Shown here piece after piece: positions 1 to 44,817 of a stretch of DNA of 44,817 bases. Position 1 is the first letter of the stretch. Each line of letters opens with the position of its first letter. The notes below the pieces were generated by a model. That model was not told the DNA's origin. It searched no databases and worked only from the letters and a program-made list of their open reading frames with translations. Source of the DNA: Bacteroidetes bacterium 4572_128 (GTDB lineage Bacteria; Bacteroidota; Bacteroidia; Bacteroidales; 4572-128); the NCBI GenBank assembly GCA_002084355.1, contig NBLL01000079.1, positions 1 through 44,817 of the forward strand, in the 5' to 3' direction. Made by a program: the position numbers and the translations under genes.

Positions 1-1179
1 GGAAATAGCTTTCTTGTAAAAATTATTATTGATAATAATGATATAGAAAATTTTGTGCAATTTCAACAGGAATTACCTGATGGATTTACAGCGAAAAAAG
101 TAAATTTAAAAAACGGTATATTTTCATTTAAAAATCAAAAAGTTACTGTTAAATGGATAAAATTTCCAAAAAATAGGAAAATAATTTTTTCTTATAAAGT
201 TTCCGTTAAAAATTTCATAGAAGGAGATTTTAAATTAAGTGGTATAATTTCTTATATAAATAATAATCAAAGAGAAGTAGTAAAATTACAAAATCATAAA
301 ATAAAAATTTCCAAAAAAAAAAATATTAAAGAATTAGTTAAAAACAACGAAATAAAATGTTTTAGGCAAAAACCTTATATGGATTTACAAGGAAATTATA
401 TTATAAATTTATTTGTAAATAAAAAAAATAATAAAAAGCACGCAAGAATAGCAGAAAATATTCCATTAGGTTTTGATGTTGAAGAAATTAATATTGAAGG
501 TGCTTCTTTTAATTTTATAAAAAAAGACAGAGTAGCTCGTTTTTTATGGTTGAATTTACCTATAAAAAAAAAATATATTGTTAGTTATAAATTAATTCCA
601 CAAAAAAATAATGATAAAATTCCTAAAATAAAAGGTGTGCTTTCTTATGTTACCAATAATGATATTATTTATTTTGATATAATTGAAAAATCTAAAAATT
701 TAAAAAATGCAAAATTACATAAAAAAAAAAATGAAAATCTTGAAAATAAATCAAGCATAATTTATAATAAAGATAAATACATAAATCTTAGAGACGTAGA
801 AGAAGGTAATGAAATTAACGAAATTAATTCTCATAAAAATTTTAATAAAAAAAATAACATTAAAATTTATCAAAAAGATATTCCTAAATTAGAGTATAAA
901 AAAGGTTTAGTTTACAGGATACAAGTTGCTGCAGCACTTAAAAACATTGATTTAAAATATTTTAGAAAAATGAAAATTGAGGATTTTATAAAAATGGAAT
1001 ATAATAAAGGATGGAAAAAATATCTTGTTGGAGAATTTGTAAACTATAAAAATGCTTCAAGTCATGTTGATTTCTTAAAAAAAGAAATTAAATTGAAAAA
1101 TATTTTTATTGTTTCTTATTACGATGGCAAAAGAATAAATTTAAAAAAAGCAATGGAAAAAGAAAAAAATATTTATTAA
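1..1179 (+). CDS. SPOR-domain protein with two beta-rich modules, 5' end outside window
   Basis: The frame is open from base 1, so the gene starts upstream; the GTG at 55 is not a convincing start. Two related modules of about 95 residues are visible, at roughly residues 3-100 (FQQELPDGF, then VKWIKFP) and 135-235 (IAENIPLGF, then FLWLNLP). Both share a 'lP.GF ... F.W..lP ... SYk' pattern. The last 80 residues (YRIQVAAA ... GWKKYLVGEF ... IFIVSYYDGKRI) look like a SPOR-like domain; SPOR domains bind denuded peptidoglycan. The linker is lysine- and asparagine-rich. An envelope-associated role is inferred; the exact function is unknown. It converges on trxB across a repeat array. Confidence 0.7.
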   Translation, partial: GNSFLVKIIIDNNDIENFVQFQQELPDGFTAKKVNLKNGIFSFKNQKVTVKWIKFPKNRKIIFSYKVSVKNFIEGDFKLSGIISYINNNQREVVKLQNHKIKISKKKNIKELVKNNEIKCFRQKPYMDLQGNYIINLFVNKKNNKKHARIAENIPLGFDVEEINIEGASFNFIKKDRVARFLWLNLPIKKKYIVSYKLIPQKNNDKIPKIKGVLSYVTNNDIIYFDIIEKSKNLKNAKLHKKKNENLENKSSIIYNKDKYINLRDVEEGNEINEINSHKNFNKKNNIKIYQKDIPKLEYKKGLVYRIQVAAALKNIDLKYFRKMKIEDFIKMEYNKGWKKYLVGEFVNYKNASSHVDFLKKEIKLKNIFIVSYYDGKRINLKKAMEKEKNIY

Positions 1180-1337
1180 TTTCAAATAAAAAATATTAAA
1201 ATTTTGGGCGTTTTTTTGAAAAAAATTTTTTTTGATTTTCAAATAAAAAATATTAAAATTTTGGACGATTTTTGAAAAAATTGTTTTTTTAATTGAAATT
1301 AAAAAATGTTAAAATTTTAGGCGTTTTTTTTCGACCA

Positions 1338-1371
1338 AACATTGGAGGTTAAAAAAGAAACCTCCAATGTT
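1338..1371. repeat. Palindromic element, copy 1
   Basis: A perfect 13-bp stem (AACATTGGAGGTT at 1338-1350, AACCTCCAATGTT at 1359-1371) encloses an 8-nt loop and is followed by a T-rich run. It could act as a terminator for the SPOR gene, but the same element recurs at 1522-1555 with its flanks, so it behaves as a repeat family. Confidence 0.75.
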
Positions 1372-1521
1372 GTTTTATTTTTATTGTTTTCACCGCAGAT
1401 TGTTAAATTTAAAATGTTAAAATTTTGGACGTTTTTTGAAAAAAAAAATTTTTTCATTTTTTAAAAATGTTGAAATTTTAGGCGTTTTTTGAAAAAAAAA
1501 TTTTTTAACATTTTTCGACCA

Positions 1522-1555
1522 AACATTGGAGGTTAAAAAAGAAACCTCCAATGTT
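1522..1555. repeat. Palindromic element, copy 2
   Basis: The stem is identical to the one at 1338-1371 (arms 1522-1534 and 1543-1555). The shared block starts at TCGACC before the stem and runs on to GTTTTCACCG(C/T)AGATTG, giving a duplicated unit of about 75-80 bp with a 6-nt length difference in the T-rich part. Confidence 0.75.
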
Positions 1556-1737
1556 GTTTTATTGTTTTCACCGTAGATTGTTAAATTTAAAATTTTGGAC
1601 GATTTTTGAAAAAAATTTTTTAAATTTAAAAATATTAAAATTTTGGGCGTTTTTTGAAAAAACTTTTTTCTCGTTAAAAATTAAAAATTTTGGACGATTT
1701 TTGAAAAAATGCCGTTTTTTTTTAATTTACAGATAGT

Positions 1738-2715
1738 TTATTTTTTTAAATATCTTTCAGCATCGAGAGCGGCTTGACAACCAGAACCTGCTGCTGTAAT
1801 TGCTTGTCTGTAAATAGAATCTTGTACATCTCCACAAGCAAAAACTCCTTCTACATTTGTTTTACTATTTCCTTTTTCTGTTATAATATAACCAATTTCA
1901 TCTGTTTTTAAATAATCTTTAAAAATATCAGAATTTGGTTTATGACCAATTGCCACAAAAAAACCGGAGATATTTATTCTTACTTCTTCATTATTTTTAT
2001 TTATTAAAATAGCACCTTCTAAATTATTATTTCCAAATAATTTTTTTGTATTATGCTCGAAAAGAATTTCTATATTTTTTATTTTAAGAACTCTATCACG
2101 CATAGTTTTAGAAGCACGCATATAGTTTTTTCTTATTATCAAATAAACTTTTTTACAAATTCCAGAAAGATAAACAGCTTCTTCAGCGGCAGTATCTCCT
2201 CCTCCAACTACAGCAACATCTAAGTTTCTATAAAAAAATCCGTCACAAGTTGCACAAGCAGAAACTCCAGAGCCAAGAAATTTCGTTTCACTTTCTAAAC
2301 CGAGATATTTTGCCGTTGCTCCGGTGGCAATAATTACAATGCTTGTTTCTATTAATTTCCCATCATCTGTCCAAACCTTATGATTTTTTTTTGAAAAATC
2401 TGTTTTTGTTGCTACTCCGTCTCTCACTTCTACACCAAATCTTTCGGCTTGTTTTTTCAAATCTTCCATCATTTCAAAGCCAGAAACACCATTTGGATAA
2501 CCGGGAAAATTCTCTATTTCTGTTGTGGTTGTTAATTGACCACCAGCTTGAAGCCCTTGATATAAAACAGTTTTTAAATTTGCTCGGGAAGTGTAAATTG
2601 ATGCTGTATAGCCTGCTGGTCCAGAACCAATAATTAAACAATCAACTTTCTCTGTTACAAATTTTTTTTTTGTAACATTATTATCTTCTAAATTTATTTT
2701 CTTAAAAAAACTCAT
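1738..2715 (-). CDS. trxB: Thioredoxin-disulfide reductase
   Basis: This FAD- and NADPH-dependent flavoenzyme reduces thioredoxin in the cytoplasm. The 325 residues match the family length. The FAD-binding GSGPAG lies at residues 30-35, the redox-active CATC at 154-157, the NADPH-binding GGGDTA at 171-176, and the C-terminal FAD motif (ACGDVQD, then RQAITAAGSGC) near 297-315. A short N-terminal extension of about 22 residues precedes the usual start; the ATG at 2715 is the only clear upstream start. The gene is intact, unlike many neighbours, and is transcribed divergently from the LRR gene at 2779. Confidence 0.97.
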   Translation of the reverse strand: MSFFKKINLEDNNVTKKKFVTEKVDCLIIGSGPAGYTASIYTSRANLKTVLYQGLQAGGQLTTTTEIENFPGYPNGVSGFEMMEDLKKQAERFGVEVRDGVATKTDFSKKNHKVWTDDGKLIETSIVIIATGATAKYLGLESETKFLGSGVSACATCDGFFYRNLDVAVVGGGDTAAEEAVYLSGICKKVYLIIRKNYMRASKTMRDRVLKIKNIEILFEHNTKKLFGNNNLEGAILINKNNEEVRINISGFFVAIGHKPNSDIFKDYLKTDEIGYIITEKGNSKTNVEGVFACGDVQDSIYRQAITAAGSGCQAALDAERYLKK

Positions 2716-2778
2716 AATTTTTATAAAAATTTTTTACAAATTATAATTTTATTTTTAATTTTATTAAAATTTTTTTTT

Positions 2779-3394
2779 ATGAAATATTTAATAAGTTTAT
2801 TTTTTCTTGTTTTTTTTATTCAAAGTTTTTTTTCTCAGGAAAAAGAAGATGATGATGGTTTACTTAGTAAAGAAGAACTTCTTTTAAAAAAGGTTTATAA
2901 ATCAATAGATAGTGCTGTTTTAGAATCTGATTCAGTTTATCGTATGAGTTTATATAATCAACAATTAAAAGAATTACCTCCGGAAGTTTTTTCTTTCGAA
3001 ATTTACAGGAGTTAATTTTATCTTTTAACGAACTGGAAGAAATTCCAATAGAAATTTTTTCTCTCAGTAATTTACAGGAACTTGCTTTACAGCATAATAA
3101 AATTAAAGAATTACCGAAAGAAATTGGAAATTTGAAAAACTTAGAAAGGTTATTCTTATACAATAATAAAATAAAAAAACTTCCGAAAGAAATAGGAAAC
3201 TAGAAATAGAAGGTTTAGAAAAATTAGAAATTTTTTTTATTAATAAAAATAGGATAAGAAAATTTCCCGAAGAGATAAAAAAATTAGAGTTTCTTAAAAA
3301 ATTAGATGTGGCAGGAAATCCAATAGTAAGAAAAAAAAGAAAAATGAAAAAGTTAAGAATGTGGTTACCTATAACAAAAATTAGATATTATTAA
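2779..3394 (+). pseudogene. Secreted leucine-rich-repeat protein, two frameshifts
   Basis: The frame opens with a signal peptide (residues 1-20, ending FSQ) and an acidic stretch, then LRRs of the '[14 protein letters not shown].L..N.l' type. The first frame stops at 3015. Adding one A to the AAA run at 2999-3001 restores [17 protein letters not shown] and carries the LRRs to GN at about 3200, where a stop follows. A third frame ([18 protein letters not shown]) continues to a TAA at 3394. The second break looks like loss of about one repeat length (some 60 nt). LRRs of this type bind proteins; no specific partner can be named. Without the breaks it would exceed 200 residues. Confidence 0.7.
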
Positions 3395-3468
3395 AAAAAA
3401 TACATTTTTTAAGAAAAATTTTTTTTATAAAAAAAAAAAATGAATTTTTGAAAAAAAATTAAAAAAAT

Positions 3469-3918
3469 ATGTCTGATATTAACAAATCATATATTTGTGT
3501 TTTGAGTAATTCTCTTTATGGAAATTACCTAAAAATAACTCATACGAAAATTTCACCTGTGCAATATGCCGTGCAATTATCGGAAAATAAAGCTGTGCCA
3601 AGTCCACTTGTTGTTGTTCATTATAAGCCGTTTTATGAATATTTATATGCCATGAAACAAATTTATAAAAAGTTTAAAAAAAACAAGGTTTCTGGAAAAA
3701 ATTTTTTTAGTATAGATATAAAAGAAATTAGCAATTTTATAGATGAACTTGCTGTAGAAGACTTTCGTAGGGAATTAAAAAGGAAAAATATTTACGAAAA
3801 AGATTTTAAAAATTTAGAAAAAGAACTTCGCAGAGAAGAAAAAAAATCTGAATATAAAAAATCTAATAAGTTAGAATCTTTGAAAATATCTCTATATAAT
3901 GAAAAAGATCAAAAATAG
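3469..3918 (+). CDS. T5orf172/GIY-YIG-like domain, N-terminal part of an LRR fusion
   Basis: The first 90 residues resemble the T5orf172 (MUG113) branch of the GIY-YIG nuclease fold: [19 protein letters not shown] corresponds to the family's 'gyvYvLsNp....lvKIG.T', followed by [16 protein letters not shown] at the end. The usual catalytic Arg after the second motif is absent (PVQYAVQLS), and the Glu of the 'E..IH' helix is replaced, so nuclease activity is doubtful. A charged coiled coil follows. The frame ends at TAG 3916-3918, but inserting one A in the A-run at 3911-3915 reads straight into the LRR part at 3945-4580. The two are probably one gene of about 370 codons. Confidence 0.6.
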
Positions 3919-4580
3919 AAAAACTCTATAGAGAGGTTAAAATTTTGCAAGGAAAAGATAATAAAGAAATTTCTAAATTGCTAATTAAAATCAAAGATAA
4001 AGAAAAAGAAATTAGACGTTTAACAGAAAAATTAAATGAATTTGGAGATAATTTTATTGTCAGCGATTTATTGAGTGAATCGGAATTAAATCGCACAAAA
4101 AAATTTAGTTCTATGAAACAAGCAATGGGAGATGCAAAAAATGTTTATAGGCTTTATTTGTGGAATGCAAATCTTGAGAAAGTTTCTCCAAAAATTTCAA
4201 ATTTTAAAAATTTGCAAGAATTGTATTTGTGGAATAACAAATTAGCAACTTTACCGTCTGAAATTTCAAACTTGCAAAATTTACAAAAATTATTCTTATC
4301 AGAGAATAAATTTAAAACTCTTCCGGAAGAAATTTTAAATTTAAAAAAACTTGAAAAATTAGATTTAAGAGCTAATGATTTTATGTTTTTAACGGGAGAA
4401 ATTAGTCGTCTAAGTAAATTAAAAATTTTGTATTTATCAAATAATAGATTGACAAGTATGCCAGAAGAAATTGAAGATTTGATATATTTAAAAGAGTTAG
4501 ATTTGCGTGGAAATCCAATTCCGTCAGAAGAAAAAAAACGATTAAAAAAATTATTAAATAAAGTGGAAATTAGATTTTAG
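3919..4580 (+). CDS. Coiled coil plus leucine-rich repeats, C-terminal part of the same gene
   Basis: Read in this frame from 3918, the sequence gives [12 protein letters not shown] and a coiled coil rich in K/E/I, then about five LRRs ([32 protein letters not shown] and so on) and an LRR cap ending [17 protein letters not shown]. The nominal start at 3945 is a TTG and is not believable; continuity with the upstream frame through a one-base slip is the better reading. There is no signal peptide on the joined protein, so a cytoplasmic location is inferred, unlike the LRR gene at 2779. It ends before a short repeat-filled gap and a convergent outer-membrane gene. Confidence 0.65.
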
Positions 4581-4839
4581 AAAAAATATTAAAAGAATAT
4601 TATTTTGAAAAAAAATTTTTTTTTAAAATTCGTCAAAATTTCAATATTTTTTCATAAAATCATCCAAAATTTTAAATTTTTATAATTTTAAAAAAAAATA
4701 TTTCATAAAAAAGCAAAATTTTATTTTAAAAAAAAATTTTGCTTTTCATAAAAAAGCAAAATTTTATGAATATTATAATTTTTAAATTTTTTTTTTTTTA
4801 TAAAAACGACAAAATTTTATGAATTTAAAATTATATTTT
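4581..4839. repeat. Short AT-rich intergenic repeats between convergent genes
   Basis: The gap contains degenerate forms of the dispersed unit (ATTCGTCAAAATTTCAATAT near 4627, CATCCAAAATTTTAAATTTT near 4662) and several near-identical copies of CATAAAAAAGCAAAATTTTA around 4704 and 4746. No gene was seen. Confidence 0.55.
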
Positions 4840-5376
4840 TTAAAAAAAATACATCACAACAAATAAAAATCTATAATCTGTAACAGCTTTTGTATTTTTT
4901 ATTTTTCCTTTATTTTCAAAATCTATTTTTCCATAAGAAACCGTTGTTCTTTCTGTTTCGAAAGCGATTTGAAATTTATTAATCTTTTTTGAAATATGCG
5001 ATGTTATTTTATATAAATTATCTATATTTTCGCCTCTTGCATAAAAAATAGAATTTTCAATAATATCATCAGTAGTTCCTAAATTTTTTAAAAAACCACC
5101 ATAAATACTAAACCTATAATTTTTTTCATAAACAATATTTGTCCATATATTAAAATGATTTGTTGGAGTATAAGTTTCTTTTCCAGTTTTTTTATCTATA
5201 GAAGAAATTGCATAACCTCCAAGAGTTAAATGTTCAAATAAATTTTGAGAGTAAATTATTTTTGTTTTTAGCGTAAAGTTTTTTCCAATTTTTGTTTTAA
5301 AAAAACTTGCAAAAGAGAAACTTTTAATTTTTTCATTTGTTTTAAAAAAGTCTTCATCAATTAGGAATTTTTGCAT
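4840..5376 (-). pseudogene. Outer-membrane beta-barrel protein, C-terminal part
   Basis: This is the 3' half of the gene whose 5' half is 5357-5935. It shows alternating polar/aromatic strands typical of a barrel (FASFFKTKIGKNFTLKTKI, LTLGGYAISS, YRFSIYGGFLKNLG) and a terminal strand ending in aromatic residues (YRFLFVVMYFF), the usual outer-membrane C-terminus. The ATG at 5376 is fortuitous. In related Bacteroidota barrels, LQNAKIP is followed by about 25 residues before the sequence equivalent to DEDFFKTNEKI, so roughly 75-80 nt appear to be missing at the junction near 5362-5374, changing the frame. Confidence 0.6.
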
Positions 5377-5935
5377 TTTGTAAAAATTCAGAACTATATT
5401 TTATTTCGTCTTTTTTCAAAGGTCCTGGACTTTTAAAATCTCTTTGAGTAATTGCTGACATCATAATTGTAAAATTTTTATACTTCTTTGTAATTCTCAA
5501 CTGCGGTGTTCTATTTAATAATTGAATTGGAACTCCAGTATGCAAAGCCATTACATTTGGAATGGCTTCCAAAATAAAAAATCCGTTTGCATTGCTATTT
5601 TCTGTTCCTGTAAAATCTCCTTCCAAAATAGCCGAAGTTTTCCCATTTAAAATTTCTATTTCTTTCATATCAAAACGAATTCTTGATTTCATAGAAACAG
5701 CATTTAAATATCCATCTTCATTAATATCATCTCCGTTTTTGTCTAATTCTATATTTTTAGGATAAAGAGAAACTAAACCATCTCTCGCAGAAACATATTG
5801 CCTTGTGTGATACCAAGCGTCATAAGACACAAAACCAGAAATTTTAATTTTAAAATCTTTAAAATGATTATTTTCTTGCGAAAAAATAAATTTAAAATTT
5901 ATAAAAATAATTATTATTATAAAAGTGTTTTTCAT
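5357..5935 (-). pseudogene. Outer-membrane porin-like protein, N-terminal part
   Basis: A signal peptide (MKNTFIIIIIFINFKFIFSQ) is followed by ISGFVSYDAWYHTRQYVSARDGLVSLYP, strands such as SAILEGDFTGTENSN and a TQRDFKSPGP segment. This looks like the N-terminal half of a porin-like barrel. It stops at TGA 5357 right after LQNAKIPN, and the remainder lies in another frame at 4840-5376. The joined protein would be about 370 residues before adding the missing part. The substrate is unknown. Confidence 0.6.
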
Positions 5936-6078
5936 ATTTTATATAAGAAATTAAAAATTTTTCATTTCATTAATAATTTTCATAGTTGCGACAAAAAAAA
6001 ATGACAATTTATGCTCTTCATTTTCATGAAAGTAAAATGATAGTTTTTGCAAATTATTTGAGTAATTTATAAAATATG

Positions 6079-6102
6079 TCCCACGATTTTATTATCGTGG
6101 GA
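6079..6102 (-). terminator. Hairpin downstream of the DUF2027/Smr gene
   Basis: TCCCACGAT (6079-6087) pairs with ATCGTGGGA (6094-6102) around a 6-nt loop, 29 nt beyond the stop of the minus-strand gene ending at 6131. It is one of the few GC-bearing stems here. There is no clear T-run on the minus-strand 3' side, so termination is likely but not certain. Confidence 0.55.
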
Positions 6103-6130
6103 ATTAATTCCCTAATAATTGAAAATATTT

Positions 6131-6805
6131 TTAAGATTTATTTAAAATCACTAGGGTTGCACCGTAACCGTATTCTTTAAAAGACGCATCTTGATGTTTA
6201 AAATGTTTATAATCTTTATCAAGAATTTTTCTTATTTCTTCTTTCAAAACTCCATTTCCGACACCGTGAATAAAAATAATTTTATTTAAATTATTAATAA
6301 TTGCACTTTCAAATTCAGAACGAAAGCGATTTAATTGAATTGTTAAAATAGCAAAACTCGAAAGACCTGATTCATCTGGAATTAATTTTTTAATGTGTAA
6401 ATCAACTTCTTTTAGAGGCAAAATATTATTAATTTCTTTTTCTTCAGAAATTTCTTTTTTTATATCATTACCTATCAAATTATTTTCTTTTTCTTTTACA
6501 ATTTTTTTTATTTCTTTGCTATCTAATTTTTTAAATTTCTTCTCAACTTTATCAGCTTCAATTTTAAAAATTATCGCTTCACTATAAAAAAAATCATTTT
6601 CTACGAAATTTTTTTCTTTATAAAATTTAATAGGTTTTATTTTTAATTTTTTTGTTATAGTATCTTGCAAATTATAAATACCATTTTTATAAGTAATGAT
6701 TTGAAAAATAAAAGTAGATAATTCGTTTAAATCAGAACGTTTATATGTTTCTATAAAAAATTTTGTATTTGGCATAATTGTAGAGCAAATTATAATTACT
6801 ATCAT
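6131..6805 (-). pseudogene. DUF2027/Smr-domain protein, C-terminal part
   Basis: From MPNTKFFIETYKRSDLNEL onward this matches the DUF2027 family of Bacteroidota MutS2-related proteins. The C-terminal Smr domain is complete: VDLHIKKL (the D-L-H motif) and KIIFIHGVGNGVLKEEIRK (the H-G-x-G motif). Smr domains are nucleic-acid endonuclease or binding modules. The real reading frame comes from the upstream piece at 6741-7124; about 20-25 residues between NLLYN and MPNTKFF appear to be missing and the frame is shifted. The nominal start MIVIIICSTI is an artefact of the shift. Confidence 0.75.
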
Positions 6806-7124
6806 TAATTAAATAAACATCTAAATTGTCAAAATTTGCAATATCTTCTTCCTTAGGAATAAAAGCGAAAAAAATATTTATTTCATTATTATTAGATTTT
6901 TTTTTGATTATTTCAATTTTTTTTTCCGGAGGCTTAATTTTTTCTCTGACAAATATTTTCCTATCAGGTTTTTTTTCTTCTGTATTTATTAGTTCATTTT
7001 CTAAATAAGGTATTTCAAAACCTTCTTCCAATGAAACATAGATAACTTTATCTTCTATACGAGCAATTTTACCGCCTCCAGTGTCATCTAAAAATCTGAC
7101 TTTATCTCCAATTTGAAAATCCAT
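6741..7124 (-). pseudogene. DUF2027/Smr-domain protein, N-terminal part
   Basis: The start MDFQIGDKVRFLDDTGGGKI is the typical N-terminus of the DUF2027 family, with an SH3-like beta barrel (residues 1-45), a lysine-rich linker and the beginning of DUF2027 (FFAFIPKEEDIANFDNLDVYLINDSNYNLLYN). The frame then reads into a stop, while MPNTKFFIETYKR continues in another frame. The coding overlap of 65 nt with 6131-6805 is the signature of the frame change near 6776-6790, not of two genes. Confidence 0.75.
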
Positions 7125-7223
7125 TTTTTTATTTTATTAAAAATTTTTTCAAAAGTATTTAAATTTTTTATTTTAAAATAAAATAAATTAATAATATTTG
7201 GTTTAAAAATTGTTATTTTTTTT

Positions 7224-7231
7224 TAAATTTG
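7224..7231 (+). promoter_or_regulatory. Candidate -7 box for the SDR gene
   Basis: TAAATTTG matches the Bacteroidota -7 consensus TAnnTTTG and lies 22 nt before the ATG at 7253. TTTG at 7197-7200 could be the -33 element, although the spacing of 23 nt is longer than usual. Confidence 0.45.
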
Positions 7232-7252
7232 CTTTTTTAAAATAAAAAAATT

Positions 7253-8065
7253 ATGAAAGATAAAATTGTATTAATAACGGGTTCTACAGATGGAATAGGA
7301 AAAAAAACAGCCTTTGATTTAGCAAAAAAAGGGGCAAAAGTTATAATACACGGACGAAATCAAGAAAAAACAGAACAAGTTTTTAAAGAAATTCAAGAAA
7401 AAACCGAAAATAAAAATCTTGATTTTGTTGTTTCTGATTTTATTTCTATGGATGAAATAAAGAAAATGTCGGAATTGTTGAAAAATAAATACGAGAAAAT
7501 TGATGTTTTAATAAATAATGTAGGAATGATTTCCAAGAAAAAGGAATTCTCAAATGAAGGAATAGAATCCATTTTTATGGTAAATTACCTTTCTACTTTT
7601 ATGAATACATTGCTTCTTTTTGATTTAGTAAAAAATTCTGAATTGAAACATATTTTAAATATTAGTTCTATGATGCATTCTAATATGATAGAATTTGATA
7701 ATTTACAAGGTCAAAAAGTTTTTGACCCTTATAAAATGTATGCCGTTTCAAAACTTTGTGTTATTTTGTTTTCTTATTACCTCGAAGGAAATTTAAACTC
7801 AGATAAAGTTTATATAAATTCTATGCATCCAGGTGTAATAAATACTAAACTTTTGGAAAACCGTTGGATAGGTGGTAGTTCAGCTGATTTTGCTTCTGAA
7901 AATATTAGACGTGTTGTTAAATTGCAAAAAGAAAGCCTTTTTAGTGGGAAATATTTTGTAAGTAAGAGAATGACCATTTCTTCCAGAATTTCTTATTCTG
8001 GAGAAGCACAAAAAAAATTATGGGAAATTAGTCAGAGATTAACAGACATTCATTTTTCATTTTAA
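7253..8065 (+). CDS. Short-chain dehydrogenase/reductase (SDR)
   Basis: This classical SDR-type oxidoreductase has 270 residues. The Rossmann TGSTDGIG lies at residues 9-16, NNVG at 88-91, Ser138/139 precedes the active-site Y163-x-x-x-K167, and the HPGVINT segment follows. It resembles the retinol-dehydrogenase/WW-oxidoreductase-like branch. The substrate cannot be read from sequence. It ends 17 nt before mnmE on the same strand, so the two may be co-transcribed. It is intact, with an A-rich leader (AAAAAAATT) directly before ATG. Confidence 0.88.
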   Translation: MKDKIVLITGSTDGIGKKTAFDLAKKGAKVIIHGRNQEKTEQVFKEIQEKTENKNLDFVVSDFISMDEIKKMSELLKNKYEKIDVLINNVGMISKKKEFSNEGIESIFMVNYLSTFMNTLLLFDLVKNSELKHILNISSMMHSNMIEFDNLQGQKVFDPYKMYAVSKLCVILFSYYLEGNLNSDKVYINSMHPGVINTKLLENRWIGGSSADFASENIRRVVKLQKESLFSGKYFVSKRMTISSRISYSGEAQKKLWEISQRLTDIHFSF

Positions 8066-8082
8066 TAAAATTATAATTTATA

Positions 8083-9465
8083 ATGATTAATCAAGATACT
8101 ATATGTGCAGTTGCTACTCCAAGAAGTGAAGGAGCAATTGCAATTATTAGAATTTCTGGAAAAAATGCAATTTCAATTGGTGAGAAAATTTTTTTTTTTA
8201 AAAAAAGTGGGAAATTTTTAAAAAATCAAAAAAAAAATACTATACATTTTGCTTATATAAAAGACGAAAATAAAATCATTGATGAAGTTCTTTTTTCTTT
8301 ATTTAGAGCTCCAAATTCTTATAATGGTGAAGATATAATAGAAATTTCTTGTCATGCGTCCATTTTTATCCAAGAAGAAATTTTAAAATTAATAATAAAA
8401 AATGGTGGACGTTTAGCCAAAGAAGGAGAATTTACTCTAAGAGCATTTTTAAATGGAAAAATGGATTTATCTCAGGCTGAGGCTGTTGCAGATTTAATTC
8501 ATTCGACAAATGAAGAAAATCATAGAATTGCAATGAAGCAAATGAGAGGTGGTTTTTCTTATGAAATTTCTATACTAAGAAAGAAGTTATTAAATTTTAT
8601 TTCGCTGATAGAATTAGAATTAGATTTTTCCGAAGAAGATGTAGAGTTTGTTGACCGTCGTGATTTTAAAAATTTAATTCTTGAAATAAAAAGAAAAATT
8701 GACATTTTAAAAAATTCTTTTCATCTAGGAAATGTAATAAAAAATGGTGTTCCAGTTGCAATTGTTGGAGATACAAATGTAGGAAAATCTACACTTTTAA
8801 ATGCTATTTTAAATGAAAATAAAGCAATAATTTCGGAAATTCCTGGAACAACAAGAGATTTTATAGAAGATATTATAAATATAAAAGGAATGGATTTTCG
8901 TTTTATAGACACTGCTGGTTTGCGGAAAACTAAGGATAAAATAGAAAAACTTGGCATAGAAAAAACTTTTGAAAAAATTAAAAATGCAAAAATTGTTTTA
9001 TTTTTAATAGATGTAAAAAAAGAAATTCCAGAGAAAAAAATTTTAGAGATAAAATCTAAATTAGATAAAAATCAAATATTAATTCTTGTTTTAAATAAAA
9101 TTGATATTTTAAAAAAAAATGTTGATTTTCATAAAAAAATTTTTTTTATGAAAAAAGAAGAAATTATTTTAATTTCTGCAAAGCATAAAAAAAACATTGA
9201 AAATTTAAAAAATAAATTATTTGAAATAATTAATCTACAAAAAGATAATAATATTATTATAAATAATTTAAGACATTTTCAAGCATTAGAAAATTCTTAT
9301 TTTTCTGTATTAAGAATAATAGAAGGTTTGAAAAATCAAATTTCAAGTGAATTTTTAACTATGGATGCGAGAGAAATCCTAAGAGATTTTGGTGAAATTA
9401 CAGGCGAAATTACAAATGATGAAATATTAAAAAATATTTTTTCAAAATTTTGCATAGGAAAATAA
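8083..9465 (+). CDS. mnmE: tRNA modification GTPase MnmE (TrmE)
   Basis: With MnmG, this GTPase installs 5-carboxymethylaminomethyl groups on U34 of certain tRNAs. The 460 residues match the family. The N-terminal folate-binding domain begins DTICAVATPRSEGAIAIIRI. GTPase motifs are G1 GDTNVGKS (229-236), G2 GTT (about 255-257), G3 DTAG (276-279) and G4 NKID (338-341). The essential C-terminal CIGK (457-460) is present. The switch II/K-loop region also looks normal. The gene is full length in an area where other genes are broken. Confidence 0.97.
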   Translation: MINQDTICAVATPRSEGAIAIIRISGKNAISIGEKIFFFKKSGKFLKNQKKNTIHFAYIKDENKIIDEVLFSLFRAPNSYNGEDIIEISCHASIFIQEEILKLIIKNGGRLAKEGEFTLRAFLNGKMDLSQAEAVADLIHSTNEENHRIAMKQMRGGFSYEISILRKKLLNFISLIELELDFSEEDVEFVDRRDFKNLILEIKRKIDILKNSFHLGNVIKNGVPVAIVGDTNVGKSTLLNAILNENKAIISEIPGTTRDFIEDIINIKGMDFRFIDTAGLRKTKDKIEKLGIEKTFEKIKNAKIVLFLIDVKKEIPEKKILEIKSKLDKNQILILVLNKIDILKKNVDFHKKIFFMKKEEIILISAKHKKNIENLKNKLFEIINLQKDNNIIINNLRHFQALENSYFSVLRIIEGLKNQISSEFLTMDAREILRDFGEITGEITNDEILKNIFSKFCIGK

Positions 9466-9540
9466 ATTTTTAATTATATTAAAATAAAATTATATTTATT
9501 GAGGAATAAAAAAATAAATTTCATTCCTCTTTAAAAATTC

Positions 9541-9615
9541 CTAATTAATAATCAATATTTCTTTTTCAATAATTTTATTATTGTTTAAAATGTAATAAAG
9601 ATAAAAACCACTTTT
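9541..9615 (-). pseudogene. Remnant of a T9SS C-terminal sorting domain
   Basis: Read on the minus strand from 9615 to the TAG at 9541-9543, this gives KSGFYLYYILNNNKIIEKEI then LIIN. This resembles the last strand pair of T9SS type A sorting domains ('sGfYfY.i..n.k...kk.lii.'). Nothing upstream continues the frame, so it looks like the surviving tail of a lost secreted-protein gene. The piece is short, so confidence is limited. Confidence 0.35.
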
Positions 9616-9912
9616 TAAATTTTTTTTTCAAAAAACAGTAAATATTTTGACATTTTTTATAATTAAAAAAAAAATTTTTTTTTCAAAAAAACGTCCAAAT
9701 TTTTATGATTTATTAATAATAATAAAAAAAAAAATTTCAAAAAACGTCCAAATTTTTATGATTTTTAATAATAAAAAAAAATTTTTTTTCAAAAAACGTC
9801 CAAATTTTTATGATTTTTAATAATTAAAAAAATAAAAAATTTTAATAATTTATTTATGAAAATTTTTTTATTAAAAAACGTTTTTTTTTAAATTTAATTT
9901 TTGAAATTATTT

Positions 9913-9920
9913 TATATTTG
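9913..9920 (+). promoter_or_regulatory. Candidate -7 box for the giant secreted-protein gene
   Basis: TATATTTG fits TAnnTTTG and lies 33 nt upstream of the ATG at 9954. No convincing -33 TTTG is at the right distance. Confidence 0.4.
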
Positions 9921-9953
9921 ATATTTTAAAATTTAAAAAAAATAAAAAATTTT

Positions 9954-10568
9954 ATGAAAAATTATATAATTTATAAAAAAATTTTTCTTAAAAAACCGAT
10001 ATTATTTTTAATTTTCATGTTTTTGTATTTTTCTTTTTTTTCTATAAATAGAAAAATACAAATAAAAGAAAATCAAATAAATATTTCCGGTTTAGAAGAA
10101 AATTATTGTGAAAATTCCGAAAAAGTAACTTTAATAGGAGAACCAGAAGGAGGAATTTTTAATGGTCCCGGAATGTATGGAAATGAATTTAGACCAAATT
10201 CTTTAGCAGCAGGAACTTATGAAATAACTTATAATTGGGAGGATGCGAGTGTGACAAAAACCGTTACTATTAATCCAGTTACAGAATTAAATTTTGAAAA
10301 TTTAGAATTAGAAAACTTTTTTTGTCAGAATGATACAAATAATATCGTTTTAAAAGCAAATGTGCAAGGAGGAATTTTCTCCGGAAATGGTGTTCAAGAC
10401 AGTATTTTTTCACCTTTTTTGCTTGACGAAGGTTTGAATACAATTCATTATGAATATTATAATGAGTATAATTGTTTTATTACAATAGAAAAAGAAATTG
10501 AAATAAAAGCAAAACCAAATTTAAGCTTTTCAAATTTAGAGAATAGATATTGCAAAAATTCTATTTAG
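9954..10568 (+). CDS. Giant protein segment 1: N-terminus and modules 1-3 (start)
   Basis: ATG 9954 opens a lysine-rich n-region and a hydrophobic stretch (PILFLIFMFLYFSFFSI), a signal peptide or anchor. Modules 1 (LEENYCENSEK) and 2 (LENFFCQNDTN) are complete. Module 3 breaks off after LENRYCKNSI; the expected GGiFSGdGI half is absent and the text resumes in another frame as EIGDYTISYSYTDENNC. Confidence 0.75.
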   Translation: MKNYIIYKKIFLKKPILFLIFMFLYFSFFSINRKIQIKENQINISGLEENYCENSEKVTLIGEPEGGIFNGPGMYGNEFRPNSLAAGTYEITYNWEDASVTKTVTINPVTELNFENLELENFFCQNDTNNIVLKANVQGGIFSGNGVQDSIFSPFLLDEGLNTIHYEYYNEYNCFITIEKEIEIKAKPNLSFSNLENRYCKNSI

Positions 10569-13039
10569 AAATTGGAGATTATACTATTTCTTATTCTTAC
10601 ACAGATGAAAATAATTGTAAAGACAGCATTTCAAAAAATGTTATAATTAATCCAATTCCTGAATTAAATTTTAATTCTTTGGAAGCAGAATATTGTTATA
10701 ATTCTCATGACATAATTTTAAATGCAGAACCAGAAGGAGGAACTTTTGAAAATGAAGCAGTTGATGGAAATATTTTTAATCCATCTTTACTTTCAAGTTC
10801 TGGAGAAACTAACATAATTTATAATTTTACAGATGAAAATAATTGTCAAAATACAATTTCACAAACAATAAATATTCTCGATTTGCCAGAAATTGATTTT
10901 TACGGTTTAGATGAAAATTATTGTAATAATGATAATTCTGGAATTATTTTAACTGGCGATCCTGCAGGAGGAGTTTTTTCTGGTCACGGAATAATTGGAA
11001 ATAAATTTTATCCAAAAAATCTTTCCGAAGGAACTTATGAAATTACATATAATTTAAGCGACGAAAATCTTTGTTATAATTCTGTAAAAAAAATTGTAAA
11101 TATTTTTGAAACTGGAGAAATTTCTATAGAAAATCTTGAAAATGAATATTGTATAAATTCTGATAATGTAAATTTAGAAGTAAATATAAATGGAGGAATT
11201 TTTTCCGGCGATGGAATAATCGGAAGTATTTTTTCACCGAATGATGCTGGAGTTGGAGTAAAAACTATAAATTATTCTGTGGAAAACTATAGTAATGGTT
11301 GTCAATTGAGCTATTCAAAAAATATTGTTATTTATGATTTGCCAGAAGTAACTATGCAATCTTTGACAGAAAATTATTGTGTCAATTCAGATGATGTTGC
11401 TATAATTGTTTTTCCTGAGAATGGTGAATTTTCTGGAGATATAGAAATTTTAAACAACACTTTTTCGCCAAGTAATATTGTCGCAGGAAATTATGAAATT
11501 TCATATTCGTACACAAATGAAAAATCTTGTTCTAATACAATAACACAAAATATTTCCATTCATAATTTACCGAATTTAAATTTTGAAGGTTTAGAAAGTT
11601 CTTATTGTGGAAATGAAAATCCTGTAAATTTAACGCCAAATATTGAAGGAGGAATTTTTTCTGGAGTTGGAGTAAATTCTGCCAACGCAACTTTTAATCC
11701 AAACAATCTTATTCCAAATGAGTATGAAATTTATTATACATTTACAGATGAAAATTCCTGTACAAATATAGATACTCAGAAAGTAGAAATTCTTGGTCTT
11801 TATGATTTAGAGATTTTAAATCTATATGATTCTTATTGTTCTGATGCTTTGCCTATTTTGTTAGAAACAAATTTGAACGGTGGAACTTTTATTGGAAATG
11901 GAATGGTTGGAAATCAATTTAGACCGTCAGATGCAGAATATGGGATTTTTGAAATTTCTTATCAATTTAGCGACGCAAATTTATGTGTCAGTGAAGTTAA
12001 AAAGATGGTTACTGTTTATTCTGCTCCGGAAGTTGATTTTGAAAATTTAGAGAGTGATTATTGTGAAAATTCTAATGTCGTAAATTTAGTTGGAATTCCT
12101 GAAAATGGAAGTTTCGAAGGAAATGGAATTGACGAAAAATCTTTTAATCCAGAAATTGCTGGTGAAGGTATTCATTCTATTTCTTATTCTTATACAGACG
12201 AAAATGGTTGTTATGCTTCAAAAATAAAAACCGCTATAGTTCATCCGATAGAAGATATTGATTTTAACGGTATAGAGGAAGAATATTGTTTGAATACAGA
12301 AGATGCTATTTTAACTTCGGAAACAGAAAATGGGACTTTTTATGGTGATGGAATTTATGGAAATTTATTTAAGCCAAATTTGGCTGGAGTTGGAAATCAC
12401 ACAGTAACTTATTCTGTTACAGATGAATATCTTTGTACACATTCTAAAACTAAAAATCTTGTGGTTTACGATTTGCCAAATGCAAATTTTATTAATTTTG
12501 ACCAAACTTATTGTTTAACAAGTCCAGAAGTAATTTTACTTCCTGGTAATAAAAATGGCATTTTTTCCGGAGACGGAATAATTGAAAATGAGTTTAAATT
12601 TTCGCCAGAACTTGCTGGTCTTGGTGAGCGTCAAATTACTTACACAGTAACAGACGAAAATAATTGTACAAATACAGAAACAAAAAAAACTGATATTTTG
12701 GAAGTTCCTGAATTAGAAATTTTGGGTTTAGAAGACAATTATTGTATTGGAACTACAGAAATTGAATTATCTGCAAATTTAGAAGGAGGAACTTTTTCTG
12801 GCGATGGAATAGTTGGAAATTATTTTTATCCAAATAATTTAGAAGTTGGAACTTATGAAGTTTTTTATAGTTTTAATAATTATTGTGATAATACCATCAG
12901 CAAAACTGTAAATATTCGTGGATTACCAGAATTAGATTTTGATGGTTTAGATGAAAATTATTGTCATAATGCTGATTTTGTAAATCTTTCCTCAGAGCAA
13001 GAAAATGGTATTTTCATATACTTACACAGACGAATTTAA
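10550..13039 (+). CDS. Giant protein segment 2: modules 3 (end) to 14
   Basis: The true sense begins at EIGDYTISYSY (about 10565); the TTG at 10550 is not a start. Eleven or so modules follow without interruption, with conserved YC...DEN.C cysteine pairs. The segment ends after SSEQENGIF, where the frame runs into TAA, while FSYTYTDEFNC of the same module continues in the next frame; about 20 residues are missing at 13008-13015. Confidence 0.75.
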   Translation: MQKFYLEIGDYTISYSYTDENNCKDSISKNVIINPIPELNFNSLEAEYCYNSHDIILNAEPEGGTFENEAVDGNIFNPSLLSSSGETNIIYNFTDENNCQNTISQTINILDLPEIDFYGLDENYCNNDNSGIILTGDPAGGVFSGHGIIGNKFYPKNLSEGTYEITYNLSDENLCYNSVKKIVNIFETGEISIENLENEYCINSDNVNLEVNINGGIFSGDGIIGSIFSPNDAGVGVKTINYSVENYSNGCQLSYSKNIVIYDLPEVTMQSLTENYCVNSDDVAIIVFPENGEFSGDIEILNNTFSPSNIVAGNYEISYSYTNEKSCSNTITQNISIHNLPNLNFEGLESSYCGNENPVNLTPNIEGGIFSGVGVNSANATFNPNNLIPNEYEIYYTFTDENSCTNIDTQKVEILGLYDLEILNLYDSYCSDALPILLETNLNGGTFIGNGMVGNQFRPSDAEYGIFEISYQFSDANLCVSEVKKMVTVYSAPEVDFENLESDYCENSNVVNLVGIPENGSFEGNGIDEKSFNPEIAGEGIHSISYSYTDENGCYASKIKTAIVHPIEDIDFNGIEEEYCLNTEDAILTSETENGTFYGDGIYGNLFKPNLAGVGNHTVTYSVTDEYLCTHSKTKNLVVYDLPNANFINFDQTYCLTSPEVILLPGNKNGIFSGDGIIENEFKFSPELAGLGERQITYTVTDENNCTNTETKKTDILEVPELEILGLEDNYCIGTTEIELSANLEGGTFSGDGIVGNYFYPNNLEVGTYEVFYSFNNYCDNTISKTVNIRGLPELDFDGLDENYCHNADFVNLSSEQENGIFIYLHRRI

Positions 13040-13223
13040 TTGTGAAAATTCAATTTCAAAAAATGTAAATATTTATGAAATTGCAGAATTAGATTTTGAT
13101 GGTTTAGATGAAAATTATTGCATAAATTCTGTATCTGCTATTTTAACTCCAAATATTGAAGGAGGAAGTTTTTCCGAAAATATAGAAAATAATGAATTTA
13201 ATTCTCAAAATTTCCAGAAATAA
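13005..13223 (+). CDS. Giant protein segment 3: end of module 14 and module 15
   Basis: A short frame carrying FSYTYTDEFNCENSISKNV and then LDENYCINSVSAILTPNIEGG. It stops after NEFNSQNFQK. The next frame resumes at PEINILNLDDEYC, the start of module 16, so the second half of module 15 (about 40 residues) is lost. Two breaks within 200 bp make this the most damaged part of the gene. Confidence 0.65.
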   Translation: MVFSYTYTDEFNCENSISKNVNIYEIAELDFDGLDENYCINSVSAILTPNIEGGSFSENIENNEFNSQNFQK

Positions 13224-15439
13224 ATATTTTAAATTTAGACGATGAATATTGTGAAAATTCTTTTTCTGTAAATTTAGAATCATCGCCTGCAAATTGTAAT
13301 TTTTCTGGAAACGGTGTAATTGATAATGTTTTTACACCGTCTTTAGCTTCGTCTGGAATTAACACAATTATTGCAACTTTTACAGATGAAAAAAATTGTT
13401 CAAATTCCATTTCAAAAGATATTTTAATTTTTGATATGGAAGATTTAACTATAGAAAATCTCGAAAATGATTATTGCGAAGATGCAGAAAAAGTTACTTT
13501 ATCTGCAAATATAGATGGAGGAACTTTTAGCGGAGCTGGTATAAATGAAGATATTTTTAGCATAAATAATTCTGGAATTGGTGAACATACAATTTATTAT
13601 AATTACACAGATGAAAATTCTTGTACACAAACAATTTCTCAAAATGTTAATGTCCATCAAAATCCAGTTGTTGATTTGGGTTACACAACAAATGTTTTTA
13701 CAAATACGTATGCAGATATTATTTTAAATGCTGGTGCTGGATTTTCATCTTACGAATGGCAAGATGGCTCTAACGCACAAGCTTTTAATGTTCAAAATTG
13801 GGGAATTTATAGTGTAGAAGTTACAGATGAAAATTCTTGTAAAAGTACTGCTACCGTATCTATTTTTCAAAGTAACAATGATTTAGGAATAAAAAAAATT
13901 ATTTCTCCTGTTTCAAAATGTGAATTAAGTAACAGCGAAAATATTATTTTAGAAATAGAAAATTGCGGTGAAACTATTTTAGTAGGCGAAACTATCACCA
14001 TAAATTATAATATCGGTGCAACTCCTTTTGTTGAAGTAATTACATTAGAAGAAGATTTTCTTGCTTATACAAGTTTAACACATACTTTTTCACAAACAGT
14101 AGATTTTTCTAATTTTGAAAGTTATAATTTGGCGTTTTCTTTGGCAGGTGGAGATGGAGATTTTACTAATGATACAAAAAATGCTGTAATTAAAAATTTA
14201 AATTTTGTTGATTTAAATTTAGATTTTGAAAATTTAGAAGACAATTATTGTATAAATTCTGAAAATTCTTTATTAACTATAAATGTAGAAGGTGGAATTT
14301 TTTCTGGAAATGGAATTAATGAAAATTATTTTTCTCCAGAATTGGCTGGTGAAGGAATTCATGAAATTAAATATACTTATATAAATGAAAATAATTGTGT
14401 TTCTGAAGTTACAAAAAATGTAGAGGTTTTTGACGTTCCAAATTTTGATTTTGAAATTAATGATTCATATTGTATGGGTTCAAATCCAGTGGTTTTAAAT
14501 ACTTTTGTTGAAGGAGGTAATTTTTCCGGAAACGGAATTAATGGAAATAATTTTAATCCTAATGTTGCAGGAGTTGGAAGTCATAATATTTCTTATAATT
14601 ACACAGACGGAAATAATTGTAATTATGAAATTACAAAATCAGTAAATATTTATGAGCCGCTTATTGCTAATATTAACGGTTTAAATGATGTTTATTGTAA
14701 AAATGGAGAAAGCTCAATTTTAATTGGGTTTCCAGAAAATGGTTCTTTTTCAGGAAATGGAATTAATGGAAATGTTTTTGACCCTAATTTTGCAAATGAC
14801 GGTGAAAATATAATTTATTATAATGCTACAGATTTTAACGGTTGTGCGGTAAATACGACAAAAAATATTTTTGTTAATTCTTTGCCTAATTTAGATTTTT
14901 CAGGTTTGGAAGGAGAAATTTGTATTAATTATGATAAAATTTTATTAAATCCTAATTTAGAAAATGGAACTTTCTCAGGTGAAGGAATTATAGAAAATAA
15001 TTTTTTTAATCCTAAAATTCCTGGACTTGGAAACACTTCTGTAAATTATACTTATAAAGATGAAAATAATTGTGTAACACAAATTACAAAAGAAATTGAA
15101 ATTCTTGGAGTTGAAAATAATTTAGATTTCGATGGTTTAGAAAACGAATTTTGTATAGATTCGGAAGATGTAATTCTTATACCGAATATAGAAAACGGTA
15201 ATTTCGAAGGAGAAGGAATTAATGAAAATATTTTTTCACCTACAGAAGCTGGAGTAGGTTCAAAAAATATTACTTACTCTATAAATACAGAAAATAATTG
15301 TTTAATTTCTGTTACAAAAAATGTAATTATTCACGGTTTACCGTCTTTGGAATTTAAAAATTTAGAAGATTTTTATTGTGTTTCTGAGCAAGGTTTTATT
15401 ATGAATACAAATTATATGGTTCAGGAACTCATACTATAA
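13214..15439 (+). CDS. Giant protein segment 4: modules 16-23 with CARDB-like region
   Basis: The frame is open from 13214 (PEINILNLDDEYC), well upstream of the first ATG at 13436. After module 17 the repeat pattern is interrupted at about 13665-14215 by a PKD/gliding-type stretch (ILNAGAGFSSYEWQDGSNA) and a CARDB-like domain (NDLGIKKIISPVSKCELSN ... LEIENCGETILVGETI), known in Bacteroidota surface proteins. Modules 18-23 follow. It ends after QGFIMNTNY, with the rest of module 23 (GSGTHTINYNFTDENSC) in the next frame. Confidence 0.75.
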   Translation, partial: PEINILNLDDEYCENSFSVNLESSPANCNFSGNGVIDNVFTPSLASSGINTIIATFTDEKNCSNSISKDILIFDMEDLTIENLENDYCEDAEKVTLSANIDGGTFSGAGINEDIFSINNSGIGEHTIYYNYTDENSCTQTISQNVNVHQNPVVDLGYTTNVFTNTYADIILNAGAGFSSYEWQDGSNAQAFNVQNWGIYSVEVTDENSCKSTATVSIFQSNNDLGIKKIISPVSKCELSNSENIILEIENCGETILVGETITINYNIGATPFVEVITLEEDFLAYTSLTHTFSQTVDFSNFESYNLAFSLAGGDGDFTNDTKNAVIKNLNFVDLNLDFENLEDNYCINSENSLLTINVEGGIFSGNGINENYFSPELAGEGIHEIKYTYINENNCVSEVTKNVEVFDVPNFDFEINDSYCMGSNPVVLNTFVEGGNFSGNGINGNNFNPNVAGVGSHNISYNYTDGNNCNYEITKSVNIYEPLIANINGLNDVYCKNGESSILIGFPENGSFSGNGINGNVFDPNFANDGENIIYYNATDFNGCAVNTTKNIFVNSLPNLDFSGLEGEICINYDKILLNPNLENGTFSGEGIIENNFFNPKIPGLGNTSVNYTYKDENNCVTQITKEIEILGVENNLDFDGLENEFCIDSEDVILIPNIENGNFEGEGINENIFSPTEAGVGSKNITYSINTENNCLISVTKNVIIHGLPSLEFKNLEDFYCVSEQGFIMNTNYMVQELIL

Positions 15440-15831
15440 ATTATAATTTTACAGACGAAAATTCTTGTGAAAATACCATTTCAAAAGAAGTAGAAATTAT
15501 CGAATTGCCTGATGCAAGTTTTACAGAATTAGAAGAAGAATATTGTTTAAATACTCCAGCTATAGATTTAGAAGCTTCAAATGAAGGAGGAATTTTTTCC
15601 GGAGATGGAATAATAGAAAATAAATTTTATCCAGAATTTGCAGGACTTGGAACTCATGTTTTAGAATATTCTTATACGGATGAAAATAATTGTAAAAATG
15701 ATTTTTCACAAAATGTAACAATTAGAAATATTCCAAATGTAAAATTTAGAATGTTGGATAATAGTTTTTGTAAATCTGACGAAGCCATAGAATTGGAAGC
15801 AGAACTCATAATATTGAATATAATTATGTAA
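15418..15831 (+). CDS. Giant protein segment 5: end of module 23 to 25 (start)
   Basis: The frame opens with GSGTHTINYNFTDENSC at 15418 (the ATG at 15505 is internal). Module 24 is complete (LEEEYCLNTPAIDLEAS ... GGIFSGDGIIENKFYPEF). Module 25 breaks after LDNSFCKSDEAIELEAE at about 15803; the sense continues in another frame as THNIEYNYVNNFNC, again without the FSG half. Confidence 0.7.
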   Translation, partial: GSGTHTINYNFTDENSCENTISKEVEIIELPDASFTELEEEYCLNTPAIDLEASNEGGIFSGDGIIENKFYPEFAGLGTHVLEYSYTDENNCKNDFSQNVTIRNIPNVKFRMLDNSFCKSDEAIELEAELIILNIIM

Positions 15832-17489
15832 ATAATTTTAATTGCAGCAATACTGCTATAAAAAGTTTTACTATAAATGATGTTCCAAGTTTAGATTTTC
15901 AAGGACTTGAAAATGAATATTGTCATAATTCTGACATTGTGAATTTAACACCAAATTTAACTGGTGGAATTTTTAGCGGAATAGGAATTTATGAAAATAC
16001 TTTTAATCCATCTTCATTAGAGGCAGGAGTTTATAATATAAGTTACTCTTTGAATACAGAAAATAATTGTTATTCAACCGTAGAAAAATCTGTTACCATT
16101 TTACCAATAATTGACGTAAATTTTACAAATTTAGATACTGACTTTTGTATAAATGAGACAAATATGACTTTGTCAGCAAGCGACGAAAATGCAACTTTTT
16201 CCGGAACAGCGGTTAATGAAAATATTTTTAATCCAAGTGTTGCAGGAATTGGAACGAATACAATAAATTTACATTTTACTGACGAAAATAATTGTAATAT
16301 TGTAAAAAGTGAAATTGTAAATATACATTCTTTGCCGAATGTTGATTTTCAAAATTTAGAAAACGAATATTGTTTAAGTTCTGATACTGTACATTTACAA
16401 GGAAATTTTGAAAATGGAAATTTTTATTTTGATAATTCGGCTCTGGGAGATACTTTTTTTAGAATTGATAATTATAATGTTGGAAATCATCAAATAAAAT
16501 TTTCTTATTTAGACGAATTTAATTGTTTTTCTTATAAAACTAAGGATTTTGTTATTGCTAATTTGCCACAAATAGAATTTGTAAATTTAGAAGAAGAATA
16601 TTGTAAAAATTCTGAAGAAGTAATTTTACAGTCAAATTTTCCAGAAAGTATTTTTTCCGGAGATGGAGTTGTTGATGGAGTTTTTTATCCAAATCTTTTA
16701 GATGAAAATGTAGAAACTACAATTATTTACTGTTCATATACAGATGAAAAATCTTGTGTAAATTCTATAGAAAAAGAAATTACAATAAATTATCCAACAG
16801 AAATAAGTTTTGAAAATTTAGAAAATTCATATTGTTTAAATGATGAAATTGTAGTTTTAAATTCAGAATTTGAAAATTCTTATTTCTCTGGAAATGGAGT
16901 TATAGGAAACACTTTCAATCCAGAACTTGCTGCAGCAGGAGAGCATAATATTTATTTACATTTTGTAAATGATAAGAATTGTTTTTCTGATATTTCGCAA
17001 AGCGTAAATGTTTTAGAATTGCCGAATTTAAGTTTTGAAAATTTAGAAAATTCATATTGTAAAAATGACGAAAAAATTGCTTTGGAAGCAAATTTTGAAA
17101 ATGCAGTTTTTGAAATTCAAGAAGAAGAAAAAGATACTTTAGATATTCCAAACTTGGAAGTTGGAAGTTATAATATTATTTGTAATTATACAGATGAAAA
17201 TTCTTGTTCAAATTCCATTTCAAAAAATGTAATTATAAATAACTTTCCTGACGCAAATTTTCAAGGTTTAGATACTGCATATTGTCAAAATTCTTTATTT
17301 TCTGTTTTACAAGCAAATGAAAATGGAGGAGAATTTAATGGTGATGGTCTAATTGAAAATATTTTTTATCCGAATTTATTAGATTCAGGAAATTATGAAA
17401 TTTCTTATAATATAACTAATGAAAATAATTGTTCAAATTCTTTTACAAAACTTGTAAAAATTCATCATTTATTGAAGGTTTTGGAATAG
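15804..17489 (+). CDS. Giant protein segment 6: end of module 25 to 32
   Basis: The sense starts at THNIEYNYVNNFNC (15804), upstream of the nominal start at 15939. Modules 26-32 are complete, some with shortened middles (for example EIQEEEKDTLDIPNLEVGS in place of FSG...F.P). After NSFTKLVKIH at about 17460 the frame ends in a stop; NSSFIEGFGIESDSIF continues in a different frame, so the head of the following module is missing. Confidence 0.7.
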   Translation, partial: THNIEYNYVNNFNCSNTAIKSFTINDVPSLDFQGLENEYCHNSDIVNLTPNLTGGIFSGIGIYENTFNPSSLEAGVYNISYSLNTENNCYSTVEKSVTILPIIDVNFTNLDTDFCINETNMTLSASDENATFSGTAVNENIFNPSVAGIGTNTINLHFTDENNCNIVKSEIVNIHSLPNVDFQNLENEYCLSSDTVHLQGNFENGNFYFDNSALGDTFFRIDNYNVGNHQIKFSYLDEFNCFSYKTKDFVIANLPQIEFVNLEEEYCKNSEEVILQSNFPESIFSGDGVVDGVFYPNLLDENVETTIIYCSYTDEKSCVNSIEKEITINYPTEISFENLENSYCLNDEIVVLNSEFENSYFSGNGVIGNTFNPELAAAGEHNIYLHFVNDKNCFSDISQSVNVLELPNLSFENLENSYCKNDEKIALEANFENAVFEIQEEEKDTLDIPNLEVGSYNIICNYTDENSCSNSISKNVIINNFPDANFQGLDTAYCQNSLFSVLQANENGGEFNGDGLIENIFYPNLLDSGNYEISYNITNENNCSNSFTKLVKIHHLLKVLE

Positions 17490-20158
17490 AAAGTGATTCT
17501 ATTTTTAAAGCTATTAGCTCTGGAGAACAAATTATTTTTTATAATTACACAGATACAAATAATTGTTTTCAGAAAGTTTCGAGAATTACAAATATAAATA
17601 ATTTGCCAATTATTGAATTTAATGAATTAGAAAAAAACTATTGTAAAAATGATATTTTAATTCCTTTGAATGGAAATAAATTAGGTGGTATTTTTTCCGG
17701 AGATGGAATAATAGAAAATAATTTTAATCCATCTTTGACAGAAGCTGGAGAAAATCAAATAACTTATTCATATACAGATAACAATAATTGTACAGCAGAA
17801 ATATCTAAAAATTTTAATATTAATCCTTTGCCTGATTTAAGTTTTGAAAATTTAGAAAATCATTATTGTAAAAAAGATGAAATTATAAATATACAAACAT
17901 CTCCAACTTATGAAAATACTATTTTTTCTGGTGGAAATACAGATAAAGATGACGAACTTTCATTAAATGAAATTGGAACTTTTATAATAAATGCATCTTA
18001 TACAGATGAAAATTTATGTGAAAATTCCATTTCACAAAATATAGAAATTCATGATTTACCAACCGTTTCTATTAATTTGGATTCTTTAGATTATTGCAAA
18101 GGTAATTCTTTACACCAATTAAGTGTTTCGCCAGAAGGAGGAACTTTTGAAGGAATGGAAGTTATTGATAATTCTTTCAGTATAGATAAATTGGAAAGTG
18201 GAGATTATAAAATTGTTTATGAGTTTACAGATGGATTTTCTTGTACTGAAAAAGACTCTGTAAATTTCGAAATTCATAATTTACCGAGTGTAAGTTTTTC
18301 TGGAATAGAAGAAGAGTATTGTTTAAATAATGATACCGTTCATTTAAATGGAACTCCGGAAAATGGAATTTTCTCTAACTATACAGATACTTCATTTTTT
18401 GTGCCGTCTATTTCTGGAGATTTTGAAATTAAATATGAGTTTGTGGACGAGTTTTTTTGTAAAAATTCGCAAACAAAAAACTTTACAGTTCATAATTTAC
18501 CAAATATTTCTTTCGAAGGTTTAGCGGAAAATTATTGTAAAAATAGCGAATTTGATATTTTAACAGCAAGTATTTCTTCGGCGACTTTCTCTGAAAATAT
18601 AGAAAATGAAAATGAATTTCATCCGGAAAATGCGGACATTGGAGAAAATACGATTTTTTTAACTTACACAGACGAAAACCTTTGTACTGCTTTGGATTCT
18701 CAAAAAACTATAGTTTATGAAATTCCAGAGATAACTTTTGAAATTGAAAATAATGTATTTTGTATAAATGATGCGCAAATTTTTTTAGATGTAAATCCAT
18801 TAGGGGGAACTTTCGAAGGAAATGCTCTTACAAATAATTCATTTTTCCCATCTGAAGCAGGAGCAGGAACTCACGAAATTATTTATACTTATACTGATGA
18901 AAATTTTTGTGCAAATTTTGTTATGCAAGAAATAATTGTAAATCCTTTGACGGATTTGAGTTTTATAAATTTAGAAGAAAGATATTGTGAAGATTTTGGA
19001 GATATAGAATTGCAAGCATATCCAAGTGGTGGAAAATTTTATAAGAACAATTCTTTTGAAGATGAAATTGAGAATTTTGTATATGAATATCCGGGGGATT
19101 ATATTATTACTTATAAACACACAGACGAAAATAGTTGTAAAAATAGCATTTCAAAAAATATCAGAATAATGCCTTTGCCAAATGTTGATATTTTAAATTT
19201 GGATAGTATTTTTTGTGTAAATTCTAATGATATTGAGATTTTGCCATTTCCATTTACAGCAAAACTTTTTTATAATAATGAAGAAATAAATGAAAATATT
19301 TTTTCTCCAGAAGATTTTGGAGTAGGAAGTTTTGAAATTATTTGTAAATATGAAGACATAAACAATTGTAAAAATTCTAAAACGAAAATAATAAAAGTCA
19401 AAGACATTCCTGATGTGGAATTTTTATTAGATTCAGATACTTTATTATGTCAAAATAGTGATTCTATTTTATTAAAAGCCATTCCAAAAGGTGGAACTTT
19501 TTCTGGACTTGGTGTAGAAAAAGACTCTTGTTTTTTTCCTAAAATTGCAAATATTGGAACTCATAAAATTAAATATGTTTTCACAGATACTACAGCATCT
19601 GATAAAAAATGTTCAAATTTTGCGGAAATAAATTTAAAAGTAAATTCTTTACCAAATTTAGAATTTGAAAAAAGTATTATAGAAACAGATTTACCTTTGA
19701 ATTTGTATAATACTTTGAATATTGAAAATACTGACACTGATACGAATTTTTTCAATTTCATTTGGAATGATGGTATTATTGATTTATTAAATTATGAGAT
19801 TAAAAATTACGGTAATTATTCTTTAAAATTGGAAAATAGAGATACAAAATGTTCTATTTTTGAAAATATTTCTATTGAACGAAGTTCTAATTATGGAAGA
19901 TTAGTAATTAATGCTTATCCAAATCCATCTTATTCTCGTGATAAGTTAATGATTTCTGTTGACCAACTTGAAAAAAAAGATGTTGTTATTGAACTTTTAA
20001 CTTTTATTGGTCAAGTTTTATATCATAAAGAAATTAAAGATGTTTTATTTTTTGTTGATGAATTTGATATTTCTAATTTAGAAGAAGGAATTTATTTTAT
20101 TAGAGTAAATTACGGAGTTCAAGAAAATACTATTAAAAAAGTTGTAATTATGAAATAA
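17462..20158 (+). CDS. Giant protein segment 7: last modules and T9SS sorting domain
   Basis: The longest uninterrupted segment (about 900 codons) carries modules 33-41, then a gliding-type stretch (FIWNDGIIDLLNYEI) and the C-terminal type A sorting domain from about 19900: INAYPNPSYSRDKL, ISNLEEGIYFIRVNYG, IKKVVIMK. This domain directs export through T9SS and is normally cleaved by PorU. The stop at 20158 is followed 12 nt later by a strong terminator hairpin. Confidence 0.8.
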   Translation, partial: SSFIEGFGIESDSIFKAISSGEQIIFYNYTDTNNCFQKVSRITNINNLPIIEFNELEKNYCKNDILIPLNGNKLGGIFSGDGIIENNFNPSLTEAGENQITYSYTDNNNCTAEISKNFNINPLPDLSFENLENHYCKKDEIINIQTSPTYENTIFSGGNTDKDDELSLNEIGTFIINASYTDENLCENSISQNIEIHDLPTVSINLDSLDYCKGNSLHQLSVSPEGGTFEGMEVIDNSFSIDKLESGDYKIVYEFTDGFSCTEKDSVNFEIHNLPSVSFSGIEEEYCLNNDTVHLNGTPENGIFSNYTDTSFFVPSISGDFEIKYEFVDEFFCKNSQTKNFTVHNLPNISFEGLAENYCKNSEFDILTASISSATFSENIENENEFHPENADIGENTIFLTYTDENLCTALDSQKTIVYEIPEITFEIENNVFCINDAQIFLDVNPLGGTFEGNALTNNSFFPSEAGAGTHEIIYTYTDENFCANFVMQEIIVNPLTDLSFINLEERYCEDFGDIELQAYPSGGKFYKNNSFEDEIENFVYEYPGDYIITYKHTDENSCKNSISKNIRIMPLPNVDILNLDSIFCVNSNDIEILPFPFTAKLFYNNEEINENIFSPEDFGVGSFEIICKYEDINNCKNSKTKIIKVKDIPDVEFLLDSDTLLCQNSDSILLKAIPKGGTFSGLGVEKDSCFFPKIANIGTHKIKYVFTDTTASDKKCSNFAEINLKVNSLPNLEFEKSIIETDLPLNLYNTLNIENTDTDTNFFNFIWNDGIIDLLNYEIKNYGNYSLKLENRDTKCSIFENISIERSSNYGRLVINAYPNPSYSRDKLMISVDQLEKKDVVIELLTFIGQVLYHKEIKDVLFFVDEFDISNLEEGIYFIRVNYGVQENTIKKVVIMK

Positions 20159-20168
20159 TTATAATTAT

Positions 20169-20215
20169 AAAAATTTCAAATTCCAAGTTCTTAAAATATG
20201 GAATTTGAAATTTTT
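20169..20215 (+). terminator. Terminator of the giant gene
   Basis: AAATTTCAAATTCCA (20171-20185) pairs perfectly with TGGAATTTGAAATTT (20199-20213), extendable by two A-T pairs, around a 13-nt loop and followed by a T-run. It sits right after the stop codon. Confidence 0.75.
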
Positions 20216-20221
20216 TTCAAA

Positions 20222-20880
20222 AAAAACGCCCAAAATTTCAACATTTTTTATTTTAAAATAAAAAATTTTTTTTTCAAATTCGTCCAAATTTTTAATATTT
20301 TTAAATTTCAAAATAAAAAAAATTTTTTTTCAAAAATCATCCAAAATTTTAACATTTTTAAATTTCAAAATAAAAAAAATTTTTTTTCAAAATTCGTCCA
20401 AAATTTTAACATTTTTTAATTTCAAAAATCGTCCAAAATTTTAATAATTTTTAATTTCAAAAATCGTCTAAAATTTTAATATTTTTAAATTTCAAAATAA
20501 AAAAAAATTTTTTTTCATAATTCGTCCAAAATTTTAACATTTTTTAAATTTCAATTAAAAAAATTTTTTTTCAAATTCGTCCAAAATTTTAATATTTTTT
20601 AAATTGAAATTAAAAAAATTTTTTTCAAAATTCGTCCAAAATTTTAAGATTTTTTAATTTCAAAATTAAAAAAAAATTTTTTTTTCAAAATTCGTCCAAA
20701 ATTTTAACATTTTTAAATTTCAAATTAAAAAAAATTTTTTTAATAATTCGTCCAAAATTTTAATATTTTTTAATTTCAAATTAAAAAAAATTTTTTTAAT
20801 AATTCGTCCAAAATTTCAACATTTTTTAATTTCAAATTTAAAAAAAATTTTTTTCAAAATTCGTCCAAAATTTCAATGTT
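20222..20880 (+). repeat. Large degenerate repeat array, left part
   Basis: About 13 copies of a unit whose core is TTCGTCCAAAATTTTAACAT, followed by TTTTTAAATTTCAAATTAAA and an A-run/T-run junction. Cores are near 20228, 20280, 20338, 20396, 20431, 20466, 20523, 20578, 20632, 20692, 20748, 20805 and 20863. Unit length is mostly 52-60 nt, with two short units of 35. The array stops abruptly where the inverted end of the toxin cassette begins and resumes at about 21900. Confidence 0.85.
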
Positions 20881-20957
20881 TTTGTGTTTTGGGTGGTGTT
20901 TTCAGCCATTATAAATTTATGATGGGTAATTTGTGCGGTGAAAACACCGCATCGCAG
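20881..20957 (+). mobile_element. Left inverted end of the toxin/immunity cassette
   Basis: The inner 27 nt (20931-20957, starting TTGTGCGGTG and ending GCATCGCAG) are a perfect inverted copy of 21830-21856. The outer part (GGTGGTGTTTTCAGCC near 20892) matches the far end near 21870-21892 imperfectly. Each end carries two small palindromes: GGTGTTTTCA(G)CC outside and GCGGTG-AAAA-CACCGC inside. Confidence 0.7.
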
Positions 20958-21010
20958 TAATAATTTACTCTTCATTTTTTTATTTTTATATAAAATGAAC
21001 GAAAAAAAAT

Positions 21011-21352
21011 TTAAAAATAAAAATATATTCCAGTCTCAAAATCAATAGCATACTGAATCATTTTTGAAAATTTCTGTATAATTTGATTACTATTGATTTT
21101 CATTTGATTGATAATTAAAAAGCATTCATTTAAACGATATATTTCTGTAATACTTTCATCTTCATAATCATCAATAATTGTATCACAAGTCGTATTAATT
21201 TTATCAAATATTTTTAAATTCCATAATTCTATAAATTCATTTTCGGATAATTTCCATTCAATTAATTCTTCAGGTTTTGCCATGTCATAATCCAATGCTA
21301 AAATTGCATCTTGATTTTTCGGAACTGTAATATATCTGATATGCTCTGTCAT
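21011..21352 (-). CDS. Probable immunity protein of the toxin cassette
   Basis: This acidic cytoplasmic-type protein of 113 residues is read from ATG 21352; the TTG at 21361 overlaps the upstream stop and is less likely. There is no signal or membrane segment. I do not recognise the family. The immunity role is inferred from position: it begins 1 nt after the stop of the toxin-like gene (TAA-A-ATG), the usual tight coupling of toxin and immunity genes, and both lie between inverted repeats. Features seen are ALDYDMAKPEELIEWKLS, a DDYEDESITEIYRL acidic patch and a C-terminal aromatic end (TGIYFYF). Confidence 0.55.
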   Translation of the reverse strand: MTEHIRYITVPKNQDAILALDYDMAKPEELIEWKLSENEFIELWNLKIFDKINTTCDTIIDDYEDESITEIYRLNECFLIINQMKINSNQIIQKFSKMIQYAIDFETGIYFYF

Positions 21353-21353
21353 T

Positions 21354-21805
21354 TTATTCAAATAAAAAATGTGTTAATTGATTATATTCTGCTTGTGAAT
21401 TTCCTATAATTTTTCCATTTATAATTTTATTATTTGGTATTTTTCCATTCAAATCTAAATAACAACGTTTGCCTGTTAATTTTGTGTTTTGTATTCTAAA
21501 ATATTTTCCAGCTTTATCAACAACAAGCTGCATACCTGTTTTTTGATTTTTATAAATTGTCTTTCCTGTTTCTGTTGTTGATACTTTGGAATTTTTACCT
21601 GCAAATTTTTTAATATTTTTGTTTAAATCTGCTTTTTTCCATTACTATTATTAGAAGGTTGATTTAATAAATTCATGCAAAATATCACAACAAAAGAAAG
21701 AAAAAACATCATTGTTATTTGAGTAATAAATAATTTGCTTTTGTCTTTTGTTAAAGTTATTTTTTTTCCTAATAATACATTTATCAATTTTATCATTATA
21801 ATCAT
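21354..21805 (-). pseudogene. Toxin-like gene with N-terminal membrane segment, one-base frameshift
   Basis: The first frame (ATG 21805 or 21796) has a basic start and a hydrophobic helix (MMFFLSFVVIFCMNLL), then NQPSNNSNGKK, stopping at 21623. Adding one base in the run at 21633-21638 reads ADLNKNIKKFAGKNSK and continues to TAA 21354-21356. The distal 100 residues (GKTIYKNQKTGMQLVVDKAG, then YFRIQNTKLTGKRCYLDLNG, then GNSQAEYNQLTHF) resemble small C-terminal toxin modules of polymorphic toxins (Rhs/LXG type, 'dk.g.YfRi.d....gkr.YlDl.G ... G.sq.eyn..THF'). The match is from memory, not a search. The catalytic mechanism is unknown. The open frame runs back to a TTG at 21856 inside the inverted repeat. 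Confidence 0.55.
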
Positions 21806-21829
21806 TATAATTTTATTTTTATTAATTCC

Positions 21830-21895
21830 CTGCGATGCGGTGTTTTCACCGCACAATTATTCATAATGTCGGTGAAAACACCAACCAAGTGCAAA
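21830..21895 (-). mobile_element. Right inverted end of the toxin/immunity cassette
   Basis: 21830-21856 is the perfect 27-nt inverted partner of 20931-20957. Beyond it, GTCGGTGAAAACACCAACCA (21869-21888) corresponds to the outer palindrome of the left end. The repeat array resumes within about 10-15 nt, so the cassette plus ends (about 1 kb) sits inside the array. Confidence 0.7.
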
Positions 21896-21899
21896 GATA

Positions 21900-22204
21900 A
21901 TTTTTTATTAAAAAAAATTTTTTTCAAAATTCGTCCAAAATTTTAAGATTTTTAATTTTAAATTTAAAAAAAATTTTTTTCAAAATTCGTCCAAAATTTT
22001 AACATTTTTAAATTTCAAATTAAAAAAAATTTTTTTCAAAATTCGTCCAAAATTTTAATATTTTTTAATTTCAAATTAAAAAAAAATTTTTTTCAAAAAT
22101 CATAAAAATTTTAACATTTAAATAAAAGAATTTTTTTCAAATTCACCCAAAATTTTAATATTTAAAAAAAAACAACATTGGAGGTTTTTTTAAAACCTCC
22201 AATT
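21900..22204 (+). repeat. Degenerate repeat array, right part, ending in a palindrome
   Basis: Five more units in the same orientation as the left part have cores near 21931, 21987, 22046, 22102 and 22145. The last runs directly into a palindrome: ATTGGAGGTTTT (22177-22188) with AAAACCTCCAAT (22192-22203), a member of the AACATTGG family, which may also terminate the convergent genes. Confidence 0.75.
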
Positions 22205-22293
22205 CAATGTTTGTAGAAATATTAAAACTTTGAACGAATTATGATTTTTTTTTAATCAAAAAAAATCGGCAATTTTAAAAATTTAAAAAAAAA

Positions 22294-23650
22294 TTATTTT
22301 TTGTAAAAATTTTTTTTAATAAAAAACAAAGAAATTCCAAAAACCACAACAAAAATAAGAGGAGAAATAACATTTATAATTTGCCATTTTAATTTTTCTT
22401 TTTTAATTTTTTCTTTATCCAGCATCCTTAAAGTAATTTCTCTTGTTCTGACGCTCATCAAACCAGAATCATCACATAAATAATTTATCGCATTCAAAAT
22501 AAATTCTGTATTTCCTTTTGTAAAAGCATGCTCATAATATCTATCAGTTCCAAGTGGCAAACTTTGTAGGTTTCCATTTTTACTAATTTTAACAATATTT
22601 TTTATTATATCGCCGTCAGAAACAACTATCTGAGAAGTTTTTTTACTTTTTTCTATAAAATTTATATCCTTATTTTTTAAAATATTTTTAGGAATTCTGT
22701 TTTTAAATACAGATTCAAATTTTCCCTCTAAAAGAACTGCAACAGGAATATTTGATTTATTAAATTTCTTTTGATTTATTCTTTCTTTCAAAATATCAAG
22801 AGAAATACTTACAGGAGTATTTATAATTTTAGAATATTTAGAACTACTCAATAAAATTTTTTTATTAATTTCTGGATTTCCTCCAACGGTATCTATAGAA
22901 CTTATAAATTCTGATTTTACCATATTCACATATTTTGTTATTGTATGTTGATTTTCAGAATTTAATAATGGAAAATAAAGCCAAGGCATAGCTCTCCATT
23001 GTGGTTTACTTTTATTCAAAGAAACATTTACAGGTATGACAGAAGATTGTAGATCTTGTATTAAATCATTATTAATTCGTACTCCATATTTGAATAAAAT
23101 ATCATTCAAATTTAAATCTTTATAAGGTAAAGCGATTGTAAAATTTTTTTTTGCTAAACTATCTAAATTAGAATTAACAGCATCAATTAGCCATAAAATT
23201 TTCCCTCCATTCATTAAAAATTGGTCAATAACAAATTTATCTTTCTCGTCAAAAGTACTATCTGGTTTTGCAATTACAATTGCTTCATAGTCATTCAAAG
23301 CCCTTAATTGATGATTAATAATAACTCTCTTTACATCATAATATTCTGATAAAGAAATCATTATATCTCTTGTTTCTGGTATTCCTAACTCTCCGTGTCC
23401 ATCGATGAAAGCGATTTTTTTTCGTTTTTTTTCTATAGCTTTATAAATTTTATTTACAAATTCATATTCAAGTGCTTGTATGCTATTATTTAAATTTCTC
23501 TCCGCTTGACTTTGTTTTAAAAAATTTAAAACGTATTCCTCTCCCTGATAAATTATCAAAGCTCCGGGAAAAATTATTTTTTGTGTCATTGCTCCTTCTG
23601 CATCTTTATCTTGTACGTTTGTGGGAATTATACCTTTATCTATATAATTC
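22294..23650 (-). pseudogene. gldG: Gliding motility/ABC transporter protein GldG, C-terminal part
   Basis: The sense starts at DKGIIPTNVQDKDAEGA, a few codons upstream of the ATG at 23589. It matches GldG closely: QKIIFPGALIIYQGEEY, NNSIQALEYEFVNKIYK, KIAFIDGHGELG, LNLNDILFKYGVRIN, AVLLEGKFESVFKNRIPK, ILNAINYLCDDSGLM and a C-terminal membrane helix (NVISPLIFVVVFGISLFFI). GldG is the periplasmic/membrane partner of the GldA-GldF ABC transporter needed for gliding in flavobacteria; neither GldF nor GldA lies in the window. The 5' part is in another frame at 23636-23881. Confidence 0.8.
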
Positions 23651-23881
23651 CTTAATTGAATTTTTCAAACGCTTAAAACCTATTGGCATTTCGCCGTCCA
23701 GATAAATTTCTATATAAATTATATCATCTAAATTTCCCATTAAATTTTTCGTTCCTTCGGATAATGTATATCTATTTTCGGAAGTTAAATCAAAACGAAA
23801 AAAAATAAAAGAAGAAATATAACTAATGAGAATAATAATTAAAATTTTGTAAAATAATTTTATAAAACTTTTTTTTTTCAT
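23636..23881 (-). pseudogene. gldG: GldG, N-terminal part
   Basis: The N-terminal membrane helix (LFYKILIIILISYISSFIFF) is followed by the GldG hallmark FDLTSENRYTLSEGTKNLM and IYLDGEMPIGFKRLKNSIKE, then a stop at 23636. In GldG the FKRL segment is followed by about 35-40 residues before the 'LY.KGL.P.N' motif; here KGIIPTNV follows almost at once in a different frame. About 100 nt are therefore missing at roughly 23640-23660. The gene is probably inactive if the assembly is right. Confidence 0.8.
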
Positions 23882-23895
23882 AAATAATTTTTTTA

Positions 23896-23903
23896 CAAAA
23901 ATA
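23896..23903 (-). promoter_or_regulatory. Candidate -7 box for gldG
   Basis: On the minus strand this reads TATTTTTG, a match to TAnnTTTG, 14 nt upstream of the gldG ATG at 23881. It is divergent from an identical box at 23926-23933. Confidence 0.5.
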
Positions 23904-23925
23904 TATATTTATAAAAAAAAATATA

Positions 23926-23933
23926 TATTTTTG
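23926..23933 (+). promoter_or_regulatory. Candidate -7 box for the DUF5011 lipoprotein gene
   Basis: TATTTTTG fits TAnnTTTG and ends 27 nt before ATG 23961. It overlaps the TTG at 23931, arguing that TTG is not the start codon. Confidence 0.5.
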
Positions 23934-23960
23934 CAAAAAATAATTTTTAATAAAAAATAT

Positions 23961-24284
23961 ATGAAACATTTAAGTTTTTTGAATTTGATTTTAGTTTTTG
24001 GTCTTTTGTCTATTTTCATTATTTCTTGTGAAGACGAAGATAATGTTGCTCCAACGATAAGGTTACTGGCAGACAAAAATGGAGACATAGATAAAGTTTA
24101 TGTTGTTTTAAACGAAGATTGGCAAGATCCCGGTTATACGGCTGATGATAATACAGATAAAGATTTATTATTGTTTATTCGGTTTCTGACGCTGCTGGTA
24201 ATAAAACAAAAAAGGAAAGAACTGTTATTGTTAGAAATGCGATGTATCAATTTGCTGGAAAATGGGAAGTTAAAAAAACTGTAG
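23961..24284 (+). pseudogene. DUF5011-type lipoprotein, N-terminal part
   Basis: ATG 23961 starts MKHLSFLNLILVFGLLSIF then a lipobox-like IIS-C, predicting an outer-membrane lipoprotein. It is followed by the first half of a DUF5011/HYR-type Ig-like domain (APTIRLLADKNG, DWQDPGYTADDNTDKD). The frame is lost at about 24170; in the other frame IVYSVSDAAGNKTKKERTV completes the domain, about 20-25 residues short. The start is supported by the -7 box just upstream. Confidence 0.7.
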
Positions 24285-24697
24285 ACGGAGTTGATACTAA
24301 TGGAGATTATGAACAAACCTTATCTATGAGTGCAACTTTAAATAATGTTGTTAGGTGGTCTAATTTTTCTAATATAAATGATACACAAACTTCTTCCGAT
24401 GGAACAGTAATTTCTATTAAAAACATAAAAATTGATATGCAAACTAATTTTAAGCAAGATTCTGTTTGGTTGCCAACTACTATAGATGAGAATGAAAATG
24501 AAGATTGGCTTAAAGAACCTGGTTCTCTTGATGAAGAAGAAGAAAAACAATATTGGTTTAGAAATGGAGAAAATGCTTTTGGGAAATTAGATTCTATAGA
24601 AAATGATGTACCGAGAATTGTTTTACATTACGAATACAAGCATGCAGGTAGGAAATACCAAGTGAAAGAAACTTTTAAAAAGAAACTTGGCGAATAA
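24170..24697 (+). pseudogene. DUF5011-type lipoprotein, C-terminal part
   Basis: The sense resumes at IVYSVSDAAGNKTKKERTV (24170); the ATG at 24242 is internal. After the Ig-like domain comes a beta-rich region of about 140 residues (YQFAGKWEVKKTVDGVDTNG ... HYEYKHAGRKYQVKETFKKKL). This resembles the calycin-like C-terminal halves of Bacteroidota lipoproteins that pair with DUF5011-type domains. Function is unknown. A bidirectional terminator separates it from the convergent DUF4293 gene. Confidence 0.65.
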
Positions 24698-24709
24698 TTT
24701 TTTTTTATA

Positions 24710-24743
24710 AAAAACCCAATTTTTTTTTTTAAATTGGGTTTTT
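24710..24743. terminator. Bidirectional terminator
   Basis: AAAAACCCAATTT (24710-24722) pairs with AAATTGGGTTTTT (24731-24743) around a T8 loop. It lies between convergent stops at 24697 and 24749, with A- and T-runs on both sides. Confidence 0.85.
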
Positions 24744-24748
24744 ATAAT

Positions 24749-25210
24749 TTATCTGATTCTATCAGAATCTCTTATAAGTTTTTCGTCTGCTTTTATTCCT
24801 TTGCGAGCAAAAAATATCGAAACAAATGCAATTAATGGTAAAACTACTGAAAATGAATATTTTATGTTTTCAAACTCTAAAAATATAAAAACGTAATAAG
24901 AGATTAAAATGAAAAATATAAATATCAAAATCAAATTATATAAACAAATTTGCATTTGTAATTTTCTATCTTTATAAAGAAAAATACTTATAATGTTCAT
25001 TAATAAAATTATTGAAAATAAAATTATTAAAGACATTTTTGAAAATAAAGCTGCTAATGGATACAATATTATTTTAGAATCTAATCCAGCACTAACAAAT
25101 TCTTCAAACAAATTTTTATATGCTATAATTTCGGAAAATGGAAAAAAAAACACAAGAATTATCGCAATAAGCGATATTAATAAATAAATAGTTTGTACTC
25201 TTTGCAACAT
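24749..25210 (-). CDS. DUF4293 family membrane protein
   Basis: The start MLQRVQTIYLLISLIA is the signature of DUF4293, a Bacteroidota family. There are four predicted membrane helices (about residues 8-26, 57-78, 88-112 and 118-137), with a periplasmic loop after the first. The cytoplasmic tail is basic (RKGIKADEKLIRDSDRIR). The length of 153 residues is usual. Function is unknown. Confidence 0.85.
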   Translation of the reverse strand: MLQRVQTIYLLISLIAIILVFFFPFSEIIAYKNLFEEFVSAGLDSKIILYPLAALFSKMSLIILFSIILLMNIISIFLYKDRKLQMQICLYNLILIFIFFILISYYVFIFLEFENIKYSFSVVLPLIAFVSIFFARKGIKADEKLIRDSDRIR

Positions 25211-25291
25211 AATTTTTAATTTTAAAATTGCAAAAATATACGATTTTTTATAAAAAATTTTTTTTATTTAAAATTATTTTAATTTGAATTA

Positions 25292-25835
25292 ATGAAAAAA
25301 TTTTTTTTAATATTTCTTTTGTTTTTTTTGAAAAATTTTATTTTTTCTCAGAATTTTGAAAAAAAATTTATTGAACATTTGATAAATAAAGGAGATTATG
25401 AAGATGCAATTTATTGTTTAAATAAATTAGATTTAAAAGAATTTAAAAATCATGATTCTCAATTGTCCATAAAAAATTTTTCAAAAGTTACAGAAAGTTC
25501 CACTTTTTATGAGGAATCAAGGTTTTTTATTTCTTACGAAAATTTATATCTTTACAAATATGACATTAGTTTATTAATTTTAAAAGATATAAATATCAAA
25601 AATGAAAATCTTAAAAAATTAAGAAATTTGCAATTTGCAGGAATATCTCTTTTAAAAAGAGATATTGAAAATTTTAAAATTTACGAAAAAAAATTTACAA
25701 ATAATTATTTTGTTACAGCAGATGCAGAAAAAAATTTTGTAAAATATTTCAAAGAAATAAATAATTATAAAAACAAATCACCATTTTTTGCTGGATTTTT
25801 ATCAACTTTTTTGCCCGGTTCTTTTTATGTGTTTT
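25292..25835 (+). pseudogene. TPR-type secreted/membrane protein, N-terminal part
   Basis: A signal peptide (FFLIFLLFFLKNFIFSQ) is followed by helical TPR-like repeats (INKGDYEDAIYCLNKLDL and so on). A conserved Bacteroidota membrane signature then begins, SPFFAGFLSTFLPGS, where 'GK.Y.G...DG' should follow. The sense is lost there (about 25815-25830) and continues in another frame as FTFGVLFAENFVKQGKYNP. The original frame runs on to a stop at 25954 without sense. About 20 residues look missing. Confidence 0.6.
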
Positions 25836-26048
25836 ACATTTGGGGTTTTATTTGCAGAAAATTTCGTAAAACAAGGAAAATACAATCCACAAACAATTTT
25901 ATTTGGAAGTGCATTTTCTGTTTTTTATTTGGGTGGAATTTATGGAAGTTATAAAGCAGCAGAACATCAAAATCATTTTTTTTATGAAAATATACAAAAT
26001 AAAATTTTATTTAATTTGCATATTCCTATTCGTACATTCTTCAATTAG
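25815..26048 (+). pseudogene. TPR-type membrane protein, C-terminal part
   Basis: FGVLFAENFVKQGKYNPQTI, FGSAFSVFYLGGIYGSYKAA and EHQNHFFYENI form the C-terminal membrane part of the gene begun at 25292. The nominal start at 25788 precedes the junction. The end overlaps the start of the next gene (ATG 25984) by 65 nt. Confidence 0.6.
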
Positions 26049-26844
26049 TTCACAAAATTTAAAAAAAGCAGATGATTTTTTTAAAAATAAAAATTTCAAA
26101 GAAGCATATTTGGAATATGAAAGAATAATTTTTTCAACAAAAAATAATGAGGAAAAAATTTTATGTAAATTAAAAAAAGCCAATTGTTATAAACAATTGG
26201 GAGAATTTGAAAAAGCACAAAAAACTTTGGAAAATTTGAATTTAAAAAATTTAGATGATTCTTTAAAAATAAAAATTTTTTATGAAATTGCTTTGTGTTC
26301 TTATTTGAACGGAGATTTTAAAAATGCTGAAAATCAGTTTTTGCAAATGAATTTTTTTATAAAAGATAAAAAAGTTTTAGAAAAATATTATATTTTACAA
26401 ATACTAAATTACAACCAATTGGGAAAATGGAAAAAAGCAAAAGAAATATTTTTATTATACGCAAATGAAAAAATAAATAAGGAATTTTTAATTTCTAATA
26501 TTAATGAAATTTACGATGAAAAAAATTTCCCAAAAATTAAATCAACAAAAAGGGCTTATTATTTATCTATGTTTATACCGGGTTCTGGACAAATTTATGC
26601 TGGTTATTTCAAAGAAGGAATTTTAAGTTTTATTTTTCATATTTCATCTATAAGCTTGGGAATTTGGGAAATAACTTTAAAAAATTATTTTACTTCTTAT
26701 GTTTTGGGTGCTGGTTTATTGCAGAAATTTTATTTTGGAAATCTCAGACGAGCAGAATATTTAACAGAAAAACATAATTATTTGAAATTAAAGAAATTTA
26801 ATGAAAATCTTAAAATTTTAATTTTTAAAATGAAAAATCATTAA
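25984..26844 (+). CDS. TPR protein with C-terminal PGSGQ-type membrane domain
   Basis: ATG 25984 gives a signal peptide (MKIYKIKFYLICIFLFVHSS, then ISSQN); the earlier start at 25903 lies inside the upstream gene. Residues 25-185 carry TPR-like repeats (ADDFFKNKNFKEAYLEYERI, CYKQLGEFEKAQKTLENL). The C-terminus has YLSMFIPGSGQIYAGYFKEG, hydrophobic helices and FYFGNLRRAEYL. It has the same architecture as the broken upstream gene, so the two are probably an ancient tandem pair. Function is unknown; a membrane location is inferred. Confidence 0.7.
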   Translation: MKIYKIKFYLICIFLFVHSSISSQNLKKADDFFKNKNFKEAYLEYERIIFSTKNNEEKILCKLKKANCYKQLGEFEKAQKTLENLNLKNLDDSLKIKIFYEIALCSYLNGDFKNAENQFLQMNFFIKDKKVLEKYYILQILNYNQLGKWKKAKEIFLLYANEKINKEFLISNINEIYDEKNFPKIKSTKRAYYLSMFIPGSGQIYAGYFKEGILSFIFHISSISLGIWEITLKNYFTSYVLGAGLLQKFYFGNLRRAEYLTEKHNYLKLKKFNENLKILIFKMKNH

Positions 26845-26869
26845 AATAATTGGTTTTTTTTATAAAAAA

Positions 26870-26945
26870 AAATGCCAAATTTTTAATTAGTTTTGAAATT
26901 AAAAAATTTTTTTTTCAAAAAATGCCAAATTTTTAATGATTTTTA
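26870..26945 (+). repeat. Short repeat units AATGCCAAATTTTTAAT
   Basis: Two copies of AAAAAATGCCAAATTTTTAA, a variant of the dispersed unit with core TGCC instead of CGTCC, sit between the convergent TPR gene and queA. Confidence 0.5.
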
Positions 26946-26948
26946 ATA

Positions 26949-26982
26949 AAAAAAATCAATTTTTATAAAAATTGATTTTTTT
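26949..26982. terminator. Bidirectional terminator between the TPR gene and queA
   Basis: AAAAAAATCAATTTT pairs with AAAATTGATTTTTTT around a very small A-T loop. It lies between stops at 26844 and 27004. Confidence 0.7.
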
Positions 26983-27003
26983 ATTTATATACAAAAATAT
27001 TTT

Positions 27004-28068
27004 TTATAAAACTAATATTGCATCTCCATAAGTTCCAAAGCGATATTTTTCACGAATTGCTAAATCATAAGCTTCTTTTAAAAATTCATATCCTGCGAAA
27101 GCAGAAACCATCATTAAAAGAGTGGAAGCAGGCATATGAAAATTAGAAATCATAGCGTTTGCAATTTTAAATTTATAAGGTGGAAAAATAAATTTATTCG
27201 TCCATCCATCAAATTCTTTTAAATTCCCAATGGTAGTAACAGAACTTTCTAAAGTTTTCATTACTGTTGTTCCAACGGCACAAACTCTTTTTTTGTTCTT
27301 TTTAACTTTATTAATTAGATCCGCACTTTCTTTGCTGATTCTAATTTGCTCAGAATCCATTTTATGTTTACTAAGATCTTCAACATTTACGCTTCGAAAA
27401 TTTCCAAGACCAGCATGTAAAGTTACTTCTGCATGTTCTATTCCTTTGATTTCCAGACGTTTTAATAAAATTTTACTAAAATGCATACCAGCTGTTGGTG
27501 CAGCAACTGCTCCAGTTTCTTTTGCATAAACAGTCTGATAACGTTCAACATCTTCATTCACTGCTTCTCTTTTTATTGTATTTGGAAGCAGTGTTTCTCC
27601 TAATTTGTATAATATTTTCTTTAACTCTATATAACTTCCATCATACAAGAAACGCAAAGTTCGTCCGCGGGAAGTTGTATTATCTATAACTTCAGCAATT
27701 AAACTTCCACTTTCACCAAAAAATAGTTTATTTCCTATTCTAATTTTACGAGCAGGATTAACAAGAACATCCCAAAGACATTGCTCAGCATTTAATTCTC
27801 TAAGCAAAATAACTTCTATTCTTGCACCTGTTTTTTCTTTAAAGCCTTTCAAAAGTGCAGGAAAAACTCTTGTGTTATTAAACACCATCATATCATCTTC
27901 CTCAAAATAATCGATGACATCTTTAAAAACTTTATGCTCTATTTTTTTTGTATCCTTATGAATAACCATCAAACGAGATTCATCTCTATTTCTTTTAGGT
28001 TTAGAGGCTATTAGCCCTTCTGGAAGTACATATCGAAATTTCGATAATTTTGTAGAAATTGTCTTCAT
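27004..28068 (-). CDS. queA: S-adenosylmethionine:tRNA ribosyltransferase-isomerase
   Basis: This enzyme transfers and isomerises the ribosyl moiety of SAM to preQ1-tRNA, giving epoxyqueuosine in the queuosine pathway. The 354 residues match the family. Typical motifs are [42 protein letters not shown], then [35 protein letters not shown] and [12 protein letters not shown] at the C-terminus. It lies 45 nt downstream of truB on the same strand, so the two tRNA-modification genes are probably co-transcribed. The gene is intact. Confidence 0.97.
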
Positions 28069-28113
28069 ATAAAAATTTTGTAAAAAAATCGTTATTTAAT
28101 ACGTAAATAACAT

Positions 28114-28836
28114 TTATAATGTTGTATTATTATTAAAATAATTTTCAATATCTTTTATTTTTATCGCATCTTCTAAATTATAGTCTCCTATTTTTGTTCT
28201 TTTTAAAGCAATAAGATGCGCTCCGCTTTCCAAAGAAATCCCAAAATCATTTGCAAACGAACGAATATATGTTCCTTTACTGCAAACAATTCGTAAAATA
28301 AGCGTTGGTAATTTATTATCAAAATAAAAAGATAAAATTTCTAATTCATAAATATTTACCATAGAAGGACGCATTTTCAAAGCAATACCTTTTCTTGCTT
28401 TTACGTATGCTCTTTGTCCGTCGATTTTTTTTGCAGAAAAAATAGGCGGATATTGTTTTATTTCGCCGAGAAAATTTTTTAAATTTTCTTTTATTAAATC
28501 TTTTGTAATATGCTCTGTTGGAAAATTTTTTGTAATTTCTGTTTCCAAATCAAAAGATGGAGTTGTCGAACCTATGCGAATAGTTGCAATATATTCTTTT
28601 CTTTTATCTTGAAAATTAGATATTTTTTTAGTGAATTTTCCTGTACATAAAATTATTAAACCTGTTGCTAATGGGTCTAAAGTTCCTGCGTGTCCAACTT
28701 TAATTTTTTTTATTTTAAAATTATAACGTATTAAATAACGCACTTTTTTAACTATATCAAAAGAACTCCATTTTAATGGTTTATCTATCAATAAAACTTC
28801 GCCTTCTTGAAAATTAAATTTATAATCTTTATTCAT
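28114..28836 (-). CDS. truB: tRNA pseudouridine(55) synthase TruB
   Basis: It forms pseudouridine 55 in the T-loop of tRNAs. The catalytic motif KVGHAGTLDPLATGLI has Asp at residue 54, preceded by GEVLLIDKPLKWSSFDIV. RKEYIATIRIGSTTPSFD and SKGTYIRSFANDFG are further family blocks. The 240 residues are usual for Bacteroidota, lacking a long C-terminal PUA domain. It stands upstream of queA with a 45-nt gap. Confidence 0.96.
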   Translation of the reverse strand: MNKDYKFNFQEGEVLLIDKPLKWSSFDIVKKVRYLIRYNFKIKKIKVGHAGTLDPLATGLIILCTGKFTKKISNFQDKRKEYIATIRIGSTTPSFDLETEITKNFPTEHITKDLIKENLKNFLGEIKQYPPIFSAKKIDGQRAYVKARKGIALKMRPSMVNIYELEILSFYFDNKLPTLILRIVCSKGTYIRSFANDFGISLESGAHLIALKRTKIGDYNLEDAIKIKDIENYFNNNTTL

Positions 28837-28889
28837 ATTTGTAAAAAAATTTTCATAATTATATATTTTTTTTTAAAATTAAAAATTAG

Positions 28890-29430
28890 ATGTTTTTATA
28901 AAAATTTATTTTAAATAAAAACATTAAAAAAAACGCATTTTTTGTGAAAAATTTATTTTAAATAAAAACATTAAAAAAAAAACATTTTTGGTGAAAAATT
29001 TTTTTTTAAATAAAAACATTAAAAAAAAACGCATTTTTGGTGAAAAATTTTTTTAATAAAAACATTAAAAAAAAACGCATTTTTAGTGAAAAATTTTTTT
29101 AAATAAAAACATTAAAAAAAAACGCATTTTTGGATAAAATTTTTTTTAATAAAAACATTAAAAAAAAACGCATTTTTGGTGAAAATTTTTTTTTAATAAA
29201 AACATTAAAAAAAAACGCATTTTTGGTGAAAAATTTTTTTAATAAAAACATTAAAAAAAAACGCATTTTTGGTGAAAAATTTATTTTAAATAAAAACATT
29301 AAAAAAAAACGCATTTTTGGTGAAAAATTTTTTTAATAAAATCATTAAAAAAAAACATTTTTGGTGAAAAAATTTTTAATAAAAACATTAAAAAAAACGC
29401 AATTTTGGAAAAAAATTTTTTTTTCCAAAA
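28890..29430. repeat. Tandem array, about 47-nt period
   Basis: Eleven copies of ACATTAAAAAAAAACGCATT followed by TTTGGTGAAAAATTTTTTTA. Cores are at about 28934, 28981, 29030, 29076, 29123, 29169, 29217, 29262, 29310, 29355 and 29398, spaced 43-49 nt. It is more homogeneous than the other arrays. Open frames on both strands (29099-29314 and 29130-29336) only translate the repeats. Confidence 0.85.
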
Positions 29431-29443
29431 AAGTAAAATTTAT

Positions 29444-30136
29444 TTAGAATTTTATTAAAATAGAAGTCATAAAATAATCATCTTTCTTTTGAACAATTCT
29501 TTCTTTTATAATCTTAATAGGTGGATCTTTTACATAATCCATTTCATAAGCAAATTTTATAGAGATTTTTTTAGGAATATAAAAGAACATCCATTGAAAT
29601 GAAACTTTTCCATCTGCAAATTTCTGTTTGAATTTTGGACGTATAGATAAACGAGTAATTTGTGCATTATCTTTCTCACTATCTTTCTTTTTATCAGTAT
29701 ATTTGTCCATATCGTAAGTTACAGCGGCACTAAGCGAAAAATTACTTTTTTCTGTTTTATAATATATCCATTTTGCTCCCGCTAAACTACTTAATCTCAA
29801 TTCAATACCTTTTTTGACATTTTTGTATGCTGTCAATAAAATGAACGGACTAACTTTATTTTGTGGTAACCAATCAAATTTGAAACCCCCATTATAAGTT
29901 TCATTTGTTTTTTCATTATCTTTTTCACCATATCTTATTTTATAATTTAATGAAAATTCCATTAAACTATCTTTACGTGAAACTCTTCCAGAACTATTAA
30001 TATCAAACTTATCTGTATTTCCCCAGAAAGCTTTTCCGCCCAACTCGAATTTAGATTTCCAAGTTTGCGAAAAACTTTCTACATTTATTTGCAAAAAAAT
30101 AATAGTAAAAATTATTACTAATTTCGTTTTTTTCAT
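29444..30136 (-). CDS. DUF481 family outer-membrane protein
   Basis: The signal peptide (MKKTKLVIIFTIIFLQINVE, then SFSQ) precedes a DUF481 beta-barrel of alternating strands: KSKFELGGKAFWGNTDK, DSLMEFSLNYKIRYGEKDN, and a C-terminal strand ending FMTSILIKF. The end WMFFYIPKKISIKFAYEMDY lacks the roughly 25 residues usually found between the 'FY.P' and 'lsl...Y' strands. This may be an in-frame deletion of the same kind that breaks other genes here. Function is unknown. Confidence 0.7.
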   Translation of the reverse strand: MKKTKLVIIFTIIFLQINVESFSQTWKSKFELGGKAFWGNTDKFDINSSGRVSRKDSLMEFSLNYKIRYGEKDNEKTNETYNGGFKFDWLPQNKVSPFILLTAYKNVKKGIELRLSSLAGAKWIYYKTEKSNFSLSAAVTYDMDKYTDKKKDSEKDNAQITRLSIRPKFKQKFADGKVSFQWMFFYIPKKISIKFAYEMDYVKDPPIKIIKERIVQKKDDYFMTSILIKF

Positions 30137-30212
30137 AAAATTTTATTTATCAATTCATTAAAAAAAATGCAATTATAAAAAAAAATATATTTTTATAAAA
30201 AAATATTTTTTT

Positions 30213-30220
30213 TATTTTTG
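30213..30220 (+). promoter_or_regulatory. Candidate -7 box for the symporter operon
   Basis: TATTTTTG matches TAnnTTTG and ends 38 nt before ATG 30259. No clear -33 element was seen. Confidence 0.45.
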
Positions 30221-30258
30221 TGAAATTTTTTAATAAAATTATAAATAAAATTTTATAA

Positions 30259-31035
30259 ATGGAAGATAAAAACAATGATTACAGATTAAGTTTTTTTAAG
30301 CCTAATAATGAATATTCTAGGTCTAATAGAAACTTAGTTTTTACTTTAGTGATTATTTGGGCTATGGCTGTCTTTGGTTTTCATATTTTAATGAGGATTA
30401 TTGAAAAACCAAAGCCAGAAGAAGCAATGATAGAATATCAAAAAGTAAAAACAAATGTATTTTCCGAAAAATCTAGCGTTCAAGAAAAGCAAAAATTTTG
30501 TTCTTCTGTGATGTCAGTTTTGGGAAAAGCATATTTGAGAGACCCTAAATTAAAAAAAATTAACAAGGATTATCAAGAAGTTCTTAATAATACTTTGGGG
30601 TGGATTTCTTATTCTTTAATGCCTAAGAATTTAAGAAAAGAATTTGAAAATAAATTAAAATCTTATAATAGTGAAAAAACTGAAGAAAAAATTTCAGAAA
30701 AGAGGGGATTTTTTTCAGATTTTATGGAACCGCATTGGAATTTTATTATTCCAAAAGATAGTAAGTTTTCGAATGTTAAAAAATCTATTTTTATTTATCA
30801 AATAAAAAGTGATAATTTATTTAAACTTCCATCGGAATATCAAAAAAAAATGGACGTAATTATGGAACTTTATTTGGTTCATAATCAATCTTTTTTAACT
30901 GATACGAAATTTCTTGGGTTTCCATTTCATTATTTTTACTCAGCAATATTCTTATTAGTTTTATTTGTATTTTTATGTTGGGTTTATGCTTATCAAACTG
31001 AAGTTTTAAATAAAAAATTCTCTGTTGAAGAATAA
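30259..31035 (+). CDS. DUF4212-like membrane subunit preceding a Na+/solute symporter
   Basis: A first membrane helix at residues 26-45 (LVFTLVIIWAMAVFGFHILM) and a last one at about 226-246 (YFYSAIFLLVLFVFLCWVYA) flank an extended soluble region. The terminal part (FHYFYSAIFLL ... YQTEVLNKKF) resembles DUF4212 small subunits. Those are encoded just upstream of sodium:solute symporters of the ActP-like 'large' subfamily. Only 3 nt separate it from the symporter gene, so translation is coupled. The long middle part is not part of DUF4212 as I know it, but similar elongated forms occur in Bacteroidota. The role is probably accessory to the transporter. Confidence 0.7.
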   Translation: MEDKNNDYRLSFFKPNNEYSRSNRNLVFTLVIIWAMAVFGFHILMRIIEKPKPEEAMIEYQKVKTNVFSEKSSVQEKQKFCSSVMSVLGKAYLRDPKLKKINKDYQEVLNNTLGWISYSLMPKNLRKEFENKLKSYNSEKTEEKISEKRGFFSDFMEPHWNFIIPKDSKFSNVKKSIFIYQIKSDNLFKLPSEYQKKMDVIMELYLVHNQSFLTDTKFLGFPFHYFYSAIFLLVLFVFLCWVYAYQTEVLNKKFSVEE

Positions 31036-31038
31036 ATT

Positions 31039-32727
31039 ATGAAAAAATTATTTAATTTAAAATCGTTTTTAATAGCTGGTTTATTTTTATTACCGGCATT
31101 TGTAAATGCTTCTACTGCTGTTGAGTTGGAAGGTGGATTTAAAACAGGTCCAGCAATTATTTTAATAACTATACTCATCGCTTTTATATTAGTTGGAATT
31201 GTATTTAGAGCAAAAAATACTAATGATTTCTATGCTGCTGGACGTAGTATTTCCAGAGTTGGTTCAGGTATGGCAATAGCTTCAAATTGGATGAGTGCGG
31301 CTTCTTTTCTTGGAATGGCAGCACTTATGTATGGTTTTGGTTATCACGGACTTGCTTATGTTGTTGGCTGGACTGGTGGCTATGTTTTGTTATTAGTTTT
31401 AATGGCTGGACAAATTAGAAGATATGGAAAATATACTGCATCAGATTTTATAGGAGACAGATTTTATTCCAGAGGTTTACGAGCTAGTGCTGCTGTAATT
31501 GTAATAATTATTTCCATTGCATATTGTGTTGGTCAATTTGGTGGAATTGGAATAATGTTCAAATGGATTTTAGGTTTAAATTATGAATTATCAGTAATTA
31601 TTGGTGGATCTGTTGTTTTGTCTTATACTTTAATTTCTGGTATGCTTGGTGTAACAAAAAATCAACAAATTCAATATGTAATAATTATTGTTTCTTTTAT
31701 TATTCCTTCTGTGATTCTTTGTTTCAAATTTGATTATTTTTGGTTATTGCCACCTATTGGTTATGGTGCTGTTGTTTCTGATATAGTTACTGGAATTTCT
31801 GCTCCAATTGTAGATGGTGTTGCTATGGCAAACAGCATAGGAAATGATTTTGCAATGATGCCAAATCCGGAATTTGCAATGCCTTGGGATAATGCAACAG
31901 GAAAAAGTTTCTTTCAATGGATGGCTGTAGCTTTTTCTTTGATGATAGGAACTGCTGGATTACCACATGTTTTACAAAGATTTTATGTCGTTCCAAAAAC
32001 CAGTGATGCAAGATGGTCAGTTGTTTGGGGTTTATTTTTTATTTGTATTTTATATTGGGTTGCACCTGTTTATTCTGCTTTCGGAGAAGTTTTATCTTCT
32101 AATCCAGAAGTTGGTAAACTTGCAAAAGATGCGATAGTTGTTTATACTGCTCAACTTGGAGGAGTGAATAATTTAGTGGTAGGATTTCTTGCTGCTGGTG
32201 GTGTGTCAGCTGCATTTTCAACGGTTTCTGGTTTATTTGTTTCCGGAGCTTCTGCATTTTCTCACGATTTATATGTTAAAGTTTTCAATCCAGAAGCAGA
32301 TTCTAAAACTCAATTAAAAGTAGCAAGAATAGGAACTGTAATTATGGCATTAATTGTTACTTCCATTGCATTATTCAAATTAGCATTAATTGGTCAATTG
32401 GTTGCTGTTGCGTTTTCGCTTGCTGCTTGTACTATGTTTCCATTATTTTTACTTGGAATATGGTGGAGTGGTTCTAACCGTCAAGGAGCAATTGCTGGAT
32501 TAATTGTTGGAGTTGTGATTTCTTTAATTTCATTGCTTAATAGTATGCTTGGTGATATTTGGATTTTTTATGATTTTCTAAACTATTGGCTTGGACCTTG
32601 GTATTTTGCTTGGATAGGAGCGCCAATGGCGATATTTGCAAATATAATTGTTTCAAAAATGACACCAGAAACGCCTATAGAAATTAGAAAATTCTTAGCT
32701 GAAAAAGTACATTCTTCTGCTTCATAA
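31039..32727 (+). CDS. Sodium:solute symporter (ActP-like, SSS family)
   Basis: The 562 residues contain 13 or more membrane helices after a cleavable-looking start. Family blocks include DFYAAGRSISRVGSGMAIAS, NWMSAASFLGMAALMYGFG, GKYTASDFIGDRFYS, GTAGLPHVLQRFYVV and FLAAGGVSAAFSTVSGLF. These fit the acetate/monocarboxylate (ActP-like) branch with a partner small subunit. The substrate is therefore probably a short organic acid (inference). Its codon and base composition is visibly less AT-extreme than the neighbours, as expected for a conserved membrane protein. It is intact. Confidence 0.9.
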   Translation: MKKLFNLKSFLIAGLFLLPAFVNASTAVELEGGFKTGPAIILITILIAFILVGIVFRAKNTNDFYAAGRSISRVGSGMAIASNWMSAASFLGMAALMYGFGYHGLAYVVGWTGGYVLLLVLMAGQIRRYGKYTASDFIGDRFYSRGLRASAAVIVIIISIAYCVGQFGGIGIMFKWILGLNYELSVIIGGSVVLSYTLISGMLGVTKNQQIQYVIIIVSFIIPSVILCFKFDYFWLLPPIGYGAVVSDIVTGISAPIVDGVAMANSIGNDFAMMPNPEFAMPWDNATGKSFFQWMAVAFSLMIGTAGLPHVLQRFYVVPKTSDARWSVVWGLFFICILYWVAPVYSAFGEVLSSNPEVGKLAKDAIVVYTAQLGGVNNLVVGFLAAGGVSAAFSTVSGLFVSGASAFSHDLYVKVFNPEADSKTQLKVARIGTVIMALIVTSIALFKLALIGQLVAVAFSLAACTMFPLFLLGIWWSGSNRQGAIAGLIVGVVISLISLLNSMLGDIWIFYDFLNYWLGPWYFAWIGAPMAIFANIIVSKMTPETPIEIRKFLAEKVHSSAS

Positions 32728-33219
32728 TTTATTTAAAATTATCGAAAAAGATTAATAAATTTAAGAACTAAAAAAATAAGTAAATGACAAAAATTGATAG
32801 ATGTTAAATTCAGGTTTCATTTTCATGTTTAATAAGCAATTACTATTATGACAATCCATATTTAAAAATAAAATAGATTTTTTTCATGTTTTTTAATTAC
32901 AATTTTTTTGTAATTTTGATTAGATGAATACCTAATTGTAACATCAAACAAAAGCTTTCTTAAGGTACAATATTTTAGCATTTTTATAATGGGTTTATAA
33001 AGTTGGTATTGAAACATCCAAAAATATAAAAAATAAAAAAAACACAATATTTATTTCGGATTAAATCAAATCTCAAATCAATTATTAAAACACAGCAAAA
33101 AATTAAAAATAAACATTTTTAAACTTTTTTTCATATACTTAGAAAAAAACATTAAAAAATTTTTTTTTTAATATTTTTTTTTTTTTCTTTATAAAAAATA
33201 ATTTTGAAATTTTAATATT
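32728..33219. other. Intergenic region without recognised gene
   Basis: This 492-bp gap has lower repeat content than others. A weak hairpin (AATTACAA 32897-32904 with TTGTAATT 32910-32917) lies 170 nt after the symporter. A 61-codon minus-strand ORF (32862-33047) has no recognisable features. The last 100 bp are T-rich leader. Confidence 0.5.
33199..33206 (+). promoter_or_regulatory. Candidate -7 box for the DUF4154 gene
   Basis: TAATTTTG matches TAnnTTTG and ends 13 nt before ATG 33220, implying a very short leader. No -33 TTTG is visible in the T-run upstream. Confidence 0.4.
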
Positions 33220-33747
33220 ATGAAGAAACATTTTTTTTTCAAAAGTTTTATACTTTTATTGACGTTTTTTATTTTTAATTCTTTTTCCAAATCACAAGAT
33301 GCAAAATTTAAGGCTCTGTTTATTTTTAATTTTACAAAATATATAAAATGGGAAAAAGAAAAAGAAAAAGAAGAATTTTTTAAAATACTAATTCTTGGGA
33401 ATACTGCTGTCAGTGATGAATTAAGTTCTATTGCAGGAAGAATAAAAGTTGCTGGACATCAAAAAATTAAAATAGAAAATATTTCTAAAACAGAAGAAAT
33501 TACTAAATGTCATATACTTTATCTTGCAAATAACAAAACAAAACTTTTTCAAAAAACTTTGAAAAAGTTAGATGGTAAAAATACATTATTTGTTACAGAT
33601 AAAAAAAATTTAGTTATGCAAGGTTCTGGAATTTCTTTTTTTAAAGAAAAAGAAAGACTGAAATTTCAAATAAGTACAAAAAATATAAAAAAAAATCGTT
33701 TAAAAGTGGCAGCTGCTTTAACGAGACTAGGAATAAAAATAGATTAA
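33220..33747 (+). CDS. DUF4154 (YfiR-like) periplasmic protein
   Basis: The signal peptide (SFILLLTFFIFNSFSKS) is followed by AKFKALFIFNFTKYIKWEK, the typical start of the DUF4154/YfiR family ('K..fiynfakyi.WP'). Next come FKILILGNTAVSDELSS, VAGHQKIKIENIS and CHILYLANNK, and the end VAAALTRLGIKID. YfiR in Pseudomonas represses a diguanylate cyclase from the periplasm; no cyclase is nearby, so this role cannot be transferred. It lies 57 nt upstream of the PorE-like gene and may be co-transcribed. Confidence 0.8.
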   Translation: MKKHFFFKSFILLLTFFIFNSFSKSQDAKFKALFIFNFTKYIKWEKEKEKEEFFKILILGNTAVSDELSSIAGRIKVAGHQKIKIENISKTEEITKCHILYLANNKTKLFQKTLKKLDGKNTLFVTDKKNLVMQGSGISFFKEKERLKFQISTKNIKKNRLKVAAALTRLGIKID

Positions 33748-33804
33748 AAAAAAATTTTTTCATAAATTTTTATTATTTTTATATTTTTATAAATAAAAGA
33801 AGTT

Positions 33805-35653
33805 ATGAAAAAATTTTTCTTTACATTTTTATTTTTTTTAATAATTTGCTTTTCTTTTTCACAAAATCATAAGAAAGCTATGACTTTTTATAATAAAGCT
33901 TCTGAATTATATAGAAAGGGAAATGATGAAAAAGCAGTAAAAAAATTGAAAGAAATAATAAAAAAAGATAGCACATTTATTCCATCTTACATTTTACTTG
34001 CAAAAATTTATATGAAACATAATAATGTAAATGCTTCTATAAATATGTATGAAAAAGCGGCTCGCATAGATGATAATCCTTCGCTTTATATTAATCTTGC
34101 GTTCTTAGAAATGAACGCTGAAAGATTTCAAGATGCAAAAAAAAATATAGAAAAAGCGAAAAAATATAAAATTTATGAAAAGGAAATTAAAGAAGTTTTA
34201 TATGATTTAGATAATAAAATCAATTTTAGAATCAAAGCAAAAAATAATCCTGTTCCTTTTGTTCCGGTAAATCTAGGAAAAAATATAAATACGCGTAATT
34301 CCGAATATTTACCAACAATAACAGCTGATGAAAAAACTTTAATTATTACGGTTAGCATTCAAAAGAAAGAAATTCGTAATGAAAACGAAAGTAAATTTCA
34401 AGAGGATTTTTTTATTTCTCATAAATTAGAAGATGGAAGTTGGAGTAGGATAAAAAATATGGGAAACAAAATTAATACTCAAAATAATGAAGGTGCTCAA
34501 TCTATTTCTGCAGATGGACAATATTTATTTTTTACTGCTTGCGGTAGAAGAGATGGAAAAGGAAGTTGTGATATTTACATTTCAAAAAAAAACGGTGATG
34601 CTTGGGGAAAAGCACAAAATATAGGTGCTCCAATTAATACGCATTATTGGGAATCTCAGCCGTCTATTTCTTCCGATGGAAAAACTTTATATTTTGCAAG
34701 TACGCGTCCGGATGGAATTGGAAAAATGGATATTTGGAAATCTGTTTCTTTGGGGAATGGAAAATGGAGTTATCCAAAAAATCTCGGAAGAAATATTAAT
34801 ACTAAAGGAGATGATTATTCGCCTTTCATTCACACTGACAATCAAACATTTTATTTCACGTCTGATTCGTGGATAGGAATGGGGGGAAGCGATATTTTTT
34901 TATCAAGAAAAAATATAAAAGGTTTTTGGGAAGCACCAATAAATCTCGGTTATCCAATAAATACTCCAAAAGACGAGAGCAGTTTGATAGTAAATGCAAA
35001 AGGAGATAAAGCATATTTTTCCACTTCACGAGAAGATGGCTTTGGACAAATGGATATTTATTCTTTTGATTTGTACGAAGAAGCACGTCCAATACTTGTA
35101 ACTTATGTGAAAGGAAAAGTTTTTGACGCGAAAGATAAAAAAGTTTTAAAAGCTCGTTTTGAGTTGATAGATTTGGAAAGTTCTAAAATTATAGTAGAAT
35201 CTAATTCTAATCCAGGAAATGGAGAGTTTCTTGTTCCATTGGTAAAAAGTAGAAATTATGCTTTGAACGTTTCTAAGAAAGGCTATTTATTTTATTCTGA
35301 AAATTTTTCTTTAAAAAATTTAAAAGATTCTGAAAAAATTTTTTTGATGGATATTCCAATGCAGAAAATAGAAAGAAATAAAAAAATTATTTTGAATAAC
35401 ATATTTTTCGACGAAAATTCTGCTATTTTAAAAAAGACATCTAACGTAGAATTGAATAAATTATTAAAATTTATGAAAAAAAATTCTTTCTGAGGAAAGA
35501 GCAAAATCTGTTCGTGATTTTTTAATAAAAAGAAAAATTAATGAAAATAGAATTTCACACATAGGTTATGGAGAAAAAAAAGAAATCACAACAAATAAAA
35601 CAAAAGAAGGAAGACAAAAAAATAGAAGAACAGAAATTGAAATTTTAGAGTAA
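33805..35653 (+). pseudogene. PorE-like TPR/PD40/OmpA protein, frameshift in the OmpA domain
   Basis: A signal peptide (FFTFLFFLIICFSFS) precedes TPRs (residues 20-130: FYNKASELYRKGNDEKAVKK and so on). Five PD40/WD40-like beta-propeller blades follow (NLGKNINTRNSEYLPTITAD, NMGNKINTQNNEGAQSISAD ... REDGFGQMDIYSF), then a carboxypeptidase-regulatory-like domain (VKGKVFDAKDKKVLKARFEL). The C-terminal OmpA domain begins ILNNIFFDENSAILK, but the frame stops at 35493 after FMKKNSF. LSEERAKSVRDFLIKRKINE ... GRQKNRRTEIEILE continues in another frame to TAA 35651-35653. The intervening 'GHTD' peptidoglycan-binding segment (about 23 residues) is missing. This is the architecture of T9SS component PorE and relatives. 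Confidence 0.8.
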
Positions 35654-35674
35654 AATTTCTAAATTAAAAAAAAA

Positions 35675-35746
35675 TTTAGCTCTTGAAACATTTTTTTGAA
35701 AAAATTTTTTTCAAAAAAACCTTCACAAAAATTCCGAAGAGCTAAA
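35675..35746. terminator. Bidirectional terminator
   Basis: TTTAGCTCTT (35675-35684) pairs with AAGAGCTAAA (35737-35746), with an extended A/T stem. The long loop contains a second hairpin (TTTTTTTGAAAAAATTTTTT). It separates the convergent PorE-like gene and C1-peptidase gene. Confidence 0.65.
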
Positions 35747-35768
35747 ATTTTTTCTAAATTATAAAGTT

Positions 35769-37007
35769 TTATTTGAATTTTTTTAAAATATCTTTCAATG
35801 CGTCTTTATGAATTGTAAATCCCATCATTTTTAATTTTACATAATCTTCACTAAAAAAATAATAGCCAAATTCTTTCGAATTTTCATCATTATTTCTTGA
35901 ACCCGAGCTGGAATCTTTTATTAAATACCAATCTTTTCCATCTTTTTCAAAATAAGAAACAAGATGCATACCGTGGTCATCTGTTGTTGTCATATTAGAA
36001 AAGCGAAATTGTCTTGAATTATCGTCAATATAATCAGACGGTAAATCAAAAGTTGGCACAATTGCACATTGTGTTTTTGTGTCTAAACCTGCTTCAGAAA
36101 CATCACCACCTATACTAACTGTATAACCATTTCTAATTGCTTTTTTTAATACTCTCATAAATTCGTCCAATGGAATATTATAATATTCCTCACTTTTCCA
36201 CCAGTTATCCGGAACATCATAAGAAGTCTTTTTATAAAAAGCCGCTTGTTTGTAGGATAAAACTTCTACATAATCCTCCGGTTTAATTTTTAAAATGTCT
36301 TTTAAAAATGTTTTTGGAGTATATTTTTTTCCTTTAAAAGAAAATTCTTCCGGAGGTGTTCCAATATATGTGTCCATTATGCTTTTGATTGTCGCAATTA
36401 TTTCTACTTCATTCCAAGCATTTGCTCTTTTTACAGATTTCAAATATGAAAACATTTCATTAAACATTTTTTCGTGAGTATGGAATTTACGTCCATCTTT
36501 TAAACCTGTATAAGATTCCAATGGAACTGCTCCATATTTTTTCATCATTCTTGTTACTGCATTTCCTTCTGATCCTTGTCCAAAAAGCGATTTTCCTCTC
36601 TTTTTTATAAAACCCTTTGCTTTTTCTACATATTCCCAGTAAACTATATAAGGTTCTGAAATTTTCACTTCTTGATTACTAATTCTTTTAACTTCTGATT
36701 CTAAAAAAGAAACCGTAGAATAAGCCCAACAGCTACCGGCGTTTCCTTGTGAAATTACAGGAAAATGCCAAACCATGTTTTTTTTATAAAAATCTACTTT
36801 ATTTGGCAGATCTTTTTTCGACATATCAACTTTGAAATATTTTGTCATTTTAACTTTTTCAAGTTTTTTATTGACATTCCTAATATCTTTCAAAATTGAA
36901 TTTTGATAAAAACCAGGTTCGTATTCCTTAAAAAACGAATTATCTTTTTTCTGCGAAAAAGCATTTGCAGAAAATAAAACAATAAAACAAATTAAAAAAT
37001 TTTTCAT
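35769..37007 (-). CDS. C1-like (papain/bleomycin hydrolase type) cysteine peptidase
   Basis: This exported protein (signal peptide MKNFLICFIVLFSANAFSQ) has 412 residues. The active-site motif SQGNAGSCWAYSTVSFLE has Gln87 and Cys93; the His motif is DDHGMHLVSYF (His345). The position of the catalytic Asn is occupied by Asp365 (WYLIKDSSSGSR), which appears usual in this Bacteroidota branch with the conserved tail GYYFFSEDYVKLKMMGFTIH. The spacing is closer to bleomycin hydrolase/PepC than to papain. It probably acts on peptides in the periplasm or outside the cell. The gene is intact and divergent from the GSCFA gene. Confidence 0.88.
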   Translation of the reverse strand: MKNFLICFIVLFSANAFSQKKDNSFFKEYEPGFYQNSILKDIRNVNKKLEKVKMTKYFKVDMSKKDLPNKVDFYKKNMVWHFPVISQGNAGSCWAYSTVSFLESEVKRISNQEVKISEPYIVYWEYVEKAKGFIKKRGKSLFGQGSEGNAVTRMMKKYGAVPLESYTGLKDGRKFHTHEKMFNEMFSYLKSVKRANAWNEVEIIATIKSIMDTYIGTPPEEFSFKGKKYTPKTFLKDILKIKPEDYVEVLSYKQAAFYKKTSYDVPDNWWKSEEYYNIPLDEFMRVLKKAIRNGYTVSIGGDVSEAGLDTKTQCAIVPTFDLPSDYIDDNSRQFRFSNMTTTDDHGMHLVSYFEKDGKDWYLIKDSSSGSRNNDENSKEFGYYFFSEDYVKLKMMGFTIHKDALKDILKKFK

Positions 37008-37053
37008 ACATAAAATTATTAAATAACAAATTTAAATTTTTTTAAATTTTTTA

Positions 37054-37061
37054 CAAAAATA
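37054..37061 (-). promoter_or_regulatory. Candidate -7 box for the C1-peptidase gene
   Basis: On the minus strand this reads TATTTTTG, 47 nt before ATG 37007. A second match (TAAATTTG) lies at 37027-37034 but leaves a very short leader. Confidence 0.4.
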
Positions 37062-37096
37062 TATTTTATTTAAAAAAAATAAAAAATAAAATAAAA

Positions 37097-38074
37097 ATGT
37101 TTAGAACAGAAGTAAATACGAAAATAAGAAATTGCAAAATTGATTATCAAAAAAAACAATTTTTTATAGGATCTTGTTTTATAGAAAATATAGGAAAAAA
37201 AATGAAAGAATTAAAATTTCCTGTTTTAATTAATCCTTTTGGAATTTTATATAATCCTATTTCTGTAAAAAATTGTATAGAAATTTTAATTAAAAAAAAA
37301 TTTTTTATTGAAAAAGATATATATTTTTCTAATAAAAAATATATAAGTTTTTATCATCACGGAGATTTTTCTAATGAAAATAGAAAAAAATGTATAGAAA
37401 AAATAAATAAAAATATAGAAATTGCAAGTAATTTTTTAAAAAAAACATCTTTTTTATTTATAACTTTTGGAACTTCTTTTGTTTATGAAAATAAAAATAC
37501 AAAAAAAATAGTTTCTAATTGTCATAAAATTCCAAAAAAAGAATTCAGACATTATTTATTAAAAATTGATGAAATTATTGAAAACTATATTTCTTTAATA
37601 GAAAATATTTTAAAATTTAATCCAAATTTAAAAAAAATAATTTTTACTGTAAGTCCGATAAGACACTGGAAAGATGGAGCAAATGCAAATCAAATTAGTA
37701 AATCTATTTTGCAAATTGCTATTTTCGAACTAAAAAAGCATTTTAAAATTGTAGATTATTTTCCATCTTACGAAATTATTTTGGATGATTTAAGGGATTA
37801 TAGGTTTTATGAAAGAGATATGATCCATCCAAATTCAACAGCAATAGATTATATTTTTGAGAAATTTCATAAAAGTTTTATAGATGATAAAGTAGAAAAT
37901 ATTATTACAGAAATAAAAAAAATTAATAATGCTAAAAACCATAAAGCGTTTTTTCCATATTCTCAAGAGCATAAAAATTTTAAAAATTCATTTCTAAAAA
38001 AAATAAAATTATTGAAAAATAAATATTCATTTTTAAATTTAAAAGAAGAATACAATTTTTTTAATGAAAATTAA
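37097..38074 (+). CDS. GSCFA domain protein
   Basis: The family-naming motif is present as FIGSCFIENIG (Gly25-Ser-Cys-Phe28), followed by NPFGILYNPISV. Further blocks are FLFITFGTSFVYEN, FTVSPIRHWKDGANANQ with SKSIL after it, and RDMIHPNSTAIDYIFEKF. The GSCFA family is SGNH-hydrolase-like and common in Bacteroidota; the C-terminal 'HPn' fits a catalytic His. No signal peptide is seen, so it is probably cytoplasmic. The substrate is unknown. The length of 325 residues is normal and the gene is intact. Confidence 0.9.
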   Translation: MFRTEVNTKIRNCKIDYQKKQFFIGSCFIENIGKKMKELKFPVLINPFGILYNPISVKNCIEILIKKKFFIEKDIYFSNKKYISFYHHGDFSNENRKKCIEKINKNIEIASNFLKKTSFLFITFGTSFVYENKNTKKIVSNCHKIPKKEFRHYLLKIDEIIENYISLIENILKFNPNLKKIIFTVSPIRHWKDGANANQISKSILQIAIFELKKHFKIVDYFPSYEIILDDLRDYRFYERDMIHPNSTAIDYIFEKFHKSFIDDKVENIITEIKKINNAKNHKAFFPYSQEHKNFKNSFLKKIKLLKNKYSFLNLKEEYNFFNEN

Positions 38075-38089
38075 AATTTTCAAGTCATA

Positions 38090-38600
38090 AAATTTTAGAG
38101 ATTTAATAAAAATGTAACATTTTTTGAAAAAATATTTTTTTTTAATTACAAAAAGCGTGAAAATTTGGTATTTTTGGAAAAAAACATTTTTTTTAATTAT
38201 AAAAAACTATAAGCCAAAATTTTAATATTTTATTAAAAAAAATTTTTTCCAAAAACCCCAAAATTTTAATATTTAAAATTAAAAAAAATTTTTTTCAAAA
38301 AAATCCAAATATTTTAATATTTTTTAATTTCAAAATTAAAAAAAATTTTTTTTCAAAATCGTCCAAAATTTTAATATTTTTTAATTTCAAAATAAAAAAA
38401 AATTTTTTTTCAAAATCGTCCAAAATTTTAAATATTTTAATTTCAAATTAAAAAAAATTTTTCTCAAAAAAATCCAAATATTTAAATATTTTAATTTCAA
38501 ATTAAAAAAAATTTTTTTCAAAAAAATCCAAATATTTAAATATTTTAATCTCAAAATAAAAAAAATTTTTCTCAAAATTCGCCTAAAATTTTAATATTTT
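38090..38600 (+). repeat. Degenerate AT-rich repeat array
   Basis: About nine units lie in plus orientation. The best have the core ATCGTCCAAAATTTTAATAT (near 38357 and 38416); others have AAATCCAAATATTTAAATAT (near 38470 and 38525) and AAAACCCCAAAATTTTAATA (near 38254). It runs directly into the palindromic elements at 38610. Confidence 0.75.
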
Positions 38601-38609
38601 AAAAAATAC

Positions 38610-38682
38610 AACATTGGTCTTTATTTTTTAACACAAATGTTTCGACATCAAACATTGGTGTTTAAAAAAAAACTCCAATGTT
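38610..38682. repeat. Two adjacent palindromic elements, the first in reverse orientation
   Basis: Hairpin 1 is 38610-38641 (AACATTGG, 16-nt spacer, CAAATGTT); hairpin 2 is 38651-38682 (AACATTGG ... CCAATGTT), separated by TCGACATCA. The spacer of hairpin 1, TCTTTATTTTTTAACA, is the exact reverse complement of the spacer TGTTAAAAAATAAAGA in the copies at 38808 and 39868. Confidence 0.8.
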
Positions 38683-38761
38683 AAAAAATTTTTTTTTCAA
38701 AAATCGTCCAAAATTTCAAATATTTTAATTTCAAAATAAAAAATTTTCTTTCAAAATTCAC

Positions 38762-38847
38762 CCAAAATTTTAATATTTTAAAAAATACAACATTTGTTTC
38801 GACATCAAACATTGGTGTTAAAAAATAAAGACCAATGTTAAAAAAAA
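38762..38847 (+). repeat. 86-bp direct repeat, left copy, containing a palindrome
   Basis: Identical over 86 bp to 39822-39907. It contains part of an array unit, ACAACATTTGTTTCGACATC, and the hairpin 38808-38839. The two copies bracket the truncated PD-(D/E)XK gene. Confidence 0.85.
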
Positions 38848-38913
38848 AATTCAAACTGTACAGACCTAAAATTTTCCCAAAAAAATCAATTATTTTACGA
38901 ATTAAAAAAAAAA

Positions 38914-39672
38914 TTATTTTTTATTTTTTAATTGTTCTTTTAACATTTTTATTAATTCATCTTTTTCTTCTAATTTTTGTTTGTTTTCCACAATAATTTC
39001 ATTTTTTTCTCCAATAATTTCATCTTTTTCTTCTATTTTTTTTTTGTATTTTTTTTCTATCTTTTCTATTTTTTCTTTAATTTCTTCTCTATTTCTTATT
39101 CTTGTTCTTCTTTTAGCTTCGCTAATTTTTGCTTTTACAATTTCTTCGTCAGTTAAATAATCATAACTGATTAATTTTACAGCCTTTGCAATTCCATGAT
39201 TTTTTAAATTTAATTTAAAATCCGTCTTGTTTACAATGGATTGCCTTATTAAATGTAACCAATCCATATAATTAGAATTATTTTCTTTATCTTTATATTT
39301 TGAATGTGAATTTAAAAATACTAAATTATGTTTCCATAATCTAATTAAATCTCCTTTAAAATTTTTCATATCAAAATCCAATTTCATCATATTATCCTTT
39401 AGAACCATACCTGTTTGTTTATTTATTTTATACGGTTGTGTCAAAACTATCACAGCAAGAACGGTTTTTTTTATAGAATAACCATCAGAAGACTTCCTCT
39501 GTTGTTCTGTTATTGCAGCAAGAAAATAATACAAAAATCTGTCAAAATTATAATCATATGCGATCTTTTGTATTTCTATTATAAACCTATTATCAATAGT
39601 TTCTGCAAAAATATCTATTTTTATATCAATAAAACCAGATTTTTTTTCAAATTTTTTTTCTGTTTCTATTTT
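38914..39672 (-). pseudogene. PD-(D/E)XK nuclease family transposase, 5'-truncated
   Basis: The frame is open from 39672, giving GFIDIKIDIFAETIDNRFII then EIQKIAYDYNFDRFLYYFLA. This is the nuclease core of the PD-(D/E)XK transposase family (Rpn-like), with Asp of 'iDI.' and E-x-Q. It continues through SSDGYSIKKTVLAVIVLTQ and LIRLWKHNLVFLNSH to a long C-terminal coiled coil (EEIKEKIEKIEKKYKKKIEE). The ATG at 39534 is inside the domain. The usual 60-100 N-terminal residues ('F.DfgFK.lFG...n') are absent; a stop lies directly upstream and the array begins there. It is probably inactive. Confidence 0.75.
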
Positions 39673-39697
39673 TTACGAATTTTTATTTCAAATTTAA

Positions 39698-39726
39698 AAT
39701 TAATTTGTTTGAAAAACAAATTAATT
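39698..39726. repeat. Perfect 13-bp hairpin upstream of the PD-(D/E)XK fragment
   Basis: AATTAATTTGTTT (39698-39710) pairs with AAACAAATTAATT (39714-39726) around GAA. It lies 26 nt outside the truncated 5' end and may mark the breakpoint or the edge of an element. Confidence 0.5.
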
Positions 39727-39749
39727 ATTTTTAAATTTATTATTTAATT

Positions 39750-40020
39750 TTTTTTCCAAAATTCGTCCAAAATTTTAATATTTTAAAATTTCAAAATAAA
39801 AAATTTTTTTTCAAAAATCATCCAAAATTTTAATATTTTAAAAAATACAACATTTGTTTCGACATCAAACATTGGTGTTAAAAAATAAAGACCAATGTTA
39901 AAAAAAATTTTTTTCAAAAATCGCCTAAAATTTTAATATTTTATAATTTCAAAATATAAAAAAATTTTAATGTAAAAAAACAATACATTCGTCATCACAA
40001 ATCAAATGTTCGTCAAAAAA
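39750..40020 (+). repeat. Repeat units and second 86-bp direct repeat
   Basis: Three array units (cores near 39764, 39819 and 39921) surround the second copy of the 86-bp repeat (39822-39907, hairpin 39868-39899). A poly-A tract of over 20 nt follows at about 40016-40035, just upstream of the next promoter. Confidence 0.75.
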
Positions 40021-40044
40021 AAAAAAAAAAAAAAATAAAAAAAT

Positions 40045-40052
40045 TATCTTTG
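40045..40052 (+). promoter_or_regulatory. Candidate -7 box for the secreted helical protein gene
   Basis: TATCTTTG matches TAnnTTTG and ends 23 nt before ATG 40076. The long A-tract immediately upstream could act as an UP-like or curved element. Confidence 0.5.
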
Positions 40053-40075
40053 TTTTTTTTACAATTTAAAAAATT

Positions 40076-40930
40076 ATGAAAAATATTAAAATGAAAGTAT
40101 TTATGCTTTTGTCAATTTTTATCTTGAGTTCTGTCTCAATTTTAGAAGCTGACAATAAAGGTATAGAAGAGTCTTCCAGTGATTATGATTACAGGGGAAA
40201 GCTAAATAATTTGAAAGATAGATTACTTGTAATAAATAATGGAGTTGGTGCATATGCTTCTTGGGATGTTTATACACATTTAATGGATGCAAGAGATAGA
40301 TTTTTACAGTTTGATGAAAACCTCGCTAATATAGATTCTATATCAGGAGCATTAGGCGTTATTGCAAATGAAATGAGAGGTGTTGCTAATGATTACTTAG
40401 CTATATCAGGTTTGACTGAGAACATAGGAGAACAAATGGTAACTTATGCAAATGATGTAGAAACTATAGATATTGAAAATGACGAAGTTATTGCATTATT
40501 AGACGGTGAAATATCTGTTTATGAGGCTGAAATAAGTGATTTAGAAAATTATTTAACACTTCATCCTGGTGATGGAATGACAATTGCGCAAATAAATTCA
40601 GCAAACGCAAAGAAAAGTTTATTAGAGCAAAGAAAAAGTATTTTTAATAAACTTGCTGGGTATTTAGAGCAATTAGTTCCAGTTATTCAAAGTTTTAGTC
40701 AATCTATTAATATTTTCCTTTTTACATTAGGAGAAAGTGCTGAAATATATGATCTAGCTGCTGAAAATGCTGAAATATCATCTGATATACATGGAGCTTT
40801 TGATGAATTCGACCTTGAAGGTGTAGACGAAGAAATCAATGATCTTACTATAGAAGTTATGGATGATTGGAGTACTGTTGTTGATATATCTGGAAACATT
40901 ACTGATAGTGTAGTTATTGACGGACCGTAA
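40076..40930 (+). CDS. Secreted helical protein of unknown function
   Basis: I do not recognise this family. The 284 residues start with a signal peptide (VFMLLSIFILSSVSILEA, cleavage near residue 25). The mature part is acidic and mostly helical with heptad-like stretches (LLDGEISVYEAEISDLENYL, KKSLLEQRKSIFNKLAGYLE). No cysteine is present after the signal. It ends VDISGNITDSVVIDGP without a T9SS domain. Codon use is less AT-extreme than in most neighbours. A small lipoprotein gene follows after 41 nt with the same leader (AAAAAAATTATG), so they are probably co-transcribed. Confidence 0.65.
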   Translation: MKNIKMKVFMLLSIFILSSVSILEADNKGIEESSSDYDYRGKLNNLKDRLLVINNGVGAYASWDVYTHLMDARDRFLQFDENLANIDSISGALGVIANEMRGVANDYLAISGLTENIGEQMVTYANDVETIDIENDEVIALLDGEISVYEAEISDLENYLTLHPGDGMTIAQINSANAKKSLLEQRKSIFNKLAGYLEQLVPVIQSFSQSINIFLFTLGESAEIYDLAAENAEISSDIHGAFDEFDLEGVDEEINDLTIEVMDDWSTVVDISGNITDSVVIDGP

Positions 40931-40971
40931 AAAAAATTAAAAAAATTATAAATTTTTATTATAAAAAAATT

Positions 40972-41205
40972 ATGAAAAGAATAAAAAATTCATTATTGGC
41001 TTTCTTGTTGATTTTTGCTTTTATAGCTGTAAATCTTACTTTTACTTCTTGTGAAAAAGACGAGGAAGAAACTCCTCCTGTTTCTACTGTGAAGCATGAT
41101 AGATTAAATAAGGATGAGGTTACATGGAAAGTTGTTATAGAAGAGATGAAAAAAGTTGGAGAAGACAGATCTAAATCTGTTAAAAACATAGACGAACAAT
41201 TTTAA
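40972..41205 (+). CDS. Small putative lipoprotein
   Basis: A 77-residue protein with a basic start, a hydrophobic stretch (SLLAFLLIFAFIAVNLTF) and a lipobox-like FTS-C at residue 26, followed by EKDEEETPP, the acidic/proline tail typical of Bacteroidota lipoproteins. The remainder (NKDEVTWKVVIEEMKKVGED) is helical and charged. No family was recognised. It is probably part of an operon with 40076-40930 and is closed by the terminator at 41248. Confidence 0.6.
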   Translation: MKRIKNSLLAFLLIFAFIAVNLTFTSCEKDEEETPPVSTVKHDRLNKDEVTWKVVIEEMKKVGEDRSKSVKNIDEQF

Positions 41206-41247
41206 ATTTGAAAATTAAAATAATTAAAAATTATTTACACAAAATTT

Positions 41248-41283
41248 AAAAAAAGGATATAATTAATTTTATATCCTTTTTTT
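41248..41283 (+). terminator. Terminator after the small lipoprotein gene
   Basis: AAAAAAAGGATATAA (41248-41262) pairs with TTATATCCTTTTTTT (41269-41283) around TTAATT, ending in a T-run. It stands 13 nt before the next ATG, so it could also sit in that gene's leader. Confidence 0.8.
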
Positions 41284-41296
41284 ATAAAAAGAAATT

Positions 41297-44200
41297 ATGA
41301 AAAAAAAAATATCTATTTTATTACTTTTATTACTTTTAATAAGTAAATTATTTTCTCAGGATTTTGGAGAACAACAAATTATTTCTGAAAATGCAAACGG
41401 AGCAAGATGTGTTTTTTCTATAGATTTAGATGGTGATGGCGACAATGATATTATTTCTGCTTCTTGGGAAGATAATAAAGTAGTTTGGTATAAAAATGAA
41501 GAGAATGTTTTTAGCGAAGAACAAATTATTACAACAAATGTTAATGGAATTTTATTTATTTATTCTATAGATTTAGATGGCGATGAAGATAACGATATTA
41601 TTTCTGTTTCACGTCTTGATAATAAAATTGCTTGGTATGAAAATGATGGCGATGGTAATTTTAGCTCTGAAATAATTATTAATTATAATGTAGAAAGTCC
41701 TCGTTCTGTTTACGCTATAGATTTAGACAATGATGGCGATAATGATATTTTATCAGCTTCTATGTTAGACAATAAAGTTGCGTGGTATGAAAATGACGGT
41801 CAAGGAAATTTTTCATCACAAAAAATAATCACAACAAATGTAAATAGTCCGTATTTTGTAACTTCTGTAGATTTAGATAACGATAATGATAATGATGTAA
41901 TTTTTTCTTCCTACGGAAACAGTAAAACATCTTATTTTTTAAATGATGGAAATGGAAATTTTAGTAATGAAACAGTAATAACAGAGAGTTCTTCTTCTGA
42001 AATGAAATCAATTTTTTTAACTGATTTAGACCAAGATGGAGATAAGGATTTATTATGGGCTTCTACTTTTGACAGTAGAATTTCTTGGTTCGAAAATGAT
42101 GGAGACGCAAATTTTGGTACAGCACAATTAATATCAATGACAGGTTTAGATAAAGCAAAGTTTATTTATTCTAATGATTTTGATAAAGATGGAGATAATG
42201 ATATTGTGGTTGTTTTTAGGGATAATGGAGATAAAATTGCTTGGTACGAAAATTTTGGAAATACAAATTTTGGAAATATGCAAATTATTACAGAAAATGT
42301 TAATTTCCCTTATTATGTTTTTGCAAAAGACATAGATAATGATGGAGACGAAGATTTACTTTCTGCTTCAAGTTCAGATAATAAAATTGCGTGGTACGAG
42401 AATAATATAAATCCAAAAAATATTATTATTGAAAATATAAATAGTGCTGGGGTTGGTATGGAAATAGATATTCCTATTTCTGTTACAGGAGTTTTGTATG
42501 AAAATGATAATTATTTTTCATATCGTTTTAAATTTCATTATGACAGCGAAAAATTAGAATACATATCTTCAAATTTAAATAATACCATTTCCCCTGAAGG
42601 TTCTATAGAAATAACAAATGAAAACGAAAATGAATTAGATATTTATTGTTATTATAGCGGCGTTTTAACTGGACAAGGAGACCTAATGAAAATTAGATTT
42701 AAAATTATAGAAGAAGGAACATCTGATTTAGAAATTACAGATTTTTTTTTTAATGACGTAATAGAACCAGAAAATATTATAAATACTTCTCTAAGTGCAA
42801 TTTATGCTGATCTTGGAGACGTAAATGCTGATAATGAAATTACTAATTCTGATGCGGAACATATTTTAAAACGTTCTATAAATATAGGTGATTTAGTTTG
42901 GAACGAATGGAGAGACAGTATTGCTAATTTAGATGGTGATACAATTATTTCGGCAAATGACGCAGCAAATATTTTAAGAAAAATTGCCATTTCTGATTAT
43001 GAATTTCCTGTGGAAAATGGAGAAATTATAATAGATGATACTTCTTCTATAGAAGTAGAAACAATTGACAATGAAATTATTTTTAAATCAAAAGGAAATT
43101 TATTTGCTTTAAATGTTTTTTTAATTGAAAATACGACAAATGCAATTTTAAATGAAATAAATGTTACAGCATCTATGCCTTTGGTTTCTAAAAATAATGA
43201 TGTGAACAATTTTTCTTTTGGAGTTGCATCACCGATGTTTATAGCAGAAGGTGTAGAAATTGCAAGAGTTTCTTATGAAGGTGTAGAATTTGACGGAAAC
43301 CTAAAATTTAAAATTATTGCAAATAATCATGTATTCGAACGTAATTTTGATATTTCTGATGTTACAATTTCTGTAGACAGTATAAATAGCGAAATGATAG
43401 AAACTATAGTTGGTATGGAAATAGAAATTCCTATTTTTACGACAAATATTATAGAAAATAATGATTTTAAATCATATAGTTTTAAATTAAATTACGATGA
43501 TTCTAAATTAGAATACAAGGGAGGAAGTATAGAAAATACAATTTCTGAAGAAGGAATAATAGAAATAAATGATAATATTCAAAATGAATTAAGTATTCAA
43601 TATACAAAAATTTATAATTTAACCGGAGAAGGAGAACTTTTAAAATTAAATTTTTTTATTAAAGAAGAAGGAATTTCTGAATTAAATATTTCTGATTTTT
43701 TATTTAATAATTTGGTTGAGCCAAAAAATATTATAAATAACCAAATCAAATCTGTTGAATGTGATTATGGAGATGTAAATGCTGATGGAATTATTGATGA
43801 TGAAGATGCTAAATATGCACTAGAGTATTCTTTAGGTCTAGATCCTTTAAGCGATGAAGACCCAATTCCATGGGATGAATGGAGACAAATTGTTGCTGAT
43901 GTAGATAACTTAGAAAATATTACAGCAAATGATGCATCATATATTTTAAAAAAAGCAATGGGTTTTATAAATGAATTTCCCATAGAAAACAACGAAAATA
44001 ACAATGAGACAGCTGGTGTAATAATACAAAAAGAAATTGATAAAAATGAAGCTACTTTTATTTCAACAGGAAATTTAATTGCTTTTAATTTACATTTAAT
44101 TAAAAATACTGCAGATGGTTCAACCATAGATGCACCAGAAATATTAGTTAATGTAAATGAAGCTTTGACAAAATTTAATCCGGATAATAATAATTATGCC

Positions 44201-44611
44201 ATTGGAATTGCAGCTACTATGCCTTTTCCGGAAGGAACAGAACTTGCAAAAATTGTTTTTCATAATCCAAATAATAGCTATGGTACTTTAAGATTTAGAA
44301 TACTTGCAAATGACAATGTATCAGAAGAACTTCTATTAGTAAGTGAGGAAGATGCAATTGAAGACATTAATAATTTAAATAAAATTTTAATTTTTCCAAA
44401 TCCAGCAAATGAAATTTTAAATATTAAAAATTTAAAAAATAATTCAGATATTTATATTGTTGATTTATTAGGAAAAATAATTGTTCATAAAAACAATCAT
44501 TTTTTTAATGATTTTAAAATAGATATTTCTAATTTGGAAAAAGGAGTTTATTTTATTAAAATAAATAAAAAAAAGGATATTCTTCTAAGAAAAAAAATTC
44601 TGATATTCTAA
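41297..44611 (+). CDS. T9SS-secreted VCBS/FG-GAP, cohesin and dockerin protein
   Basis: The intact 1104-residue protein starts with a signal peptide (ISILLLLLLLISKLFSQ). Residues about 20-370 hold seven FG-GAP/VCBS blades with Ca-binding loops (DLDGDGDNDIISAS, DLDNDGDNDILSAS) and the 'WYENDG.GNFS' motif, a beta-propeller. Two cohesin-like domains follow (about 375-500 and 698-820; FHYDSEKLEYISSNL, LNYDDSKLEYKGGSI). Each precedes a dockerin type I-like segment (about 503-565, GDVNADNEITNSDAEHILK; about 823-890, GDVNADGIIDDEDAKYALE). The C-terminus is a T9SS type A sorting domain (IFPNPANEILNIKNL, LEKGVYFIKINKK). A surface protein with Ca-dependent protein-protein contacts is inferred. Confidence 0.85.
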   Translation: MKKKISILLLLLLLISKLFSQDFGEQQIISENANGARCVFSIDLDGDGDNDIISASWEDNKVVWYKNEENVFSEEQIITTNVNGILFIYSIDLDGDEDNDIISVSRLDNKIAWYENDGDGNFSSEIIINYNVESPRSVYAIDLDNDGDNDILSASMLDNKVAWYENDGQGNFSSQKIITTNVNSPYFVTSVDLDNDNDNDVIFSSYGNSKTSYFLNDGNGNFSNETVITESSSSEMKSIFLTDLDQDGDKDLLWASTFDSRISWFENDGDANFGTAQLISMTGLDKAKFIYSNDFDKDGDNDIVVVFRDNGDKIAWYENFGNTNFGNMQIITENVNFPYYVFAKDIDNDGDEDLLSASSSDNKIAWYENNINPKNIIIENINSAGVGMEIDIPISVTGVLYENDNYFSYRFKFHYDSEKLEYISSNLNNTISPEGSIEITNENENELDIYCYYSGVLTGQGDLMKIRFKIIEEGTSDLEITDFFFNDVIEPENIINTSLSAIYADLGDVNADNEITNSDAEHILKRSINIGDLVWNEWRDSIANLDGDTIISANDAANILRKIAISDYEFPVENGEIIIDDTSSIEVETIDNEIIFKSKGNLFALNVFLIENTTNAILNEINVTASMPLVSKNNDVNNFSFGVASPMFIAEGVEIARVSYEGVEFDGNLKFKIIANNHVFERNFDISDVTISVDSINSEMIETIVGMEIEIPIFTTNIIENNDFKSYSFKLNYDDSKLEYKGGSIENTISEEGIIEINDNIQNELSIQYTKIYNLTGEGELLKLNFFIKEEGISELNISDFLFNNLVEPKNIINNQIKSVECDYGDVNADGIIDDEDAKYALEYSLGLDPLSDEDPIPWDEWRQIVADVDNLENITANDASYILKKAMGFINEFPIENNENNNETAGVIIQKEIDKNEATFISTGNLIAFNLHLIKNTADGSTIDAPEILVNVNEALTKFNPDNNNYAIGIAATMPFPEGTELAKIVFHNPNNSYGTLRFRILANDNVSEELLLVSEEDAIEDINNLNKILIFPNPANEILNIKNLKNNSDIYIVDLLGKIIVHKNNHFFNDFKIDISNLEKGVYFIKINKKKDILLRKKILIF

Positions 44612-44739
44612 TTTATTATGAAAATTAAAAAATGTTAAAATTTTGGACGAATTTGAAAAAAAAATTTTTTTTAATTTGAGATTAAAAAATATTAAAATTT
44701 TCACGAATTTGAAAAAAAATAGTATCCGCTCATTATAGT
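44612..44739. repeat. Repeat units after the VCBS gene
   Basis: Two minus-orientation units (TGTTAAAATTTTGGACGAAT near 44632; TATTAAAATTTTCACGAATT near 44689) lie immediately after the stop codon, then non-repetitive sequence begins (AGTATCCGCTCATTATAG). Confidence 0.6.
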
Positions 44740-44817
44740 ATGGTAAATTTCAATTTTTTGCATTTTACAAAAAACGTAACAACCTTAAAATCAAAGCTTT
44801 ATGGTTTTTATTTTTTG
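44740..44817 (+). CDS. Possible start of another gene, cut by the window end
   Basis: From ATG 44740 the frame stays open to the last base: MVNFNFLHFTKNV then TTLKSKLYGFYFL. The upstream sequence changes abruptly from repeats to unique, less AT-rich DNA. It could be the start of an insertion-sequence gene, but 26 codons are too few to name it. Confidence 0.25.
   Translation, partial: MVNFNFLHFTKNVTTLKSKLYGFYFL

What the first reader, a model, noticed from the sequence alone, without database searches (positions are those of the whole stretch)
20881..21895. Toxin/immunity-like cassette bounded by inverted repeats inside a repeat array
A ~1-kb block carries a membrane-anchored toxin-like gene and a 1-nt-spaced small acidic gene. 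It is bounded by imperfect inverted repeats of about 65-75 bp with a perfect 27-bp core (20931-20957 against 21830-21856). The same AT-rich array flanks it on both sides in the same orientation, as if the cassette had inserted into a pre-existing array. It carries no transposase, so it would have to be moved in trans or by homologous recombination. A MITE-like carrier for a toxin/immunity pair would be unusual.
Basis: partly seen in the sequence, partly recalled or inferred. Interest (0 to 1): 0.75.

Follow-up and report, generated by a model that had tools for sequence, protein, structure and literature searches.

The report
Repeat-bounded orphan toxin and immunity genes
A small stretch of bacterial DNA carries a stranded weapon-and-antidote gene pair, related to ones bacteria use against each other, sitting between two copies of a repeat found all over this genus; it looks dropped cleanly into a run of other repeats, but what moved it is not shown.

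Summary
A 1,013-bp block (20882-21894) sits in an AT-rich array and is bounded by two inverted, palindromic repeats with a perfect 27-bp core. The array resumes in phase: the interrupted unit keeps 5+15 = 20 nt where intact units have 19-21. The cargo is a real toxin-immunity module. Its toxin domain (95 aa) is the C-terminus of RHS/CdiA-type proteins in at least 20 other genomes, each followed by a homologue of the same acidic immunity gene. Neither family is in Pfam (toxin not in NCBIfam either); the immunity model resembles Neisseria DMP12 (TM 0.69). In the window the pair is an orphan: no RHS repeats in the genome, and its anchor and toxin frames are offset, possibly an assembly loss. The ends are not private. 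They are two of about 58 dispersed repeats found only in this genus. Because the repeat is palindromic, 'inverted repeats around a gene' arises wherever two copies flank one. Convergent pairs enclose other cargo elsewhere, but there is no second copy of the cassette, no target duplication, no identified transposase and no clean empty site. Verdict: an orphan polymorphic-toxin module in a composite-MITE-like setting. Insertion as one unit is plausible; transposition is unproven.

The parts
20200..20881 (+). left AT-rich array, ~56-bp units
   Evidence: the same array in the same orientation lies downstream of the sprB-like orthologue in the sister species, without the cassette
20882..20958 (+). 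left palindromic element (two-armed, ~77 bp), inner arm 20931-20957
21011..21352 (-). immunity gene, 113 aa, pI 4.3
   Evidence: model pLDDT 92.8, Foldseek match to DMP12 3w1o_A E 3.4e-4, TM 0.69
21354..21641 (-). toxin domain frame, 95 aa plus stop, homologous to RHS/CdiA C-termini
   Evidence: model pLDDT 93.7
21623..21805 (-). short ORF with one hydrophobic segment (anchor), frame-offset from the toxin frame
   Evidence: offset could be an assembly loss
21830..21894 (-). right palindromic element (two-armed, ~65 bp), inner arm 21830-21856
21895..22165 (+). right part of the AT-rich array, resumes in phase
22169..22215 (.). GGAGG/CCTCC hairpin repeat, dispersed; synteny with the sister species resumes here

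Best explanation
The block is an orphan C-terminal toxin/immunity module of the RHS/CDI type, carried between two inverted copies of a genus-specific palindromic MITE/REP-like repeat. It entered one unit of a pre-existing intergenic minisatellite array as a single hairpin-operon-hairpin piece. Shown: the homology of both genes and their conserved pairing, the dispersed nature of the ends, the in-phase interruption of the array, and no detectable cassette DNA in the sister species. Inferred: the block arrived as one piece, moved either by a transposase acting in trans on the palindromes or by recombination between dispersed repeats. Also inferred: the immunity gene protects against neighbours that deliver this toxin, while the toxin gene itself is silent or broken here. 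The toxin is probably a nucleic-acid-targeting enzyme blocked by an acidic mimic-like immunity protein (inference from charge and the DMP12-like fold only).
For: The toxin domain matches the C-terminus of an RHS protein in a same-class genome (49%, E 1e-21) and of a hemagglutinin-repeat CdiA-like protein in a Moraxella plasmid (60%). It also matches 20 loci in GTDB genomes, each with the same immunity family next to it. Eighteen toxin columns are invariant in 15 sequences. There is no RHS repeat and no paralogue in the own genome. The ends have 58 copies with 2 or fewer mismatches against 0 for the reversed-pattern control; they occur in the one other same-genus genome, and apart from a single one-mismatch hit in one genome they are absent from 58 other order members. 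The array resumes in phase, 20 nt against 19-21. The sister species has the same array after the sprB-like gene with no cassette before the contig ends, and no DNA match to the cassette anywhere. Both ends share the CATCGCAG tip, whose CATCGCA part is seen in only 4 of 56 copies. Convergent pairs 0.4-4 kb apart are 6 of 9 neighbouring pairs (p 0.01), and one locus holds different cargo in the two species.
Against: No target-site duplication, no second copy of the cassette and no true empty site: in the sister species the two flanks lie on different contigs. No mover is identified. The two ends differ from each other by an indel and substitutions. Because the repeat is a palindrome, inverted flanks carry little information. 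The convergent-pair count is small and weakens to p 0.08 when pairs up to 10 kb are counted. The assembly lacks 34-105-bp pieces (18 against 1 in the sister), so joins across repeats are not fully trustworthy.
Confidence: 0.5

Rival explanations
1. No cassette at all. The toxin/immunity genes are one of many gene blocks that lie between dispersed intergenic repeats, and gene order in this genus is shuffled by recombination at such places. The inverted flanks are a by-product of a palindromic repeat.
For: Of 20 repeat sites tested, flanks mapped to one contig in the sister only once. The window is broken into about ten blocks relative to the sister, also at places without arrays. One-armed copies join arrays at a fixed distance, 20-21 or 46-48 nt, as if they were simply the ends of arrays. 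Most copies are single.
Against: In the window both ends are two-armed, not the one-armed array-end type. The array unit is interrupted without loss or gain, and the two tips share a rare variant.
Confidence: 0.35
2. The repeats are ends of MITEs with an internal minisatellite (like BrickBuilt of Porphyromonas gingivalis): arrays are the inside of the mobile element and genes between two of them are plain chromosome.
For: Fixed array-end junctions in both genomes; complete units with outward-facing ends exist, e.g. the 31768(-) to 31983(+) unit of own contig C127 in L040; the BrickBuilt paper describes a similar architecture (PMC4596501).
Against: Does not by itself explain why the window array runs on in phase across the block, nor the two-armed ends there.
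Confidence: 0.1
3. The palindromes are transcription terminators or mRNA-end signals, selected at both ends of operons.
For: Strong hairpins, mostly intergenic; the left one lies just past the immunity gene.
Against: No T-run follows directly; copies sit inside arrays and in both orientations; limited to one genus.
Confidence: 0.05

Closest known systems
Orphan cdiA-CT/cdiI and rhs-CT/rhsI modules (PMC3150448)
   Same: toxin C-terminus plus downstream immunity gene, without the delivery part; toxin often lacks translation signals; homologous to C-termini fused to full-length proteins elsewhere
   Different: not next to a cdi/rhs locus (no RHS repeats found in this incomplete genome); flanked by palindromic repeats; a short membrane-anchor ORF precedes it in an offset frame
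MITE- and TIME-bounded composite units (TIME-COMP, PMC13367494, abstract only; integron-flanking MITEs, PMC10969869)
   Same: two copies of a non-autonomous inverted-repeat element around cargo, no transposase inside
   Different: no related autonomous transposon, target duplication or second copy shown here; cargo is a toxin/immunity pair rather than resistance genes
BrickBuilt MITE with minisatellite, Porphyromonas gingivalis (PMC4596501)
   Same: Bacteroidota, intergenic, tandem repeats joined to inverted-repeat ends, narrow host range, about 20 to 50 copies
   Different: no sequence relation tested; here ends are long hairpins, unit is 56 bp rather than 23 bp, and one array is interrupted by genes
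CDI transposon of Burkholderia thailandensis (PMC6350997, abstract only)
   Same: contact-dependent toxin genes on a mobile element
   Different: that element carries the CDI system genes; here only the toxin tip and immunity gene
Neisseria DMP12 (3W1O; described as an HU-binding DNA mimic, PMC5722371)
   Same: fold of the immunity protein (TM 0.69, E 3.4e-4) and weak profile match reaching the common C-terminus (E 0.037)
   Different: 16% identity; DMP12 is described as an HU-binding DNA mimic, not as an immunity protein

Membership tests
RHS/CDI C-terminal toxin-immunity module | toxin domain occurs at the C-terminus of large RHS/CdiA proteins in other genomes | tested here: met
RHS/CDI C-terminal toxin-immunity module | cognate immunity gene directly downstream, co-conserved | tested here: met
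   same immunity family next to all 20 GTDB loci, the RHS gene of G076 and the Moraxella plasmids
RHS/CDI C-terminal toxin-immunity module | toxicity neutralised by the immunity protein | not testable with these tools
   needs expression assays
orphan module | no delivery part attached or nearby | tested here: met
   no RHS repeat in own genome; genome only 73% complete
composite MITE cassette | both ends are copies of a dispersed non-autonomous repeat | tested here: met
composite MITE cassette | target-site duplication | tested here: not met
   array unit length unchanged, 20 nt against 19-21, so no room for a duplication of more than 1-2 nt
composite MITE cassette | same unit at a second place or an empty site | tested here: inconclusive
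   no second copy; array without cassette after the sprB orthologue but flanks not collinear in the sister
composite MITE cassette | autonomous relative supplying a transposase | tested here: inconclusive
   no Y1_Tnp; other transposase families not searched; no viral or plasmid copy of the ends
integron cassette | attC site with GTTRRRY/RYYYAAC core | tested here: not met
   element consensus read directly lacks both motifs
BrickBuilt-type MITE | tandem repeats joined to inverted-repeat ends at fixed junctions | tested here: met
   for one-armed copies elsewhere; in the window the ends are two-armed
DMP12 family | shared fold | tested here: met
DMP12 family | significant sequence homology | tested here: inconclusive
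   E 0.037 with a 15-sequence profile

The most novel reading that the evidence does not exclude
Paired palindromic MITE-like elements act in this Bacteroidota genus as a composite carrier that swaps small accessory modules, including interbacterial toxin/immunity pairs, in and out of minisatellite landing arrays. The toxin family is undescribed and its immunity proteins share the DMP12 fold, so DMP12 itself may be a stranded immunity protein.
Probability: 0.22. Interest if true: 0.7.

Novelty: new variant of a known kind. Interest (0 to 1): 0.5.

Why it matters
It is an unannotated toxin/immunity family, spread over Bacteroidota and Gammaproteobacteria (with a remnant in Neisseria), with a well-predicted structure; its immunity protein links to a solved 'DNA mimic' whose role may need rethinking. 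It also gives a concrete case for asking how orphan toxin modules travel: the in-phase interruption of a repeat array marks both borders closely, so insertion as one unit can be tested with one relative.

Tried and rejected
Pfam, NCBIfam and PDB profile searches for the toxin: nothing above chance. The one other toxin hit in the own genome (0.019) is MutS, chance. RAYT/REP transposase: none. Rfam: nothing real. Integron attC: motifs absent. Viral contigs for toxin or ends, plasmids for ends, phages for the toxin: none. Structure match for the toxin: no PDB hit below E 0.1. Programmed frameshifting at the A-run near the frame offset: considered, not preferred, because this assembly loses short pieces in other genes at about 0.6 per kb. 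Species-specific cargo as proof of mobility: four other convergent-pair cargos are each found in one species only, but about half of all flank segments also fail to map, so this is weak.

Full report
Observation. The two 27-bp cores are at the stated coordinates and are exact reverse complements; their 16-bp centre has no chance matches in shuffles of the window. The ends extend to about 77 and 65 bp and fold as hairpins. The flanking array has ~56-bp units and one orientation on both sides. Measured from the CAAAATTT(T/C)A anchor to the A-run, intact units have 19-21 nt; the interrupted unit has 5 nt on the left and 15 on the right, 20 in all. So the block 20882-21894 interrupts one unit without visible loss or duplication. 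Random phases would give this in about 3 of 56 cases.

The ends are dispersed repeats. The own genome (2.6 Mb, 151 contigs, 73% complete) has 58 matches to the core with up to 2 mismatches; the reversed control pattern has none. With up to 1 mismatch there are 44 in the own genome and 42 in the only other same-genus genome searched (G001). Among 58 other members of the order a single genome has one one-mismatch hit. The full form reads TTGCGCTTGGGCGGTGTTTTCACCGACATTATAAATTTATGATGAATAATTGTGCGGTGAAAACACCGCACAGGCGCA, itself an imperfect palindrome. Any two full copies therefore present inverted arms to the DNA between them. One-armed copies most often join the array at a fixed distance, 20-21 nt (array forward) or 46-48 nt (array reverse), in both species. 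This resembles the minisatellite-bearing MITE BrickBuilt of Porphyromonas gingivalis (PMC4596501).

Other cargo. Convergent pairs 0.4-4 kb apart make up 6 of 9 neighbouring pairs (binomial p 0.01 against 0.25; 8 of 19, p 0.08, up to 10 kb). After one radical-SAM gene, 97% identical in both species, the two species carry different genes between convergent elements: a 400-aa protease-like protein in one and an unrelated 333-aa protein in the other. These cargos are found only in the species concerned. That is weak evidence, since about half of all flank segments also fail to map.

Cargo of the window. The toxin frame (21357-21641, minus) matches the C-terminus of an RHS protein with a 4-nt-overlapping immunity gene and of a hemagglutinin-repeat protein on a Moraxella bovis plasmid, with the immunity homologue next to it. 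A profile found 20 loci in Chitinophaga, Chryseobacterium, Gilliamella, Pantoea, Moraxella, Neisseria and others. Each has the same immunity family directly downstream (alignments). Neither family is in Pfam, and the toxin is not in NCBIfam; the window immunity protein also has no NCBIfam match. The immunity protein is acidic in 15 of 15 (pI 4.1-5.3), while the window toxin is basic (pI 10.0); not all its homologues are. AlphaFold models are confident (pLDDT 93.7 and 92.8). The toxin has no PDB neighbour. The immunity model matches Neisseria DMP12 (3w1o_A, E 3.4e-4, TM 0.69), with a weak profile match reaching the shared C-terminus. DMP12 is described as a DNA mimic that binds HU (PMC5722371).

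State of the toxin gene. A short ORF with a hydrophobic segment (21623-21805, minus) precedes the toxin domain in another frame. Compared with G001, the own assembly lacks 34-105-bp pieces at 18 places, many inside intact genes of G001, against 1 in the other direction. The frame offset may be such a loss, a real mutation, or frameshifting; this cannot be decided here. No RHS repeats were found in the own genome, so the module is an orphan, as known for cdiA-CT/cdiI and rhs-CT/rhsI modules (PMC3150448).

Mobility. In G001 the sprB-like orthologue (99%, intact 3562 aa) is followed by the same array in the same orientation and no cassette for the remaining ~600 bp of the contig. gldG (98%) has a different left neighbour. 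The cassette DNA has no match in G001. The flanks are therefore not collinear and there is no true empty site. Gene order is broken into about ten blocks across the window, also at places without arrays, and the flanks of 20 repeat sites almost never stay together. Movement by recombination among repeats is therefore a strong rival to movement by a transposase in trans. No Y1 transposase was found; other families were not searched.

Judgement. Real module: about 0.95. Ends are dispersed repeats: about 0.99. Block inserted as one unit: about 0.5. Transposition through its ends: about 0.25. Composite units bounded by MITE-like elements are known (PMC13367494; PMC10969869), as are orphan toxin modules; the combination and the toxin family are what is new.

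Noticed in passing
window 10562, 13015, 13213, 15416, 15801, 17471, 23644, 24167, 25458, 25821; also L002, L004, L012, L034, L040, L043, L044: The own assembly lacks 34-105-bp pieces relative to the sister species at 18 places (1 the other way), breaking genes intact there, such as the 3562-aa sprB-like gene and gldG. Looks like an assembly fault.
   Followed up: partly
immunity gene 21011-21352 and PDB 3W1O: The immunity family shares the fold of Neisseria DMP12, so DMP12 may be a stranded immunity protein.
   Followed up: partly
L164 2486-3043 (Neisseria bergeri): An orphan immunity gene next to a degraded remnant of the same toxin, downstream of a signal-recognition-particle GTPase (ffh-like) gene.
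   Followed up: partly
whole window against G001: Coding DNA is mostly 90-99% identical to the sister species, but gene order is scrambled into about ten blocks in 45 kb.
   Followed up: partly
22169-22215 and many loci: A second dispersed hairpin repeat, AACATTGGAGGTTTTTTTAACCTCCAATGTT, often next to the arrays.
   Followed up: no
L075 600-730, L047: A third dispersed repeat containing CGCTTGACGCATA, in several intergenic places.
   Followed up: no
L040 (own genome contig C127), 35855-37801 in contig coordinates: A cytosine methylase gene with an adjacent ORF that may be its restriction partner, close to repeat elements.
   Followed up: no
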